Shown here: positions 1 to 64,000 of the stretch, piece by piece | How the letters are laid out: every line of letters starts with the position of its first letter | Position numbering within the stretch: position 1 is the first letter of the stretch | Assembly (NCBI RefSeq): GCF_000219725.1 | Contig: NC_015732.1 | Location: forward strand, 434,001 to 498,000 | Direction of reading: 5' to 3' | DNA: 64,000 nt | Source: Gracilinema caldarium DSM 7334 | Lineage (GTDB): Bacteria > Spirochaetota > Spirochaetia > Treponematales > Breznakiellaceae | Notes under the pieces: generated by a model | Databases searched by the model: none | Told to the model about the DNA's origin: nothing | What the model saw: the letters and a program-made list of their open reading frames with translations, nothing else | Program-made: the position numbers and the translations under genes

Positions 1-2489
1 AATATGTTCTTAAGTATAAAGGTCCCTGGATCACGGTAAAAATGCTCGATGCCATTAAGGCTACCGGTTACAAATATGCTACTGTCTTCGGGGCAACAAT
101 AGGTGTTGATGATATTGTGGTTCCGAAAGAAAAGGCTGAAATGATCGAGAAGGCCAACAAGGAAGTTGAGTCGATCCAGAAACAGTACCGCCAGGGTCAT
201 ATCACCCAGGAAGAACGGTACAACCGGGTTGTAGAAGTCTGGTCAAAGACTAACGAAGATTTGACCAATATCATGATGAAGACCCTGGAAGCTGACCGGG
301 ATGGATTTAACTCTGTTTATATGATGGCTAACTCCGGTGCCCGCGGTAGCCGCAACCAGATTCGTCAGTTGGCGGGTATGCGCGGTCTTATGGCTAAGCC
401 CTCGGGTGATATTATCGAATTACCAATCCGGTCCAACTTCAAAGAGGGACTTTCGGTTATCGAATTCTTCATTTCTACCAACGGTGCCCGTAAGGGTCTT
501 GCCGATACGGCTCTTAAGACCGCAGACGCAGGTTACCTGACCCGCCGTCTGGTCGATATTGCCCAGGATGTGGTTGTTAATGAGGATGATTGCGGTACCA
601 TCAATGGTCTTGATCAGACCGCAATCAAGGACGGCGAAGATATCCTTGAATCCCTTAAGGACAGGATTATTGGCCGCTATACCCTGGAACGGGTAAAGCA
701 TCCTATTACTGGCGAAATAATCGTCGATGTAAACGAAGAAATCACCGAAGAAATTGCAGATGCAATTGAAGAAGCGGGTGTTGAAAAGGTTCGGGTCCGT
801 ACCGTGCTGACCTGTGAAGCGAAGCATGGGGTATGCCGCAAGTGCTACGGCCGAAACCTGGCAACCAACCGCCCCGTCGATATTGGTGAAGCGGTCGGTA
901 TTATTGCAGCCCAGTCTATCGGTCAGCCCGGTACCCAGCTTACCATGCGTACCTTCCATATCGGTGGTGCGGCAACTAAGGTGAGCGAAGAAAACCGAAT
1001 TGCACTGAAGTACCCCGTATATATCCGTGACATTACCGGCGCCCACGTCGAAATGGCTGACGGGCACTGGCTCTTTACCAGAAAGGGTTTTGTGTTCATC
1101 AATAAAGTGATGAAACAGTACACCCTCGAAGCCGGTGATGAAGTCTTGGTAGAAGACGGAAAACGGGTTATTAAAGGCGAATCTCTTATCCGGAGAAACG
1201 GCAAGGATATACTCTCTACGGAAATTGCCTATGCCATGTTGATCGATGGTCAGCTATGTCTCATTGGTCCTGATCAGAAACTGGAAGTACGGAACGGTAG
1301 TGATTTAGTTGTACGAAAAGGTCAGCTAGTACCTGCGGACCATACAATTGCTACCTTTGACCCCTTCGCAGACCCGATTATTGCTGAAGTCTCCGGTTAT
1401 GTCCGATATGAAGATATTATTCCCGGTACTACCCTGAAAGAAGAGGTTGATGAAGAGACTGGTAATATTGAAAAACGGATATCCGATTTTCAACTGGAAA
1501 CAAAACAGCCCCGTATCTTTATTACTGATGAAGCCGGTAACGAAGTTGGATCCTATTACCTCCCCGGTGGAGCCTATCTTCTCGTGGACGAAGGCGAGCA
1601 TATTACAGCAGGCCGTACCATTGCCAAGACCCTTAAGGAATCAGCCAAGGCAATGGATATTACCGGTGGTCTTCCCCGGGTCAGTGAACTCTTTGAAGCC
1701 CGGAAGCCCAAGTCTCCATCGGTGCTTGCTCAGGTAAGCGGAACCGTTCAATTCAAGGGTATTGTCAAGGGTAAACGTATTATTATCGTCCGGGACGCCT
1801 TCGGCAAGGAATACAAACACCTGGTTCCCATGGCAAAACGGCTCTTGGTGCGGGATGGTGATACGGTAGAAGCGGGTGAACCCCTCTGTGTTGGCGCTCC
1901 TAATCCCCATGATATACTTCACATTCTCGGTGAGAATGCTTTGCAGCGCTATCTGATGGATGAAATCCAGTCAGTGTATCGCCTGCAGGGTGTATCCATC
2001 AATGATAAGCACATCGGTGTTATCATCCGGCAGATGATGCGCAAGGTAGAAATCGTGTCCGTTGGCGATACCAAGTTTATTTATGGACAGATGGTCGATA
2101 AATACCGGTTCCATGAGGAAAATAGGCGGGTTATGGAAGAAGGTGGTCAGCCAGCAGTGGCCCGGCCTGTATTCCAAGGTATTACCCGGGCATCGCTTAA
2201 TATCGATTCCTTTCTGTCTGCCGCATCGTTCCAGGAAACTACCCGGGTGCTTACCAATGCAGCGATTGCCGGTTCTACCGACTACCTCAGGGGCCTCAAG
2301 GAAAACATCATCATCGGTCATCCGATACCTGCAGGTACCGGCATGAAACGGTATCGGGCTGTCAAGCTCTTTGATGAAAATCAGCAGGACTTGGATAAAT
2401 ATATGAATGAAATCCTCGAACAGCGAAAACTGGAAAAGGTCGTAGAACCTATCGAAGAGGATTATGATTCCGATGAGGTTGATGAATAA
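1..2489 (+). CDS. rpoC: RNA polymerase beta' subunit, C-terminal part (5' truncated)
   Basis: This is the C-terminal ~829 residues of the beta' subunit of RNA polymerase. The reading frame is open from base 3 and continues to the left of the window, so the first ATG at 42 is internal. Visible landmarks are the bridge helix ([17 protein letters not shown], about nt 336-386), the trigger-loop region ([12 protein letters not shown]...[12 protein letters not shown], about nt 430-520) and the second zinc site (one Cys near nt 590, then [11 protein letters not shown] at about nt 813-845). The tail is acidic. It is followed by a promoter and the rpsL-rpsG pair, the usual bacterial rpoBC-str order. 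The identification is secure; the only oddity is the truncation by the window edge. Confidence 0.98.
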
Positions 2490-2507
2490 ACCTCGTGATT
2501 CTGTATC

Positions 2508-2536
2508 TTGACCAAGTTGCGGTAGCAGGCTATAGT
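2508..2536 (+). promoter_or_regulatory. Sigma70-type promoter of rpsL-rpsG
   Basis: A -35 box TTGACC (2508-2513) and a -10 box TATAGT (2531-2536), each 5/6 to consensus, are separated by exactly 17 bp. The predicted start near 2543 gives a leader of about 114 nt before rpsL. An inverted repeat CGGTAG/CTACCG brackets the -10 region. Confidence 0.65.
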
Positions 2537-2542
2537 TCTCTA

Positions 2543-2656
2543 CCGCAGTATTGTAAACTAACGGGGCGCGTACCAAACAGTAGCATACTGTAAGTGTCTC
2601 GTAGCACATAGAAACGTCGGGTGCTGACGACGTTATGAAAAGGGAGTTTATTGCTC
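2543..2656 (+). promoter_or_regulatory. Structured 5' leader of rpsL
   Basis: The leader contains a perfect hairpin ACAGTA-GCA-TACTGT (2577-2591) and a second stem AACGTC (2613-2618) with GACGTT (2629-2634) just before the Shine-Dalgarno AGGGAG (2641-2646). Autogenous control by S7 or S12 is known for str operons in other bacteria; whether this leader is such a site is inference. Confidence 0.4.
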
Positions 2657-3031
2657 ATGCCTACGATTAATCAGTTGGTTCGGTTTGGAAGGCAGAAGGT
2701 GTCAGTTAAGACCAAATCTCCTGCTCTTCAGGCTTGTCCTCAGAAACGCGGGGTTTGTACCCGTGTAATGACTGTTACCCCCAAGAAGCCTAATTCGGCT
2801 TTACGTAAGGTAGCCCGTGTGCGTCTTTCCCATGGTACCGAAGTAACCGCTTATATTCCTGGTATTGGTCATAACCTGCAGGAACACTCGGTTGTTCTGG
2901 TTCGTGGTGGACGTGTTAAGGACCTTCCTGGTGTTCGCTATCATATCATTCGTGGTGCCAAGGATACTCTTGGTGTAGCTGACCGTAAGCGTGGCCGTTC
3001 CAAGTACGGCGCTAAGCGGCCGAAGGCTTAA
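2657..3031 (+). CDS. rpsL: 30S ribosomal protein S12
   Basis: S12 sits at the decoding centre of the 30S subunit and contributes to accuracy; it is the classic site of streptomycin resistance. The 124-residue protein begins [12 protein letters not shown], the family start, so the ATG at 2657 is preferred over an in-frame TTG at 2651. The loops [12 protein letters not shown] and [18 protein letters not shown] are present with Lys at the usual streptomycin-determining positions, so the protein looks wild type. rpsG follows after 15 bp. Both share the promoter at 2508. Confidence 0.97.
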
Positions 3032-3046
3032 GTAGGGGTATAAGAA

Positions 3047-3517
3047 ATGGGACGCAAAAAGAAGTCAATCGATCGGGGTGTAACACCCGATCCGAAATAT
3101 AATAGTGTATTGGTGTCCAAGTTTGTTAACCGGATGATGTGGCAGGGAAAGAGGTCAATATCACTTCGGTTAGTGCATGGCGCTTTGGAGATTCTTCAGG
3201 CTAAAACTGAAAAAGAACCTCTTGAGGTCTTTACCAAAGCTCTTGAAAATGTAAAGCCTGTAGTCGAAGTTAAATCCCGGCGTGTGGGTGGTGCTACCTA
3301 TCAGGTCCCTGTAGAAATTCGGGAATCCCGACGGGAAGCCCTGGGTATGCGCTGGATAATTAATGCTGCCCGAGCTCGCTCCGGACATGATATGAGCGAA
3401 CGGCTTGCGGCTGAATTAATGGATGCTTATAATAATACCGGCACCGCTTTCAAGAAGAAAGAAGATACACACAAAATGGCTGAAGCTAATAAGGCTTTTG
3501 CCCATTATCGCTGGTAA
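3047..3517 (+). CDS. rpsG: 30S ribosomal protein S7
   Basis: S7 nucleates assembly of the 30S head by binding the 3' domain of 16S rRNA and contacts the E-site tRNA. The 156-residue length is standard. Recognisable segments are the basic N terminus ([11 protein letters not shown]), the [18 protein letters not shown] beta-hairpin arm and the C-terminal [21 protein letters not shown] Shine-Dalgarno-like AGGGG precedes the ATG. In most bacteria fusA comes next; here no gene follows for 455 bp and then tuf begins, so the str operon is short and fusA must lie elsewhere or be absent from this locus. Confidence 0.97.
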
Positions 3518-3972
3518 GAGTAGTCGTTTTTTTTGTATGCGGCGGTTTTTGCCGCAGTTAAGGCTTAATAGCTTTAGGCGTTCTTTGATACATCGGTTAT
3601 AGATAAAGCTGCACCGTGGTAAAACGCCGGGGAGGTGGGATACTTAGAAATTATTCTACGATCATCGACGACTGCGGTGTAGTTGTCTCGATGATCCAAA
3701 CCGATCATCGCAGGACGCCTGTGTTAAGCGTTCTATCGGTTTTGCCGGCGATGGGATAGGTGGAACGAGGCATGTGGAAGACAGATAGAGTTAGCTCTGT
3801 TTTTCCGAATCCGCATACCGGTTTTCTTTTATTCCTCCATCCTCATCTTTTCGCCAAAATATAGTTGTTGTCATAAGTGTGCAGTGTGCCTATCTTGCAT
3901 AGGAGTACATATTTAGGTATACTGCCGAGACTTGTATTTTAATTGAGTGCCCAAAGAATATAGGAGGACACA
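3518..3972 (+). other. 455-bp gene-free spacer with strong RNA-folding potential
   Basis: No credible ORF is seen. A short stem GCGGC/GCCGC (3539-3555) follows rpsG. GGCGTT (3577-3582) can pair with AACGCC (3623-3628). A long hairpin pairs 3660-3673 with 3681-3696. The last eight bases of its 3' arm (CGATGATC, 3689-3696) can instead pair with GATCATCG (3703-3710), so two hairpins exclude each other. It could be a structured RNA or an rpsG 3' region; it matches no RNA class I can name. The right-hand 110 bp hold the tuf promoters. Confidence 0.5.
3868..3923 (+). promoter_or_regulatory. Two overlapping candidate promoters of tuf
   Basis: The first is TTGTCA (3868-3873), 17 bp, TATCTT (3891-3896). 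The second is TTGCAT (3895-3900), 17 bp, TATACT (3918-3923). Both lie within 105 bp of the tuf ATG. The Shine-Dalgarno TAGGAGGA precedes the start closely. Confidence 0.5.
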
Positions 3973-5163
3973 ATGGCAAAGGATAAGTTCAATCGAACGA
4001 AACCTCACATGAACGTCGGAACGATTGGCCACGTCGATCACGGAAAAACCACCCTTTCAGCTGCTATTACCATGTACTGTGGTAAAAAGTATGGCGATAA
4101 GGTCATGAAGTATGATGAAATCGACAATGCGCCAGAAGAGAAGGCTCGCGGTATTACTATCAATACCCGGCACCTGGAATATCAGTCTGAGAAGCGGCAC
4201 TATGCCCACATCGACTGCCCCGGACATGCTGACTATATTAAGAACATGATTACCGGTGCTGCTCAGATGGACGGTGCTATTCTCGTTGTTTCCGCTCCTG
4301 ACTCGGTTATGCCCCAGACTCGTGAGCACATTCTCTTGGCTCGCCAGGTAGGTGTTCCGAATATCATCGTATTCCTGAACAAGGTTGACCTTGTAGATGA
4401 TCCTGAGCTTCTTGAACTGGTCGAGGCTGAAGTTCGTGAAGTTCTCAGTCAGTACGGCTTCCCCGGTGATGAAATTCCTATCATTAAGGGTGCCGCATTT
4501 AAGGCTATGTCTGAACCTGATAACGCTGAAGCTACCAAGTGTATTCAGGAACTCCTTGATGCAATGGATAGTTACTTCCCCGATCCTGTGCGGGATGACG
4601 CAAAGCCCTTCTTAATGCCGATCGAGGACGTCTTTACCATCTCTGGTCGTGGTACAGTAGTAACCGGTAAGGTTGAGCGGGGTATTCTCAAGCTCAACGA
4701 AGAAGTTGAAATCGTAGGTATTAAGCCGACCCGGAAAACTGTTGTGACCGGAATTGAAATGTTCAACAAACTCCTCGATGAAGGTGTGGCTGGTGATAAT
4801 ATTGGTGCTCTGCTTCGTGGTGTTGAAAAGAAGGATGTTGAACGCGGACAAGTTCTTGCAAAGCCTGGTACAATTACTCCTCACAGCAAATTTAAGGGAC
4901 AGATCTATTGTCTTTCTAAGGAAGAAGGTGGTCGTCACAGTCCCTTCTTCTCTGGTTATCGGCCTCAGTTCTATTTCCGGACTACCGATATTACCGGTAC
5001 CGTTAAGCTTCCTGAAGGGAAGGAAATGGTTATGCCCGGTGATAACACCGAAATCTTTGGTGAGTTGATTCATCCTATCGCTATGGAAAAGGGACTCCGC
5101 TTTGCTATTCGCGAAGGTGGTCGTACCGTAGCTTCCGGTCAGGTTATCGATATCATTGAATAA
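3973..5163 (+). CDS. tuf: Elongation factor Tu
   Basis: EF-Tu is the GTPase that delivers aminoacyl-tRNA to the ribosomal A site. The 396-residue protein shows the P-loop GHVDHGKT (19-26), RGITI near 59, DCPGH (81-85) and NKVD (136-139). G5 reads GAAF, where many EF-Tu proteins have GSAL. Domains 2 and 3 follow, with [14 protein letters not shown] and the [22 protein letters not shown] block. The wording closely resembles treponemal EF-Tu and supports a spirochaete origin. A strong ribosome-binding site (AGGAGGA) precedes the ATG. It stands between the str genes and the S10 operon; an intrinsic terminator lies immediately downstream. Confidence 0.98.
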
Positions 5164-5183
5164 TTAGTTCTAGCTGTATGATC

Positions 5184-5220
5184 GAAGGCGGTCCTTGGTT
5201 CTCTTGGGCCGCCTTCTTTT
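5184..5220 (+). terminator. Terminator or attenuator between tuf and rpsJ
   Basis: An 11-bp stem (5184-5194 with 5206-5216, one G-U pair) with an 11-nt loop is followed by TTTT. The hairpin ends only 9 nt before the rpsJ ATG, so there is no room for a promoter between them and the S10 operon probably depends on read-through. Confidence 0.75.
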
Positions 5221-5229
5221 GGAGGAATA

Positions 5230-5538
5230 ATGACTAAGGAACGAATTCGCGTGCGTTTGCGCGGTTTCGATGTGGAATTGATCGATCAGAGCGCTAAATC
5301 AATTGTTCAGACGGTTCAGAAGGCGGGAGCAAAGGTTTCTGGTCCTATTCCGCTGCCGACCCGGATAAACAAAATTACTGTTCTGAGATCTCCCCATGTT
5401 AATAAGAAATCTCGGGAACAATTTGAAATGAGGACTCACAAGCGCCTCATCGATATTATCAATCCATCTGCAGAAGTGATGGATTCTTTAATGAAGCTCG
5501 AACTTCCCGCTGGCGTGGATGTTGAGATAAAGCAATAG
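5230..5538 (+). CDS. rpsJ: 30S ribosomal protein S10
   Basis: S10 is a head protein of the 30S subunit and also the NusE partner of NusB in rRNA antitermination. The 102-residue sequence begins [19 protein letters not shown] and carries the conserved [22 protein letters not shown] segment and the HKRLIDI motif. The Shine-Dalgarno GGAGG (5221-5225) directly abuts the U-tract of the upstream hairpin. It is first in a chain of ribosomal-protein genes running to rplQ. The NusE role is relevant here because the window also holds two rRNA operons with boxA-like leaders. Confidence 0.97.
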
Positions 5539-5598
5539 CAAATCAAGGCAGACGGTTCCGAGACCACGGGATAACGTGCCTGGAAATGGAGAGTTTAG

Positions 5599-6219
5599 AT
5601 GTTGGGTCTAATGGCCAAGAAAGTGGGCATGACACAGGTCTTCGATAATGATGGGAACCTTACTCCGGTAACTGTTCTCAAAGTTGATCCGAACATTGTT
5701 ATCGCCCAAAAGACCGAGGATAAATATGGTTATAAAGCTGTAATCCTCGGAATTGATGACATGAAGAAGAGTAGGGTGAATAAGCCCTACGCAGGTCAGT
5801 TTCCCGAAGGAATTAATCCGAAAAAGAAAATTCGTGAATTTCGGGATTTTGAAAAGGAGTGCGCGGTAGGCGACAGCCTCGGGGCAGAGCTTTTTGAAGG
5901 CTGTCGGTATGTTGATGTAACCGGCATTTCTAAAGGTAAGGGGTTTCAGGGTGTTATAAAGCGCTGGGGTTTCGGAGGCGGTAGGAATACTCATGGTTCA
6001 AAATTCCATCGAGAACCCGGTTCTACAGGACAGTGTACTTCTCCTGGACATTCCTTTAAGAACGTAAAGATGCCTGGCCGGATGGGTAGGGAACGGGTAA
6101 CTGTTCTCAACCTTAAGGTTGTTAAGGTTGACGTTGAAAATCAGCTGATTATGGTTCGCGGCGCTGTTCCTGGTGTAAATAAGGGGACGGTGGTTGTTCG
6201 GGCTGCGGTTAAGAAGTAA
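5599..6219 (+). CDS. rplC: 50S ribosomal protein L3
   Basis: L3 starts 50S assembly by binding near the 3' end of 23S rRNA and reaches the peptidyl-transferase centre with a long loop. The 206-residue protein starts MLGLMAKKVGMTQVF and contains KGKGFQGVIKRWGF, HGSKFHREPGSTG and KMPGRMGRERVTV, all family hallmarks. The ATG at 5599 has a GGAGAG Shine-Dalgarno. A 60-bp gap without an obvious promoter separates it from rpsJ. Its stop codon TAATG overlaps the first possible ATG of rplD. Confidence 0.97.
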   Translation: MLGLMAKKVGMTQVFDNDGNLTPVTVLKVDPNIVIAQKTEDKYGYKAVILGIDDMKKSRVNKPYAGQFPEGINPKKKIREFRDFEKECAVGDSLGAELFEGCRYVDVTGISKGKGFQGVIKRWGFGGGRNTHGSKFHREPGSTGQCTSPGHSFKNVKMPGRMGRERVTVLNLKVVKVDVENQLIMVRGAVPGVNKGTVVVRAAVKK

Positions 6220-6230
6220 TGAGGGAAGCT

Positions 6231-6872
6231 ATGAATCGGACAGTCTATTCCATCGACGGTAAAGAACTTCGAACTATCGAACTGGATGATGCCGTATTTG
6301 GCCTCCCGGTAAATGAAGAAGTAATCTGGTATGCCGTTAATAATGAATTAGCCAACAGGCGTCTCGGAACGGCTTCTACCAAGGATCGCGCTGAGGTGCA
6401 TGGTTCTAATACCAAGCCCTATAAGCAGAAAGGTACTGGTAGGGCTCGCCGGGGTGATAAAAAATCACCGCTGATGGTTGGTGGTGGTATTGTGTTTGGT
6501 CCAAAACCAAGGGATTTTTCCTATGCAATGCCTAAAAAGGCTAAGCGGCTTGCTCTTAAGAGCATCCTTAGTCTGAAAGCTCAGAGTGATATTCTAAAGG
6601 TTGTTGAAGATTTTACTGTAGAAAGCGGTAAAACAAGGGATCTGGTTAAGATCCTTAAAAACTTTAGTGATCAAGAACGAACCGTTGTTATTCTTAAGGA
6701 TAATGACTCTAAGGTTAAACAGGCTGGTCGGAATATCCCGTGGCTCACGTTCCTTTCCTATGATAATCTTACCGCCCATGATTTGTTCTATGGACGGCGG
6801 GTTATTATGATGGAGGGTGCTGCAAAGAACCTGAGCGCGTTTTATGGCGCAGGTGCGGGGGGAGCAGAATGA
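6231..6872 (+). CDS. rplD: 50S ribosomal protein L4
   Basis: L4 lines the nascent-peptide exit tunnel. In enterobacteria it also represses its own operon. The core signature GTGRARRGDKKSPLMVGGG is present near residue 80, with a tunnel-loop-like stretch around it. Two starts are possible: ATG 6219 overlapping the rplC stop (217 aa) and ATG 6231 (213 aa). The latter is preferred because GAGGGA lies just upstream and MNRTVYSIDG aligns better with family N termini. The C terminus is Gly/Ala rich and overlaps rplW by four bases, a sign of translational coupling. Confidence 0.95.
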   Translation: MNRTVYSIDGKELRTIELDDAVFGLPVNEEVIWYAVNNELANRRLGTASTKDRAEVHGSNTKPYKQKGTGRARRGDKKSPLMVGGGIVFGPKPRDFSYAMPKKAKRLALKSILSLKAQSDILKVVEDFTVESGKTRDLVKILKNFSDQERTVVILKDNDSKVKQAGRNIPWLTFLSYDNLTAHDLFYGRRVIMMEGAAKNLSAFYGAGAGGAE

Positions 6873-7153
6873 CCTACGAGCAGATTTTAATAGAACCTGT
6901 TTTATCTGAAAAAACTAATAGAATGCGAGAAGAAGGAAAATATGTTTTTAAAGTAGATCCTTCTGCCACTAAGATTCAGGTAAAAGAAGCGGTTCGAAAG
7001 CTTTTTAATGTACATCCTATTTCCTGCACCATCATGGTTGTAGGTGGAAAGCCAAAGCGGGTTCGGTATAAGGCCGGTTATACATCAAGCTGGAAGAAGG
7101 CTATCGTCCGATTACCGAAGGACGAGAAAATTGCCCTCTTCGAGGGCGTATAA
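6869..7153 (+). CDS. rplW: 50S ribosomal protein L23
   Basis: L23 lies at the exit of the ribosomal tunnel and is the docking site for trigger factor and SRP. The 94-residue protein has the conserved opening ILIEPVLSEKTN and the YVFKVDPSATKIQVKEAV and GKPKRVRYKAG blocks. The ATG at 6869 overlaps the rplD stop (ATGA). Its length is typical for the family. It is in the normal S10-operon position between L4 and L2. Confidence 0.97.
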   Translation: MTYEQILIEPVLSEKTNRMREEGKYVFKVDPSATKIQVKEAVRKLFNVHPISCTIMVVGGKPKRVRYKAGYTSSWKKAIVRLPKDEKIALFEGV

Positions 7154-7177
7154 GCCCGCTCAAAGTTGGGGAAAATT

Positions 7178-8002
7178 ATGGGTATTAGAACATTTAAGCC
7201 GGTAACTGCGGGTATGCGGCATCGGATTAGCCTGGATTACTCGGAGATTACAACAAACAAACCCGAAAAATCCCTGACCAGCGGTCGTGCTGAAAAGGCA
7301 GGCCGCGGTGCAAAGGGACGGATCAGTGTCTGGCATAAGGGTGGCGGGCATAAGCGGCGCTATCGGGAAATTGATTTTAAGCGTGATAAAATTGGTGTTC
7401 CCGGTAAGGTTGCTACTATCGAATATGATCCAAACCGCAGTGCAAATATCGCCCTTGTCAATTATGTAGATGGTGAGAAACGCTATATTATAGCTCCGAA
7501 AGGATTAACCGTTGGTACTCAAGTTATGAGTGGTCCTGACGCTGCTCCTGAAGTTGGAAATGCGTTGCCCCTGGAAAATATTCCACTTGGGTTTACCATT
7601 CACAATATTGAGCTTTCTCTCGGTCGTGGTGGACAGTTGGTCCGTTCGGCTGGTGCTGGCGCTATGGTCGCTGCAAAAGAAGGCGATTATGTAACCGTAC
7701 GGCTGCCTTCTGGTGAAATGCGAATGGTCTTTAAGAAATGCTACGCCACTATCGGTGAAGTAGGAAACGAAGACCATATGAACGTTCAGCTTGGTAAGGC
7801 TGGACGGAAACGCTGGATGGGCGTTCGGCCTACTGTTCGTGGTATGGCGATGAACCCGATTGATCACCCCCATGGTGGTGGTGAAGGTCGTAATAAGGGT
7901 TGTAATCCTGTTACTCCCTGGGGTCAGCCTACTCGTGGTTATAAGACCAGGAATAAGCACAAGCCTTCTTCCCGGTTTATTGTCAGCCGCAGAAAGAAAT
8001 AG
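7178..8002 (+). CDS. rplB: 50S ribosomal protein L2
   Basis: L2 is a primary 23S rRNA-binding protein required for subunit joining and peptidyl-transferase activity. The ATG at 7178 ([14 protein letters not shown], 274 aa) matches the family start; a TTG 12 bp upstream is less likely. Seen in the sequence are [17 protein letters not shown], the [20 protein letters not shown] block and the HPHGGGEGR motif with the functional His. The C terminus is strongly basic (IVSRRKK). It is followed by rpsS after 9 bp. Confidence 0.97.
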
Positions 8003-8011
8003 GAGCGAAGG

Positions 8012-8293
8012 GTGTCAAGATCAGTAAAGAAGGGGCCCTTCATTGAGAAGAGCCTGTACAAGAAAGTAATTGAAATGGGAAAAAGTGGTGAACGGAAGAT
8101 GATTAAAACATATTCTCGTTGTTCCACCATTATCCCTGAAATGGTTGGTAATACGATTTCCGTATATAACGGAAAAAGCTGGGTTCCGGTTTATGTGACA
8201 GAGAACCTGGTCGGTCACAAGCTTGGTGAATTCGCACCCACCCGAATCTTCCGGGGGCATGCGGGTTCAGACAAGAAGGCCGCTAAGAAGTAG
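8012..8293 (+). CDS. rpsS: 30S ribosomal protein S19
   Basis: S19 forms part of the 30S head, pairs with S13 and contacts the A-site finger. The 93-residue protein starts [15 protein letters not shown] from a GTG at 8012, with AGGAG six bases upstream deciding the start. The motifs [19 protein letters not shown] and [16 protein letters not shown] are diagnostic. It lies between L2 and L22 as in most bacteria. Nothing unusual is seen. Confidence 0.96.
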
Positions 8294-8300
8294 GTGGAAT

Positions 8301-8663
8301 ATGGAAGAAAAGAAGGGTTACAAAGCGGTAACCAAGTACCTTATTGCATCTCCGTTTAAGGTTCGCCCTGTGGCCGATCTGGTACGGAGACGGCCTTATC
8401 CAGAAGCCATGTCAATTCTGGAACATATGCCCCATAAGGGTGCTCGGTTAATCCGGAAAACCGTTAAATCTGCTGCATCCAACGCCTTAAATCAAAATAA
8501 GCAGTTGGATGAAGATATGCTGTATGTCAAGGAAATCAGGATTGATGAAGGTCCCCGTCTTAAACGGGTTTGGTTCCGTGCACGGGGCCGGGCAGATATG
8601 CTGCTGAAGCGTATGTGTCACATCACTGTGGTTATTGACGAAATCGCTAAGACGGGGGAATAA
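8301..8663 (+). CDS. rplV: 50S ribosomal protein L22
   Basis: L22 lines the exit tunnel opposite L4; its beta-hairpin is a known site of macrolide resistance. The correct start is ATG 8301 ([14 protein letters not shown], 120 aa), preceded by AGGTGG; the open frame extends further upstream but overlaps rpsS. The C-terminal hairpin reads [23 protein letters not shown] and shows no deletion. It is tightly packed between rpsS and rpsC. Confidence 0.95.
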
Positions 8664-8664
8664 C

Positions 8665-9369
8665 GTGGGACAGAAAGTAAATCCAATAGGTTTGCGGGTA
8701 GGTATTAACCGAACTTGGTCGTCCCGCTGGTATGTGGATCCTAAGGAGTATGCTGATACACTCCATGAAGATTTAAAGCTGCGGAAAATCGTCACAAATC
8801 TTCCTGAAACAAAGGGTGCTGATATAGCTGAATTAGAAATTATTCGGCATCCCCAGAGGATTACTATTGTAATTCATACCGCCCGTCCTGGTGTGATTAT
8901 TGGTGTAAAGGGTGCTAACATCGAAAAAATCGGATCTGAACTGCAAAAGATTGTAAATAAAAAAGTTCAGATAAAGATTAAAGAGGTTCGTAACCCTGAT
9001 AACAACGCTCAGCTAATTGCCCAGAATATTGCACGGCAGCTTTTGGCTCGCGGTTCATTCCGGAAAGCCATGAAGCAGGCCGTTACCAACGGTATCAAGA
9101 AGGGTAATGCTCAGGGTGTTAAGGTTCGTCTTTCCGGCCGTCTTGGCGGAGCCGAAATGTCGCGGACTGAAGAGTATAAGGAAGGCCGAGTGCCACTGCA
9201 TACTCTTCGGGCTGATATCGATTATGGTTTCGCTGAAGCTCATACCACCTTTGGTGCCATTGGTGTAAAAGTATGGGTTTACAATGGCGTGAAGTTTGGA
9301 AAAGAGCAGAAAGAGGATGCGGGTGTTCTGGTACGGAAGCGGCGAGAGCGCGCTCCCGCAAGGAGTTAA
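8665..9369 (+). CDS. rpsC: 30S ribosomal protein S3
   Basis: S3 forms the mRNA entry channel with S4 and S5 and takes part in helicase activity. The GTG at 8665 gives [18 protein letters not shown] (234 aa), the invariant family start; it lies one base after the rplV stop, with GGGGGA as ribosome-binding site inside rplV. The KH domain is visible around residues 60-90 ([15 protein letters not shown]). The C-terminal domain has [15 protein letters not shown]. The tail is basic. Confidence 0.96.
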
Positions 9370-9372
9370 GTT

Positions 9373-9798
9373 ATGCTGAGTCCAAAGCGTGTAAAGTACC
9401 GAAAGGTTCAGCGTGGTAATATGCCCGGTAATGCTACCCGTGGCAATACCGTAGCTTTTGGAGAATATGGTCTGGTTGCTCTGGACCGCATGTGGATCAC
9501 CAACCGGCAAATTGAAGCCGCTCGTATTGCCTTAAATCGGCATATTAAACGCGGTGGAAAATTATGGATTCGGATTTTCCCAGATAAGCCCTATACTAAA
9601 AAACCGGCTGAAACCCGTATGGGTAAGGGAAAGGGTGCACCGGAGTATTGGGTAGCAGTCGTGAAGCCCGGTACAGTTTTATTCGAACTTGGTGGTGTCG
9701 ATCGCGCGCTAGCTGAAGAAGCTATGCGTCTTGCGGGTTCTAAACTGCCAATCAAGACAAAGTTCGCCCTGCGGTCGGATTTTGAATTAGGTGCATAA
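9373..9798 (+). CDS. rplP: 50S ribosomal protein L16
   Basis: L16 organises the tRNA-binding side of the 50S subunit near the A site. The 141-residue sequence starts [19 protein letters not shown]. It includes [22 protein letters not shown] and the [15 protein letters not shown] motif typical of bacterial L16. It begins three bases after rpsC ends. No insertion or truncation is seen. Confidence 0.97.
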
Positions 9799-9822
9799 CC
9801 TAAAGACAGAAAGGATACGAAT

Positions 9823-10020
9823 ATGAAGAATTCGTTTAAAAACCTAACAGTTCCTGAGCTTGTCGCTAAGCGGGAAGAGCTTCAAAAGAAGTATATGGAA
9901 TTCCGCTTTCAAATGGTCGTTGGCCATGTCGATAATCCGCTCCAGAAGCGAACCATGCGTCGGCAGATCGCGCGGCTCAATACTCTGATCCGTCAGCATG
10001 AACTCGCTGGAAAAGCATAA
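9823..10020 (+). CDS. rpmC: 50S ribosomal protein L29
   Basis: L29 is a small helical protein beside L23 at the tunnel exit. The 65 residues ([20 protein letters not shown]...) fit the two-helix hairpin family, with the [25 protein letters not shown] core. An AGAAAGGA ribosome-binding site precedes the ATG. It sits between L16 and S17 as expected. Confidence 0.95.
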
Positions 10021-10031
10021 AGGAGCGAACT

Positions 10032-10304
10032 GTGGAAAACCAAATAGTTCAAGCCAAAAAAAGCAAGAGGGAGTTTGTTGGGATTGTAACCAGTGATAAG
10101 ATGGACAAAACCATTGTAGTGTCCATTGTATCCAAGACCCTGCACCCTCTTTATAAGAAATACGTCACTCGTATTAAAAAGGTTAAAGCTCATGATGAAA
10201 GCAATGAGGCTAAAATGGGCGACCGTGTACGGGTGGTCGAATGTAGACCTATCAGCAAAGAAAAATGCTGGAAGCTCGCTGAAATTGTTGAGCGGGCAAA
10301 GTAA
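10032..10304 (+). CDS. rpsQ: 30S ribosomal protein S17
   Basis: S17 is an early 16S rRNA-binding protein with an OB fold. It starts at GTG 10032 with AGGAG (10021-10025) upstream; 90 residues. The motif REFVGIVTSDKMDKTIVV opens the OB fold, and VRVVECRPISKEKCWKLAEIV closes it. A short basic N-terminal extension (QAKKSKR) is present. rplN follows. Confidence 0.96.
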   Translation: MENQIVQAKKSKREFVGIVTSDKMDKTIVVSIVSKTLHPLYKKYVTRIKKVKAHDESNEAKMGDRVRVVECRPISKEKCWKLAEIVERAK

Positions 10305-10322
10305 GGCAAGGGGAACAGCACT

Positions 10323-10691
10323 ATGATTCAGGTTGAAACGTTCCTGAATGTGGCCGATAACTCCGGTGCAAAAATCGTTCAATGTATTAAGGTATTGGGC
10401 GGTTCAAAGCGGAAATATGCTGGAATTGGCGACATCATCGTTGTGGCGGTAAAAGATGCCTTACCGACCTCAACAATAAAAAAGGGTTCCGTTGAGAAGG
10501 CTGTCATTGTTAGGACTCATAAGGAATTCCGTCGTCCTGATGGAACTTATATTCGGTTCGATGACAATGCTTGTGTAATTATCGACGCGAACAAGAATCC
10601 AAAGGGCAAGCGTATTTTTGGACCGGTTGCCCGTGAATTGCGCGAGAAAGATTTTATGAAAATCGTATCTCTCGCTCCTGAAGTTCTCTAA
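10323..10691 (+). CDS. rplN: 50S ribosomal protein L14
   Basis: L14 forms inter-subunit bridges and is the docking site of the silencing factor RsfS. The 122-residue length is the family norm. The start [17 protein letters not shown] and the block [18 protein letters not shown] are diagnostic, as is the end [12 protein letters not shown]. It is the first gene of the spc segment, continuous with the S10 segment here. Confidence 0.97.
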
Positions 10692-10702
10692 GGAGAGGCG
10701 GT

Positions 10703-11020
10703 ATGACTCAGCACAAGTTCAAGCTGAAAAGAGAAGATACCGTACAGATTATTGCAGGCAAGGACAAGGGTAAGCGGGGAAAGATACTTAAAATTCTCCG
10801 TGATAAGGACCGTGTTGTAGTAGAAGGTGCGAACATTGTTAAAAAAGCAATGAAGCGCAAAAGCCAGCAGGATCGTGGCGGTATTGTAGAATTAGAAGCT
10901 CCGATTCATATCTCGAATGTTATGATCGTGTGTAAAAAGTGCGGACCTACCCGGATTGGTTATAAGCTTGAAGGGGATGCAAAGGTTCGTGTTTGCAAAA
11001 AATGCGGAGAGGCGTTGTGA
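10703..11020 (+). CDS. rplX: 50S ribosomal protein L24
   Basis: L24 starts assembly of the 50S subunit at the 5' end of 23S rRNA. The KOW motif ([18 protein letters not shown]) lies near residues 14-31. The 105-residue protein ends with two CxxC pairs (CKKCG near residue 79 and CKKCG near residue 100), a possible zinc knuckle seen in some L24 proteins. Its stop codon overlaps the ATG of rplE (ATGA), indicating coupled translation. Confidence 0.96.
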
Positions 11021-11571
11021 TGAAGAACTACGAACCGCGGCTCAAGAAGATCTATCGGGAAAAAATTGCTCCCGAGATGTTTAAAGAGTTCGGATACAAA
11101 TCGACAATGCAGACACCAAAAATCGAGAAGATTATCGTCAGCATGGGCGTAGGCGAGGCTCTTCAGAACAAGAAGCTTCTTGATGCTGCAATTGAGGATT
11201 TAACCCTGATTACGGGGCAGAAAGCAGTTAAAACAAAGGCTCGCAAGAGTATTGCTAACTTTAAAATTCGTGCCGGCCAGGAAATTGGTGCTCGGGTTAC
11301 CCTTCGTGGGGCTATTATGTACGAATTCCTTGATCGCCTTGTAAATGTTGCCTTACCCCGTGTTAAGGACTTCCGTGGTGTAAACCAGAATGCCTTCGAT
11401 GGACACGGAAATTATTCTCTCGGTATTACCGAGCAGATAATTTTCCCAGAAATCGATTTTGATAAGATTGAACGGGTAGCTGGTCTTAACATTGCAATAG
11501 TTACAACGGCGAATACCGATGCGGAGGCTAAGGCTCTCCTCGCCAAGTTCGGTATGCCCTTTAGGAAATAA
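11020..11571 (+). CDS. rplE: 50S ribosomal protein L5
   Basis: L5 binds 5S rRNA in the central protuberance and contacts the P-site tRNA. The ATG at 11020 ([15 protein letters not shown], 183 aa) overlaps the rplX stop, with GAGAGG in the 3' end of rplX as ribosome-binding site; a longer frame from 10993 is not needed. Conserved parts are [34 protein letters not shown] and the [22 protein letters not shown] segment. Confidence 0.96.
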
Positions 11572-11582
11572 GCGAGGGACCT

Positions 11583-11768
11583 ATGGCCAGAAAAGCGATG
11601 ATTTTAAAGGCGTTAAAAACGCCGAAATATGCGACCAGAAAGGTTAACAGATGTCGGATCTGTGGACGCCCCCGGGGGTATCTGCGGAAATTTGAAATGT
11701 GCCGTCTTTGCTTCCGCAAACTTGCGAGCGAGGGACTTATTCCCGGCGTCACAAAATCGAGTTGGTAA
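11583..11768 (+). CDS. rpsN: 30S ribosomal protein S14, zinc-binding (C+) type
   Basis: S14 completes the 30S head near the A site. At 61 residues this is the short, zinc-dependent type (also called rpsZ), with [20 protein letters not shown] giving two CxxC pairs. No zinc-independent long form is seen in the window. It has GAGGGA upstream of its ATG and lies in the usual place between L5 and S8. Confidence 0.96.
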
Positions 11769-11782
11769 GGTAGGAGAACAGG

Positions 11783-12181
11783 ATGAGCGTTTCTGATCCC
11801 ATTGCGGATATGCTGACCAAGATCCGGAATGCCGGTATGGCGCGGCACGAAAAAGTCGATATCCCTACCTCCAAGCTTAAGCTTGAGATTGTCAAGATTT
11901 TAAAGACCGAGGGATATATAAAGAATTTTAAGAAAATTAATCAGGATGGTGCTAATACTATCCGTATTTTCTTGAAATATGATGAACAAACTAACCCGGT
12001 TATTCATGGTATAGAAAAGATTTCTAAACCAGGTCGACGGGTTTATACGGGCTATAAAAATATGCCCCGGGTGTTCAACGGGTTTGGTACCACAATCGTG
12101 TCTACTTCGATTGGGGTAACAACGGGAAAAAAGGCCGTCGAAAAGAAAGTCGGCGGTGAGATCATTTGTACCGTTTGGTAA
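11783..12181 (+). CDS. rpsH: 30S ribosomal protein S8
   Basis: S8 binds helix 21 of 16S rRNA; in E. coli it also represses the spc operon. The 132-residue protein begins [18 protein letters not shown] and ends with the family signature [32 protein letters not shown] precedes the ATG. Whether it controls its own operon here is not visible, since no spc-type operator was recognised. Confidence 0.97.
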
Positions 12182-12191
12182 GAGGGAGCTT

Positions 12192-12731
12192 ATGTCGCGA
12201 ATTGGAAAAATTCCGGTCAAAATCCCCCAGGGTGTGAAAATTGCCATCGGCGCTGACACTATTACTGTGGAAGGCCCGAAGGGGAAACTGACCCAGCAGT
12301 ACCATCCCGTTGTAACCTTTGAAACCGTGGGCAATGAAATTGTAGTCGGTAGAAAAAATGACGAAAAACAGACCCGTGCTTTTCATGGTTTGTACCGGAA
12401 TCTTTTAAACAACATGGTGATTGGTGTATCTGCCGGATTTACAAAGTCGTTAATTATCAACGGTGTTGGTTTCCGGGCGGAAGTAAAGGGAAATATACTA
12501 TCAATGAACCTCGGCTATTCTAACGACGTGTTCGTTGCAATTCCCAAGGATCTTACCGTAACCGCTGATGCGAATGGCAAGGTAACCATTAGTGGTGCTG
12601 ATAAGCAGCGGGTTGGTGAGTTTGCAGCTCAGATTCGTAAGCTGAGACTGCCCGAGCCCTACAAAGGCAAAGGTATCCGCTACGAAGATGAGACCATCAG
12701 AAGGAAAGTCGGTAAATCCGGCGTTAAATAG
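12192..12731 (+). CDS. rplF: 50S ribosomal protein L6
   Basis: L6 lies near the sarcin-ricin loop and the factor-binding site. ATG 12192 with GAGGGAG upstream gives [15 protein letters not shown] (179 aa); a longer frame from 12156 overlaps rpsH and is rejected. Two repeated domains are seen, and the C-terminal motif [17 protein letters not shown] is diagnostic for bacterial L6. Confidence 0.96.
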
Positions 12732-12742
12732 GGTAGCATGAT

Positions 12743-13105
12743 ATGATACGTAAAATGCTTGATAAGGATAGAAAGCGGCTTAAGAGAAAATTTCACATCC
12801 GCAAGCGCATCAGCGGAACTGCTGAGCGTCCTCGGATGAGTGTTTTCCGGAGTAACCGCTCGCTCTATATTCAGGTCATTGATGATACGGTAGGTAAGAC
12901 TATTGCATCAGCTTCCACATTGGAAAAGGACCTGAAGGATATTAAACGGAATGTCGAAGGTGCTGAAAAACTCGGCGAAATCATGGGAAAAAGACTTCTT
13001 GAGAAGAACATTAAAACCGTGGTTTTTGACAGGAACGGATATCTTTATCACGGCCTCGTTAAAGCGATGGCCGATGGCGCCCGGAAAGCCGGGATCCAGT
13101 TCTAG
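12743..13105 (+). CDS. rplR: 50S ribosomal protein L18
   Basis: L18 binds 5S rRNA with L5. The 120-residue protein has a basic N terminus ([18 protein letters not shown]), the [20 protein letters not shown] block and the C-terminal [24 protein letters not shown] typical of the family. Its Shine-Dalgarno sequence is weak, so coupling to rplF is likely. rpsE follows after 8 bp. Confidence 0.96.
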
Positions 13106-13113
13106 GGGGCTAC

Positions 13114-13635
13114 ATGGACCAAGCACGGGAAAGAGATAAAGAAAAAAATTACCAGGAAAAAGAATTTGTAGAAAAACTGGTAAAGCTCAACCGGACTGCA
13201 AAGGTTGTAAAGGGTGGACGGCGGTTTTCCTTCTCTGCCCTTACCGTTGTAGGTGACCGGAAGGGTAATGTTGGGTATGGATTTGGCAAGGCCAACGACG
13301 TTTCTGAAGCAATTCGGAAAAGTTTGGAAAAGGCAAAACGGAATATGGTGAAAATTCCTTTACGGAATGGGACTATACCCCATGATGTACAGGCTGATTT
13401 TAAAGCTTCTACCGTTCTGCTTAAGCCTGCTACTTCCGGTACTGGTATTATTGCTGGCGGTCCTGTCCGGGCTGTCATGGAAGCCGGTGGTGTAACCGAT
13501 GTGTTAAGCAAATCTATCGGAGCCAGCAATCAATACAATGTTCTCAAGGCAACTTTTAAGTGCATTACCAAAATGATGGATGCTAAAGTTGTGGCAAAAA
13601 ACCGGGGCAAAGCTCTGAAGGATCTATGGGGTTAA
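13114..13635 (+). CDS. rpsE: 30S ribosomal protein S5
   Basis: S5 contributes to decoding accuracy and to mRNA entry, and is a site of spectinomycin resistance. The 173-residue protein has the double-stranded RNA-binding-like domain ([35 protein letters not shown]) and the C-terminal [20 protein letters not shown] motif. The loop near residue 30 looks normal. Its N terminus is unusually charged ([16 protein letters not shown]). Confidence 0.97.
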
Positions 13636-13639
13636 GGCA

Positions 13640-13825
13640 ATGGCAAAGAAAATTCGTATTCGCCTTGTACGCAGCACTATAGGTACGCTTCCTGCTCAGC
13701 GGGCTACTGTCCGGTCTCTGGGGCTTAGGAAAATTGGTTCTACTACAGAGAAGGAAGTAAACCCTGCAATTATGGGAATGGTTCAAGCGGTTTCCCATCT
13801 GGTTTCTGTTGAGGAGATCGAATAG
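13640..13825 (+). CDS. rpmD: 50S ribosomal protein L30
   Basis: L30 is a small 50S protein with a ferredoxin-like fold. The 61 residues read KKIRIRLVRSTIGTLPAQRATVRSLGLRKI in the conserved core, with no insertions. It starts 4 bp after rpsE and its TAG stop directly abuts the ATG of rplO. It is absent in some bacterial lineages, so its presence here is worth recording. Confidence 0.95.
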   Translation: MAKKIRIRLVRSTIGTLPAQRATVRSLGLRKIGSTTEKEVNPAIMGMVQAVSHLVSVEEIE

Positions 13826-14278
13826 ATGCATGACTTTAATTTACACGCACCTGAAGGTGCGAATAAACGCAAAAGAATAGTTGGCCGCGGTCAGGGATCT
13901 GGCCGTGGTACAACTGCAGGTCGCGGTAACAAGGGGCAGAAATCTCGGTCTGGCGGTAAAACCTATGTAGGGTTTGAAGGCGGACAGATGCCTTTGTACC
14001 GCCGCTTAGCACAGCGTGGTTTTTCTAACTATCCCTTTAAAAAGGTTTATGAGATCGTCAATTTAGGCGAGATCCAGAATCGGTTTAACGATGGTGAGAC
14101 AGTAAGTAATGTTTCATTGTTTGAAAAGGGTTTGGTTAAAAAAGCCGCTTTAATAAAGGTTCTCTCCGATGGAGAATTCACCAAAAAGCTCAATTTTAAA
14201 GTAGACGCAGTATCCGCTGCGGCTAAAGAAAAAATTGAGAAAGCTGGCGGCACCGTTGTCGTCTCGGCTAAGAAATAA
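13826..14278 (+). CDS. rplO: 50S ribosomal protein L15
   Basis: L15 is a late-assembly 50S protein. The 150-residue sequence has the glycine-rich, basic N-terminal region (KRIVGRGQGSGRGTTAGRG, KSRSGG, FEGGQMPLYRRLAQRGF) that threads into 23S rRNA and a globular C-terminal half. It starts immediately after rpmD with no spacer. secY follows after 23 bp, as in most bacteria. Confidence 0.97.
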   Translation: MHDFNLHAPEGANKRKRIVGRGQGSGRGTTAGRGNKGQKSRSGGKTYVGFEGGQMPLYRRLAQRGFSNYPFKKVYEIVNLGEIQNRFNDGETVSNVSLFEKGLVKKAALIKVLSDGEFTKKLNFKVDAVSAAAKEKIEKAGGTVVVSAKK

Positions 14279-14301
14279 CCTAGCGAGGCGGGGAACGTTT
14301 T

Positions 14302-15621
14302 ATGGCAACTAATCCTTTAGTAGGTATCTTCAGGGTCAAAGAGCTCCGGGAACGGGTGATCTTCACGATGCTGATGCTCATCGTTTTCCGCCTCGGTGCG
14401 GTACTACCCATTCCGGGCATCAACGTTAATGCATTAAAAGCCTATTTTCTGTCTCAGCAGAATACAGGCAATGCTATTGTAGATTACCTTGATTTCTTTG
14501 CTGGCGGTGCTTTTACGAATTTTTCGGTCTTTATGCTTGGTATTATGCCCTACATCTCCATGTCGATCATAATGCAGCTGTTTCTCATTATCTTCCCCAG
14601 TCTTAAAAAGCTTTCGGAAGAAGAAGGGGGCCGGAAAAAAATCCAGAGCTACCAGCGGATGGGGACTGTCGTTATCTGTCTTATTCAGTCCTATGCGGTT
14701 ACTGTTTGGGCAGACAGGATCCCGAATGCAATAACTATATCTAAGCTTTCTTATACCCTGATTGCAATGATAACGGTTACCACGGGAACCATGTTCCTCA
14801 TGTGGATTGGTGAACAGATTACTAAGCGGGGGATCGGAAACGGTATCTCGCTGTTGATCTTTGCCGGTATCGTTGCACGTCTGCCCCGGGCAGTATGGGA
14901 ACTCGTTACCAAAGTTAAAAATAGAGAGCTTAACCCGGTATTTATGATAGTTGTCTTTGTAATGTTTATAGCAGTAGTTGCTCTCGTTGTTTTTGAACAG
15001 CAGGGACAACGGAAAATTCCGGTGAACTATGCAAAACGGGTAGTTGGACGAAAGATGTATGGTGCTCAAAATACCTATATTCCTTTTAAAATTAATCCCT
15101 CTGGTGTTATTCCAGTTATTTTTGCATCATCGTTATTAACGTTCCCGTTGCAGATTGCTTCCGGTATTGGTGCAAATGTAAAATGGCTGGCTGATTTTTC
15201 TCGGTGGTTAAGTCCTCATGGGGTAGCGTATAATATTTTATACACGCTCCTCATTATTTTCTTTGCCTATTTCTATACTCAGGTTTCACTGAATCCTATA
15301 GAAATTGCGAAGAATATACGTGAAAATGGCGGCTCTATCCCAGGCATCCGGACAGACAAGATCGAAGAATATTTAATGGCTATTTTGAATAGAATTATTC
15401 TTCCTGGATCCTTGTATCTTGCATTAATAGCCATCTTGCCTACAATTATCCAGACATTGTTCAATTTTCCTGCCTCTATCAGTTATCTGATGGGTGGAAC
15501 GTCTTTGTTGATTCTTGTAGGTGTTGATCTAGATACCATGAGCCAGGTAGATGCCCTTCTTAAAATGCATCACCATGATGGTTTAGCAAGGAAGGGGCAT
15601 ATCCGTTCAAGGAATCTATAG
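14302..15621 (+). CDS. secY: Preprotein translocase channel subunit SecY
   Basis: SecY is the inner-membrane channel of the Sec pathway. The 439-residue protein has about ten hydrophobic helices. It shows the plug/TM2 region, the GGRKKIQSYQRMGTVV cytoplasmic loop and the conserved WIGEQITKRGIGNGISLLIFAGI segment. Later parts include FAYFYTQVSLNPIEIAKNIRENGG and IPGIRTDKIEEYL. GAGGCGGGGA precedes the start. A 150-bp structured gap separates it from rpmJ, the first true break in this gene chain. Confidence 0.97.
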   Translation: MATNPLVGIFRVKELRERVIFTMLMLIVFRLGAVLPIPGINVNALKAYFLSQQNTGNAIVDYLDFFAGGAFTNFSVFMLGIMPYISMSIIMQLFLIIFPSLKKLSEEEGGRKKIQSYQRMGTVVICLIQSYAVTVWADRIPNAITISKLSYTLIAMITVTTGTMFLMWIGEQITKRGIGNGISLLIFAGIVARLPRAVWELVTKVKNRELNPVFMIVVFVMFIAVVALVVFEQQGQRKIPVNYAKRVVGRKMYGAQNTYIPFKINPSGVIPVIFASSLLTFPLQIASGIGANVKWLADFSRWLSPHGVAYNILYTLLIIFFAYFYTQVSLNPIEIAKNIRENGGSIPGIRTDKIEEYLMAILNRIILPGSLYLALIAILPTIIQTLFNFPASISYLMGGTSLLILVGVDLDTMSQVDALLKMHHHDGLARKGHIRSRNL

Positions 15622-15622
15622 T

Positions 15623-15647
15623 GTATTATAGATAACATCTATAATAC
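15623..15647 (+). repeat. Perfect hairpin directly after secY
   Basis: An 11-bp perfect inverted repeat (15623-15633 with 15637-15647) with a 3-nt loop begins two bases after the secY stop. No U-tract follows, so it looks more like an mRNA 3'-end stabiliser or processing site than a classical terminator. Confidence 0.6.
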
Positions 15648-15664
15648 GATTGAGCAATTAGGAC

Positions 15665-15693
15665 TTGGCGAAACTTAAAAAATTCGCTTTAAT
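15665..15693 (+). promoter_or_regulatory. Candidate promoter of the alpha segment (rpmJ-rplQ)
   Basis: TTGGCG (15665-15670), a 17-bp spacer and TTTAAT (15688-15693) predict a transcript start near 15700, exactly where the long leader hairpin begins. Confidence 0.45.
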
Positions 15694-15699
15694 ATCTGA

Positions 15700-15745
15700 A
15701 TCGAGTTTATGCTACCCCCCCAGGTCTACGAAGCATAAACTCGAT
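15700..15745 (+). promoter_or_regulatory. Long leader hairpin upstream of rpmJ
   Basis: A perfect 14-bp stem (15700-15713 with 15732-15745) encloses an 18-nt loop that contains seven consecutive C residues. It ends 26 nt before the rpmJ ATG. In other bacteria the alpha operon is controlled by S4 binding to a leader; this hairpin is a candidate but does not match the E. coli pseudoknot by eye. Confidence 0.5.
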
Positions 15746-15771
15746 AGTTATACAAAGAAGGGAGTAGTAGG

Positions 15772-15885
15772 ATGAAAGTCCGAACAAGTGTAAAGCCCAT
15801 TTGCGATAAATGCAAAGTGATTAAACGGAACGGTATCGTCCGGATAATCTGTGAGAATCCAAAGCATAAGCAGAAACAAGGGTAA
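15772..15885 (+). CDS. rpmJ: 50S ribosomal protein L36, zinc-binding type
   Basis: L36 is the smallest 50S protein and helps organise 23S rRNA near the factor-binding region. The 37-residue ORF reads [20 protein letters not shown] and continues to a C-x4-H pair (ICENPKH), the zinc-ribbon form. GGGAG lies upstream of the ATG. rpsM starts 14 bp after the stop. The length and motif make the identification secure despite its small size. Confidence 0.95.
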
Positions 15886-15899
15886 GGAGGTAGACCGCA

Positions 15900-16265
15900 A
15901 TGGCACGTATCGCGGGAGTTGACCTCCCTAATAAACATGTTAACATTGCACTGACGTATATTTATGGAATCGGTCGGCCGAGCGCGGATGAGATTTGTGC
16001 AAAAACCAAAATCGATCCAAACCGGAAAATGAATGATCTTTCACAGGAAGAAGTCAATGAGCTCAGGCAGCTTATTGAAAATGAATACAAAGTGGAAGGT
16101 CGTTTACGCACCGAAATTGCGCTTAATATCAAACGGCTTATGGACATTGGCTGTTACCGCGGTTTGCGGCACCGAAAGGGGCTTCCTGTCCGTGGACAGC
16201 GAACAAGGACTAATGCTCGTACCCGTAAGGGTAAGAAGAAGACCGTCGCTGGAAAGAAGAAGTAG
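15900..16265 (+). CDS. rpsM: 30S ribosomal protein S13
   Basis: S13 is a 30S head protein that forms bridges to the 50S subunit and contacts the P-site tRNA. The 121-residue sequence has [20 protein letters not shown] at the start, the helix-hairpin-helix region and the C-terminal [20 protein letters not shown] with a basic tail ([10 protein letters not shown]). AAGGAGG in the preceding gene end is a strong ribosome-binding site. Confidence 0.97.
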
Positions 16266-16282
16266 GCGGAGGATTGTGAATC

Positions 16283-16663
16283 GTGGCTGATACCAAGAAA
16301 CGAAAAGAGAAAAAATCAGTATACGAGGGGAATGTCTATATTCAGGCAACCTTTAATAACACTATTGTTACCATTACGGATATGATGGGAAATGCGATTT
16401 CCTGGGCTAGTTCCGGTGGTCTTGGGTTCCGTGGCGCTAAAAAATCCACCCCCTTTGCTGCTCAGACTGTGACTGAGACTGCTGCTCAAAAGGCAATGCA
16501 GGTAGGTTTACGGGAAGTGCATGTATACGTAAAAGGTCCTGGCATTGGCCGTGAATCGGCTATTCGTCAGCTTGGAACAATGGGAATTAAAGTTAAATCG
16601 ATCAATGATGTAACCCCTATTCCCCATAATGGCTGCCGGCCCAGAAAGACTCGGCGTATCTAA
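16283..16663 (+). CDS. rpsK: 30S ribosomal protein S11
   Basis: S11 lies on the platform and helps select mRNA. The frame starts at GTG 16283 ([16 protein letters not shown], 126 aa); another GTG at 16276 is out of frame. Key parts are [35 protein letters not shown] and the C-terminal [17 protein letters not shown]. Order S13-S11-S4-alpha-L17 is the normal alpha operon. Confidence 0.96.
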
Positions 16664-16680
16664 GAGAGGGTTAAGAAACT

Positions 16681-17316
16681 ATGGCTCGTTATACTGGACC
16701 AGTATGTCGTCTCTGCCGAACTGAGCAGAAAAAGCTGTTTTTAAAAGGGGATCGCTGTAAAAGCGATAAGTGTCCCATCAATAAAAAACGTCCTGCCCCA
16801 GGGAAGGATCCTAAGGGACGGATTGGCAAGCGTTCCGATTATGGAATGCAGCTTCGGGAAAAACAGAAGCTTAAGAGAATTTATGGTATGCAGGAAAAGC
16901 AGTTCGCGATTTTCTTTGATCGCGCCCTTCGTATGCCTGGAGTTACCGGTGAAAACCTCTTTATGCTTCTTGAGCGACGGCTTGATAATGTTGTATATCG
17001 CCTGAGATTTGCCGTAAGCCGGACTCAAGCCCGACAGATTGTGCTGCATGGACACGTTATGGTTAACGGTAAGGTTGTAAATATACCTTCATACCTTGTT
17101 AAACCAAATGAAGTTATTGAAATTAAAGAAGCAAGCAAAGGCTTAACCGTAATTAAGGATGCTTTGAAAGAATTTGGTAAAGCTGGTGTTATGCCTTGGC
17201 TGCATCTGGATCCTGATGCGATGAAAGGGACTTTCCTTGCTATTCCTCGGCGAAGTGATATTACCGATTTAGCGGATATCAAGGAACAAATGGTCGTCGA
17301 ATTATACTCAAAATAA
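16681..17316 (+). CDS. rpsD: 30S ribosomal protein S4, zinc-binding (C+) type
   Basis: S4 nucleates assembly of the 30S body and is the usual alpha-operon regulator. The 211-residue protein keeps the N-terminal zinc site (CRLC near residue 9, then C-x4-C near 26-31), as in C+ S4 proteins. The S4 RNA-binding domain is seen around residues 100-165 (RRLDNVVYRLRFAVSRTQARQ, HGHVMVNGKVVNIPS). It could bind the hairpin leader before rpmJ; that is inference. Confidence 0.96.
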   Translation: MARYTGPVCRLCRTEQKKLFLKGDRCKSDKCPINKKRPAPGKDPKGRIGKRSDYGMQLREKQKLKRIYGMQEKQFAIFFDRALRMPGVTGENLFMLLERRLDNVVYRLRFAVSRTQARQIVLHGHVMVNGKVVNIPSYLVKPNEVIEIKEASKGLTVIKDALKEFGKAGVMPWLHLDPDAMKGTFLAIPRRSDITDLADIKEQMVVELYSK

Positions 17317-17325
17317 GGAGTTCCA

Positions 17326-18381
17326 ATGGCCCGTAAGAATCTGCTTAAAGGATTTAAACGTCCGAAAGGCATCACCTTTGAGCACGGTGAACTTAAGCCT
17401 AATTATGGCAAGTTTATCGCGGCCCCCTTCGAACCTGGTTTTGGAACGACTGTGGGTAATACCTTGCGGAGGGTTCTCCTTTCTTCGATTCAGGGGTATG
17501 CAGTTACCGCTGTTAAGATTACATCCTATGATAAGGATGGTGTACCTCATGTTGTATCTAGCGAATTCGAGAATATTCCTAATATTGTCGAAGACACCCT
17601 TGAGGTTATTAATAATCTTAAACAGATGCGGCTTAGACTGCCTGAAGAAGTAGAGCAGGATACCCTTCTCTATGAATGGAAAGGTCAGTGCGAAATTAAG
17701 AGTGATGATTTTAGCCGACCGGGCCAGTTAGAGGTTCTGAGTCAGGGTCAGCATATTATGACCCTGATGGATGATGCCCGAATTGAACTGGAAATCCAGG
17801 TTGACCTTGGCCGTGGATATGTACCTTCCGAGGTAAATGAAAAGTATATTGAAGTCATAGGTACCATTCCTATGGATGCAATATTTACGCCGGTCAAAAA
17901 GGTCAAATATACGGTAGAACCAACTAGGGTCGGCCAACGAAGTGATTACGATAAACTGATTCTAGAAGTATGGACCGATGGTACCATTCGTCCTGATGAT
18001 GCACTTGCTGAAGCTGCAAAAATCGCCAAGGATCATTTATCAGTATTTATCAATTTTGATGAGAACAACCTGGGTTCTGAAGATGATATGGATGAAGGGG
18101 ATGAGCGGATTCGACAGATTCTGAACACCCCGGTAGAAGAGCTTGAACTCTCTGTCCGTTCATCAAATTGTTTGAAAAATGCGAATATCCGGACTATTGG
18201 TGAATTAACCAGAAAGACCGAAGATGATATCGCAAAAACACGGAATTTCGGGAAAAAGTCGTTACAGGAGATTAAAGAAAAACTGAAAGAATGGAATCTT
18301 TCTCTTGGAATGACCGATTATAGTGTTCTCAAGAATTCAGTTAAATTAACCGCTGAGAAGGAAGAAGAAGATGAAGCATAA
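17326..18381 (+). CDS. rpoA: RNA polymerase alpha subunit
   Basis: The alpha subunit dimerises to start core assembly and contacts promoters and activators through its C-terminal domain. The 351-residue protein has the N-terminal domain ([20 protein letters not shown]) and, after an acidic linker rich in D/E (near residues 244-262), a C-terminal domain with helix-hairpin-helix features ([29 protein letters not shown]). Its last 11 bases overlap rplQ. Confidence 0.98.
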
Positions 18382-18835
18382 AATTGGCTTTAATCGCTTG
18401 GAGCGTACCGCGGCTCATCGGAAAGCCCTTCATCGCAATATGGTGACCGCATTGTTTAAGTACGAGCGGATTACCACCACTAAAGCGAAGGCTCTTGAAA
18501 TTCGGCGGTCTGCCGAGAAACTCATTACAAGAGCGAAGGAAGATACCGTTCATAACCGGCGGTTGGTCGCTCGCAGGCTCTTTGATGAGAGCATGGTAAC
18601 GAAACTGTTTACCAACATTGCCCTCAGAATGAAGGATAGGCATGGTGGATATACGAGAATCCTTAAACTGGGTGAACGGGCTGGCGATGCTGCGGAAATG
18701 GTAATCCTTGAATTGGTTGACTATAAGCTTCCCGAAAAGGAAGAAAAGTCGGAAAAAAAAGCCAAAAAGGATGAACCTAAAAAGGAAACCAAAAAAGCTG
18801 CAAAACCAAAGGCTCAGAAAGCTGAAGCAAAGTAA
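18371..18835 (+). CDS. rplQ: 50S ribosomal protein L17 with lysine-rich tail
   Basis: L17 sits near the tunnel exit. The N-terminal ~118 residues are the conserved domain ([38 protein letters not shown]). The 154-residue total is longer than the common ~120 because of a low-complexity tail of Lys, Glu and Ala from about residue 122. Such tails occur in some lineages and probably extend along the rRNA. It overlaps rpoA by 11 bp. A small zinc-ribbon gene follows 14 bp later. Confidence 0.96.
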
Positions 18836-18849
18836 GGGAGGATGCCCAC

Positions 18850-19026
18850 ATGTCCAAGGCTCATAGAGGTAAGGGAATACGAGAATTGCCTACACATGGA
18901 CGGGGTGTATGCCCTGTTTGCAAACGTAGCAACGTGAAAGTCCTGTATGAACAGGAAGTTAATGGTGCAAAGGTAAAGATTTGCAAAACCTGCAAAGCAG
19001 CACTCAAACATGGTAAGGCTGTGTAA
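18850..19026 (+). CDS. 58-residue zinc-ribbon-like protein, last gene of the ribosomal operon
   Basis: A short ORF begins at ATG 18850 with a strong GGGAGGA ribosome-binding site 4-10 bases upstream. The protein is basic and has two CxxC pairs (CPVC near residue 22 and CKTC near residue 45) separated by 20 residues, the layout of a small zinc ribbon. It is co-transcribed with rplQ (14-bp gap) and is followed by the operon terminator. I do not recognise it as a named ribosomal protein. Its position, charge and fold suggest an rRNA- or ribosome-associated factor; that is inference. Confidence 0.8.
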   Translation: MSKAHRGKGIRELPTHGRGVCPVCKRSNVKVLYEQEVNGAKVKICKTCKAALKHGKAV

Positions 19027-19051
19027 GGTCTGAAATCTGTAATGATAGAAG

Positions 19052-19079
19052 CCCTGGTCCATAAGGCCAGGGTTTTTTT
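19052..19079 (+). terminator. Terminator of the S10-spc-alpha superoperon
   Basis: A stem CCCTGGTC with GGCCAGGG (one G-U pair, 5-nt loop) is followed by seven T residues. It lies 25 bp after the zinc-ribbon gene. Confidence 0.9.
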
Positions 19080-19191
19080 ATGCTGTAATGATGAGTGTTC
19101 GTATTTAAATATAATTATATCGATACAGTCCTTGTAAAGAAATTAAATAAATATGCATTAAATATGCAAAAAGCCCTAGACAAACTGCATA

Positions 19192-19221
19192 TTGATAACT
19201 ATTATTCAATACGAGTATAGG
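19192..19221 (+). promoter_or_regulatory. Candidate promoter of the branched-chain amino-acid transporter
   Basis: TTGATA (19192-19197), an 18-bp spacer and TATAGG (19216-19221) lie 26 bp before the start codon. The rest of the 19,080-19,247 gap is A+T rich and repeats ATATGCA twice (from 19152 and 19162), but holds no gene. Confidence 0.45.
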
Positions 19222-19247
19222 TCTTTTAATATAGGAGGAGATGGCGC

Positions 19248-20366
19248 ATGAAGAAATTAGTAAATTCTATCTTGTTTTTTGGTATTATGGTTTCCTTTGC
19301 TTTTGCTTCTGGAGGTCAGGATGCTGGTACTATCAAGATTGGTGTTGCTGGAGCCCACTCTGGTGACCTCGCTTCTTATGGTTTACCTTCTGTTAATGCG
19401 GCAAAGCTGGTAGTAGAATCTATCAATGCTAAGGGCGGCATTAATGGTCGTAAGATCGAACTTGTTATCGAAGATGATCAGTGTAAGCCGGAACTTGCTA
19501 CCAATGCAGCTTCGAAGCTGGTAAGCAATAATGTGGTTGCGGTTATTGGACACATCTGTTCCGGTGCAACCAAATCTGCGTTAGGTATTTACAAGGATTC
19601 CAAGATTATTACTATTTCCCCCTCTGCTACGAATCCTCCGCTCACTCAGAGTGGCGAATATCCGAACTTTTTCAGAACCATAGCTCCGGATGATGCTCAG
19701 GCTAAACTGGCCGCAAACTTTTTGGCAAAAACTCTGAAGCTGAAGACTATTGCGGTGCTTCATGATAAGGGTGACTATGGAAAGGGGTTTGCTGAACTGG
19801 TTAAGCAGTTTGCCGAAGCGCAGGGCGTTACTGTAGCTCTCTTCGAAGGTGTGAACCCTGGTGCACCTGACTATTCTGCTGTTGTTAATAAGATTGGAAA
19901 TGCAAAAGTAGATGGTGTTGTATGGGGTGGTTATCATCCTGAAGCTTCAAAACTTGTTCAACAAATGAAAGATAAGGGTATGAATATTCCCTTCATTTCC
20001 GATGATGGTGTAAAGGATAATACCTTTATCGAAGTGGCTGGAAAATATGCAGAAGGTGTGTATGCAACTGGTCCAATGGATACAACCAGCAATCCCCTGG
20101 CAATTCAAGCTGCAGAAGAACATAAAAAGAAATTCGGCGAAGAACCCGGTGCTTTCTTCCTCAATGCCTATGCAGCTACTCTTGCAATTACCAATGCTAT
20201 AGCAAAAGCTGGTTCTGCTGATTACGATAAGGTTAGTGCGGCACTTCGCTCTGAATATGTGGATACTCCCCTTGGAAAGATTAGCTTTGATCAGAAGGGT
20301 GATGTAATTGGGTTCGGCTTCTCCGTATTCCAGGTTAAGAATGGCAAATATGTAGAACTGAAGTAG
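19248..20366 (+). CDS. Branched-chain amino-acid ABC transporter, periplasmic binding protein
   Basis: This is a LivJ/LivK-type solute-binding protein that captures leucine, isoleucine, valine or a related amino acid in the periplasm. The 372-residue precursor has a signal peptide (MKKLVNSILFFGIMVSFAFA) with probable cleavage after AFA; there is no lipobox Cys. The mature start TIKIGVAGAHSGDLASYG and the hinge block PSATNPPLT...FFRTIAPDDAQ are typical of the type I periplasmic fold. A strong AGGAGGAG ribosome-binding site precedes the ATG. It heads the livHMGF operon but is separated from it by a terminator, which should give more binding protein than permease. Confidence 0.93.
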   Translation: MKKLVNSILFFGIMVSFAFASGGQDAGTIKIGVAGAHSGDLASYGLPSVNAAKLVVESINAKGGINGRKIELVIEDDQCKPELATNAASKLVSNNVVAVIGHICSGATKSALGIYKDSKIITISPSATNPPLTQSGEYPNFFRTIAPDDAQAKLAANFLAKTLKLKTIAVLHDKGDYGKGFAELVKQFAEAQGVTVALFEGVNPGAPDYSAVVNKIGNAKVDGVVWGGYHPEASKLVQQMKDKGMNIPFISDDGVKDNTFIEVAGKYAEGVYATGPMDTTSNPLAIQAAEEHKKKFGEEPGAFFLNAYAATLAITNAIAKAGSADYDKVSAALRSEYVDTPLGKISFDQKGDVIGFGFSVFQVKNGKYVELK

Positions 20367-20387
20367 TTGTTTTATAATGATTATACA

Positions 20388-20425
20388 AGCCGTTCCAGCT
20401 CTTTGCTGGAACGGCTCATTTTTTG
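20388..20425 (+). terminator. Intrinsic terminator between binding protein and permease genes
   Basis: A perfect 12-bp stem (20388-20399 with 20405-20416) with a 5-nt loop is followed by CATTTTTTG. Partial read-through would lower expression of livHMGF relative to the binding protein. Confidence 0.85.
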
Positions 20426-20449
20426 ATTTGCCTACCTAAGGATCACAGT

Positions 20450-21352
20450 ATGGATTATTTTTTTAAGCTTTTTTTAAGTGGTACTGCAAAGGGTTCTATC
20501 TATGCGTTAATTGCCCTTGGTTATACCATGGTATATGGTATAATTCAGTTAATCAATTTTGCTCATGGTGAAGTATATATGATTGGTGGTTTTACTGCTT
20601 TAATTTTTGGTGGTTTTTTCTATACCATGGGCATGTCTGTTTGGATGGTTTTACTTTTATCCGTGATCCTGGCTGTCCTCTTTTCCGCAGCCTTTGGCTT
20701 TACTATTGAACGGATTGCCTATCGACCCTTACGAAACAAACCACGGCTTTCTGCACTCATCAGTGCAATTGGTATGTCTATGATATTACAAAATTTTGTA
20801 CTGCTTGCTCAAACAGAAAAATATTTATCCTATCCATCTTATTTACCTGAAATTGCATTCTTACAGCCCTTCCGGCAATATATAAATTCAACGCAGTTTA
20901 TCATTCTTATTGTAACTGCCCTTATCATGGTGTTTTTAACAGTCCTGATTAAATATACCCGTATTGGTAAGGCTATGCGAGCTACTGCTCAAGATAAAGA
21001 TATGGCCCAACTTGTTGGTGTGAATATTAACCAGGTTATTTCCATAACCTTTATTATTGGCTCCGCATTAGCTGCGGTAGGCGGTGTTCTTATCTGTTCG
21101 TATATGGGGCAAATTAACTATTACATTGGTTTTGTGGCTGGAATTAAAGCGTTCGTTGCGGCAGTTCTTGGAGGTATCGGGAGTATACCTGGTGCTGTAT
21201 TAGGAAGTTTTATTCTCGGATGGACTGAAAGTCTTGGAACGGGATATATCTCAAGCGATTATGAAGACGCCTTTGCATTTATTATTCTTATTCTCATATT
21301 AGTTTTAAAACCTGATGGTATCCTCGGGAAAAACCAGAAGCAGAAGGTGTAG
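20450..21352 (+). CDS. livH: Branched-chain amino-acid ABC transporter permease LivH
   Basis: LivH is one of two inner-membrane subunits that form the transport channel. The ATG at 20450 with AAGGA seven bases upstream gives MDYFFKLFLSGTAKGSIYAL (300 aa); a longer frame from 20423 runs into the terminator and is unlikely. About eight hydrophobic helices are seen. The family motifs GYTMVYGIIQLINFAHGE near residue 24 and GGIGSIPGAVLGSFILG near residue 240 are present. livM follows after 3 bp. Confidence 0.95.
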   Translation: MDYFFKLFLSGTAKGSIYALIALGYTMVYGIIQLINFAHGEVYMIGGFTALIFGGFFYTMGMSVWMVLLLSVILAVLFSAAFGFTIERIAYRPLRNKPRLSALISAIGMSMILQNFVLLAQTEKYLSYPSYLPEIAFLQPFRQYINSTQFIILIVTALIMVFLTVLIKYTRIGKAMRATAQDKDMAQLVGVNINQVISITFIIGSALAAVGGVLICSYMGQINYYIGFVAGIKAFVAAVLGGIGSIPGAVLGSFILGWTESLGTGYISSDYEDAFAFIILILILVLKPDGILGKNQKQKV

Positions 21353-21355
21353 GGC

Positions 21356-22648
21356 ATGAAATCACGTACATTATTTTCCGAATTAGTCAAAGCCATGGGA
21401 AATGGTTTATGGTTCTTAATATTGTTATTTCCACTTATGATAATGAAAGTGAGTGTTGTTGGGGGAAAAGCCTTAATAACCTTTCGATGGGGCTTTGCTC
21501 CAGTTGTTTTTATCGTATCAACGATACTCTCCTTTTTATGGAAACGGGCATTGATGTGGAACGAACACCGACAGGATAAGATTCCCAGTGAAACCCTTTC
21601 TTATAAAGTTAAATCCGTACTGCAAGGTTATTTTAAAAACCCGGTTATAAAAAAATTGAGTACCCTTATATTGTTGGTTTTTGTTGTGTCCTTTCCCTTT
21701 CTTTTTGGAATGTATCATACCAATGTGATGATTACAGCTTTTATCTATGTCATTCTTGCACTGGGGCTCAATATTGTAGTTGGTTTAGGGGGGCTCCTTA
21801 ATCTGGGATATGCAGCTTTTTTTGCCGTAGGAGCTTATACCTATGGTTTTTTATGGAAGTATGCAGGACCCAGTTTTATCAGTGCTGGTATTGATACGGG
21901 GTGGCTCTTTTGGATTGCGTTGCCCCTTGCAGGCATTATAGCAACGATCTTTGGAATTCTGCTCAGTCTTCCGGTCTTACGACTTCGCGGGGATTACCTT
22001 GCAATTATCACCCTGGCTTTTGGTGAAATTGTCCGCATGGTATTGCAAAACTCTGGTCAAATTACCGGTGGTGCTACTGGTATCAGCCTTATTCCCCGGC
22101 CCTGGTTCTTTGGCATGAAACTGGCTCCAAAACAAGCTGCCGTTTATATCTATTATATTGTTGTCGTGCTTGTTATATTCACGATTTATGTGGTGCGCAG
22201 AATTGAAGATTCTCGGGTTGGCCGTGCACTGGAAGCCATGCGTGAAGATGAAATTGCCTGTCAAGCCATGGGCATTGATTTGGTTCGGAACAAATTAATA
22301 ACCTTTGCATTGGGTGCGTTTTTTGCAGGTATTGCAGGGGTGGTGCTCGCCGCTCAAACTACCTATATAAACCCGGACAGTTTTACCCTTTGGGAATCGA
22401 TTATGGTTCTCATGGCTATTGTTATTGGTGGTACCGGGTCTATCCCTGGAGCGATTGGCGGAGCTATGCTCTTAAAGTTATTACCGGAATATTTCCGTCC
22501 CCTTGCTCAATATCGTATGTTGATATACGGAGTCGCGATGATTTTGGTTATCATCTTTAAATCCGACGGATTATTACCCAGGCATCGAAAACAGTATACC
22601 TTTGATGAAAAATTGGATAGCAATGCCTCTGCGGGAGCTGGTAAATGA
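21356..22648 (+). CDS. livM: Branched-chain amino-acid ABC transporter permease LivM
   Basis: LivM is the second membrane subunit. The 430-residue protein has an N-terminal extension of about 110 residues with two extra hydrophobic segments, as in the long E. coli-type LivM. The conserved core then begins (LGLNIVVGLGGLLNLGYAAFF) and includes the EAMREDEIACQAMGI cytoplasmic loop that contacts the ATPases and GGTGSIPGAIGGAML. Its stop overlaps the ATG of livG. Confidence 0.95.
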   Translation: MKSRTLFSELVKAMGNGLWFLILLFPLMIMKVSVVGGKALITFRWGFAPVVFIVSTILSFLWKRALMWNEHRQDKIPSETLSYKVKSVLQGYFKNPVIKKLSTLILLVFVVSFPFLFGMYHTNVMITAFIYVILALGLNIVVGLGGLLNLGYAAFFAVGAYTYGFLWKYAGPSFISAGIDTGWLFWIALPLAGIIATIFGILLSLPVLRLRGDYLAIITLAFGEIVRMVLQNSGQITGGATGISLIPRPWFFGMKLAPKQAAVYIYYIVVVLVIFTIYVVRRIEDSRVGRALEAMREDEIACQAMGIDLVRNKLITFALGAFFAGIAGVVLAAQTTYINPDSFTLWESIMVLMAIVIGGTGSIPGAIGGAMLLKLLPEYFRPLAQYRMLIYGVAMILVIIFKSDGLLPRHRKQYTFDEKLDSNASAGAGK

Positions 22649-23445
22649 ATATTGATGGAAATGCGATTTTAGTTATAGAAAACCTTTCAATGGTGTTTGG
22701 TGGATTGCGGGCTATTGATACTGTTTCCATGTATATCAAGAAAGGTGAGATTGCAGCGCTCATTGGACCAAATGGTGCAGGAAAAACAACAATATTTAAC
22801 TGTATTACGGGGGTCTATACTCCAACTGAAGGGACCATATCAATTTCTCGAAATGGAACGGCCTCTGGAGAAAAATTACATAAAATAGAGGGGCTGAAAC
22901 CCAATGTCATCAATCAGATGGGGCTAGCCCGGACTTTTCAAAATATTCGCCTGTTCAATAAGATGAGTGTTCTCGAAAATGTGATGATTGGACGCCACAA
23001 CAGTCTTAAAGCTGGGATTGTTCATGCAATTTTGCGTGATTCCCATACAAAAGAAGAGGAACAACGGGTTATTGAAGAAAGCTATGAGATTCTTAAAAAA
23101 CTCAATCTGCATATGTATGTAAATGAAATGGCCTGTAATCTTCCCTATGGTGCACAAAGGCGTCTCGAAATTGCCCGGGCTTTAGCTACCGACCCCTTTC
23201 TGCTCCTGCTCGATGAACCGGTTGCCGGCATGAATCCTCAGGAAACGAAGGAACTTGAGGAAACCATCAATATTATTCGGGATCAGGAAAAAGTTACCAT
23301 CCTATTAATCGAGCATGATATGAGTCTCGTAATGAATGTCTCTGAACGGATCTATGTGCTCGATTATGGCCGTCTCATTGCTGAAGGAAGCCCTTTAGAA
23401 ATTAAGGGTAACTCTGAAGTAATAAAAGCCTATTTAGGAGAATAG
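22645..23445 (+). CDS. livG: Branched-chain amino-acid ABC transporter ATPase LivG
   Basis: LivG is one of the two cytoplasmic ATPases that drive import. Seen are Walker A (GPNGAGKTT, near residue 40), the Q-loop region (LARTFQNIRLF), the signature-like NLPYGAQRRLEIARAL in place of LSGGQ, as is normal in LivG, Walker B (LLLLDEP) and the switch His (LLIEHDM). The 266-residue length is standard. It overlaps livM by 4 bp and livF starts one base after its stop. Confidence 0.95.
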   Translation: MNIDGNAILVIENLSMVFGGLRAIDTVSMYIKKGEIAALIGPNGAGKTTIFNCITGVYTPTEGTISISRNGTASGEKLHKIEGLKPNVINQMGLARTFQNIRLFNKMSVLENVMIGRHNSLKAGIVHAILRDSHTKEEEQRVIEESYEILKKLNLHMYVNEMACNLPYGAQRRLEIARALATDPFLLLLDEPVAGMNPQETKELEETINIIRDQEKVTILLIEHDMSLVMNVSERIYVLDYGRLIAEGSPLEIKGNSEVIKAYLGE

Positions 23446-23446
23446 T

Positions 23447-24160
23447 ATGGCGGTAATGGAAATAAAGAACATCAGTACCTTTTATGGCAATATACAAGCC
23501 CTGCACGATATATCTATATCAGTAGAAGAGGGAGAAATTGTGACCCTCATTGGCGCAAATGGAGCTGGGAAAACAACGACCCTTATGAGTATTTGTGGGA
23601 TTACCCCTGTACGATCGGGAGAAATCTACTTAGATGGTAAAAATATAACAAAGATTAGTCCTCATAAAATTGTGGAGATGGGAGTTTCTCAGGTCCCCGA
23701 AGGCCGACGAATATTCCCTCAACTGACGGTAGCTGAAAATCTGGATATGGGAGCTTTCTTGCGGAACGATAAGGATGGCATTAAACAGGATATGGAAGAG
23801 GTCTTTTTTCTCTTTCCTCGATTGGCTGAGCGGCGCAATCAGGCCGGAGGAACTCTAAGCGGTGGTGAACAGCAAATGCTTGCCATTTCTCGGGCACTTA
23901 TGGCTCGTCCCCGAATTTTACTGCTTGATGAACCTTCCTTAGGGTTGGCACCGCTCATCGTTCAGCATATTTTTGAAATAATTAAAAAAATCAATGAAGA
24001 AAGAAAGACGACCATATTTCTTGTAGAACAGAATGCAAATATGGCATTAAAGATTGCTCATAAGGGATACGTATTGCAGAATGGAAGTATTAAAATAACC
24101 GATACGGCTGAAAATCTTTTATCGAATGAAGAGGTGCGGAAAGCCTATTTAGGATTATAA
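23447..24160 (+). CDS. livF: Branched-chain amino-acid ABC transporter ATPase LivF
   Basis: LivF is the second ATPase and pairs with LivG. The 237-residue protein has Walker A (GANGAGKTT), signature LSGGEQQML, Walker B (LLLDEPS) and the family-typical Gln in the switch position (VEQNANMAL). QVPEGRRIFPQLTVAENL is a LivF hallmark. It is followed 19 bp later by the CBS-ACT gene, which has its own AGGAGG site and probably the same transcript. Confidence 0.95.
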   Translation: MAVMEIKNISTFYGNIQALHDISISVEEGEIVTLIGANGAGKTTTLMSICGITPVRSGEIYLDGKNITKISPHKIVEMGVSQVPEGRRIFPQLTVAENLDMGAFLRNDKDGIKQDMEEVFFLFPRLAERRNQAGGTLSGGEQQMLAISRALMARPRILLLDEPSLGLAPLIVQHIFEIIKKINEERKTTIFLVEQNANMALKIAHKGYVLQNGSIKITDTAENLLSNEEVRKAYLGL

Positions 24161-24179
24161 TTGAGACAGGAGGTTTGTC

Positions 24180-24824
24180 ATGAATGTTGGACAACGAATG
24201 ACTAAAAATCCGGTAACGGTAACGCCGGATGTATCGGTTCCTGAAGCTCAGGCCATTATGCGCCGTGAAAAAATACGAAGACTTCCTGTTCTAGATAAAC
24301 AGGGCAAGTTGGTAGGTATTGTTACCAGTTTAGACTTGATCCATGCTTCCCCTTCGCCTGCTACATCCCTGGATATGTATGAGCTTCATTATCTGCTTTC
24401 GAAACTGAAGGTAGAATCGGTGATGACAAAAAATGTCATCACGGTTTCGGAAGATCTCCCGATTGAAGAAGCTGCAAGAATAATGGCAGATAATAATATT
24501 TCTGGGCTTCCGGTCATGAGGAATACTATTCTGGTAGGCATTATTACAGAATCGGATTTGTTTAAGCTTTTCATTGAGCTATTTGGAGCCCGTCATAAGG
24601 GGGTACGTCTTACGGTGCTATTACCAGAACGAAAGGGCGAGCTTGCCGATGTAGCAGGAGCCATAGCAAAAATTGGTGGAAATATTGTTTCCCTTGCAAC
24701 ATTCGAGGGAGAAGATCCAACTAACTCATATTGTACTCTTAAGGTTGAATCGGTTGATAAAACGAGTCTTGTTAATGTGGTTACACCTCTTGTGGAACGA
24801 ATTGTGGATATCAGGGAGCAATAA
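24180..24824 (+). CDS. Tandem-CBS and ACT domain protein (AcuB-like), possible amino-acid/nucleotide sensor
   Basis: The 214-residue protein has two CBS domains (about residues 1-60 and 77-130, MTKNPVTVTPDVSVPEAQAI and MTKNVITVSEDLPIEEAARI) followed by an ACT domain (about 142-214, VRLTVLLPERKGELADVAGAIAK with the usual ligand-loop pattern). CBS pairs bind adenine nucleotides and ACT domains bind amino acids. Its place behind livHMGF suggests that it senses branched-chain amino acids or cell energy for the transporter, but no direct evidence is seen. It resembles AcuB proteins of Firmicutes in layout. Confidence 0.85.
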   Translation: MNVGQRMTKNPVTVTPDVSVPEAQAIMRREKIRRLPVLDKQGKLVGIVTSLDLIHASPSPATSLDMYELHYLLSKLKVESVMTKNVITVSEDLPIEEAARIMADNNISGLPVMRNTILVGIITESDLFKLFIELFGARHKGVRLTVLLPERKGELADVAGAIAKIGGNIVSLATFEGEDPTNSYCTLKVESVDKTSLVNVVTPLVERIVDIREQ

Positions 24825-24853
24825 TGATTCAGCCACGAAGGCTCTCTAGTTCC

Positions 24854-26890
24854 TTATGATATAACCTGAATGTGAAGTACCGAGGGGACGTTTTTCAGGC
24901 TTTTGATGACCTGTTTTAAGTCTTCCCGGTGCTCTAATTGTAATGTGAAAAATCCGGTGAAATGATCATGACTGGTTTCTTCTATTCTTCCTTCCAGCAG
25001 ATGCCCCTGATGCTTGCGAATTGCCCCTTCTATTGCTGAGAATAGATCATTTGCTTTACGTGCTTCAATTTTAAAGCGTTTAACCAGCTGTGAATTGACC
25101 TTTTCCCATTCAACTTCTATTTTTCGCTCTTCGAAGTCGGGGATAAAGTGTAAATTTTTACAGGTATTACGATGAATGATGATTCCTCTGCCCCGTGAAA
25201 CATAGCCGATAATAGGGTCCCCAGTTACCGGTTTACAGCATTGGGCGAAGCGGATCATCATATTCCGCTCGTCTTCGACCTTAACCTGCAATATATTCCT
25301 GGAGATGTTTTGATTTTGAATAACAGTTTGTATGGCCCCCTCGAATTTCTGCGTAGCTGATTGGCCAGTCTGTATAGGTTGAGTTTGATGAGTTGATTGA
25401 GATGGTATGGAGGTAGGACTGCTCTTTTTCCGTGCAACAATGTTTTTATCAATGATGAGGGTTTCATCATTCTGCTGGAGCCATGTACGGATTTTGCTTC
25501 GGGCTTTTGCGGTTTTTACGGCCCGGAGCCAGTTTACATGGGGATGGGCATTCTGTGTGGTAAGGATTTCGACCACCTGAGTGTTTTTTAATTCTGCAGT
25601 AAGCGGTATGATGCTCCCGTCGGCTTTTGCTCCCGCGCAGTGGTCCCCGATGGCTGAATGGATATGGTATGCAAAATCAATAGGTGTGGACCCCGCTGGT
25701 AGTTCTATTACCTTTCCCTGGGGAGTGAACACAAAGATTGAATCCTTTAGCAGTTCCTGTTTTATATCATCCAGGAAAGTAGACATATCGAGGCTGTTCC
25801 AGTCCTTGAGACGGTTTACAATGGAAAGATCCTCAGGTTTAATAATTTCACTGGTAGTACCCTTCTTGTAAAGCCAGTGGCTTGCAACACCATATTCGGC
25901 GATCTGATGCATTTCCTTGGTTCTAATCTGTATTTCTAGTAACTTACCATCAAAGCTCATCACCGTCGTGTGTAGGCTCTGGTAGCCGTTGGATTTGGGC
26001 ATGGCGATATAATCTTTAAAGCGCCCTTCTATAGGCTTCCAGAGATGATGCACAGTTCCGACTAGCGTATAGCAGTCATCAACCGTATTACAGAGGATTC
26101 GGATGCCAAAAAGGTCAAAGAGTTCTTCCGGTCCCTTATTGCGTTTCCGCATCTTTTGATATATCGAATAAAAATGCTTTGCCCGGGCATTTACCACTAC
26201 TTCTATACCCAGTTTTTGTGTCTCGGTGAGAATGGCTTCTTGGACTCTGTTTAAAAAGCTTTCACGATCCTTTTTCTTGAGGGCTACGATGCCCTTTATC
26301 TGATCATACACATCCCGGTTCAGATGCTTCAGTGAAAGGTCCTCCAGTTCGTCCTTAATCCAGGATATACCGAGCCGGTCTGCCAGGGGGGCATAAATAT
26401 CGAGACAATCCTGGGCATTGGCCTTTCTTCGTTCAGGAGGCAAATAATCCAGGGTTCGCATATTATGAAGTTTGTCTGCTAGTTTAATCAATATAACCCG
26501 GATATCCTGTACCATGGCAAAGAGCATTTTTCTTATGTTCTCTGCTTCCTGGAGGGTTTTATTTTTTGCATGAATATCCGCAATCTTAGTAACCCCCTCA
26601 ACTAATTTGCGGACATCCTTATTAAACTTTTGTTCTATTGCTTCGCCTGTGGTGGCCGTATCTTCTAGGACATCGTGCAATAGGGCTGCTGAAATAGTAT
26701 CTGCGTCCAGTTTAAGATCTACCAGGATTGATGCAACTCCAAGGGGGTGGATAAAATAGGGTTCTCCTGAGGCCCGTTTCTGATCCTGGTGCAGACTTTG
26801 GGCCCATTCGAGTGCCGCAAGTATTTTTTCCTGGTCAGGGCGTTCATAGAGTTGTATTTTTTGTTTAAATTCCTCAATGCGGCTGTTCAT
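24854..26890 (-). CDS. rel: Bifunctional (p)ppGpp synthetase/hydrolase (RelA/SpoT family)
   Basis: This long RSH enzyme makes and degrades the alarmone (p)ppGpp in the stringent response. The 678-residue protein has an HD hydrolase domain with intact HD-ED (LLHDVLEDT near residue 71-79), a synthetase domain (GRFKDYIAMPKSNGYQSLHT, EIQIRTKEMHQIAEYG), a TGS domain (IFVFTPQGKVIELPAGSTPIDFAYHIH) and a C-terminal ACT domain. Both catalytic halves look intact, so it is likely the main or only RSH. It is the last gene of prfA-prmC-rel and overlaps prmC by 4 bp. Confidence 0.95.
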   Translation of the reverse strand: MNSRIEEFKQKIQLYERPDQEKILAALEWAQSLHQDQKRASGEPYFIHPLGVASILVDLKLDADTISAALLHDVLEDTATTGEAIEQKFNKDVRKLVEGVTKIADIHAKNKTLQEAENIRKMLFAMVQDIRVILIKLADKLHNMRTLDYLPPERRKANAQDCLDIYAPLADRLGISWIKDELEDLSLKHLNRDVYDQIKGIVALKKKDRESFLNRVQEAILTETQKLGIEVVVNARAKHFYSIYQKMRKRNKGPEELFDLFGIRILCNTVDDCYTLVGTVHHLWKPIEGRFKDYIAMPKSNGYQSLHTTVMSFDGKLLEIQIRTKEMHQIAEYGVASHWLYKKGTTSEIIKPEDLSIVNRLKDWNSLDMSTFLDDIKQELLKDSIFVFTPQGKVIELPAGSTPIDFAYHIHSAIGDHCAGAKADGSIIPLTAELKNTQVVEILTTQNAHPHVNWLRAVKTAKARSKIRTWLQQNDETLIIDKNIVARKKSSPTSIPSQSTHQTQPIQTGQSATQKFEGAIQTVIQNQNISRNILQVKVEDERNMMIRFAQCCKPVTGDPIIGYVSRGRGIIIHRNTCKNLHFIPDFEERKIEVEWEKVNSQLVKRFKIEARKANDLFSAIEGAIRKHQGHLLEGRIEETSHDHFTGFFTLQLEHREDLKQVIKSLKNVPSVLHIQVIS

Positions 26891-27765
26891 CTTATTAGTC
26901 TTATCCCCCTGGTGCAGCGCAGGCTGCCGGATAAATCCGGATAGGACTCTATGGCATGAAATCCATTGTTTTTCAAGAGTTCCTGAATAGAACCTATCTG
27001 TTCAGGGTCAGACTCGATAAAGAGAGCCCCCTCTCCAACGAGAAGCTCCTTTGCCTGGGTAATGAGGATACGAATAAGGTCAAGGCCGTCTTCTCCGCCA
27101 TCTAGGGCAATGTATGGTTCCTGCTGAATCTCTTGAGCAAGATTGGGGATGATTCGTCTTGGCACATAGGGCGGATTAGTAACAATGAGGTCGAATTGTT
27201 CATGGTTTTCCAAAAAAAAGGCTAACAGATCTGATTGAACAAATTGTATTGAGCGACACTTTTCCGGGCCAAGGATTCGTTCCCCATTGATTCTGCTTAT
27301 GCTCAGGGCTTCCTGAGAAATATCCGCCAGGGTCAGTTCAATGTCAGGATGATAATAGGCCAGGGAAATACCGATACAGCCCGAACCGGTACAGAGATCG
27401 AGGACCTTACAGGTTTTGTATTTTTGCTGTGCCATCGTTGTAAGCCATGAAAGGGCGTTTTCAACGAGGATTTCTGTATCCGGTCGGGGGACCAGGACCG
27501 CAGGGCTTACGGTAAAATCAAGCCCCATAAACTCTTTTACACCGGTAATATAGGCAACACTGAACCCTGCGGTGCGTTTGGAAAGAAGTGAAAAATACTG
27601 TGCTTCTATTCCGGTGTCGCAATCTGCTCCCTGGTTCAAAACGAGCCAGGTCCGATCTTTTTGTAAAAGATGAGCAAGTAAAAGACTTGCATCCAGTTCG
27701 GGGCTTTCTACACCGTGCTGGCGGAGTAGGTTTACCCCCGCAGCCCGTAAAGCCCCGATGGTCAT
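26887..27765 (-). CDS. prmC: Release-factor glutamine methyltransferase PrmC
   Basis: PrmC methylates the Gln of the GGQ motif in release factors 1 and 2, which speeds peptide release. The 292-residue protein has the helical N-terminal domain, then the SAM-binding motif [17 protein letters not shown] near residue 120 and the catalytic NPPY ([10 protein letters not shown]) near residue 187. It lies directly behind prfA, its substrate, overlapping it by 4 bp, which is a common bacterial arrangement. rel overlaps its 3' end. Confidence 0.95.
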
Positions 27766-28832
27766 GATGCGGTGGCCTTAAGCAGTTCTTCCCGGGCTGA
27801 AAGCTTCAGGGCATCGAAGAGTTCCTGTACATCACCCTGCATGATCAGGTCCAGTTTGTACAGGGTTAGATTGATGCGGTGATCTGTAAGCCGGTTTTGA
27901 GGGAAATTATAGGTTCGTATCCGTTCGGACCGGTCCCCGGTGCCTACCTGGCTTTTTCTGGCTTCGGCCCGTTCTGCCTGGGCTTTCTGTTCTTCCATTT
28001 CATAAAGCCGGGCTCGCAGAATCCGCATAGCCTTGGCCTTATTTTTAATCTGGCTCTTTTCATCCTGACAATGGACGACGATGCCGCTTGGTATGTGGGT
28101 TATACGAACCGCAGAGTCGGTCGTGTTAACGCACTGGCCGCCAGGACCACCGGCCCGCATGACATCAATCCTGAGATCTTCCTGTTTAATTTCAATTTCT
28201 GTCTCTTCTGCTTCGGGAAGAACAGCAACGGTAACTGTTGAGGTATGAATGCGACCAGAGGCTTCTGTGGCGGGTACCCGCTGAACCCGGTGGACACCAG
28301 ATTCGTAACGCAGATTCTCATAGACATTTTTGCCGGCAATGGAAAAGATAATTTCCTTGAGGCCTCCAAGCTCGGTCTCATTCATGCTCATCACTTCGAT
28401 TTTCCAGCCCTTATTTTCCGCATACCGGGAATACATGCGGAAGAGGTCCGCTGCAAAAAGGGCTGCCTCATCTCCCCCGGCACCGCCGCGTATTTCCATG
28501 ATGATGTTCTTTTCATCCAGAGGATCCTTGGGAATAAGCAGGAACTTCAGTCGGTCCTGGGCTTCCTGAAGTTTGACCTCAAGCTCTTTGAGTTCTTCCT
28601 TGGCTAGTTCCTTCATTTCAGGGTCTTTTTCATTCTGAATCAGACTCTGGGTCTCGGCGATACTGGCTTCTAAGGCTTCGCATTCCCGATGGGCAGCGAC
28701 AACTTCGGAAAGCTGGGCATGTTCGCGCATTACTTCTCGGTATCGTTTTTGGTCCTTGCTTAAATTGGGATCCTGAACTTCTTTATCTAAAACCTCGAAT
28801 CGGCTTAAAAGGGACGCTAATCGTTCGTTCAC
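27762..28832 (-). CDS. prfA: Peptide chain release factor 1
   Basis: RF1 reads UAA and UAG stop codons and triggers hydrolysis of peptidyl-tRNA. The GTG at 28832 gives [19 protein letters not shown]-like RF1 starts (356 aa, the normal length); a longer frame to 28982 overlaps the upstream small ORF and is not supported. AAGGAGA lies about 9 bases upstream. The anticodon-like PAT tripeptide ([15 protein letters not shown]) and the GGQ loop ([18 protein letters not shown]) are intact. The first gene of this operon is a small Cys-rich ORF that ends one base before it. Confidence 0.96.
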
Positions 28833-28833
28833 C

Positions 28834-29004
28834 TTAAATCTTCTCCTTAAAATAGGGGCAGGAGTATATGACAACTTCCATGGGCATGTTTTTATCTTCA
28901 AAGTGTTCCATGGATGTAACGAGGGTTTTCTGGAAACGGCATTGGCCGTTTTGAGTACAGAGCGGACAGGCTCCATTCCCACGGGGATTTATGTCAACTT
29001 GCAT
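28834..29004 (-). CDS. Small Cys-rich protein of unknown function before prfA
   Basis: A 56-residue ORF (from ATG 29004; the frame is open to TTG 29040) ends one base before the prfA start codon. It contains CPLC near residue 13, a Cys near residue 20 and SCPYF near the end, so four Cys could bind a metal. No Shine-Dalgarno precedes the ATG, but a weak promoter-like pair (TTGCGA, 17 bp, TAATCT) would place the transcript start at the ATG. I do not recognise the family. Its tight coupling to prfA argues that it is a real gene, yet it could also be only an upstream regulatory ORF. Confidence 0.6.
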
Positions 29005-29099
29005 GGTGCATAGATTAGCATTTTTTTGAAACTTTCGCAATGGAGCCCCAGCACGCCGCTGAGCCTTCAGCCCATTCTGCTATGCTTAGGCTTTCTATT

Positions 29100-31727
29100 T
29101 CAGTAAGAGGCTCCCCGAGCCCAGTCGGCGATCAGTTTTTTTAAGCCCTCATCGTACAGTTTGAGCCGCTCACCACAGGTAGGACACACAAAACGGCCGC
29201 TTGCATCGAGGGATTGTTTTGCACAGCCAATACAGTAGGTTTTGCCGCAGTGGATGCAGGTCCCCGCAGGGAGCTCATCCGGCGGTTCAGCCACAAGCCG
29301 CAGGGGCGGTGCCGCCGGCGGCTCCAGGGGCACCCGCCAGTTTCGGCTGCAACTGGCGCACTGCACCAGCCTGGTGGTTCCCATGAGGAGCCGTTCCCGT
29401 AATTCCTGTACCGATTCATATTCAACTGATTCCGGTGCTACTAAATGCTCCAATTTCTGGATACAATCTTCGGCGCTCGTCCATCGGGCCATCGTAATAT
29501 AGATCCAGGCGAGCGCAGAAAGGAAGCTGGTATTATCAGGATCCCGTTCTAAAGCAAGGCGGTAAGCAGCTTCGGCACGGGGAAATTCACCTTTTTTATA
29601 GGCAATATAGCCGATTAAATCGAGAACCGCTTCGTTTTCTTCCCGATCATAGGCCTTAGCCAAAAGCGTGTCGGCTTCACCATACAGCCCCAGGTTGATG
29701 AGACAATTCGCCTGATCTATAAGGTAGTCGAGCCGCTCAGGGCATTTTTTCAGGGCTTCTGCAAAATACGCCTTCGCTTCTTCGAGCCGGTCTGCCCGAT
29801 ACAGTATGGTTCCAGCCTGATGTGCCAAAAGGCCTTCCGGGTCATCCACCGCATCATCGTTCAGCAATAGTAGGGCATTATCGATATTCCCGTGGAGGTA
29901 AGCCAACTCAGCCTGATTCATTCGGACTGCCGCTTCTTTCGGGAGCAAAGCCGCTGCTTTTTCCAGGTATGCCTTTGCCGAATCCAGGTTACCATCCTTT
30001 AACGCAACCTGGGCTGCCAGGTTCAGTGTCCAGCCATCATCGGGCTGTAGTTCAAAGACCCTGTTGATATGGTCCCACAGTTCCTTTTCCTTTGGATTTT
30101 GATGTAAGAGAAAAAGGTTTTCTGCAAGACGGAAATGAAAGATCGCCGAATCGGGGGCAAGCTCTACCGCGCGCTTAAGAAGAGCCAGGGCGGCCTTGCG
30201 TTTATCCTTTTTAATGAGGAGAAGGGCCCTCAGGTAGGGTACCGCGGGGTCAAGGCCGATGGGTCCACCAGATGCACCAATGCCGCCCGTACCACCGGCA
30301 CCGGCCGCCGCATCCGCTGAGGTCTCACCTGTGCCAGACTCATCCCCCACCCGGTCTGCCAGGGCCAACTCTTTCTCTGCCCGATGAAAATCCTCGATGG
30401 CAAAATAGTATTTCCCTGCCAGGCTGTGAGAGCGGGGATCGTTACTGCCCAGATCCAGTACGCGGGGAATGACCAATGCCAGGTCGTTATAGTTTTCAGT
30501 GTTTAAAAAGAGCCGCCCCGCCAGCAGGTACCGTTCGAGGGCTGTTTTATCATCGCCGAGCCGTTCATAGGCAGAACCTGCGTTCTGGGCAATAAGGGCA
30601 TTTTCATTGTCGAGACTCAAGGCTTTATCGTAGGCCTCTGCCGTCAGGTCAGGTCTACCCAGGTTGATGTAGGCATGTCCCAAAAGGGTGTGCAGCAGGG
30701 GATCCTGGGGAAAGATTTCTAAAGCCCCTTTTGCATGTTCTTCTAGATCCGCATATCGGCTCTGCAGGTACAGCAGTTTTGCCTTTTCTGCCAGGGCATT
30801 CCGGCTTTCTTCAGAATCGATATCAGCCTCGAGGCAATGGTCAAGATACTCCTCTGCCTCTTCATACAGGGACAACTGCATCGCGCAACGGGCCGCAAAA
30901 AGAAGTTCCTGCTGACTGCGGGGTGCACCGGCGGTTTTCCAGATACGTTTTATCTGTACCAGGGCTGACAGGGGCTGATTCATGGCGAGGAAGGTCTCCG
31001 CCAAACGGAACCGGGCTTTTTCATCAATCTTGATGAACCGGTTCCACCGCAGATGAACCGCCTCTACTTCGATAAGCCTTGAATCTACGGTTAATGCCTG
31101 CAGCCGACCGGTGATGTTCCCTTGACCGGTACTGGTCTCTGGATCCGCCTCTTCATAGGAAACCACTGCAAAGGCCAGTTTTCCTGAAGGAATAGTATCA
31201 TCAACAATTTCTCCAGCCCACTTATCATTGATAATAAAAGTAAACTTATCACCCAAAGCGATGATCCGCACTGAGTTATATTCTCCCTCAGAGCTGTGAA
31301 AATCAGGGGCTTCCGTCCAACCGATAAGCGGCATGGTGGTACCGTTAAACAGTACATCAAACCTGAAATAACCTTTGGTAGAAAGCAGAAAGGAATAATA
31401 GCTCGAATCATCGGCCCTGCGGAACTGAAATCCCGCTGCCCCATAAGTTCCCTGGGCTTCTAAACGAATTTTCCCTTCTATAATAAGGTCGGCATAGCGA
31501 TACAGCGGATCCTCTACCCAGGCAAATTGAAGACCCTTCTTCAGTGCTAGCGCAAGGCCCTGTTTCCCTATACTGCTCTCATAGGTGGGCCCTGTTTCCG
31601 GCACGAATCGGGCTTTGTGGGGTTTGGAAAAATCTGCCACCCATCGTTCTTCCTTGAGTTCTTCGGTATCAATTGCTTGTTTTCGAAACAGACGAATAAA
31701 CGGAAGATTTTTCAAAAACTGCCACAT
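29100..31727 (-). CDS. Large TPR-repeat protein with N-terminal lectin-like domain and C-terminal zinc ribbon
   Basis: The ATG at 31727 (AAAGG upstream) gives 875 residues; the open frame extends upstream but crosses the divergent promoter region. After an amphipathic or membrane-associating N terminus (MWQFLKNLPFIRLFRK), residues ~50-200 look like a concanavalin/LamG-like beta domain (YGAAGFQFRRADDSSYYSF). At least ten TPR-like helical repeats follow, interrupted by a Gly/Ala-rich linker. The last ~95 residues hold CASC, CIHC, CIGC and CPTC pairs, a double zinc ribbon. No signal peptide is evident. The function is unknown; a scaffold or assembly role is inference. Confidence 0.8.
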   Translation of the reverse strand: MWQFLKNLPFIRLFRKQAIDTEELKEERWVADFSKPHKARFVPETGPTYESSIGKQGLALALKKGLQFAWVEDPLYRYADLIIEGKIRLEAQGTYGAAGFQFRRADDSSYYSFLLSTKGYFRFDVLFNGTTMPLIGWTEAPDFHSSEGEYNSVRIIALGDKFTFIINDKWAGEIVDDTIPSGKLAFAVVSYEEADPETSTGQGNITGRLQALTVDSRLIEVEAVHLRWNRFIKIDEKARFRLAETFLAMNQPLSALVQIKRIWKTAGAPRSQQELLFAARCAMQLSLYEEAEEYLDHCLEADIDSEESRNALAEKAKLLYLQSRYADLEEHAKGALEIFPQDPLLHTLLGHAYINLGRPDLTAEAYDKALSLDNENALIAQNAGSAYERLGDDKTALERYLLAGRLFLNTENYNDLALVIPRVLDLGSNDPRSHSLAGKYYFAIEDFHRAEKELALADRVGDESGTGETSADAAAGAGGTGGIGASGGPIGLDPAVPYLRALLLIKKDKRKAALALLKRAVELAPDSAIFHFRLAENLFLLHQNPKEKELWDHINRVFELQPDDGWTLNLAAQVALKDGNLDSAKAYLEKAAALLPKEAAVRMNQAELAYLHGNIDNALLLLNDDAVDDPEGLLAHQAGTILYRADRLEEAKAYFAEALKKCPERLDYLIDQANCLINLGLYGEADTLLAKAYDREENEAVLDLIGYIAYKKGEFPRAEAAYRLALERDPDNTSFLSALAWIYITMARWTSAEDCIQKLEHLVAPESVEYESVQELRERLLMGTTRLVQCASCSRNWRVPLEPPAAPPLRLVAEPPDELPAGTCIHCGKTYCIGCAKQSLDASGRFVCPTCGERLKLYDEGLKKLIADWARGASY

Positions 31728-31789
31728 ATATAACCTTTGTATCGCAAAAATGCTGAAAAGTCTATTATGGCGAGTCTTCCCTCGCAAGA

Positions 31790-31818
31790 TTGACGCCTGA
31801 AATGGCAGGAAGTATAGT
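31790..31818 (+). promoter_or_regulatory. Promoter of add, very close to the start codon
   Basis: TTGACG (31790-31795), exactly 17 bp, and TATAGT (31813-31818) are each 5/6 to consensus. Only six bases (AAAAGG) separate the -10 box from the ATG at 31825, so the transcript would begin at or next to the start codon. Confidence 0.65.
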
Positions 31819-31824
31819 AAAAGG

Positions 31825-33036
31825 ATGCAGTACTTTACCGATGATTTTATCCAGGCCATACCGAAAACGGATCTACATGTCCATCTGGACGGTAGCCTCA
31901 GAATTGGTACCCTCATCGACCTCGCTAAGGCCTCCGGTGTCTCTCTGCCTGCCATGGACGAGGCGGGTCTGCGAAAAACCGTATTTAAGGATTCCTATCA
32001 GAATCTGGAAGAATATCTGGCTGGTTTTGCCTATACCACGGCGGTACTCCGCAGTCGGGACGCCCTATATCGGGTTTCTTATGAACTCTTTATGGATAAT
32101 GCCGCCGAAGGAGTCCGTTATCTCGAAGTTCGCTTTGCACCGCAGCTCCTCATGTCAGAGACCCTCAGCTTCCAGGATGTAATGGAAGCCGTTGACCAGG
32201 GGCTCAGAGATGCAAGGGATAAGCTGAACCGCCATAGGCCCAGCAACGAACCTGCCTACGACTATGGTATTATCGCCTGTGCCATGCGCTTTTTTACTAA
32301 AGACTTTTCTCCCTATTACCGGGATTACAGCCGGATGCACGAGTTTTCTTCCCCTACGGAAATCATCAGCGGGGCCAGTCTCGAACTCGCCAAAGCGGTA
32401 GTCCAACTGCGGGCCCATTCATCAATCCAGATTGTTGGTTTCGATCTGGCCGGTGCAGAATATGGCTACCCTGCCAGTGATCATCAGGCGAGTTATGAAC
32501 TGGTTGAGAAGGGGTTTCTTCATAAAACGGTCCATGCGGGGGAAGCCTTTGGTCCCGAAAGCATCTTTCAGGCGGTGACGAAACTGCAGGCCGACCGTAT
32601 CGGCCACGGGCTCCACCTTTTTGATGTGGACCTTATCCGCAGTTCACACGAACAGGATCCGGAAACCTATGTAAAAGAGTTGGTCAATTATATCGCCAAC
32701 CGGCGCATCACCGTGGAAGTATGCCTCACGAGCAATATGCAGACTACGCCGGACCTGAAAAGCCTGGAACAGCACTCCTTCCGGCGGATGCTTGAACAGA
32801 AACTTTCGGTAACCCTCTGCACCGACAACCGCCTCGTTTCTAACACCAGCCTCTGCAAGGAGTACCGCCTTGCCCTGGATACCTTCCCTATCACAGCCCA
32901 TGACCTTAAAAACATGATTGCCTACGGCTTTAAGCGATCCTTTTACTACCACCCCTATCCCCAGAAACGGGCCTGGGTCCGCTCGGTTCTGGATTATTAC
33001 GATCGCATCGCCCGGCAGTTTGGAATCAGAGAATAG
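31825..33036 (+). CDS. add: Adenosine deaminase family protein
   Basis: This metal-dependent hydrolase converts adenosine to inosine in purine salvage. The 403-residue protein has the zinc ligands and catalytic residues expected: HVH (TDLHVHLDGS near residue 18), HAGE near 238, the RIGHG motif near 253 and the C-terminal TDN (LCTDNRLVSNT), where classical enzymes have TDD; the TDN form is known in several bacterial Add proteins. It is longer than the common ~340 because of insertions around residues 130-160. It is transcribed divergently from the TPR gene by its own promoter. Confidence 0.88.
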   Translation: MQYFTDDFIQAIPKTDLHVHLDGSLRIGTLIDLAKASGVSLPAMDEAGLRKTVFKDSYQNLEEYLAGFAYTTAVLRSRDALYRVSYELFMDNAAEGVRYLEVRFAPQLLMSETLSFQDVMEAVDQGLRDARDKLNRHRPSNEPAYDYGIIACAMRFFTKDFSPYYRDYSRMHEFSSPTEIISGASLELAKAVVQLRAHSSIQIVGFDLAGAEYGYPASDHQASYELVEKGFLHKTVHAGEAFGPESIFQAVTKLQADRIGHGLHLFDVDLIRSSHEQDPETYVKELVNYIANRRITVEVCLTSNMQTTPDLKSLEQHSFRRMLEQKLSVTLCTDNRLVSNTSLCKEYRLALDTFPITAHDLKNMIAYGFKRSFYYHPYPQKRAWVRSVLDYYDRIARQFGIRE

Positions 33037-33162
33037 TGAGGGCGGGTGAGGGGGTATTGAAGGCTCCTATTGTATCCCTTACATCCCGTTATCAGTTTGT
33101 CGGACTTGTCCTAAAGGCTGCTCGCCATATCATCAACGGGATGTTATTTATGGTTATCATAG
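33037..33162. other. Non-coding gap downstream of add with a 10-bp inverted repeat
   Basis: ACATCCCGTT (33081-33090) and AACGGGATGT (33135-33144) form a perfect 10-bp inverted repeat separated by 44 bp. No U-tract follows, so it is not a typical terminator. No ORF is seen. The attC-like site begins at its right side. Confidence 0.5.
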
Positions 33163-33260
33163 GATTAACCTGCGAAACCTACATGGCGCGGTTTGTGCCA
33201 GGCGAAGCCTGACGCACATAACCGTGCCATAGGCGACTCAGGTTGAAGCGATTGTTAAGC
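33163..33260 (-). mobile_element. attC-like integron recombination site
   Basis: Read on the minus strand, the site starts with GCTTAAC (33260-33254, a perfect RYYYAAC box) followed by AATCGCTTCAACCTGAG, close to the TAACAAnnCGnnTCAA wording of classical attC sites. It ends with GTTAATC (33169-33163, near GTTRRRY). Between them the arms pair imperfectly: AACCT with AGGTT, then an 11-bp inner stem (33183-33193 with 33220-33230, one G-U), GTGC/GCAC and CAGGC-GAA-GCCTG, with unpaired bases mainly on one side. It lies 44 bp after the antitoxin stop, in the same orientation as that gene, where a cassette attC belongs. No integrase gene is in the window. Confidence 0.6.
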
Positions 33261-33303
33261 GTCTTTTTGTTCCCAATTCTCTAAAACAATATCATCAATT
33301 TTA

Positions 33304-33516
33304 TTAAATACTTTTCAAGATGTCTTCTGCGGTAATAAACTTCTTATTTATTTCATCACTTTCAAATCGTTCTATAAACTCTCGATCTATATAATCTTCG
33401 TACATCTCCATTATTGAATCCCTAATGAGTGTCGATTTATCTTTTTCTAGGTGTTCAGATAGGAAAGATACTATCTTCTCTTCTTCACTATTTAACCGTA
33501 CAGATATTACTGCCAT
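33304..33516 (-). CDS. Ribbon-helix-helix antitoxin (RelB/CopG-like)
   Basis: The 70-residue protein begins with a ribbon-helix-helix pattern (MAVISVRLNSEEEKIVSFLSEH) followed by STLIRDSIMEMYEDY, as in RelB/ParD-type or DUF6290 antitoxins, and has an acidic C-terminal arm that could wrap the toxin. It overlaps the toxin gene upstream by 10 bp and is expected to repress the operon and neutralise the toxin. The order toxin-then-antitoxin is the reverse of most type II systems. Its stop lies 44 bp from the attC-like site. Confidence 0.8.
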   Translation of the reverse strand: MAVISVRLNSEEEKIVSFLSEHLEKDKSTLIRDSIMEMYEDYIDREFIERFESDEINKKFITAEDILKSI

Positions 33517-33782
33517 TTCTTATAAATCTCCTCTCTCTTATCAATTGTAATAACGAAAATATCTTCTTCCTGTATATAGAAAATCGCGCGATACTTCCCT
33601 TTTCTCAAACGATGATATACTCGATTTTTCTCTTCAGCTATCTTCAGTTGCTTTATATCAAAAAGACTTAAGTCCTTTGTTAAGTCTAATGACATGAATG
33701 CATTATTAAAATGCACAAAAATCTCTTTTGGGATTTGGCCTTTCTTGATGCGCTTTAAAACTTCTTCAAGATATCTGACCAT
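33507..33782 (-). CDS. RelE/ParE-superfamily toxin
   Basis: The 91-residue protein has the RelE-fold pattern, with a C-terminal half reading KNRVYHRLRKGKYRAIFYIQEEDIFVITIDKREEIYKKW; the Arg/Lys-rich beta strands are typical of mRNA-cleaving RelE toxins and the last strand ends in the usual D/R-rich motif. It is translated first and overlaps the antitoxin gene by 10 bp. A promoter-like pair (TTGAAA, 17 bp, TACATT) lies just before the ATG, with no Shine-Dalgarno. A+T content is higher than in neighbouring genes, fitting an acquired cassette. Confidence 0.8.
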   Translation of the reverse strand: MVRYLEEVLKRIKKGQIPKEIFVHFNNAFMSLDLTKDLSLFDIKQLKIAEEKNRVYHRLRKGKYRAIFYIQEEDIFVITIDKREEIYKKWQ

Positions 33783-33788
33783 GTTTAC

Positions 33789-33817
33789 AATGTACTACAC
33801 TTATAGCGAAATTTCAA
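33789..33817 (-). promoter_or_regulatory. Candidate promoter of the toxin-antitoxin pair
   Basis: On the minus strand TTGAAA (33817-33812), 17 bp and TACATT (33794-33789) precede the toxin ATG at 33782 by six bases. Confidence 0.4.
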
Positions 33818-33856
33818 CTATTATATAAGGGGTGACAGTCAAGATAGATTACGCCC

Positions 33857-34399
33857 TCACTCCAGTATCGCCCTTTCCCAGAGGGTTAACTTATCTTCGA
33901 GTCGTCTAAACTGTTTTGTCGGTACCGGACTCGTCGATGGGAGCCTGTAGACAGAAATTACTCTTTTCTGCGGCCCTTCCCAGGTCCGAATTGAACCTAT
34001 AGGGGGGAGGGCCCCCCTGTGCCCCAGTATTTTGCGGTAAAAGAGCTCTGCCGCAAGACTTCCGTTTAAAAGAATGCGGACTATGGCCGTATGAGCCGCT
34101 ACAAGGCCTGTAATATCATTCAGAACTGGTTCCATGATATTCTGGTCCAGACTGCCGATCCGCTCGCAGGAAGCCACCAGGTCCCAGAGGGCAAGCTGTC
34201 CCGCCGTAAGCAGGGCCCGCTTTTCATCAATACTGACCGGTACCGAAGCCTTACAAATGCGGGCCAGGATGGGCCAAAAATGGTTGCGGCCATGTCCATA
34301 ATACATTCCACATTCCAGGCTTGCTGTGCTCGGAAAGGACCCTAAGATGAGAAGCCATGCATCCTGAGCTATAATTGGCGGAAATCCATGCAGTCGCAT
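33857..34399 (-). CDS. DNA glycosylase of the hypoxanthine-DNA glycosylase type (UDG superfamily)
   Basis: The 180-residue protein resembles the DNA-deoxyinosine glycosylase family, which removes hypoxanthine formed by adenine deamination. The N-terminal motif LILGSFPSTASLE near residue 17 and YYGHGRNHFWPIL near residue 33 carry the conserved Ser, Tyr, His, Arg and Asn. LLNGSLAAELF and the LPSTSP motif near residue 155 complete the fold. No Shine-Dalgarno is seen; a TATTAT box lies nine to ten bases before the ATG. It lies downstream of the groEL terminator. The assignment to the hypoxanthine rather than the Mug type rests on the first motif. Confidence 0.75.
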   Translation of the reverse strand: MRLHGFPPIIAQDAWLLILGSFPSTASLECGMYYGHGRNHFWPILARICKASVPVSIDEKRALLTAGQLALWDLVASCERIGSLDQNIMEPVLNDITGLVAAHTAIVRILLNGSLAAELFYRKILGHRGALPPIGSIRTWEGPQKRVISVYRLPSTSPVPTKQFRRLEDKLTLWERAILE

Positions 34400-34413
34400 G
34401 ATACAAGTATAAT

Positions 34414-34438
34414 AAAAAGGGCGGCCCCCTGGCCGCCC
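34414..34438 (-). terminator. Terminator of groEL
   Basis: On the minus strand an 8-bp G+C stem (34438-34431 with 34426-34419) with a 4-nt loop is followed by five T residues. It lies 28 bp after the groEL stop. Confidence 0.85.
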
Positions 34439-34465
34439 CTTACTGACTTCAGGTTACAGGATCGA

Positions 34466-36405
<1,940 letters not shown>

Positions 36406-37119
36406 ATGGCGTACACATCCTATCAAAAACAGGTTACCCTGTTCGATATTCTTGGTCCCATAATGATTGGTCCCTCCAGCTCTCACACTGCTGGGGTCGC
36501 CCGCATTGGCTATATGGCCCGAAAGTTGTTTGGAGAAAAGCCTGACTCGGTGGCAATCCAGTTTTATGGTTCTCTGGCGGCTACTTGGAAGGGTCATGGT
36601 TCGGGGGATGCCATCATTGCTGGGCTTCTCGAGATTCCCCCTGAGGATGAACGTTTGCGGGAGGGTACTAAACTTCTCGAAACTGCCCTGAACGATGGCA
36701 GTGGTTTCCCCATCACTATAGATGCTGTTCCAAAACTCCCATCTGGCTGGCATCCCAACACGGTGCTCTTGGTGCTATCAAACCCCAAAAAACAGTTACG
36801 TCTGCGGGCAAGCAGTATTGGCGGTGGTTCTATCCAGATTGATGAAATTAACGGTTATCAGGTAACCCTTACGGGCATGCTCGATGCCCTTCTGGTAGTT
36901 CACCGGGATGAAGTTGGAGTCATCGCTATTGTGTCCCATATCCTCGCGGCGAATCACATCAATATAGCCGCTACCTCCAGCCACCGAAAAGAAAAGGGCG
37001 ATGAGGCTCTCCTTGTCATCGAAGTTGATGAACCCATTCCATCCTCGATTATTGAACAAATACAGAATCTGCCGCCGGTGTTTTCGGTCATCCATCTTCC
37101 GTCTCTGGAGCATCTATGA
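36406..37119 (+). CDS. sdaAB: L-serine dehydratase, iron-sulfur-dependent, beta subunit
   Basis: Together with the alpha subunit this enzyme converts L-serine to pyruvate and ammonia. The 237-residue protein has the beta-domain signature LFDILGPIMIGPSSSHTAG near residue 15-32 and ends in an ACT domain (VGVIAIVSHILAANHINIAATSSHRKEKGDEALLVIEVD, about 165-220), as in Firmicute-type SdaAB. It overlaps sdaAA by 4 bp. A -10-like TATACT lies eight bases before the start, so the mRNA may be nearly leaderless. Confidence 0.93.
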   Translation: MAYTSYQKQVTLFDILGPIMIGPSSSHTAGVARIGYMARKLFGEKPDSVAIQFYGSLAATWKGHGSGDAIIAGLLEIPPEDERLREGTKLLETALNDGSGFPITIDAVPKLPSGWHPNTVLLVLSNPKKQLRLRASSIGGGSIQIDEINGYQVTLTGMLDALLVVHRDEVGVIAIVSHILAANHINIAATSSHRKEKGDEALLVIEVDEPIPSSIIEQIQNLPPVFSVIHLPSLEHL

Positions 37120-38069
37120 AATATCAGTTTTCTACCCTGAAGGAACTCTATGAAATTTTAGAGAGTGAACGCCTCACTATTGATGAATATCTTCTCCAGC
37201 GGGAAGCCTTTCTCAGTGGAAAAAACCTAGAATTGGTCATCGCAGAATTGGATCGGCGTATAGCCATAACACGGCAGGCACTCATTCGGGGTCTTTCAGA
37301 ACCACAACAATCCCGCTCAGGCCTCACACAGGGAGCTGCCTATAGGTATCTACGCAGCTCTAACAGAATAGTACGGGACCCCTTCTTTCATCGTACTGTT
37401 GCCTATGCTCTTTCAATAAATGAAGTGAATGCCTGTGGTGGTAAAATTGTAGCCTTTCCTACTGCGGGCTCAAGCGGTATCGTGCCGGCAGTTATTTGGG
37501 CCTACTGGGATTCCTTTGTTCCAGAAGAGTCCAAAGCTGCAACTGAAACAAATTCGGAAACGAGGGTGATTTCGGTCCCGCGTTCCCTAGATCCTCCCTA
37601 TAGCAGATCCTTGCGTTCTGCCTTTCTCATAGCAAGCCTCGTTGGAATCTTCATTGCCCAGGGTGCCACCCTCGCAGGGGCTGAAGGGGGCTGTCAGGCA
37701 GAATGTGGTTCTGCCGGTGCCATGGCTGCAGCTGCCTTAGCTTCGTTACAGGGTGCGAGCTTGGAGACCTGCTTTCATGCGGCAGCCCTTTCGTTAAAAA
37801 ACGCTTTGGGTCTTGCCTGTGACCCCGTGGCGGGTCTTGTGGAAGTTCCCTGTGTTAAACGGAACGGTTTCATGGCAACAAATGCCCTTACTGCGGTGGA
37901 ACTGGCCCTGGCGGGGATTCAAAGCCGTATCCCCTTCGAAGAAGTTATTCAGGCGATGAAACAAATTGGGGAAAGTCTTCCCGCATCAATCCGGGAAAGT
38001 GCCGAAGGAGGCCTTGCGGTCACTCCAACCGGTTTGTACTATAAAAAGCTCATTATGGGAGGTGAATAA
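37116..38069 (+). CDS. sdaAA: L-serine dehydratase, iron-sulfur-dependent, alpha subunit
   Basis: The 317-residue subunit carries the [4Fe-4S] cluster that binds serine. Conserved pieces are AFPTAGSSGIVPAV, EGGCQAECGSAGAMAAAAL with cluster Cys residues, and LACDPVAGLVEVPCVKRNGF with two more Cys. An inserted stretch around residues 132-160 (PEESKAATETNSETRVIS) is more polar than usual. Its stop overlaps the start of the oxidoreductase gene (TAATG), so the three genes form one transcription unit. Confidence 0.93.
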   Translation: MKYQFSTLKELYEILESERLTIDEYLLQREAFLSGKNLELVIAELDRRIAITRQALIRGLSEPQQSRSGLTQGAAYRYLRSSNRIVRDPFFHRTVAYALSINEVNACGGKIVAFPTAGSSGIVPAVIWAYWDSFVPEESKAATETNSETRVISVPRSLDPPYSRSLRSAFLIASLVGIFIAQGATLAGAEGGCQAECGSAGAMAAAALASLQGASLETCFHAAALSLKNALGLACDPVAGLVEVPCVKRNGFMATNALTAVELALAGIQSRIPFEEVIQAMKQIGESLPASIRESAEGGLAVTPTGLYYKKLIMGGE

Positions 38070-39067
38070 TGGATAAACTTAAGATGGGTGTGCTTGGCTG
38101 TTCCGGGCACTATGCAAAACGAATTGCAGTGCCAATTCTGGAATCCCTGCTTGTGGAACCCTATGCAATCGCATCCCGGGATCTGCAAAAATCACAGGAC
38201 TATGCAAAAAAATGGGGTTTTGCTAAAGCCTATGGTTCCTACGAGGACCTACTGAAGGACTCGGAGATCGATTTTATCTATAATCCCCTTCCCAATCACC
38301 TGCATCTCGAATGGATTAAAAAGGCCGCCGATGCAGGGAAGCCCATACTCTGTGAAAAACCGATTACCCTGAATGCCAAGGAAGCTCGGGAGGCCGCAAG
38401 GTACTGTGCGGATCGTCAAGTCCCCCTGATGGAGGCCTTCATGTATCGTTTCCACCCTCAATGGCAGCGGACTCGGGACCTCATTCGTGCCGGTGAAATC
38501 GGGACAGTAATGAATACCCATTGTATATTTACCTACAATAACCAGGATCCCCGCAACATTCGGAATATCGCCGAGTATGGCGGTGGGGCTTTGCTCGATA
38601 TTGGCTGTTATGCCGTGTCATCAGCTCGGTTTGTGATGGAACAGGAGCCACAACGGGTTCTCTGTATGGTGCAAAAAGATCCGGAGTTTAAAACAGACAT
38701 TTTAGTGTCAGGCATTCTCGATTTCGGTGAGGGCCGTCGGTCTACCTTTACGGTAGGGACCCAGCTCTTTTCCATGCAGCGCTTCGATGCCTTCGGAACC
38801 GGCGGTTCCTTAAGTATTGAGGTTCCCTTTAATATGTATGGTGATGTAAGCGGTCACATCCATGTAGCAACCGACGTGGGCCGCAGGATGATCGAAACCG
38901 AAATAGTGGACCAGTACCTTATGGAATTCGATTCCTTTGCCAGGGCCCTTCTGGAAAACCGGGAAGTGCCCACGCCGGTTTCCGATGCGGTTGCAAATAT
39001 GGCAGTACTGGATGCGTTAAAGCAGTCTGCAGAAACAGGCACCTGGGTCCCGGTCCGCCTCGAATAG
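38069..39067 (+). CDS. Gfo/Idh/MocA-family NAD(P)-dependent oxidoreductase
   Basis: The 332-residue protein has a Rossmann nucleotide-binding start (MGVLGCSGHYAKRIAVP), the NPLPNHLHLEWIKKA segment and the family catalytic motif EKPI (CEKPITLNAKEA near residue 95), followed by the C-terminal alpha/beta domain (GGGALLDIGCYAVSSARF). Such enzymes oxidise or reduce sugars, inositols or related compounds; the substrate is not predictable here. It is translationally coupled to sdaAA, so a role next to serine or other amino-acid breakdown is possible. Confidence 0.88.
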   Translation: MDKLKMGVLGCSGHYAKRIAVPILESLLVEPYAIASRDLQKSQDYAKKWGFAKAYGSYEDLLKDSEIDFIYNPLPNHLHLEWIKKAADAGKPILCEKPITLNAKEAREAARYCADRQVPLMEAFMYRFHPQWQRTRDLIRAGEIGTVMNTHCIFTYNNQDPRNIRNIAEYGGGALLDIGCYAVSSARFVMEQEPQRVLCMVQKDPEFKTDILVSGILDFGEGRRSTFTVGTQLFSMQRFDAFGTGGSLSIEVPFNMYGDVSGHIHVATDVGRRMIETEIVDQYLMEFDSFARALLENREVPTPVSDAVANMAVLDALKQSAETGTWVPVRLE

Positions 39068-39107
39068 CCTGCAGCGCTGTCTTTTTGATAAAAACCCTTT
39101 CACAGCC

Positions 39108-39136
39108 TTGCGATGAGACGCTATTCTCAGTATGCT
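39108..39136 (+). promoter_or_regulatory. Candidate promoter of aroF-rnhA
   Basis: TTGCGA (39108-39113), 17 bp and TATGCT (39131-39136) predict a start near 39143 and a leader of about 8 nt before the ATG at 39151. Confidence 0.45.
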
Positions 39137-39150
39137 AAGTCAGGATTTAT

Positions 39151-40206
39151 ATGATACGTACAAACAATCTACGCATAGCCGCTGAAATACCCCTCGTTTC
39201 TCCCGCTGAACTTGCACGGGAGATTCCGCTTTCCGATCGAGCCGCGGAGACAGTAGCTGAAAGCCGTAATCGAATCACCTCTATATTGCGAGGTAAGGAT
39301 AAGCGGCTTTTAGCTATTGTTGGCCCCTGTTCTATTCATGATCCAGAAGCGGCCCTTGAATTTGCCGAACGGCTTAAAGTTCTGTCAGACCAATACCGGG
39401 ACCGGCTCTGTATTGTGATGCGGGTATACTTTGAAAAACCCCGGACTACCCTGGGGTGGCGTGGGCTTTTGGTCGACCCTGGAATCGATGGTTCCTATGA
39501 TATTTCCCGGGGTTTGCGGATTGCCCGCCGCCTTCTTGTCCAGATAAATGATATGGGACTCCCTGCGGGCAGTGAAGTTCTTGATCCGATTATTCCCCAG
39601 TATATAGCAGAATTAATCTCTTGGGCATCTATTGGGGCCAGGACAACTGAATCACAAACCCATCGGGAAATGGCTTCAGGGCTCTCAATGCCTGTTGGTT
39701 TTAAGAATGCTACCGATGGAGATGTTCAAATTGCTATTAATGCCATTGTTTCTGCTGCCAATCCCCATTCCTTTGTCGGTATAGATCGTCAGGGCAATAC
39801 AATAGTTTTAAGAACTACAGGAAACACCGATTGTCACCTTATTTTACGGGGCGGGAAACATGGTGCCAATTTTGACCGATTGCATGTCCGTGAAGCAGCA
39901 CAGAAAATGACAGAAGCAAAACTTCATCCTGCTATCATAATCGATTGTAGTCATGGCAATTCCGAAAAAAAACCTGAACGGCAAGCCCTTGTCTTAAAAG
40001 ATATTTTAGCTCAACGAGAAGAACCCGATTCACCAATTGTAGGTTTTATGATCGAAAGCAACCTCTATGAGGGCTGTCAGAATCCTAACCCCGGTGGAGA
40101 AGGTTTACGATATGGGGTTTCTATTACAGATCCTTGTATTGGCTGGGATGCTACTGCAGAATTGCTACATGAAGCCTACGAGAGGACCACAATTGCCTAT
40201 GAATGA
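39151..40206 (+). CDS. aroF: 3-deoxy-7-phosphoheptulonate (DAHP) synthase, class I
   Basis: This enzyme joins phosphoenolpyruvate and erythrose 4-phosphate in the first step of the shikimate pathway. The 351-residue protein has all type I motifs: IVGPCSIHD near 54, [13 protein letters not shown] near 91, [27 protein letters not shown], the metal-binding [11 protein letters not shown] near 269 and MIESNLYEG near 304. Which amino acid inhibits it (Phe, Tyr or Trp) cannot be read with confidence, so aroF is used loosely. rnhA overlaps its end by 8 bp. Confidence 0.93.
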
Positions 40207-40681
40207 TACCCAATTGATGGTATTTACCGATGGAGGTTGTTCTGGCAATCCTGGGCCTGGTGGGTGGGCCTATCTCATTGTCTGTGAATCTCGAGGGATT
40301 ATTGATGAAAAGTGGGGTGCTGAGCAGCTCACTACGAATAACAGGATGGAACTATCCGCTGCTGTTGAGGCTCTTGAGGCTGTGTTGGTCGATCCCTCGC
40401 TCAGGACTGTCGCGATTACCCTGTACACCGATTCCCAATATGTCCAGAAAGGGATAACCTCCTGGATTCATGGCTGGAAACGCAATGGTTGGAAAACAAG
40501 CAACAAGGAACCAGTGAAAAACCAAGACCTCTGGCAAAAGTTGGATCAGCTTGCGAATACGCTTCAGGTTGAATGGCGCTGGGTCAAAGGCCATGCGGGC
40601 CACGAATACAATGAACGGGTCGATCGGCTTACCCAGGAAGCTATTGCTTCTCTATGTAACAGAATTGATCGCCCCTGTTAA
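40199..40681 (+). CDS. rnhA: Ribonuclease HI
   Basis: RNase HI cuts the RNA strand of RNA-DNA hybrids in replication and R-loop removal. The ATG at 40199 gives [20 protein letters not shown] (160 aa); a longer frame from 40067 lies inside aroF. The four catalytic acids are present: Asp in TDGG, Glu in [12 protein letters not shown], Asp in YTDSQYV and the last Asp in ERVDRL after the HAGHEYN motif. It overlaps aroF by 8 bp and its last 30 bp overlap the convergent YdbC-like gene. Confidence 0.94.
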
Positions 40682-40882
40682 AAATTCAAGTAATTTTTGA
40701 GCCTCTTCCTTGGTAAGGGTAATCCCCTTGCCCATTTTTTCATGATCCGGTGACCAATCTCGAATATCAAGTTTTGGTGCTCTGTTATTCCAAGAAACCA
40801 TATTTAGTTCCTTTTTCCAGCCTGATTTTTCTTCAGAAAGTACACCAAAATGTTTTGTGATTTCGAAGGTTATATCTGACAT
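40652..40882 (-). CDS. PC4/YdbC-family single-stranded nucleic-acid-binding protein
   Basis: The 76-residue protein matches the YdbC family of PC4-like proteins, which bind single-stranded DNA or RNA as dimers. Seen are [20 protein letters not shown] and [19 protein letters not shown], both family hallmarks, and a C-terminal helix. AAGGAG precedes the ATG. It is convergent with rnhA and overlaps its coding end by 30 bp. Its cellular role is unknown; a link with RNase H in R-loop biology is speculation. Confidence 0.85.
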
Positions 40883-40952
40883 AGGTACTCCTTACAATTA
40901 ACAAATTTATACTGAAACTTATAACTAAACAAGTTTGTTTTATAAATATAGG

Positions 40953-40981
40953 TTGTAGTACAGGAAAAAATGGGCTACAAT
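40953..40981 (+). promoter_or_regulatory. Candidate promoter of the lipoprotein-LysM pair
   Basis: TTGTAG (40953-40958), 17 bp and TACAAT (40976-40981) lie 28 bp before the ATG at 41010. GAGGAGAG is the ribosome-binding site. Confidence 0.4.
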
Positions 40982-41009
40982 AGGTTATAATTTTAAGTGA
41001 GGAGAGCCT

Positions 41010-42164
41010 ATGAAACACAAATTGTTTGTTTCAGCCTTATTAGGGGTAAGTTTAATCCTTATGGGGCTGATCTCCTGTTCCAGCGGACCAAAACCTGCTG
41101 CTTCTACGATAGAGGAACCTGGAGTTCAGACTGAAACTCCAAAAACAACAGCTGACGAAAAAGCATCCGAGAGCTCCGATCCATCAAAACTGCCACCGGA
41201 TCAGGCTGCTGAATCCGCTCTCGCCGAAGCAGTAGCTCGTGCAGAAAAATCAAGAAAACAAGCCTTTGATCTGGAAGCCCCCACAACCTTTGCAGAGGAT
41301 TGGAAAAAAGCTGAAGATTTCTTTCTGATGGGGCGTGAAAAGGCTCAGGTAAAAACCCAGCTTTCCTATTCGGAAGCAATTACAGCCTACACCAAAGCAA
41401 CTGATGCTTATGATGAACTTGCTCTTAAAGCGTTGCCCCTCTATGCAGAAGCTCGTCGACAGGAAATGGCAAAAGCCAGAGCCGATGCGGTTAAAGCCGG
41501 AGCAGACCAGTTATTGCCAGAACAACTGGCAGTAGCAGATAAGGTCGCTGACAAAGCCAAGACACAATATGAAGGAGGAGATTATTATACCGCTGCAGCT
41601 GCCGCTCAGGAAGCCCGGACCCGTTATCTCATTCTCAAAACTGGGCTTGAGGCTTATTCGGTCCAAGAGGAAATTGACCGCCGGGATTTTGCAAAATATG
41701 ATGCTGGAAATTACTCTTTAGCGGAACAGAAACTGCAGGCTTCGCATCAAGCCTATGATGCAGGGGATATCAGTCCTGCTCAGAATAATGCTGAAGAAGC
41801 GCTGCTCCGATTCCGTCTTGTACTGAATAAAGGGCGGGAAATGAATGCTTCCAGCAGAAGCCAGGCTGCTCAGGCAGAACGGCAAGCCGCCCAGGACCTT
41901 AAAGCCAATGTGGCCGTGAAAAGTGATTTTGAGAGAGCCCAGGCTGTATTCGCTGATGCAGAACAGGCTTTTAAAGCAGAAAAGTACGATGAAGCCGCTG
42001 ATTTATATGCAGAAGCAGAAACGCTGTTTGCAGATGTAAAAACTGTGGCTGCAGAAAAACGGGCACAAGCCTTAGAAGCTATGCAAGCTGCCCAACAGAA
42101 AATAACTGCAACTGAGGATGCTGCCAAAAAGGCTGATACGGTTCTGGAAGGAGGCAGTCGATGA
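41010..42164 (+). CDS. Alanine-rich helical lipoprotein of unknown function
   Basis: The 384-residue protein starts with a signal peptide and a lipobox (LILMGLISC, Cys at residue 23), so it should be a lipid-anchored periplasmic or outer-membrane protein. After a Pro/Thr/Glu-rich linker come repeated helical segments rich in Ala, Glu and Lys (KAEDFF, YTKATDAYDELALKAL, AAAAAQEARTRY, YAEAETLF), TPR-like or coiled-coil in character. It overlaps the LysM gene by 4 bp. I know no named family; treponemes have similar pairs. A structural link between membrane and peptidoglycan is inference. Confidence 0.75.
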   Translation: MKHKLFVSALLGVSLILMGLISCSSGPKPAASTIEEPGVQTETPKTTADEKASESSDPSKLPPDQAAESALAEAVARAEKSRKQAFDLEAPTTFAEDWKKAEDFFLMGREKAQVKTQLSYSEAITAYTKATDAYDELALKALPLYAEARRQEMAKARADAVKAGADQLLPEQLAVADKVADKAKTQYEGGDYYTAAAAAQEARTRYLILKTGLEAYSVQEEIDRRDFAKYDAGNYSLAEQKLQASHQAYDAGDISPAQNNAEEALLRFRLVLNKGREMNASSRSQAAQAERQAAQDLKANVAVKSDFERAQAVFADAEQAFKAEKYDEAADLYAEAETLFADVKTVAAEKRAQALEAMQAAQQKITATEDAAKKADTVLEGGSR

Positions 42165-43123
42165 AACGGATACTTTTTATAATAACCACAATCCTTCTGT
42201 CCAGTGAAATGTTCCTCTTTGCGCAGACCAATCTGGATGAGCCATCAATAGAATTGCCAGCCATAGCTGTATCCCAGGACCCTATGGTTATGGAATCTAT
42301 GACAGTTTCTCAAATTACTGGGGAAAGGACCCTCGCTCGGGATGGTGCTCAGGTTCTTCCTATCCTCTGGAATTTGGATCCCTGCGACCCATCTGAAACG
42401 CTGGAACTTACTGCACTTCTTACCCTGGTTCAGGCGGCAGTTCCCGATAGCCCCCAACCCATGGAAACTGAAACAAATCTTCCTTCCGGGGTGTTGAATA
42501 ATCCCTATTATTTAGAAAGTCTACGATACAAAGCCCTCGCTGAAGATGCCTTTGAATATGGCGATTATGATGCGGCCGCCACCTATGCCTCCGAAGCTTT
42601 GAAAAATGCCCAGCTGTCTGATGACTATATTGCACTTCAGTTATCCATTAAGTCTGCACGGGATTCATTAGCAGCTGCAAAGAATCGGCTTGAGTGGGCA
42701 AGCTCTATCGGTGCTGATAAAACCTACCCAAAACAATATACCACTGCCCAAACAGCGTATCGCGAAGCTGAAACTGCACTAGCCGAAGAACGCTGGCAGG
42801 ATAGTTTAGCTGCATCGAAACGGGTTTTCGAAGCTCTTGCGTCAGTACAGCAGCTTGCTCCTTTACCTGCCTACTACACTGTTCGGCCCTGGGCTACAAT
42901 TAAAGATTGTTTTTGGAATATTTCTGGTTATGGGTTTGTCTATAACGACCCAACCAAATGGCGGATTTTATACGAAAAGAACAAAGCTAAGCTTCGCCAG
43001 CCGAACAATCCTAATCTGATACATCCCGGTTTGGTTCTGGAAATCCCCAGCATTTATGGTGAAATTCGGGATGGCATGTGGGTGGCAGGCCGGGCTTATG
43101 CCCCACTTCCAAAAGCTAAGTAA
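42161..43123 (+). CDS. Exported LysM-like protein, partner of the preceding lipoprotein
   Basis: The 320-residue protein has a signal peptide (MKRILFIITTILLSSEMFLFA, cleavage near AQ). The middle part carries the same type of helical repeats as the upstream lipoprotein (YRALAED-like, AATYASEALKNA, AYREAETALAEERW). The end (YTVRPWATIKDCFWNISGYG ... NPNLIHPGLVLEIP) has LysM-like wording, the peptidoglycan-binding fold. Its 3' end overlaps the convergent NUDIX gene by 28 bp. The shared repeats suggest that the two proteins interact or arose by duplication. Confidence 0.75.
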   Translation: MKRILFIITTILLSSEMFLFAQTNLDEPSIELPAIAVSQDPMVMESMTVSQITGERTLARDGAQVLPILWNLDPCDPSETLELTALLTLVQAAVPDSPQPMETETNLPSGVLNNPYYLESLRYKALAEDAFEYGDYDAAATYASEALKNAQLSDDYIALQLSIKSARDSLAAAKNRLEWASSIGADKTYPKQYTTAQTAYREAETALAEERWQDSLAASKRVFEALASVQQLAPLPAYYTVRPWATIKDCFWNISGYGFVYNDPTKWRILYEKNKAKLRQPNNPNLIHPGLVLEIPSIYGEIRDGMWVAGRAYAPLPKAK

Positions 43124-43656
43124 AGACAGAGCGCACTTGCCATAAGGGCATGGATGTAGGGTGCCTTACCCATGCCCTTAAGCACTTCATGTATCGGGAC
43201 CTGTTCCACGTCGACATATTCGTCGTCGTCCAGGTCCTGATTTCCTGTATAGATAAGATCCTTTGCTAAGAAGACATGCACACGGTTTGACATAATAGCC
43301 GGGTTAGGGTTGAATTCGCCCAGTTTAGTGATTGTTCCCGCCCGGTATCCTGTTTCCTCTGTAAGCTCCCGCTGAGCTCCAACTTCTTGTGTTTCCCCCT
43401 GTTCGAGAACACCACCTGGAAATTCAAGACTTAAACTGCGGCTGCCATGTCGCCATTGACGAACCATGAGAAAATGGCTGCCTGCAGGTTTTTCTATAAG
43501 TGGGATTACAATTACCCAATCTGGTGCATCAATAACAGAAAAAACACTTTTTGTTCCATCGGGGGCTTCGCTGGTGGTGTCCCGTACAGAAAAGACTCGA
43601 CATTGGTAAACCTGTTTTGTTTCTAATTCTTTCCAGATAAGATGGGTATGTTTCAT
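43096..43656 (-). CDS. NUDIX hydrolase, ADP-ribose pyrophosphatase-like
   Basis: NUDIX enzymes hydrolyse nucleoside diphosphates linked to another group. The 186-residue protein has a complete NUDIX box (G-x5-E-x7-REUxEExGU as GGVLEQGETQEVGAQRELTEETG) near residue 80-103, and a GELNPNPAIMSN-like region typical of the ADP-ribose pyrophosphatase branch. A TAATAT box lies seven bases before the ATG, with no Shine-Dalgarno. Its 3' end is antisense to the last 28 bp of the LysM gene. Confidence 0.88.
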   Translation of the reverse strand: MKHTHLIWKELETKQVYQCRVFSVRDTTSEAPDGTKSVFSVIDAPDWVIVIPLIEKPAGSHFLMVRQWRHGSRSLSLEFPGGVLEQGETQEVGAQRELTEETGYRAGTITKLGEFNPNPAIMSNRVHVFLAKDLIYTGNQDLDDDEYVDVEQVPIHEVLKGMGKAPYIHALMASALCLYLAFGSGA

Positions 43657-43705
43657 AAGGAAAATATTAGCTTTTTTTAAATGCTTCGTATATACTCAAT
43701 AACGT

Positions 43706-45226
43706 ATGAAGGAAGAAATTACTATACTCTTTGCAACCGCTGTAAAGACAGAACAAGAACAATTTACTGAATATATACAGCTCAATAAACTTCCTTATCA
43801 TCTTTTGATACCGGCAAATCTGAAAGAAGCCGATACGTTCCTCACAGATAATGATATCGATATAATCGTTACGGATTTGCATTTTGCTTCAGGGGCATTT
43901 GCGGACTGGCTGTCACTCTGGCCTCATCCGGCGATCATTCTTGCCTACTATGGGGAAGAATCAAAGGTCCTCGATATCATTCATGATGAGTCATCCTCAT
44001 TTGTGATGAGAGATACCCAATATAGGCACTTAGGTTCACTTCCTGCCATGATTCGAAAAGTACTTGGGGTAAATGAAAGTATAAAACGACAAAATGCCCA
44101 CCTCCAGCTCTCAGAAAGAAGGTACATGAATTTGATGAATTCCCTTCCAGATATTGTCTATACCCTGGATGGCTCTGGTCGTTTTATCTATATAAACGAA
44201 GCGATCGCTCAACTTGGTTATACCCCGGCAGAGCTTATTGGAAAACATTTTTCTACCATTCTTCATCAAGATGACGTGCCGAGGGTAAGCCGCAAGATAG
44301 TTCTTCAGGAATTAGCCGGAGCTCGAACTGGTCCTGATGGAGCACCTCGATTGTTTGACGAACGCCGAACGGGAAAACGAATGACCAAGAATCTGGTTGT
44401 ACGCTTAAAACCTAAAAGTCCTTCCCCTTATTTTGAGACTTCAGCAGTCGTTTATGCCTTTGGTGAAGTTGCCAGTGTTGGGGTTCCTATGCCTGAATTC
44501 GATGGAGGTCCCTTGGGTACCGTCGGGATTATTCGAGATGTTTCTCACCACCAAAATAGGGAGGAACAGCTCGAAAAAGAGCTATCTATTAAAGAAGCTT
44601 TGCTTAAAGAAACCTATCATAAAATTAAAAATAACCTGCAGATTGTATCAAGCCTCCTGCATCTTTATCTTGGTGATATAAATAACCAAGAAATACGGAC
44701 CATACTCTATCATGTTCAAAATCATCTTGAATCTATAGCACTTGTCCATGAACAACTATTCTCAAGTACCACCTTTGAAAACATTGAAACCCGATCTTTT
44801 ATTCATGATCTAGTAAACCAGGTTCTCCAAACTTATGAGGTAGACCAATCACAAATAACTGTTGATATCGTTTCTGATAGTTTTTTTATCGGGTCTCAAC
44901 AGGCAATACCTATTGCGCTTCTTATTGTAGAAGTATTAGCAATTTCTCTTAACCAAATAGGTAATTGTAATAAGAAAACAATTCTCATCCGCTTTGTAAA
45001 ACAAGATGAACGGATAGTTCAGTTGGAACTGAGTGATTCCTCTTTAGTATCTAGACATAACGGATTTGATAGCGATTATAGTATACATACCAAGGGAAGA
45101 ACCATTATAGAAGCCCTCTGTCAACAGCTCCGGGGCACCTATATTTGGCAACAGGATCCAATAAGTACGTTTTTATTCACATTTCCACTTGTTTTTGACA
45201 ATTCCGAAAAAAACTCCTATGCTTAA
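43706..45226 (+). CDS. PAS-domain sensor histidine kinase of the HisKA_2 type with degenerate receiver and ATPase parts
   Basis: The 506-residue soluble protein has three parts: a receiver-like N terminus (residues 1-125) that keeps an Asp in VTDLHF but lacks the usual Thr and Lys; a PAS domain (~140-290, NSLPDIVYTLDGSGRFIYIN); and a HisKA_2 phosphotransfer motif with His (KETYHKIKNNLQIVSSLLH near 300). The C-terminal ATPase domain has lost the N-box Asn (IVEVLAISLNQ) and the DxGxG box (LSDSSLVSRHNGF), so ATP binding is doubtful. No response-regulator gene is adjacent. A TATACT box lies nine bases before the ATG. Confidence 0.8.
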   Translation: MKEEITILFATAVKTEQEQFTEYIQLNKLPYHLLIPANLKEADTFLTDNDIDIIVTDLHFASGAFADWLSLWPHPAIILAYYGEESKVLDIIHDESSSFVMRDTQYRHLGSLPAMIRKVLGVNESIKRQNAHLQLSERRYMNLMNSLPDIVYTLDGSGRFIYINEAIAQLGYTPAELIGKHFSTILHQDDVPRVSRKIVLQELAGARTGPDGAPRLFDERRTGKRMTKNLVVRLKPKSPSPYFETSAVVYAFGEVASVGVPMPEFDGGPLGTVGIIRDVSHHQNREEQLEKELSIKEALLKETYHKIKNNLQIVSSLLHLYLGDINNQEIRTILYHVQNHLESIALVHEQLFSSTTFENIETRSFIHDLVNQVLQTYEVDQSQITVDIVSDSFFIGSQQAIPIALLIVEVLAISLNQIGNCNKKTILIRFVKQDERIVQLELSDSSLVSRHNGFDSDYSIHTKGRTIIEALCQQLRGTYIWQQDPISTFLFTFPLVFDNSEKNSYA

Positions 45227-45234
45227 ATTAAAGA

Positions 45235-45262
45235 TACCTCTAAAAACTAGCTTTTAGAGGTA
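45235..45262. repeat. Perfect 11-bp inverted repeat after the kinase gene
   Basis: TACCTCTAAAA (45235-45245) and TTTTAGAGGTA (45252-45262) form a perfect stem with a 6-nt loop, eight bases after the stop. No T-run follows the stem, so terminator function is uncertain. Confidence 0.55.
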
Positions 45263-45351
45263 CCCATAAGAAGCATGCGGGGCTGCTTATGATGAATGTT
45301 TGCAGCAGAACCCAATGTCTTTCTAATTTGTAGTACGCAAGGAGGTACGGT

Positions 45352-46173
45352 ATGGCTATTATAACCATTTCTCGGGAGCTTGCGGCACTGGGGGATGAAA
45401 TTGCCCACGAATTGACAGAGCTGACAGGATATCGATTCGTCGATAAACAAGCTCTGGAAAACCGCATTACATCCTATGGCTTTAATGGTACAAAATTAGA
45501 GAAATATGATGAAAAAAAACCAGCCTTTTGGGCATCTCTCTCAAAAGATCGAGATGATTATATTCATTATCTGAAAACAGCTCTCTATACCGAGGCTGAA
45601 GCAGGATCCTGCATCTTTGTCGGTCGTGGAGCTCATGCTGTTTTTAAGGATGTTCCCGGTTGTATCTTCATTAGGCTTGTTGCGCCCCTCCCGATTAGAA
45701 TAGAACGGGTCAAAAGCTATTTTCGCTGTGATGAAAAACGGGCAAAGCAGATTATCGAACAGAGTGATAAGGACCGCTCTGCCTTTCATCGATATTTTTT
45801 TGATATTGATTGGGCAAATCCGGTTCATTATCATCTTGTACTCAATACCGGTGTAGTACATCCTGCCTCTGCAGCTGAAGTAATTCATCATTTAGCTCAG
45901 CTTCTGGTTACGCCTGAAACTGAAGTTCAGCTTAAGTCCCGATTGCAGGCCCTCAGCCTCGGACAAAAAATACTTCATCATATTCTATATACCCTGGGTA
46001 TTCCCATTCATTTCCTTGAGGCTCATTGTGCCGAGGACCGTGTTATTCTGCGGGGGGTAGCCAATTCTCAATCAGCAGTAGAAGCTGCTGTTGCCGGTGC
46101 TCAACAGGTTCCGGGTGTAAGCCGCGTAGATTCAGAAATACAAATTATTCAAGAATATAGCGTCATGCCGTAA
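45352..46173 (+). CDS. Cytidylate-kinase-like protein fused to a BON-like domain
   Basis: The 273-residue protein aligns in its first ~190 residues with the Cytidylate_kin2-type family (MAIITISRELAAL, YRFVDKQALENRI, GSCIFVGRGAHAVFKD, IFIRLVAPLPIRIERV). The nucleotide-binding loop expected as GSGG is replaced by AALGDE, so kinase activity is questionable. The last ~75 residues look like a BON domain (ILHHILYTLGIPIH, VILRGVANSQSAVEAAV, PGVSRVDSEIQI), which often binds phospholipid or protein. AAGGAGG precedes the ATG. The fusion is unusual to me, and the function is unknown. Confidence 0.7.
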   Translation: MAIITISRELAALGDEIAHELTELTGYRFVDKQALENRITSYGFNGTKLEKYDEKKPAFWASLSKDRDDYIHYLKTALYTEAEAGSCIFVGRGAHAVFKDVPGCIFIRLVAPLPIRIERVKSYFRCDEKRAKQIIEQSDKDRSAFHRYFFDIDWANPVHYHLVLNTGVVHPASAAEVIHHLAQLLVTPETEVQLKSRLQALSLGQKILHHILYTLGIPIHFLEAHCAEDRVILRGVANSQSAVEAAVAGAQQVPGVSRVDSEIQIIQEYSVMP

Positions 46174-46192
46174 CTGGTTTTTACGTTTGTTC

Positions 46193-46221
46193 TTGTCCAC
46201 CAGGGCGTTGCCTGTTATCAT
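46193..46221 (+). promoter_or_regulatory. Promoter of the M32 carboxypeptidase gene
   Basis: TTGTCC (46193-46198), 17 bp and TATCAT (46216-46221) precede an AAGGAG site (46230-46235) and the ATG at 46244. Confidence 0.55.
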
Positions 46222-46243
46222 GGATGCATAAGGAGTATGCTCT

Positions 46244-47764
46244 ATGGAAAAACAGGCAGCGCTGGAGCGGCTTCACGCTCTTGATCGGGACATTAAACAT
46301 TTAAGACAGGTCACTGCTATCCTTCAATGGGACCAGGAAACCTATATGCCCCCTGCTGCGGTCGAGGGCCGTTCCGAGCAGCTGGCATTGTTAGAAGGAA
46401 TCATACATGAAAAATCTACATCTCCGGAAATTGGCAATCTTCTCGAACAACTTGGTTCAACGACGATAAAGCCTCAGGGCGATACCGATTTACCGGATGT
46501 TGAACGGGATTTTCTTCGGGTTGTAAGAAAAAACTATGATCGTGCTGTCCTCCTACCTGCTGAACTGGTTACCGAATCTGCCCGGGCAGAGGGAATTTCA
46601 CAAGCCGCCTGGGTAGAAGCTCGTAAACATAACGATTATAAAACCTTTATGCCCCATCTGGAAAAAATGATCGGCTATGCAAAGAAAAAAGCCGAATGCT
46701 GGGGCTATACAGAGCATCCCTATGATGGTCTTCTGAATATCTATGAACCGGGAATGACCGAAGGCTCCATAGCGGGTGTGTTCGGTCCCCTCCGGACACG
46801 GCTGTCTCAATTAGTTCAGCGAATTAGTGCCAAGAATCCCCCCCGTAGTGAATTTCTCGCAAGAGAATTCCCTAAAGATCTTCAGGCTCAATTCGGTGAA
46901 TCGGTTATGAAAGATCTCGCCTATGACCTCAGCCAGGGGCGGCTCGATATCAGTGCCCATCCCTTTACTACTACCTTAGGTCCCCGGGATGTTCGCATCA
47001 CCACCCGTTATTTCCCCACAAATGTACTTTCTGGTCTTTTCTCGATTATTCATGAGACGGGACATGCTCTGTATGAAATGGGGTTTGCCGATAACATCCG
47101 GGATTCCTCACTTGGTGATGGCGCTTCCATGGGAATTCACGAATCTCAGTCCCGTCTCTGGGAGAATGTGATAGGCCGGAGCTTTGCCTTCTGGAAAGGT
47201 CAATACCCCCTTCTGAAAAAACTGTTTTCCGATCAATTAACAGATATCTCGGTAGAGGATTTTTATACTGCGGTAAACCGGGTACAGCCGTCACTTATCA
47301 GGGTAGATGCAGATGAGGTTACCTACAGTCTGCATGTGATACTACGCTTCGAACTCGAACGAAAGCTTTTCTCGGGAAATCTCTCGGTAATGGACCTGCC
47401 CGAAGCCTGGAATGACATGATGCAGGAAATCCTTGGGGTAAAGCCTGATTCGGATGCCAATGGGGTTTTGCAGGATGTCCACTGGTCTATGGGTGCCTTT
47501 GGCTATTTCCCAAGCTATGCCATGGGAAATTTATATGGATTGCAGCTCTGGGAGGCGTTACAGGCAGATATTCCTGATGTCGAAGCCTGTATCGAGCAGA
47601 AAAATTACGGACCAATCCTGCATTGGCTCAGGGCTCAGGTACATATACATGGCTGCCGTTATGAACCAAAGGATCTCATCGTAAAGATTACCGGAAAACC
47701 GCTGTCAGCCGAACCGTTCATCAATTATTTGGAGCACAAGTACGAACAGCTTTATAATCTCTAG
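46244..47764 (+). CDS. Metallocarboxypeptidase, M32 (Taq) family
   Basis: This zinc peptidase removes amino acids from the C terminus of peptides. The 506-residue length and helical make-up fit the Taq carboxypeptidase family. The HExxH motif is intact (SIIHETGHALYEMG near residue 267), followed by HESQSRLWENVIGRS with the third zinc-ligand Glu, and the start LKHLRQVTAILQWDQETYMPP is characteristic. There is no signal peptide, so it is cytoplasmic and probably recycles peptides. Confidence 0.92.
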   Translation: MEKQAALERLHALDRDIKHLRQVTAILQWDQETYMPPAAVEGRSEQLALLEGIIHEKSTSPEIGNLLEQLGSTTIKPQGDTDLPDVERDFLRVVRKNYDRAVLLPAELVTESARAEGISQAAWVEARKHNDYKTFMPHLEKMIGYAKKKAECWGYTEHPYDGLLNIYEPGMTEGSIAGVFGPLRTRLSQLVQRISAKNPPRSEFLAREFPKDLQAQFGESVMKDLAYDLSQGRLDISAHPFTTTLGPRDVRITTRYFPTNVLSGLFSIIHETGHALYEMGFADNIRDSSLGDGASMGIHESQSRLWENVIGRSFAFWKGQYPLLKKLFSDQLTDISVEDFYTAVNRVQPSLIRVDADEVTYSLHVILRFELERKLFSGNLSVMDLPEAWNDMMQEILGVKPDSDANGVLQDVHWSMGAFGYFPSYAMGNLYGLQLWEALQADIPDVEACIEQKNYGPILHWLRAQVHIHGCRYEPKDLIVKITGKPLSAEPFINYLEHKYEQLYNL

Positions 47765-47819
47765 CGACCTGTCCCTGGCACGGGACCTGTTTTATCTATC
47801 CTGTGGTTTTACCGGTTCC

Positions 47820-48518
47820 GTGCTTGCCTGTGTCTTACGCAGGAAGAGAAGAAAGCACATATCCCTGGCTCTTTTTCTATGCTCGGTTGCTATAGCTTTA
47901 TTTTCTGTAAGTCTCATCGTTTCTCAAAATGTAATTCTTGTGGATCGACCAATACTTTTCACAGGAGTATGTATCTGTTGTTTTCTGGTACTATGCATTC
48001 TTGTACCCCAATGGATTGGTTTCCCTTCTCTCGTGATCCTCGGTTTTGTCATTGTCTTTTTAGCAGTACAGGTGTTCCGGTTTCCCCGGATTCTTGTCAA
48101 AGGTGCTTCATTGCAGGCTGTCATCGGAACATGTATCATCCAGGTTGATGAATATAATCAGCCTCTTGCTTCCTTTCAGCTGATACCTTCGCAGCAGATG
48201 GAACGTATCCCGCTGCATTCTGGGGAAAAGCTTACATTAGAACTGACCCTCTTGCAAAGTGAGCCCTTTTATCCCCTCTATGGAGGGGGGGGGTGGGTAG
48301 TAGTGCATACCTGCAGATCTGGGGCTGCAGAACTGTCATTTAGCACTGCACAATCCAATGTATTAGTAAATGCCAGTGCAAGCGCCACCTTTGTGACGCG
48401 ACTCTTGGGATTTCAGGTAGTAAAGAAAGAACTATTCATCAACCTGGAAGATGCAGGTACCAATATAAAACAGCAAATAGAATGGGTACATGAGAGCCTA
48501 TTATTGCGGCCGCTTTGA
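47820..48518 (+). CDS. Membrane protein of unknown function
   Basis: A frame of 232 residues from GTG 47820 (open further upstream, start uncertain, no clear Shine-Dalgarno). The first ~90 residues hold three hydrophobic helices after a basic start (RRKRRKH); the remaining ~140 residues are soluble, with a beta-rich look (VIGTCIIQVDEYNQ, LTLELTLLQ, VLVNASASATFV). I recognise no family. It overlaps the convergent CDP-alcohol phosphatidyltransferase gene by 18 bp at the 3' end, and both could act in the membrane. Confidence 0.6.
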   Translation: MLACVLRRKRRKHISLALFLCSVAIALFSVSLIVSQNVILVDRPILFTGVCICCFLVLCILVPQWIGFPSLVILGFVIVFLAVQVFRFPRILVKGASLQAVIGTCIIQVDEYNQPLASFQLIPSQQMERIPLHSGEKLTLELTLLQSEPFYPLYGGGGWVVVHTCRSGAAELSFSTAQSNVLVNASASATFVTRLLGFQVVKKELFINLEDAGTNIKQQIEWVHESLLLRPL

Positions 48519-49289
48519 GATCCTTTCTTTATGAAAAAACCAGGCTTTATCAAAGACTGATAGGAAGACAATGCTACATACAAAAATCTCTATGTATGTA
48601 AGGTATGTATTAAATCCATGGAATGTCAGGAGTTTCAGCGGTTCCAGTGCAAAGAGCACCATGATGGACGCAACCGCTACTTTTCCAAATATTGTAGGTT
48701 TTGGTTCTACTGACTTATGTTTAAGCAACAGAACAAGCATCCCGAATGCCTGAAACAGCAGTCTCCCAAGTATTATCATAAAAAGCCATAGCGGTATGAG
48801 TTTATAGACAAAATAGGTAATAGCAATGACAAGCAGTACTGAATAATCGCTGACAGAATCCAGAATCCTGCCAATAAATGTAACCTGATGAAAGGCCCGG
48901 GAAATACGTCCATCAATTAAATCGGTAACAAAGGTAAGTGCAATTGCTGAAAGCAAAATCGTGCCAACCGGATACTGCTTCACCGCAATAATTAAAAAAA
49001 CAAGGCTTGGAAGCATGCTTATCCTTAAGAGGGTAATCTTGTTCGCCAGATTGAGTGAACTAAGAGGGTCCTTTGTTTCCACTAAGTAAAAGAAATCCTT
49101 GGTGAGCCTTAAAAAAATATAAATCCCGCCATGAAAGAGGACTTGAATGATTACATATGAAATATACAAGAGCATACTAAATTGATGAAAATATGCTACT
49201 ACATGAAAAATTATCCATTCGAAGGTGCCATATATACTGATGGTCAGCACTATAGAACGATGTAAGGTGTTCTGTGAACTTTTATCCAT
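48501..49289 (-). CDS. CDP-alcohol phosphatidyltransferase family protein, long form
   Basis: The 262-residue membrane enzyme carries the family motif D-x2-DG-x2-(A)R-x8-G-x3-D-x3-D as DLIDGRISRAFHQVTFIGRI then LDSVSD, with Ser replacing the usual Ala before the Arg. About seven hydrophobic segments are seen, of which the first two or three form an N-terminal extension missing from the divergent partner. It should transfer a phosphatidyl group to an alcohol acceptor, but the acceptor is not clear. GGGGAG is its ribosome-binding site; it shares a palindromic promoter region with the gene on the other side. Confidence 0.85.
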   Translation of the reverse strand: MDKSSQNTLHRSIVLTISIYGTFEWIIFHVVAYFHQFSMLLYISYVIIQVLFHGGIYIFLRLTKDFFYLVETKDPLSSLNLANKITLLRISMLPSLVFLIIAVKQYPVGTILLSAIALTFVTDLIDGRISRAFHQVTFIGRILDSVSDYSVLLVIAITYFVYKLIPLWLFMIILGRLLFQAFGMLVLLLKHKSVEPKPTIFGKVAVASIMVLFALEPLKLLTFHGFNTYLTYIEIFVCSIVFLSVFDKAWFFHKERISKRPQ

Positions 49290-49318
49290 TCCGGCTCCCC
49301 GGCTTCGTTATTTTCTGT

Positions 49319-49357
49319 ATACTATTACTTGACAGAGGCTCTGTCAAACCCCATACT
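49319..49357. promoter_or_regulatory. Divergent promoters sharing a 19-bp palindrome
   Basis: TTGACAGAG-G-CTCTGTCAA (49329-49347) is a perfect palindrome and provides consensus TTGACA -35 boxes in both directions. Rightward: TTGACA (49329-49334), 17 bp, CATACT (49352-49357), start codon 8 bases later. Leftward: TTGACA (49347-49342), 17 bp, TAGTAT (49324-49319). Confidence 0.65.
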
Positions 49358-49365
49358 GATTATCT

Positions 49366-49944
49366 ATGACATCAGCAGATAAAATTACCTCCATCCGACT
49401 TATTTTAGCACCTATATTTTTCGTTGTTTATTTTCTCCCTGTCTGGTTCCCGTCCCTTGGTGCAACCTGGACTGTACCTGTTCTTTGGGTTTTGTTTGTT
49501 ATTGCTGAGCTGACGGATCTTTTTGATGGACTTGTTGCCCGATCCCGGAACGAAGTGAGCGATTTTGGAAAATTATTTGATCCCTTTTCAGATACCCTGG
49601 TTAGAATTACCTATTTCCTCTGTTTTGTTGTGGATGGCATACTGCCTGCCATACTGCTCATGATTGTTTTATATCGTGAATTCGGTATCCTTTTTTTACG
49701 TACTTTGATGATGAAGCTGGGAATCGCGATGGGTGCCCGATCGGGTGGTAAAATGAAGGCTGTTACCTACATGGTAGCCGGGCTGTTAGCTCTTATCGCA
49801 TCTTCAACCCAACGGCTTTCCATTGGGCTATCTCTGTTTACTGGTATTAAAATTGCTGCAATCGTGGTTTTTATCATTTCGGTTGTTCTTTCACTGGGGT
49901 CTTTTGTTGATTATTACCGGGTATATAAAAATGCAAAAAAATAA
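49366..49944 (+). CDS. CDP-alcohol phosphatidyltransferase, probably phosphatidylglycerophosphate synthase
   Basis: The 192-residue membrane protein has the complete motif (DLFDGLVARSRNEVSDFGKL then FDPFSDT) near residues 48-75 and the start KITSIRLILAPIFF. The wording LFDGLVAR...DFGKLFDP is closest to PgsA, which makes phosphatidylglycerol phosphate from CDP-diacylglycerol and glycerol 3-phosphate. About five helices are seen. No Shine-Dalgarno; the promoter -10 box ends eight bases before the ATG. The PgsA assignment is likely but not certain. Confidence 0.85.
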   Translation: MTSADKITSIRLILAPIFFVVYFLPVWFPSLGATWTVPVLWVLFVIAELTDLFDGLVARSRNEVSDFGKLFDPFSDTLVRITYFLCFVVDGILPAILLMIVLYREFGILFLRTLMMKLGIAMGARSGGKMKAVTYMVAGLLALIASSTQRLSIGLSLFTGIKIAAIVVFIISVVLSLGSFVDYYRVYKNAKK

Positions 49945-49954
49945 ATAAAACCTA

Positions 49955-49984
49955 TTGACATGCTGTGGGGTGTTGTAGTAACTT
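49955..49984 (+). promoter_or_regulatory. Upstream promoter candidate in front of the first rRNA operon
   Basis: TTGACA (49955-49960), 18 bp and TAACTT (49979-49984) have the same spacing as the main rRNA promoter (TTGACA-18-TAAGTT). Between it and 50,131 there is no gene; a small hairpin CTATT-TTTT-AATAG (50116-50129) is the only structure seen. Confidence 0.45.
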
Positions 49985-50171
49985 AACCCTCGCCATCAAA
50001 CAGTAAGCTAAAACATTCGAAGAAAATAGTGCGGTTTAATGGCAAATAATTGAAAATTGCATTGAATTGTGGGTTGGAAAATACCGATATACATACGGCG
50101 TTTTGCTTGTTGTTTCTATTTTTTAATAGTACCAAGCTGCGAAAAAAAGAAAAAAAATAGCAGCAAGGTGC

Positions 50172-50199
50172 TTGACAAGCAAAAGCGGGATGTGATAAG
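50172..50199 (+). promoter_or_regulatory. rRNA promoter, operon 1
   Basis: A consensus TTGACA (50172-50177) is followed after 16 bp by TGTGATAAG, an extended -10 (GATAAG 50194-50199); read with an 18-bp spacer, the -10 is TAAGTT. Transcription should start near 50,206. Confidence 0.75.
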
Positions 50200-50205
50200 T
50201 TCTCG

Positions 50206-50439
50206 CCTGTCGCTGCGAAAGCGACGGGAAGCTGGCACGAAAGTTGCTAGCAAATAAAAAAGCCTGAGCAGTAACGAAGTGTTATTGAGGGCGCGATGAT
50301 CTTTGGTAAATGTAGGGAAGGGAAGTAGACATAGAGAAATCTATGCAGCCACTTCTGTACCGGAAGGTGCAGGAGAGAGCGTACAAGATAGAGCAGGACT
50401 CTAATGGTAATCTTTCGGGCTTCGGCCCGTAAGAAATAT
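50206..50439 (+). promoter_or_regulatory. rRNA leader of operon 1 with boxA-like element and 16S processing arm
   Basis: The leader has a hairpin GTCGCT-GCGA-AAGCGAC near 50,209-50,225, a boxA-like TGATCTTTGGTAAA (50297-50310), a hairpin CATAGA-GAAA-TCTATG (50330-50345) and CGGGC-TTCG-GCCCG before 16S. GGGAAGGGAAGTAGAC (50315-50330) and AGGAGAGAGCG (50371-50381) can pair with 52114-52129 and 52100-52110 in the spacer, forming the 16S precursor stalk. Confidence 0.6.
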
Positions 50440-51994
<1,555 letters not shown>

Positions 51995-52138
51995 TAAATA
52001 ATGAGGTATCGATAAGAGCCTCATGAAAAGCTTCGAAAGAAGCTCAAGCATTCCGAAAGGGATGTACAGTATTCGTATCCGGCTGGGATACGGGTACACC
52101 GCTCTCTTTTGTAGTCTACTTCTTTTCCCTTTTTATAT

Positions 52139-52212
52139 GGGCCAGTAGCTCAGTCGGTTAGAGCACTTCTCTGATAAGGAAGGGGTCAGTAGTTCAACTC
52201 TACTCTGGCCCA
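52139..52212 (+). tRNA. tRNA-Ile (anticodon GAT)
   Basis: Acceptor GGGCCAG pairs with CTGGCCC; D arm GCTCAGTCGGTTAGAGC, anticodon loop CTGATAA with GAT, T arm with AGTTCAACT. The discriminator is A and CCA is not encoded. It lies between 16S and 23S of operon 1. Confidence 0.96.
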
Positions 52213-52241
52213 TATTTCAAATCTAAAGGATTTGAAATATG
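52211..52241 (+). repeat. Perfect 12-bp hairpin at the 3' end of tRNA-Ile
   Basis: CATATTTCAAAT (52211-52222) pairs with ATTTGAAATATG (52230-52241) around a 7-nt loop. It overlaps the last two bases of the tRNA and is probably a processing signal; operon 2 lacks it. Confidence 0.6.
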
Positions 52242-52361
52242 GAAAATGCATGTAAAAGTGCATAATAATGGTATTTGACAGGGTGCTCACTGAGAAGAGA
52301 GCGACGAGGGAAGGGCAAGAAGAAGACGTTCTTACGGGAGTAAGAGCGGGAACGATAATAT

Positions 52362-55334
<2,973 letters not shown>

Positions 55335-55454
55335 ATTATCGTTCTAGTATACACCTTCTTGCCGACGACTCTTACCCCTGTCTAACAGGATAATGAACCG
55401 GATACATACCGTTGTGTCGGTCATATGTCACGATCTTTATAACCTAGTAAGTAT
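55335..55454 (+). other. 23S-5S spacer of operon 1
   Basis: No gene. A small hairpin CCTGT-CTA-ACAGG differs by two bases in operon 2 (CCTGT-TTA-GCAGG), as does one base in the following stretch. Confidence 0.6.
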
Positions 55455-55573
<119 letters not shown>

Positions 55574-55678
55574 TTTTTTGAAATCCTTCGTTTTAATGCG
55601 TATATATATAGTATCAAACACAATAGTTCCAGTTTTAACTCAAATGCAGTTAAGTATGGCTCTGGTGTTTTGACAGTG
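55574..55678. other. Short gap between the two rRNA operons
   Basis: About 105 bp, A+T rich, no gene. A lone consensus TTGACA (55670-55675) lacks a convincing -10 box. Confidence 0.5.
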
Positions 55679-55718
55679 CCAAGCTGCGAAAAAAAATAAA
55701 AAAATAGCAGCAAGGTGC

Positions 55719-55746
55719 TTGACAAGCAAAAGCGGGATGTGATAAG
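55719..55746 (+). promoter_or_regulatory. rRNA promoter, operon 2
   Basis: TTGACA (55719-55724), 16 bp, extended -10 with GATAAG (55741-55746), identical to operon 1. Its leader to 55,986 matches that of operon 1 except for two or three bases. Confidence 0.75.
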
Positions 55747-55986
55747 TTCTCGCCTGTCGCTGCGAAAGCGACGGGAAGCTGGCACGAAAGTTGCTAGCAA
55801 ATAGAAAAGCCTGAGCAGTAACGAAGTGTTATTGAGGGCGCGATGATCTTTGGTAAATGTAGGGAAGGGAAGTAGACATAGAGAAATCTATGCAGCCACT
55901 TCTGTACTGGAAGGTGCAGGAGAGAGCGTACAAGATAGAGCAGGACTCTAATGGTAATCTTTCGGGCTTCGGCCCGTAAGAAATAT

Positions 55987-57530
<1,544 letters not shown>

Positions 57531-57755
57531 ACAGTGAAAGGTACAAACCTGCAAAGGCAGGTTATATTGAAAGTTTGTAAGAGCTTTCAAGCAGTAGTTT
57601 CGTAAGAAAGTACTGTACAGTAGCTTCGTAAGAAGCTATTACGTATTCGTATCCGGCTGGGATACGGGTACACCGCTCTCTTTTGTAGTCTACTTCTTTT
57701 CCCTTTTATTTGAATATAACGCAGGGAGACTTGCGATATAGATAACCGTCTGAGC

Positions 57756-57829
57756 GGGGATATAGCTCAGCTGGCTAGAGCGGCGGCTTTGCAAGCCGTA
57801 GGTCAGGGGTTCGAATCCCCTTATCTCCA
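57756..57829 (+). tRNA. tRNA-Ala (anticodon TGC)
   Basis: Acceptor GGGGATA pairs with TATCTCC (one G-U); D arm GCTCAGCTGGCTAGAGC, anticodon arm CGGCT-TTGCAAG-CCG with TGC, T arm GGGGTTCGAATCCCC. Discriminator A; CCA is not encoded. Confidence 0.96.
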
Positions 57830-58002
57830 AAAGGTCTTTGAATGACAGGAAATTGGGGATTCGAAGGCCGCGCAGCGCATCGTGAATACGATGAAAAGCG
57901 TGCAGGGATGCACGCGGCAGCAAGCGGCCCGGCCTGGAGTGAAGTTTCGTGATGGAACTGAACGGAAGGCGAATCCCCTTATCTCCAAGACATGGGGATT
58001 CG
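57812..58002 (+). mobile_element. Insertion bounded by a duplicated tRNA-Ala 3' end, with a predicted three-way junction
   Basis: The last bases of tRNA-Ala, CGAATCCCCTTATCTCCAA (57812-57830), recur exactly at 57970-57988. Each copy is followed by GGGGATTCG (57855-57863 and 57994-58002), which can pair with CGAATCCCC. Inside, GGCCGC (57866-57871) pairs with GCGGCC (57924-57929) around two hairpins (CATCGT-GAAT-ACGATG and GCGTGC...GCACGC). The layout resembles a small insertion at a tRNA 3' end; it contains no ORF. Confidence 0.55.
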
Positions 58003-58154
58003 ACGTTGGAAACGACGAGAAAACCCAAAAGATGCTGCGACCTGGAAGGGAACGCAAGCAGTGGTATTTGACAGGGTGCTCACTGAGAAGAGAGCGACGA
58101 GGGAAGGGCAAGAAGAAGACGTTCTTACGGGAGTAAGAGCGGGAACGATAATAT

Positions 58155-61127
<2,973 letters not shown>

Positions 61128-61247
61128 ATTATCGTTCTAGTATACACCTTCTTGCCGACGACTCTTACCCCTGTTTAGCAGGATAATGAACCGGATACAT
61201 ACCGTTGTATCGGTCATATGTCACGATCTTTATAACCTAGTAAGTAT
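61128..61247 (+). other. 23S-5S spacer of operon 2
   Basis: No gene. It is nearly identical to that of operon 1, with the hairpin variant CCTGT-TTA-GCAGG. Confidence 0.6.
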
Positions 61248-61366
<119 letters not shown>

Positions 61367-61398
61367 TTTTTTTGTTCTCAGATTGCTTCTTAAATACT

Positions 61399-61686
61399 TT
61401 AGTCTTTAGATGCCCCTGTAGTAAAATTATTAGAATTATTTTGAGGAATGTTATTAACATCTTGCATTTTCTTTTGCCTTTTTAATGATGTTCGGATATA
61501 TGATGGTAAAAGAAAAACAATCCCTGAAAAAAAACCTAATATAAATGCTATTAATAGCATAAGTGCTAAAGATCCAGAAACAGATGTATTGAAGAAGTTT
61601 ATTGTAACAGTAATGGTGTTTTGACTAGCAAATATAGTAATTAATAATAATAATGAAACTGAAATGAGCGTATTAATAATTTTCAT
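61399..61686 (-). CDS. Small membrane protein with a LapA (DUF1049)-type domain
   Basis: The 95-residue protein has two hydrophobic helices (near residues 4-22 and 38-62) with the LapA-type wording SQNTITVTINFFNTSVSGSLALM and LIAFILGFFSGIVFLLP, and an Asn-rich soluble tail. LapA proteins in enterobacteria take part in lipopolysaccharide control; treponemes lack classical LPS, so its role is uncertain. AGGAGGA-like GTGGAGG precedes the ATG. It is convergent with the second rRNA operon. Confidence 0.75.
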   Translation of the reverse strand: MKIINTLISVSLLLLITIFASQNTITVTINFFNTSVSGSLALMLLIAFILGFFSGIVFLLPSYIRTSLKRQKKMQDVNNIPQNNSNNFTTGASKD

Positions 61687-61757
61687 AATAATCCTCCACT
61701 ATAAGTTGATAGTTTAAATAGTATGACGTATAGAGAGGATTATCAAGAAAGAGTGCA

Positions 61758-61791
61758 GGGAAGAATACCTGGTTCGGAAGCTATTCTTCCC
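61758..61791. repeat. 10-bp inverted repeat downstream of malQ
   Basis: GGGAAGAATA (61758-61767) and TATTCTTCCC (61782-61791) form a perfect stem with a 14-nt loop, nine bases after the malQ stop. There is no U-tract. Confidence 0.5.
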
Positions 61792-61799
61792 TCAAGCCA

Positions 61800-63350
61800 T
61801 TATTCATCAATATTGCGGCCGTACATATAAGAAAGTGATTTTAAAAATTCTGCATGGGCCTGTGAAAAATCAGCGTCATTACAACGCCATTTCCAGTTAT
61901 TACCTAAGGTCGAAGGTGTATTCATACGAGCTTCTGAACCAAGACCAAGTACATCCTGCATGGGAATTACCGCAAATTCGGAAACGGAGGCCATAGCAAG
62001 TCGGATGAGCGCTTTGACCATATCTTCTGGATGATATCCAAGATAGTTGATAATAAACTCTTTTTCTTTTTGTGATGCCTTATCCAACCATCCTTTCATA
62101 GTATCGTTATCATGGGTTCCTGTGTATACAACGCTTAAGGGGGTATACATGTGAGGTAAGAAGCCATTCAGTGTATTAAGGCCTTTACCGCTTTCATTGG
62201 CATCAAAGGCAAACTGTAGTATTTTCATGCCTGGAAGCTCAAATGAATCCCGCAAGTCACGAACTTCTTCTGTAATAAACCCGAGATCTTCTGCAAGTAT
62301 GGGAATATCTCCAAGCTCTTCCTTTAGTTTTTTAAAGAATGCATGCCCCGGAGCCTTTTCCCAACGACCATATTCTGCGGTTTGGTTGCCAAAGGGTATA
62401 GCCCAATAGGCTTCAAATCCACGGAAATGGTCAACCCTGAGGTAATCGAAAAGGCGCATGTTTCCTTTTATACGTTTAATCCACCAGGAAAAATCTTCTG
62501 CCTCATGGGCTTTCCAATTATAAAGGGGATTTCCCCATAACTGCCCAGTAGCACTAAAATAATCTGGCGGTACTCCTGCTACAGCTATTGGCTGGCCATC
62601 ATCATTAATTTGAAAAAGATGCCGGTGAGCCCATACATCAACAGAGTCTGCCGCGACAAATATCGGAATATCGCCAATAATGGAAATCCCCTTGGTATTT
62701 GCATAGCTTTTTAAGGCTTTCCATTGGGAGAAGAAGAAAAACTGAATTACTCTTCGTTCTTCCATGGATGCCTGGTGCTCCGGGTCAGATATCCATTTTT
62801 CTATGGCTTCGGCCTTTTTAAGGGCAAGATCCTTTGGCCAATAATTAGACCACATGGCTCCAAAACGACCTTCTGCGATAGCTTTTTTATCAAAATGCTC
62901 TTTTATATCCATAAATAAGACATAATCATCGAGCCACCAGGATTCTTCGTTTTTAAAATTGTTAAACGTTTCGTGGGCGGAACTTGTTTTAGAGGAAAGA
63001 AAACGCTGTGCAGCAAGATAAAGTTTACTAAACTTCCAAGGAATAATCATCCCATAATCTACATTACCCTCTAGAGGGGCAGGACAATCAGAAAGGTCCT
63101 GTTCACTGAGATACCCCTCTGAGATGAGTGTATCAAGGCTCACCAGTAGTGGATTTCCTGCAAAGGTGGAAAAAGATGCATAGGGGGAATCACCGTACCC
63201 AGTCGGTCCTAAGGGTAAAACCTGCCATATTTTTTGACCAGACTGTACAAGCCAATCTATAAAAGAAAAGGCTTTTTTCCCAATATCACCAATACCATAG
63301 GGGCCAGGAAGACTGGTGGGATGTAGTAAAATACCGCTTTTTCGATGCAT
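61800..63350 (-). CDS. malQ: 4-alpha-glucanotransferase (amylomaltase)
   Basis: MalQ transfers maltosyl or longer glucan units between maltodextrins in starch or glycogen use. The 516-residue GH77 protein begins RKSGILLHPTSLPGPYGIGD. The catalytic Asp lies in LRVDHFRGFEAYW near residue 300, the acid/base Glu in ILAEDLGFIT near 350 and the third acid in THDNDTMKGW near 402. GGAGG precedes the ATG. A promoter-like pair (TTGCTT, 18 bp, TATACT at 63378-63373) lies upstream, followed by a palindrome AACCGGTT. No other maltose genes are adjacent. Confidence 0.95.
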   Translation of the reverse strand: MHRKSGILLHPTSLPGPYGIGDIGKKAFSFIDWLVQSGQKIWQVLPLGPTGYGDSPYASFSTFAGNPLLVSLDTLISEGYLSEQDLSDCPAPLEGNVDYGMIIPWKFSKLYLAAQRFLSSKTSSAHETFNNFKNEESWWLDDYVLFMDIKEHFDKKAIAEGRFGAMWSNYWPKDLALKKAEAIEKWISDPEHQASMEERRVIQFFFFSQWKALKSYANTKGISIIGDIPIFVAADSVDVWAHRHLFQINDDGQPIAVAGVPPDYFSATGQLWGNPLYNWKAHEAEDFSWWIKRIKGNMRLFDYLRVDHFRGFEAYWAIPFGNQTAEYGRWEKAPGHAFFKKLKEELGDIPILAEDLGFITEEVRDLRDSFELPGMKILQFAFDANESGKGLNTLNGFLPHMYTPLSVVYTGTHDNDTMKGWLDKASQKEKEFIINYLGYHPEDMVKALIRLAMASVSEFAVIPMQDVLGLGSEARMNTPSTLGNNWKWRCNDADFSQAHAEFLKSLSYMYGRNIDE

Positions 63351-63372
63351 AAAACCTCCATTTAACCGGTTT

Positions 63373-63402
63373 AGTATAGCATTATTTTTTATAAAAAAGC
63401 AA
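63373..63402 (-). promoter_or_regulatory. Candidate promoter of malQ
   Basis: On the minus strand TTGCTT (63402-63397), 18 bp and TATACT (63378-63373) precede the gene by about 22 bp. Confidence 0.45.
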
Positions 63403-63431
63403 TAATAAGAATTAAAATCTGTTTAATCAAC

Positions 63432-63464
63432 AAAAAAGGCCGTTCATGGATTACATGAACAGCC
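63432..63464 (-). terminator. Terminator of the right-edge gene
   Basis: On the minus strand GGC-T-GTTCATG pairs with CATGAAC-G-GCC (5-nt loop) and is followed by six T residues. It lies about 70 bp after the stop of the partial gene; between them a CTCTTTAAAGAG palindrome is seen. Confidence 0.8.
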
Positions 63465-63533
63465 CTTAGCAAATTGTTTAAGACAAACTTTTAAAAAACA
63501 CAGGTTTCTCAAGGGCCTCTTTAAAGAGACTCA

Positions 63534-64000
63534 TTAAGCCTCAGCGATGAGAAGCGTCTTGATATCCAATTTTAAATCCAGGTGAGTTGGATTTAAAACA
63601 GTACGATCCTTAACAACACTAAATTGAACATAATCTTGTTTGGGTTCAAGCACCACGATAATGTCAAGAAGATCTGCGTAATCCTGTAAAACTTGAGGAA
63701 TACCCAATTTTTCAATTTTTGATTCATCAGGATTGATGTTGCAGCTGTACCATATTTCAAGGTGGAGTTCTTTTGCAAACTCCTTCATAGCTGCAACCCG
63801 TTCCTTTGTAGCCCGGCTGAAGTCATAACCATCGATAATAAGTGCATCGGCCTTAAAACCGCCATCGATAATCATGGCCCGGAGACTGCGAATGATCTGT
63901 TCGCTTGTTACCCCATCCTGGTTAAAATTCATTAACACCCGATTTTTTACCAAGTCATTTTTAACTTCAAGCGCATGTTCAAGATTTTTTTTCTTTGCAA
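63534..64000 (-). CDS. Partial protein of unknown family, cut by the right edge
   Basis: The frame is open to the window end, so the TTG at 63953 is internal and the C-terminal ~155 residues are seen. The visible part has an alternating beta/alpha look (ADALIIDGYDFSRATKERV, LHLEIWYSCNINPDESK, DLLDIIVVLEPKQDYVQFSVVKDR), suggesting a nucleotide-binding or P-loop domain whose N terminus lies outside. I do not recognise a family and make no functional claim. Confidence 0.7.
   Translation of the reverse strand, partial: AKKKNLEHALEVKNDLVKNRVLMNFNQDGVTSEQIIRSLRAMIIDGGFKADALIIDGYDFSRATKERVAAMKEFAKELHLEIWYSCNINPDESKIEKLGIPQVLQDYADLLDIIVVLEPKQDYVQFSVVKDRTVLNPTHLDLKLDIKTLLIAEA

Follow-up and report, generated by a model that had tools for sequence, protein, structure and literature searches.

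The window analysed here, a 64-kb stretch of the Gracilinema caldarium chromosome, contains a solitary and partly decayed integron recombination site, an attC (33152-33260, minus strand), directly behind a type II toxin–antitoxin pair. Pair and site together form a block between two resident genes that are neighbours in three congeners, and the same chromosome carries a complete integron with attC sites of the same type. Given the anatomy of the locus and published precedent, the block is likely to be a lone cassette (toxin, antitoxin and attC) that was placed at G^ATAAC, a secondary site of the attG type, by the resident IntI or by a closely related integrase. Several other stray cassettes are dispersed around the chromosome.

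A decayed attC site and its toxin–antitoxin cargo

The initial annotation had recognized an attC with an RYYYAAC box directly behind the toxin–antitoxin pair, and this was borne out by three kinds of evidence. A covariance model trained on 28 attCs of the genome's own array, with the window attC left out of training, gave a single match in the 64 kb, at 56.9 bits (E 1.9e-10 genome-wide), far above chance. BLASTN with positions 33150-33275 as the query, over the entire genome (one contig, 3,239,340 bases), found 26 places, mostly on the plus strand between 1,929,880 and 1,981,825, which proved to be attC sites; the best non-self match (83% over 103 nt, E 8e-23) was the attC of array cassette 40, followed by about 20 more array sites, the best identities to array attCs being about 80-83%. 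As single-stranded DNA the site folds 4.95 sd better than its dinucleotide shuffles (z -4.95). A search of the locus against Rfam gave no match. The identity of 33152-33260 as an attC is, on this evidence, virtually certain. Being a strong hairpin that follows a stop codon, the site could also be a terminator, or a dispersed hairpin repeat that resembles an attC, but this is highly improbable: it is contradicted by the covariance-model results, as the score is specific and the R and L boxes are in register, while the relatives of the site are almost only the 3' ends of integron cassettes and the site itself is absent from congeners.

When aligned, the array attCs show the order R'' (NNCTAAC), spacer, L'' (GCTTCAACCTG), stem, L' (CAGGTTAAGC), spacer AAAT and R' (GTTAGRY and similar). 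The minus strand of 33152-33260 reads GCTTAACAATCGCTTCAACCTGAG...CGCAGGTTAATCCTATGATAACC. It starts with an R'' box, GCTTAAC (33260-33254), that conforms to RYYYAAC and aligns to model positions 1-7, and this is followed by an L'' box, CGCTTCAACCTG (33239-33250, minus strand), which in both the model and the array alignments has the unpaired C of the array attCs. The L' box, CAGGTTAATCC (33162-33172, minus strand; CAGGTTAAGCG in the array), was placed by the alignments and the fold, and contains the GTTAATC (33169-33163) that had initially been taken as the near-GTTRRRY end of the site. A reading of GTTAATC as the R' box was discarded, since its counterpart in the aligned array sites is L'; in the model alignment the R' position is occupied by GATAACC (33152-33158, minus strand), with crossover expected after G33158, and the site ends at 33152 rather than 33163, R' having been misplaced by 11 nt. 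An R' box GTTRRRY with a G^TT crossover is absent from the window attC. The GATAACC at this position would be expected from decay, or from a flank that had been a G^AT secondary site. Because the R' sequence is off-consensus, it is homology that places the site among the attCs, and the term decayed attC is used for it.

Decay is also seen in the fold. A nested imperfect stem is present on the minus strand, and the inner stem, the AACCTG/CAGGTT pairing and the unpaired C are all kept, whereas the R''/R' and outer L (CGCTT/AATCC) pairings are missing, the latter having been broken by two changes in the L' box. Both of these pairings do form in the controls, which were two array attCs and another stray attC. 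With these pairings lost, the attC is real but decayed, and, judging from its folding, it is probably no longer excisable. The alternatives offered initially, a solitary cassette or a relic, therefore both apply.

The site lies on the same strand as the pair, 43 bp 3' of the antitoxin stop (33304 versus 33260), and the genes read towards it, in agreement with the orientation and position first described. The antitoxin (33304-33516, minus strand; 70 aa) is a DUF6290/RelB-like protein (PF19807, 43 bits over cut-off; NF046040 RelB, 30.7 bits, below cut-off). The toxin (33507-33782, minus strand; 91 aa) matches no Pfam family, and ParE scores 14.7 bits, below cut-off, but its predicted structure (AlphaFold2, pLDDT 90.6) has a RelE fold. 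In a Foldseek comparison it came closest (TM about 0.70) to RelE from the RelBE complexes of two archaea, M. jannaschii and P. horikoshii. The protein is presumably active as a toxin. A putative promoter for the pair, TTGAAA-17 nt-TACATT (33789-33817, minus strand), can be read in the sequence within the cassette, and the same layout, TTGAC.-17-TACA.T, is found upstream of related pairs such as those of L123 and L124.

No convincing homologue of either protein was found elsewhere in the genome, array included; relatives of the pair have a scattered occurrence, both in spirochaetes and in other phyla. The closest toxin relatives are those of L123 (80%) and L124 (78%), with that of L186 being more distant (62%). 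An attC match lies directly behind the homologous pair of L123 (52.5 bits) and behind that of L186 (52.7 bits). L124 gave no match to the attC covariance model, but an attC-like start with R'' and L'' lies behind its pair, shortly before the contig end, and its candidate left end, GTTAGAAAT, is complementary to its R'', ATTTCTAGC, but for one base. No attC was found with most other relatives of the pair. The sites behind the L123 and L186 pairs, and the attC-like start in L124, indicate that the pair serves, at least partly, as cargo of cassettes in this lineage. The attCs of L186 (3477-3588) and L123 (3499-3608), which come from other spirochaete MAGs, are each the sole model match of a locus of about 6 kb, and these attC-tagged pairs are possibly also stray cassettes.

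Insertion between two resident genes

The block is flanked by an adenosine-deaminase-like gene (31825-33036, plus strand; PF00962) and a uracil-DNA-glycosylase-superfamily gene (33857-34399, minus strand; PF03167). Their counterparts in three same-genus genomes are 89-90% and 58-66% identical, respectively, and are adjacent to each other, with a spacing of about 185 bp compared to 820 bp here. Neither the toxin–antitoxin pair nor the attC is present at the counterpart locus of these three genomes, so the block is an insertion, and the initial concern that the site might be conserved in relatives without the toxin–antitoxin genes was not substantiated in the three congeners. The block is very probably an inserted solitary cassette.

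At the right junction, GATAA (33158-33154) fits the consensus of secondary sites, GWTMW (PMC4618277), and cleavage between the G and A of GAT has been described for such sites (PMC10127599). For the other border, the initial annotation had pointed to GTTGAAA (33818-33812). This is the best candidate, since the GTT at 33818 is the sole minus-strand GWT triplet between the stop codon of the glycosylase gene and the start of the toxin gene (33857-33782), and the likely left junction, G^TT (33816-33818, minus strand), would give a cassette of 660 bp (33817-33158). The sequence is, however, complementary to its own R'' box, GCTTAAC, at just 4/7 positions, as against 7/7 in 37 of the 42 array cassettes, and the -35 box of the putative toxin–antitoxin promoter falls at the same place; the exact left border is therefore provisional. 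The intergenic DNA of the three empty loci is too diverged for a base-by-base alignment, or for an exact position of the junction. Decay at one end, or a composite origin, must be assumed to account for the mismatch at the left end.

The same mismatch, unlike what a clean single cassette would show, might suggest that the block is a fragment of a larger array, which stayed behind or was brought in through a rearrangement such as deletion, inversion or transposition; array cassette 7 does hold a transposase, and the stray locus at 3233 kb lies near a transposase remnant. This is unlikely, given that the gene order is as in the three congeners with only this block added, that a second attC or an attI-like sequence was not found in the window, and that no insertion-sequence end was recognized at the block borders.

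Insertion of a single cassette, as preferred here, would proceed by circularization of the cassette and folding of its attC as a single strand, after which IntI would join the attC, at G^TT, with a G^AT triplet of the intergenic region. The empty target would then have read ...TATAATAG|ATAACC.... The pair could be expressed from its own putative promoter, in which case the integron promoter would not be needed, and the attC may afterwards have lost its R and outer L pairings while the addictive pair stayed fixed. The complete integron in the genome, the empty congeners, the attC-tagged relatives of the toxin, the fit of GATAACC to GWTMW and the other off-array attCs all favour this explanation. 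Counting against it are the 4/7 complementarity of the left end and the lack of a convincing array homologue of the pair, so that the donor array is a presumed one.

A 10-bp perfect inverted repeat, ACATCCCGTT/AACGGGATGT, with 44 nt between its arms (33081-33144), adjoins the attC end of the cassette.

The resident integron and other stray cassettes

The initial annotation had noted that no integrase is nearby, which holds for the vicinity of the 64-kb window but not for the genome, as a search for intI and further attCs found both. An intI gene (1,926,820-1,927,779, minus strand; TIGR02249, 375 bits, cut-off 265), the only one in the genome above the family cut-off, lies 1.46 Mb from the window attC. 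The covariance model finds 42 array attCs between 1.929 and 1.980 Mb, all on one strand; being palindromic, some of them give weak opposite-strand matches as well. A promoter (Pc) and an attI-like region are located beside intI, at about 1,928,387, with the junction to the first cassette being GATG^TTAGAA. The cassettes are read on the plus strand, so that intI and the cassettes diverge. Type II toxin–antitoxin pairs occupy at least 11 of the 42 array cassettes; six are VapBC-like and four Phd/ParE (both as repeated cassettes), and one is another VapBC. Across the integron (1926820-1980102; L032-L034) many cassettes are repeated two to six times, the first encodes an Mrr-type restriction enzyme (PADLOC mREase_IV), and the transposase of cassette 7 is of the DDE type.

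Since this array holds no copy of the pair, whose relatives have a scattered distribution among spirochaetes and other phyla, it might be supposed that the cassette came on foreign DNA, or from the integron pool of another species, and was then recombined in. This is quite improbable, as the attC is of the resident array type (83% identical to that of cassette 40), and phage or conjugative genes were not seen among the neighbours examined. An insertion by the resident IntI, or a close relative, is the preferred explanation.

Across the whole genome, the covariance model also detected four full off-array attCs besides the window attC. Three of the other stray loci have full attCs and one has a truncated attC, with toxin–antitoxin genes in most of them. 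At 1,789,743 (minus strand) the cassette carries an orphan gene for a protein of 362 aa, behind an attI copy whose match to the main attI is 77% over 108 bp. The sites at 3,018,427 and 3,019,220 (minus strand) lie in a locus where a 44-bp attI-like block precedes a MazEF-type pair and an orphan gene. A PemK-type pair at 3,233,215 (minus strand) has no attI-like sequence, while at 132 kb (minus strand) a VapBC-type pair with a truncated attC is located behind 38 bp of attI-like sequence. The presence of attI-like copies ahead of three of these four loci is the more unusual part. The PemK-type cassette (L078, about 7200-8100) lies near the end of an apparent gyrase-A-like gene and near an apparent remnant of the same transposase as in array cassette 7. 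The VapBC-type pair at 132 kb corresponds to L116, about 629-1538, and its attC is cut off after the first half.

The attI/promoter-like copies (GGGGTATAATA...GATG^TTA), none of which is accompanied by intI, are found at 1790970-1791077, 3020050-3020093 and 132251-132288 (L112, L113 and L116), each preceding one or two stray cassettes. A reading of GGGGTATAAT before the stray cassettes as a generic -10 promoter was rejected, there being three copies in 191 kb, all at attI or attI-like sequences.

The full stray attCs resemble different array attCs (81-91%), and to judge from these sequences this would speak for several separate dispersal events. Toxin–antitoxin pairs occur in four of six off-array cassettes against 11 of 42 in the array, an enrichment that is not significant (Fisher p 0.067). 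It can tentatively be speculated, although the odds are rather against it, that IntI has seeded single cassettes chromosome-wide, at secondary sites and at integrase-free, duplicated attI/promoter platforms, and that the escapees which persist are mainly toxin–antitoxin pairs, fixed by the decay of their attCs.

Relation to known integron systems

A single attC that lacks a nearby integron integrase is termed a SALIN (PMC12690207), and IntegronFinder 2.0 accepts that such single-attC cases can be true (PMC9024848). The window, with one attC in 64 kb, one cassette and no intI nearby, agrees with this description, but its attC is partly decayed, and another part of the chromosome holds an integron with attCs of the same type. 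Among known categories the locus fits best with the SALINs, as a solitary attC cassette located at a probable secondary site; the claim is limited to a decayed member, since the R' sequence and the left-end complementarity both depart from those of intact cassettes.

Experiments in E. coli have mapped insertion at attG sites, in ordinary chromosome sequence (Loot et al. 2024, Nat Microbiol 9:228, as cited in PMC12901181 and PMC12690207), and cases of aadB at secondary sites are among those cited in PMC10127599. The present locus is alike in having a single cassette outside attI and the array, a GAT junction triplet that fits GWTMW, and native genes on both sides. It differs in being reconstructed from a natural spirochaete chromosome rather than from an experiment, in being an old insertion, and in having a provisional left junction. 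Solitary attCs are already known, as are secondary-site and off-locus cassettes (PMC10127599, PMC12444791, and Loot et al. 2024 through PMC12901181), and what is added here is a new natural case. Natural, fixed cases beside an integron with the same attC type are useful evidence that the secondary-site route shapes genomes. One chromosome with several off-array loci of resident-type attCs, one of them with an empty counterpart in congeners, and with graded attC decay, makes it testable how escaped cassettes become ordinary genes.

The chromosomal integron of V. cholerae includes 19 toxin–antitoxin cassettes with their own promoters (PMC11023631), and the cargo described here is similar, a type II pair with its own, in this case putative, promoter. 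Lying outside the array, however, this pair cannot stabilize it as array-borne pairs are thought to do. Among Xanthomonas, dispersed CALINs (PMC12444791) are likewise off-locus groups of attCs without intI, in genomes with a present or former integron, but the cassettes in the present genome are single or double, several have type II pairs and some are located behind attI-like copies.

Chromosomal integrons with attC arrays are also known from the spirochaete genus Treponema (Wu et al. 2013, PMC3607928), although there intI is read towards attI, while here intI and the cassettes diverge from it, and the attCs are 99-134 nt long in this genome compared to 63-68 in T. denticola (PMC3607928). The 2013 survey (PMC3607928) does not mention this species, and an incomplete literature search found no paper linking the species with integrons. 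Provisionally, then, this 42-cassette integron, which is outside the Treponema species of that survey, is apparently unreported.

Another repeated sequence in this genome, (C)AGTTTGTCGGACTTGTCC, is present in the window at 33094-33113, in L073-L076, at L077:10733 and at L078:6162. It often occurs directly behind a TAG triplet, and three of its approximately seven copies are within about 1.1 kb of stray cassettes.

Follow-up and report, generated by a model that had tools for sequence, protein, structure and literature searches.

In Escherichia coli, tRNA-linked repeats (TLRs) have been on record since 1978, and a paper of 2021 still gave no known function for them (PMC8144298). They number 22 in ten loci, and 18-19 bp of their 3' end are identical to the tRNA or rRNA upstream (PMC8144298). 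The set comprises the 178-bp repeats of tyrT/rttR, repeats behind lysV, lysT/W/Y/Z/Q and arg genes, and rrA, rrB and rrF. RrA/B/F come from three rRNA operons, in each of which they lie between two terminators; they are transcribed and processed and bind CsrA, with Hfq reported as well, and RNase E recognition has been proposed for the copy of the host 3' end (T) in RrB (PMC8144298).

The repeats considered here were encountered in the window, the whole stretch of 64,000 nucleotides of Gracilinema caldarium DSM 7334 (NC_015732.1, positions 434,001 to 498,000) that was analysed. They are TLRs by the published definition, being placed in tRNA or rRNA operons with one to several units per locus, an assignment made by layout and not by descent of the cores. 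Like the E. coli TLRs, the spirochaete units copy the 3' end of the upstream gene at their own 3' end, occur in tandem arrays and form stable hairpins. Terminators are found before and after the repeat in E. coli rrnB (PMC8144298) and, by eye, at lysV, and likewise in the orthologous spirochaete tRNA-Met loci L179, L180 and L181, where the order tRNA, terminator, unit, second terminator resembles T1-rrB-T2 of rrnB. The two groups differ in the span of T, which reads from nt 58-59 through CCA in the E. coli tRNA repeats and from nt 56 through nt 74 in the spirochaete units, and in their hosts, which in spirochaetes include tmRNA and a 16S-23S spacer. A second, antisense copy of the host (T') is weaker in E. 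coli than in the spirochaete units: in the K-12 regions examined (tyrT, rrnB and eight tRNA regions) a T copy is present at 11 of 41 tRNAs, and T' matches there at 6-9 of 11 positions. The lysV and lysQ repeats consist of a terminator, GATTCGAACC (an antisense T-loop motif, 9 of 11), a core and T, while rrB has the antisense T-loop motif GCGGATTTGAAC and the GGA hairpin GCGGGCAGGACGCCCGC. The preferred reading, to which we give a probability of about 0.45, is that the window unit is a TLR-like small-RNA module of spirochaetes which would be transcribed with or past tRNA and rRNA genes and would titrate CsrA.

The unit in the window

The window contains two tandem rRNA operons (50440-61365), separated by about 0.4 kb from the first 5S to the next 16S and carrying differing spacer tRNAs (Ile, Ala). 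The unit lies behind the tRNA-Ala gene of the second operon and is composed of the following features.

57756..57829, + strand: host gene tRNA-Ala(UGC), in the 16S-23S spacer of the second rRNA operon
57812..57830, + strand: original T segment, tRNA-Ala nt 56-73 plus one base (T-loop-rule numbering)
57831..57854, + strand: spacer s between tRNA-Ala and T' (by eye)
57855..57865, + strand: T', antisense copy of tRNA-Ala nt 54-64 (GGGGATTCGAA), 5' strand of helix P1
57866..57931, + strand: first arm of the core, helix P2 enclosing hairpins P3 and P4 (fold, covariation)
57866-57871 with 57924-57929, plus inner pairs: P2 (fold)
57878-57893: hairpin P3 (fold)
57898-57915: hairpin P4, with GGA in the loop (fold)
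57932..57970, + strand: second arm of the core, hairpin P5 with purine internal loops (fold)
57970..57988, + strand: T, the tRNA-Ala 3' end repeated exactly in direct orientation; the 3' strand of P1 comes from its first part
57994..58003, + strand: second, truncated T', the start of a partial second unit

An earlier note on this DNA had described a 19-bp exact repeat of the tRNA-Ala 3' end, and the repeat is there, at 57812-57830 and 57970-57988 (19/19, 158 from start to start), with 139 nt between the two copies. Each copy is followed, as that note also had it, by a sequence capable of pairing, GGGGATTCGA(A), at 57855-57865 and 57994-58003. The nested three-way junction that it proposed is recovered when the unit is folded alone, P1 (T' with T) closing a branch of P2, with P3 and P4, and P5. 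The segment 57810-58010 folds at -85.1 kcal/mol (z -4.84), none of 200 shuffles being as good, and the unit together with the whole tRNA-Ala still gives a z of -4.28. No terminator is seen by eye in spacer s (57831..57854), which agrees with the need of the operon for read-through to the 23S gene. The block, described there as having no ORF, holds short and mechanical reading frames only, one of 36 aa lying wholly inside. An imperfect direct repeat of 17 nt (CAGTAGTTTCGTAAGAA, spacing 26) is found earlier in the same spacer, at 57592-57634, within a palindrome.

Search for related units

G. caldarium H1 (DSM 7334, also Spirochaeta or Treponema caldaria) is credited with three rRNA operons (PMC3739177), of which two are within the window and the spacer of the third is found at 1.99 Mb. 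The third operon carries the window block with 96-98% identity and one change in the T copy, and the first, with its tRNA-Ile spacer, does not carry it. No unit is present in the 16S-tRNA-Ala(TGC)-23S spacers of three relatives that were read (L036, L039, L040), which argues against an ancient spacer segment shared by all relatives without a repeat border. In one of these spacers (L036 1519-1545, genome G021) the tRNA is followed by GATAAGGGGATT, which is antisense to the tRNA 3' end and has no core behind it; this stretch is perhaps a vestige of a unit.

When 58 relatives were searched at the DNA level with a loose threshold, many of the matches were due to chance; the better ones lie behind tRNA-Pro (L024), tRNA-Glu (L025), tRNA-Ala (L026), tRNA-Arg (L027) and tRNA-Leu (L031), with a further unit at a contig end that has a tRNA-Ala-like tail (L016). 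Twelve aligned units were used to build a covariance model, R1, in whose consensus 22 of 29 pairs are changed on both sides. R1 matches the window at 57855-57979 with 119.8 bits (E 1.6e-29), a score that is not independent because the window sequence is among the 12 builders; independent support comes from the many units elsewhere. The genome of G. caldarium (G000) has seven strong R1 units, an eighth match at E 0.54 being ignored, and further copies, for which the earlier note had suggested a search, are present among them. Of 39 genomes sampled from the family, 27 have an R1 match at the threshold used and the other 12 have none; of 198 sampled from the phylum, 19 have one at E <= 1e-5 with stricter filters.

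A pattern of 26-29 bases run over species genomes yielded 71 stretches, 57 titled as spirochaete and 14 as other. R1 confirmed two of these 14, L304 (Planctomycetota) and L284, the latter a 5.9-kb contig labelled Tannerella which has no tRNA found on it and is perhaps misbinned. The Planctomycetota bin G287 (OFTM94) contains three units, L304, L330 and L332, behind tRNA-Leu, tRNA-Ser and tRNA-Leu respectively, each of which has T', GGA loops and a T that copies the end of its tRNA, imperfectly in one case. In L304 the CCA end is encoded in the tRNA-Leu gene and is included in the T copy. These units may reflect ancient spread or transfer between phyla.

A single insertion in one operon is thus rejected, as the family is dispersed, and on the sequence evidence the window unit belongs to a family of structured repeats that are linked to tRNA genes and scattered over spirochaete genomes. 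No description of the spirochaete units was found among the open PMC papers listed for the terms used. A known Rfam RNA is also rejected, because no model reaches its gathering score on the units: Rfam 15 gives no family at gathering score on the window unit, and on six related loci (E <= 1) it gives neither RF00391 (RtT RNA) nor any gathering-score match on a unit. On the opposite strand of L016 there is one weak AgrB match (29 bits against a gathering score of 40, E 0.22).

R1 was also run on E. coli sequences. It has no match on eight tRNA loci, three of which hold T copies, and at the tyrT repeats it reaches 5.9-6.8 bits (E 0.5-0.8), with a 9.1-bit match elsewhere in the same stretch. At rrB, which was chosen for its likeness and not blindly, it reaches 17.1 bits (E 2.4e-4 in 801 nt). 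These scores do not establish homology between the spirochaete cores and those of the E. coli TLRs.

Host genes and the matching ends

The collected units make up 171 entries (125 + 46), from which 24 without an ARAGORN tRNA upstream in the available stretch and three duplicates were set aside, leaving 144 distinct units with a tRNA. A typical unit consists of T' (antisense, host nt 54-64), a core of about 105 nt and T (direct, host nt 56-73/74). T (nt 56-73) matches the host at 18 of 18 positions in 95 of the 144 units and at 16 or more in 111; when it was compared with tRNAs for other amino acids, not one of 2587 comparisons was perfect. T' (antisense nt 54-64) matches at 11 of 11 positions in 93 of the 144 units and at 10 or more in 118, against a full match in 8 of 2508 comparisons with tRNAs for other amino acids. 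Mean T' matches are 10.2 for the host and 7.9 for other tRNAs, the latter value being explained by the part of T' that is invariant in all tRNAs.

The start of T at nt 56 is sharp, with no upstream extension in 72 of 79 units that have a good T, and in 63 of the 79 the match goes beyond nt 73 by one base or more, a count inflated by the inner units of tandem arrays. A T copied from the mature tRNA is unlikely, as the match in these 63 units runs into the trailer. Position by position over nt 54-63, T' agrees with the host in 91-98% of 103 units. It remains intact in 18 of the 24 units that have a decayed T, compared with 54 of the 79 with a good one, and so seems to follow the tRNA and not T.

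The hosts are tRNAs of 16 amino acids and tmRNA, or, by label, 32 tRNA labels (two more are placeholders) plus tmRNA, which is found upstream of units in five loci. Among the 125 units, 22 have no ARAGORN tRNA upstream; seven of these stand behind tmRNA, four, by eye, behind an apparent displaced tRNA 3' half (one of them only probably) and 11 have no host assigned, ten of the latter having at most 291 nt of upstream sequence available and one, L107, having 1500 nt. A very similar unit to that of L107 (1501-1623) is found in another genus in L109 (249-355), neither has a tRNA found nearby or a recognisable T, and both are possible free-standing copies. Arrays often end, by eye, in a partial unit, as in the window and in L120, L121, L137, L157, L159, L160 and L161.

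The position of T suggests a familiar alternative. Attachment sites of genomic islands in tRNA genes consist of a direct repeat of the tRNA 3' end that starts in the T-loop, and the unit could be the remnant of an element which was placed by a tRNA-targeting integrase, duplicated the attachment site as T and lost its cargo. A T that runs from nt 56 in the T-loop to beyond nt 73 is possible for such a duplication, and by eye several units lie behind apparent displaced tRNA 3' halves (two in L131, one in L124 and probably one in L165). In L131 (Breznakiella homolactica) the two units, 726-849 and 2252-2375, are about 1.5 kb apart, and the first follows an apparent tRNA-Met 3' half without a 5' half, like the far end of a tRNA-integrated island. 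The units differ from island attachment sites, however, in having no cargo, a conserved core, an inverted copy and tandem arrays. The core is conserved with compensatory change and is therefore not debris, T' and the arrays are left unexplained by integration, and the 139 nt between the window T copies hold short frames only, with no integrase gene or cargo. A search of 50,697 phage records with 57830-58000 gave no match at E 1e-5, and a phage origin of the block is rejected on this ground. The remnant reading is accordingly very improbable. Mere target-site duplication is likewise rejected, because it cannot yield an inverted T' and because the antisense match of T' extends in L025, L121, L140 and L141 into nt 50-55, beyond the usual start of T. 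Of the insertion proposed in the earlier note, the block bounded by a duplication of the tRNA 3' end is confirmed, and its origin as an integrated mobile element stays a conjecture: T' and T match whichever tRNA lies upstream, which target-site duplication alone does not explain.

Another reading is a role in the maturation or quality control of the host tRNA, in which T', antisense to the T-loop and the 3' strand of the T-stem, would compete with tRNA folding and T would serve as a decoy or as a cleavage signal for 3'-end nucleases. The close match of T' to its host and its persistence beside decayed T copies fit such a device, as does the way in which T' tracks the tRNA between related tRNA-Met genes: L229 and L255 differ in the T-stem (CCAA versus CCTT), and T' and T differ accordingly. 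The RNase E recognition proposed for the T copy of RrB (PMC8144298) would also be in keeping with it. Against this, a terminator-like hairpin precedes the first unit in 21 of 82 cases (2.2 in shuffles), or in 16 of 82 under a stricter test (0.5 in shuffles), and with a terminator between tRNA and unit, transcripts seldom include T'. The majority of G. caldarium tRNAs have no unit (seven strong units for 48 tRNA matches), the same is true of whole genomes (12 of the 39 of the family at threshold), and the minimum free energy fold of tRNA plus unit keeps the acceptor and T stems of the tRNA, although the centroid does not. As the GGA loops of the core are not explained either, this role seems improbable.

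Conserved structure, CsrA and inheritance

In an alignment fitted to the model, 94.2% of the cells pair, 26 of 28 pairs change on both sides, and the covariation score is 0.621, against 0.169 in shuffled and at most 0.098 in slid controls. The check for structure with covariation proposed in the earlier note is in this way borne out across the family. Helix P2, which is absent from R1, forms in 101 of 119 minimum free energy folds, and its strands pair with their own partners at -17.0 kcal/mol compared with -10.7 (sd 3.8) for strands of other units. Helix mismatches are GA rather than CU in a ratio of 107 to 12, with 80 of the 107 in the inner part of P5, and GU exceeds AC by 52 to 33 overall, though not in P4 alone (8 to 11). 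These biases suggest that the strand at work is the tRNA-sense one in single-stranded form, RNA being the simplest case.

GGA is present in 112 of 114 P4 loops, 99 of 114 P5 loops and 20 of 102 P3 loops, and the commonest P4 loops are CAUGGAUG, CAGGAUG and CAGGGAUG. The CsrA SELEX consensus is RUACARGGAUGU, with the hairpin loop closed by AC/GU (PMC7652899), and P4 loops such as C-ANGGAU-G resemble it. CsrA-sequestering RNAs of the CsrB/CsrC type share with the units GGA hairpin loops near this consensus; the units differ in being linked to tRNA and rRNA genes, in having at most two GGA hairpins per unit in the model and in that their CsrA binding is putative. In the preferred reading the sense strand of the unit would act as an RNA, transcribed with its host gene, constitutively in the rRNA operon of the window and by terminator read-through elsewhere. 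It would fold independently because T' pairs with T, would be freed by the tRNA 3'-end-trimming enzymes, and its GGA loops would titrate CsrA and so tie CsrA activity to rRNA and tRNA transcription. Arrays would grow and shrink through recombination between T copies. The earlier note had left the choice between a non-autonomous element and a domesticated processing structure; the likeness to the E. coli TLRs points to a small-RNA module and not only to a processing structure.

Several observations weigh against CsrA titration, which is a putative function suggested by the loops. The csrA gene found in G. caldarium and in 35 of the 39 family genomes fits titration, but no csrA match is found in the incomplete bins G009, G014, G016 and G022, all four of which carry units; being near universal, csrA is uninformative as a discriminator. 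The window unit offers GGA in one hairpin loop only, that of P4, the terminal loop of its P5 having none. The P4 stem is long in many units, and CsrA may be disfavoured by stems of very high stability. Terminator-like hairpins before part of the units would cut their expression, and titration accounts neither for T' nor for its continued agreement with the tRNA once T has decayed.

The bins without csrA, the upstream terminators and the unexplained T' are the reasons for retaining, as an unlikely but serious competitor, a selfish element that would sit behind T-arm genes, take or copy its ends from the target and use its structure for its own spread. REP/BIME and MITE repeats are, like the units, small, non-coding, hairpin-rich, multicopy and patchy, and the unit would be a non-autonomous element of their kind. 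Units are differently placed from such repeats, standing behind T-arm genes in nearly all resolved cases, with ends that copy the neighbouring gene. Wide hosts, with 32 tRNA labels and tmRNA, and common decayed and truncated copies would fit a selfish element, and so would patchy presence: among four genomes of the genus, tRNA-Lys(TTT) has a partial unit in G002 and none in G000, G001 and G003. In another genus, R1 (E <= 0.1) matches 12 of 31 loci, 30 of them obtained by a tRNA-Met query of 39 genomes and the other being L180, not all of which are confirmed as one gene. Of nine tRNA-Met-type loci inspected by eye, L180, L229 and L230 have a full unit, L233 and L255 retain T' and T but have a core between them that is short or diverged, L237, L254 and L257 are plainly empty, and L232 has no unit within the 230 nt read.

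The similarity of cores bears on both selfish spread and inheritance. One unit per genome and label was used, 90 being kept from 111 (two labels are placeholders) after 14 of 125 entries had been dropped as gappy or unlabelled. Units behind different tRNAs of one genome resemble each other at 0.628, compared with 0.597 for shuffled labels (0/1000), as expected of a selfish element, while units behind the same tRNA in different genomes do so at 0.677, compared with 0.612 (0/1000), which argues for much vertical descent and against it. Clustering purely by genome or purely by tRNA is rejected, as both signals are present, and the units have in part been passed on together with their tRNA and in part been spread or homogenised inside genomes. 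The selfish element is further opposed by the inverted T', which target duplication does not give, and by the finding that among the 125 units, where long upstream sequence is available, a host is missing only for L107.

A combination of spread and function can also be envisaged, in which a propagating module colonises T-arm genes (tRNA, tmRNA) in several phyla, supplies CsrA-binding RNA tied to tRNA and rRNA transcription and rebuilds its inverted and direct ends from each new host by an undescribed kind of copying; we regard it as a rather long shot. Given that the E. coli TLRs are without a known function, the large conserved spirochaete set with its covariation provides comparative data on such repeats, pointing to GGA loops of the CsrA type, to a constant antisense copy of the T-arm and to tmRNA as a host. 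It also poses the evolutionary puzzle of a repeat that keeps both of its ends matched to whichever tRNA precedes it. The units of L129 and L143 contain, in addition, an extra hairpin-rich insertion (e.g. L129 1023-1208, 186 nt).
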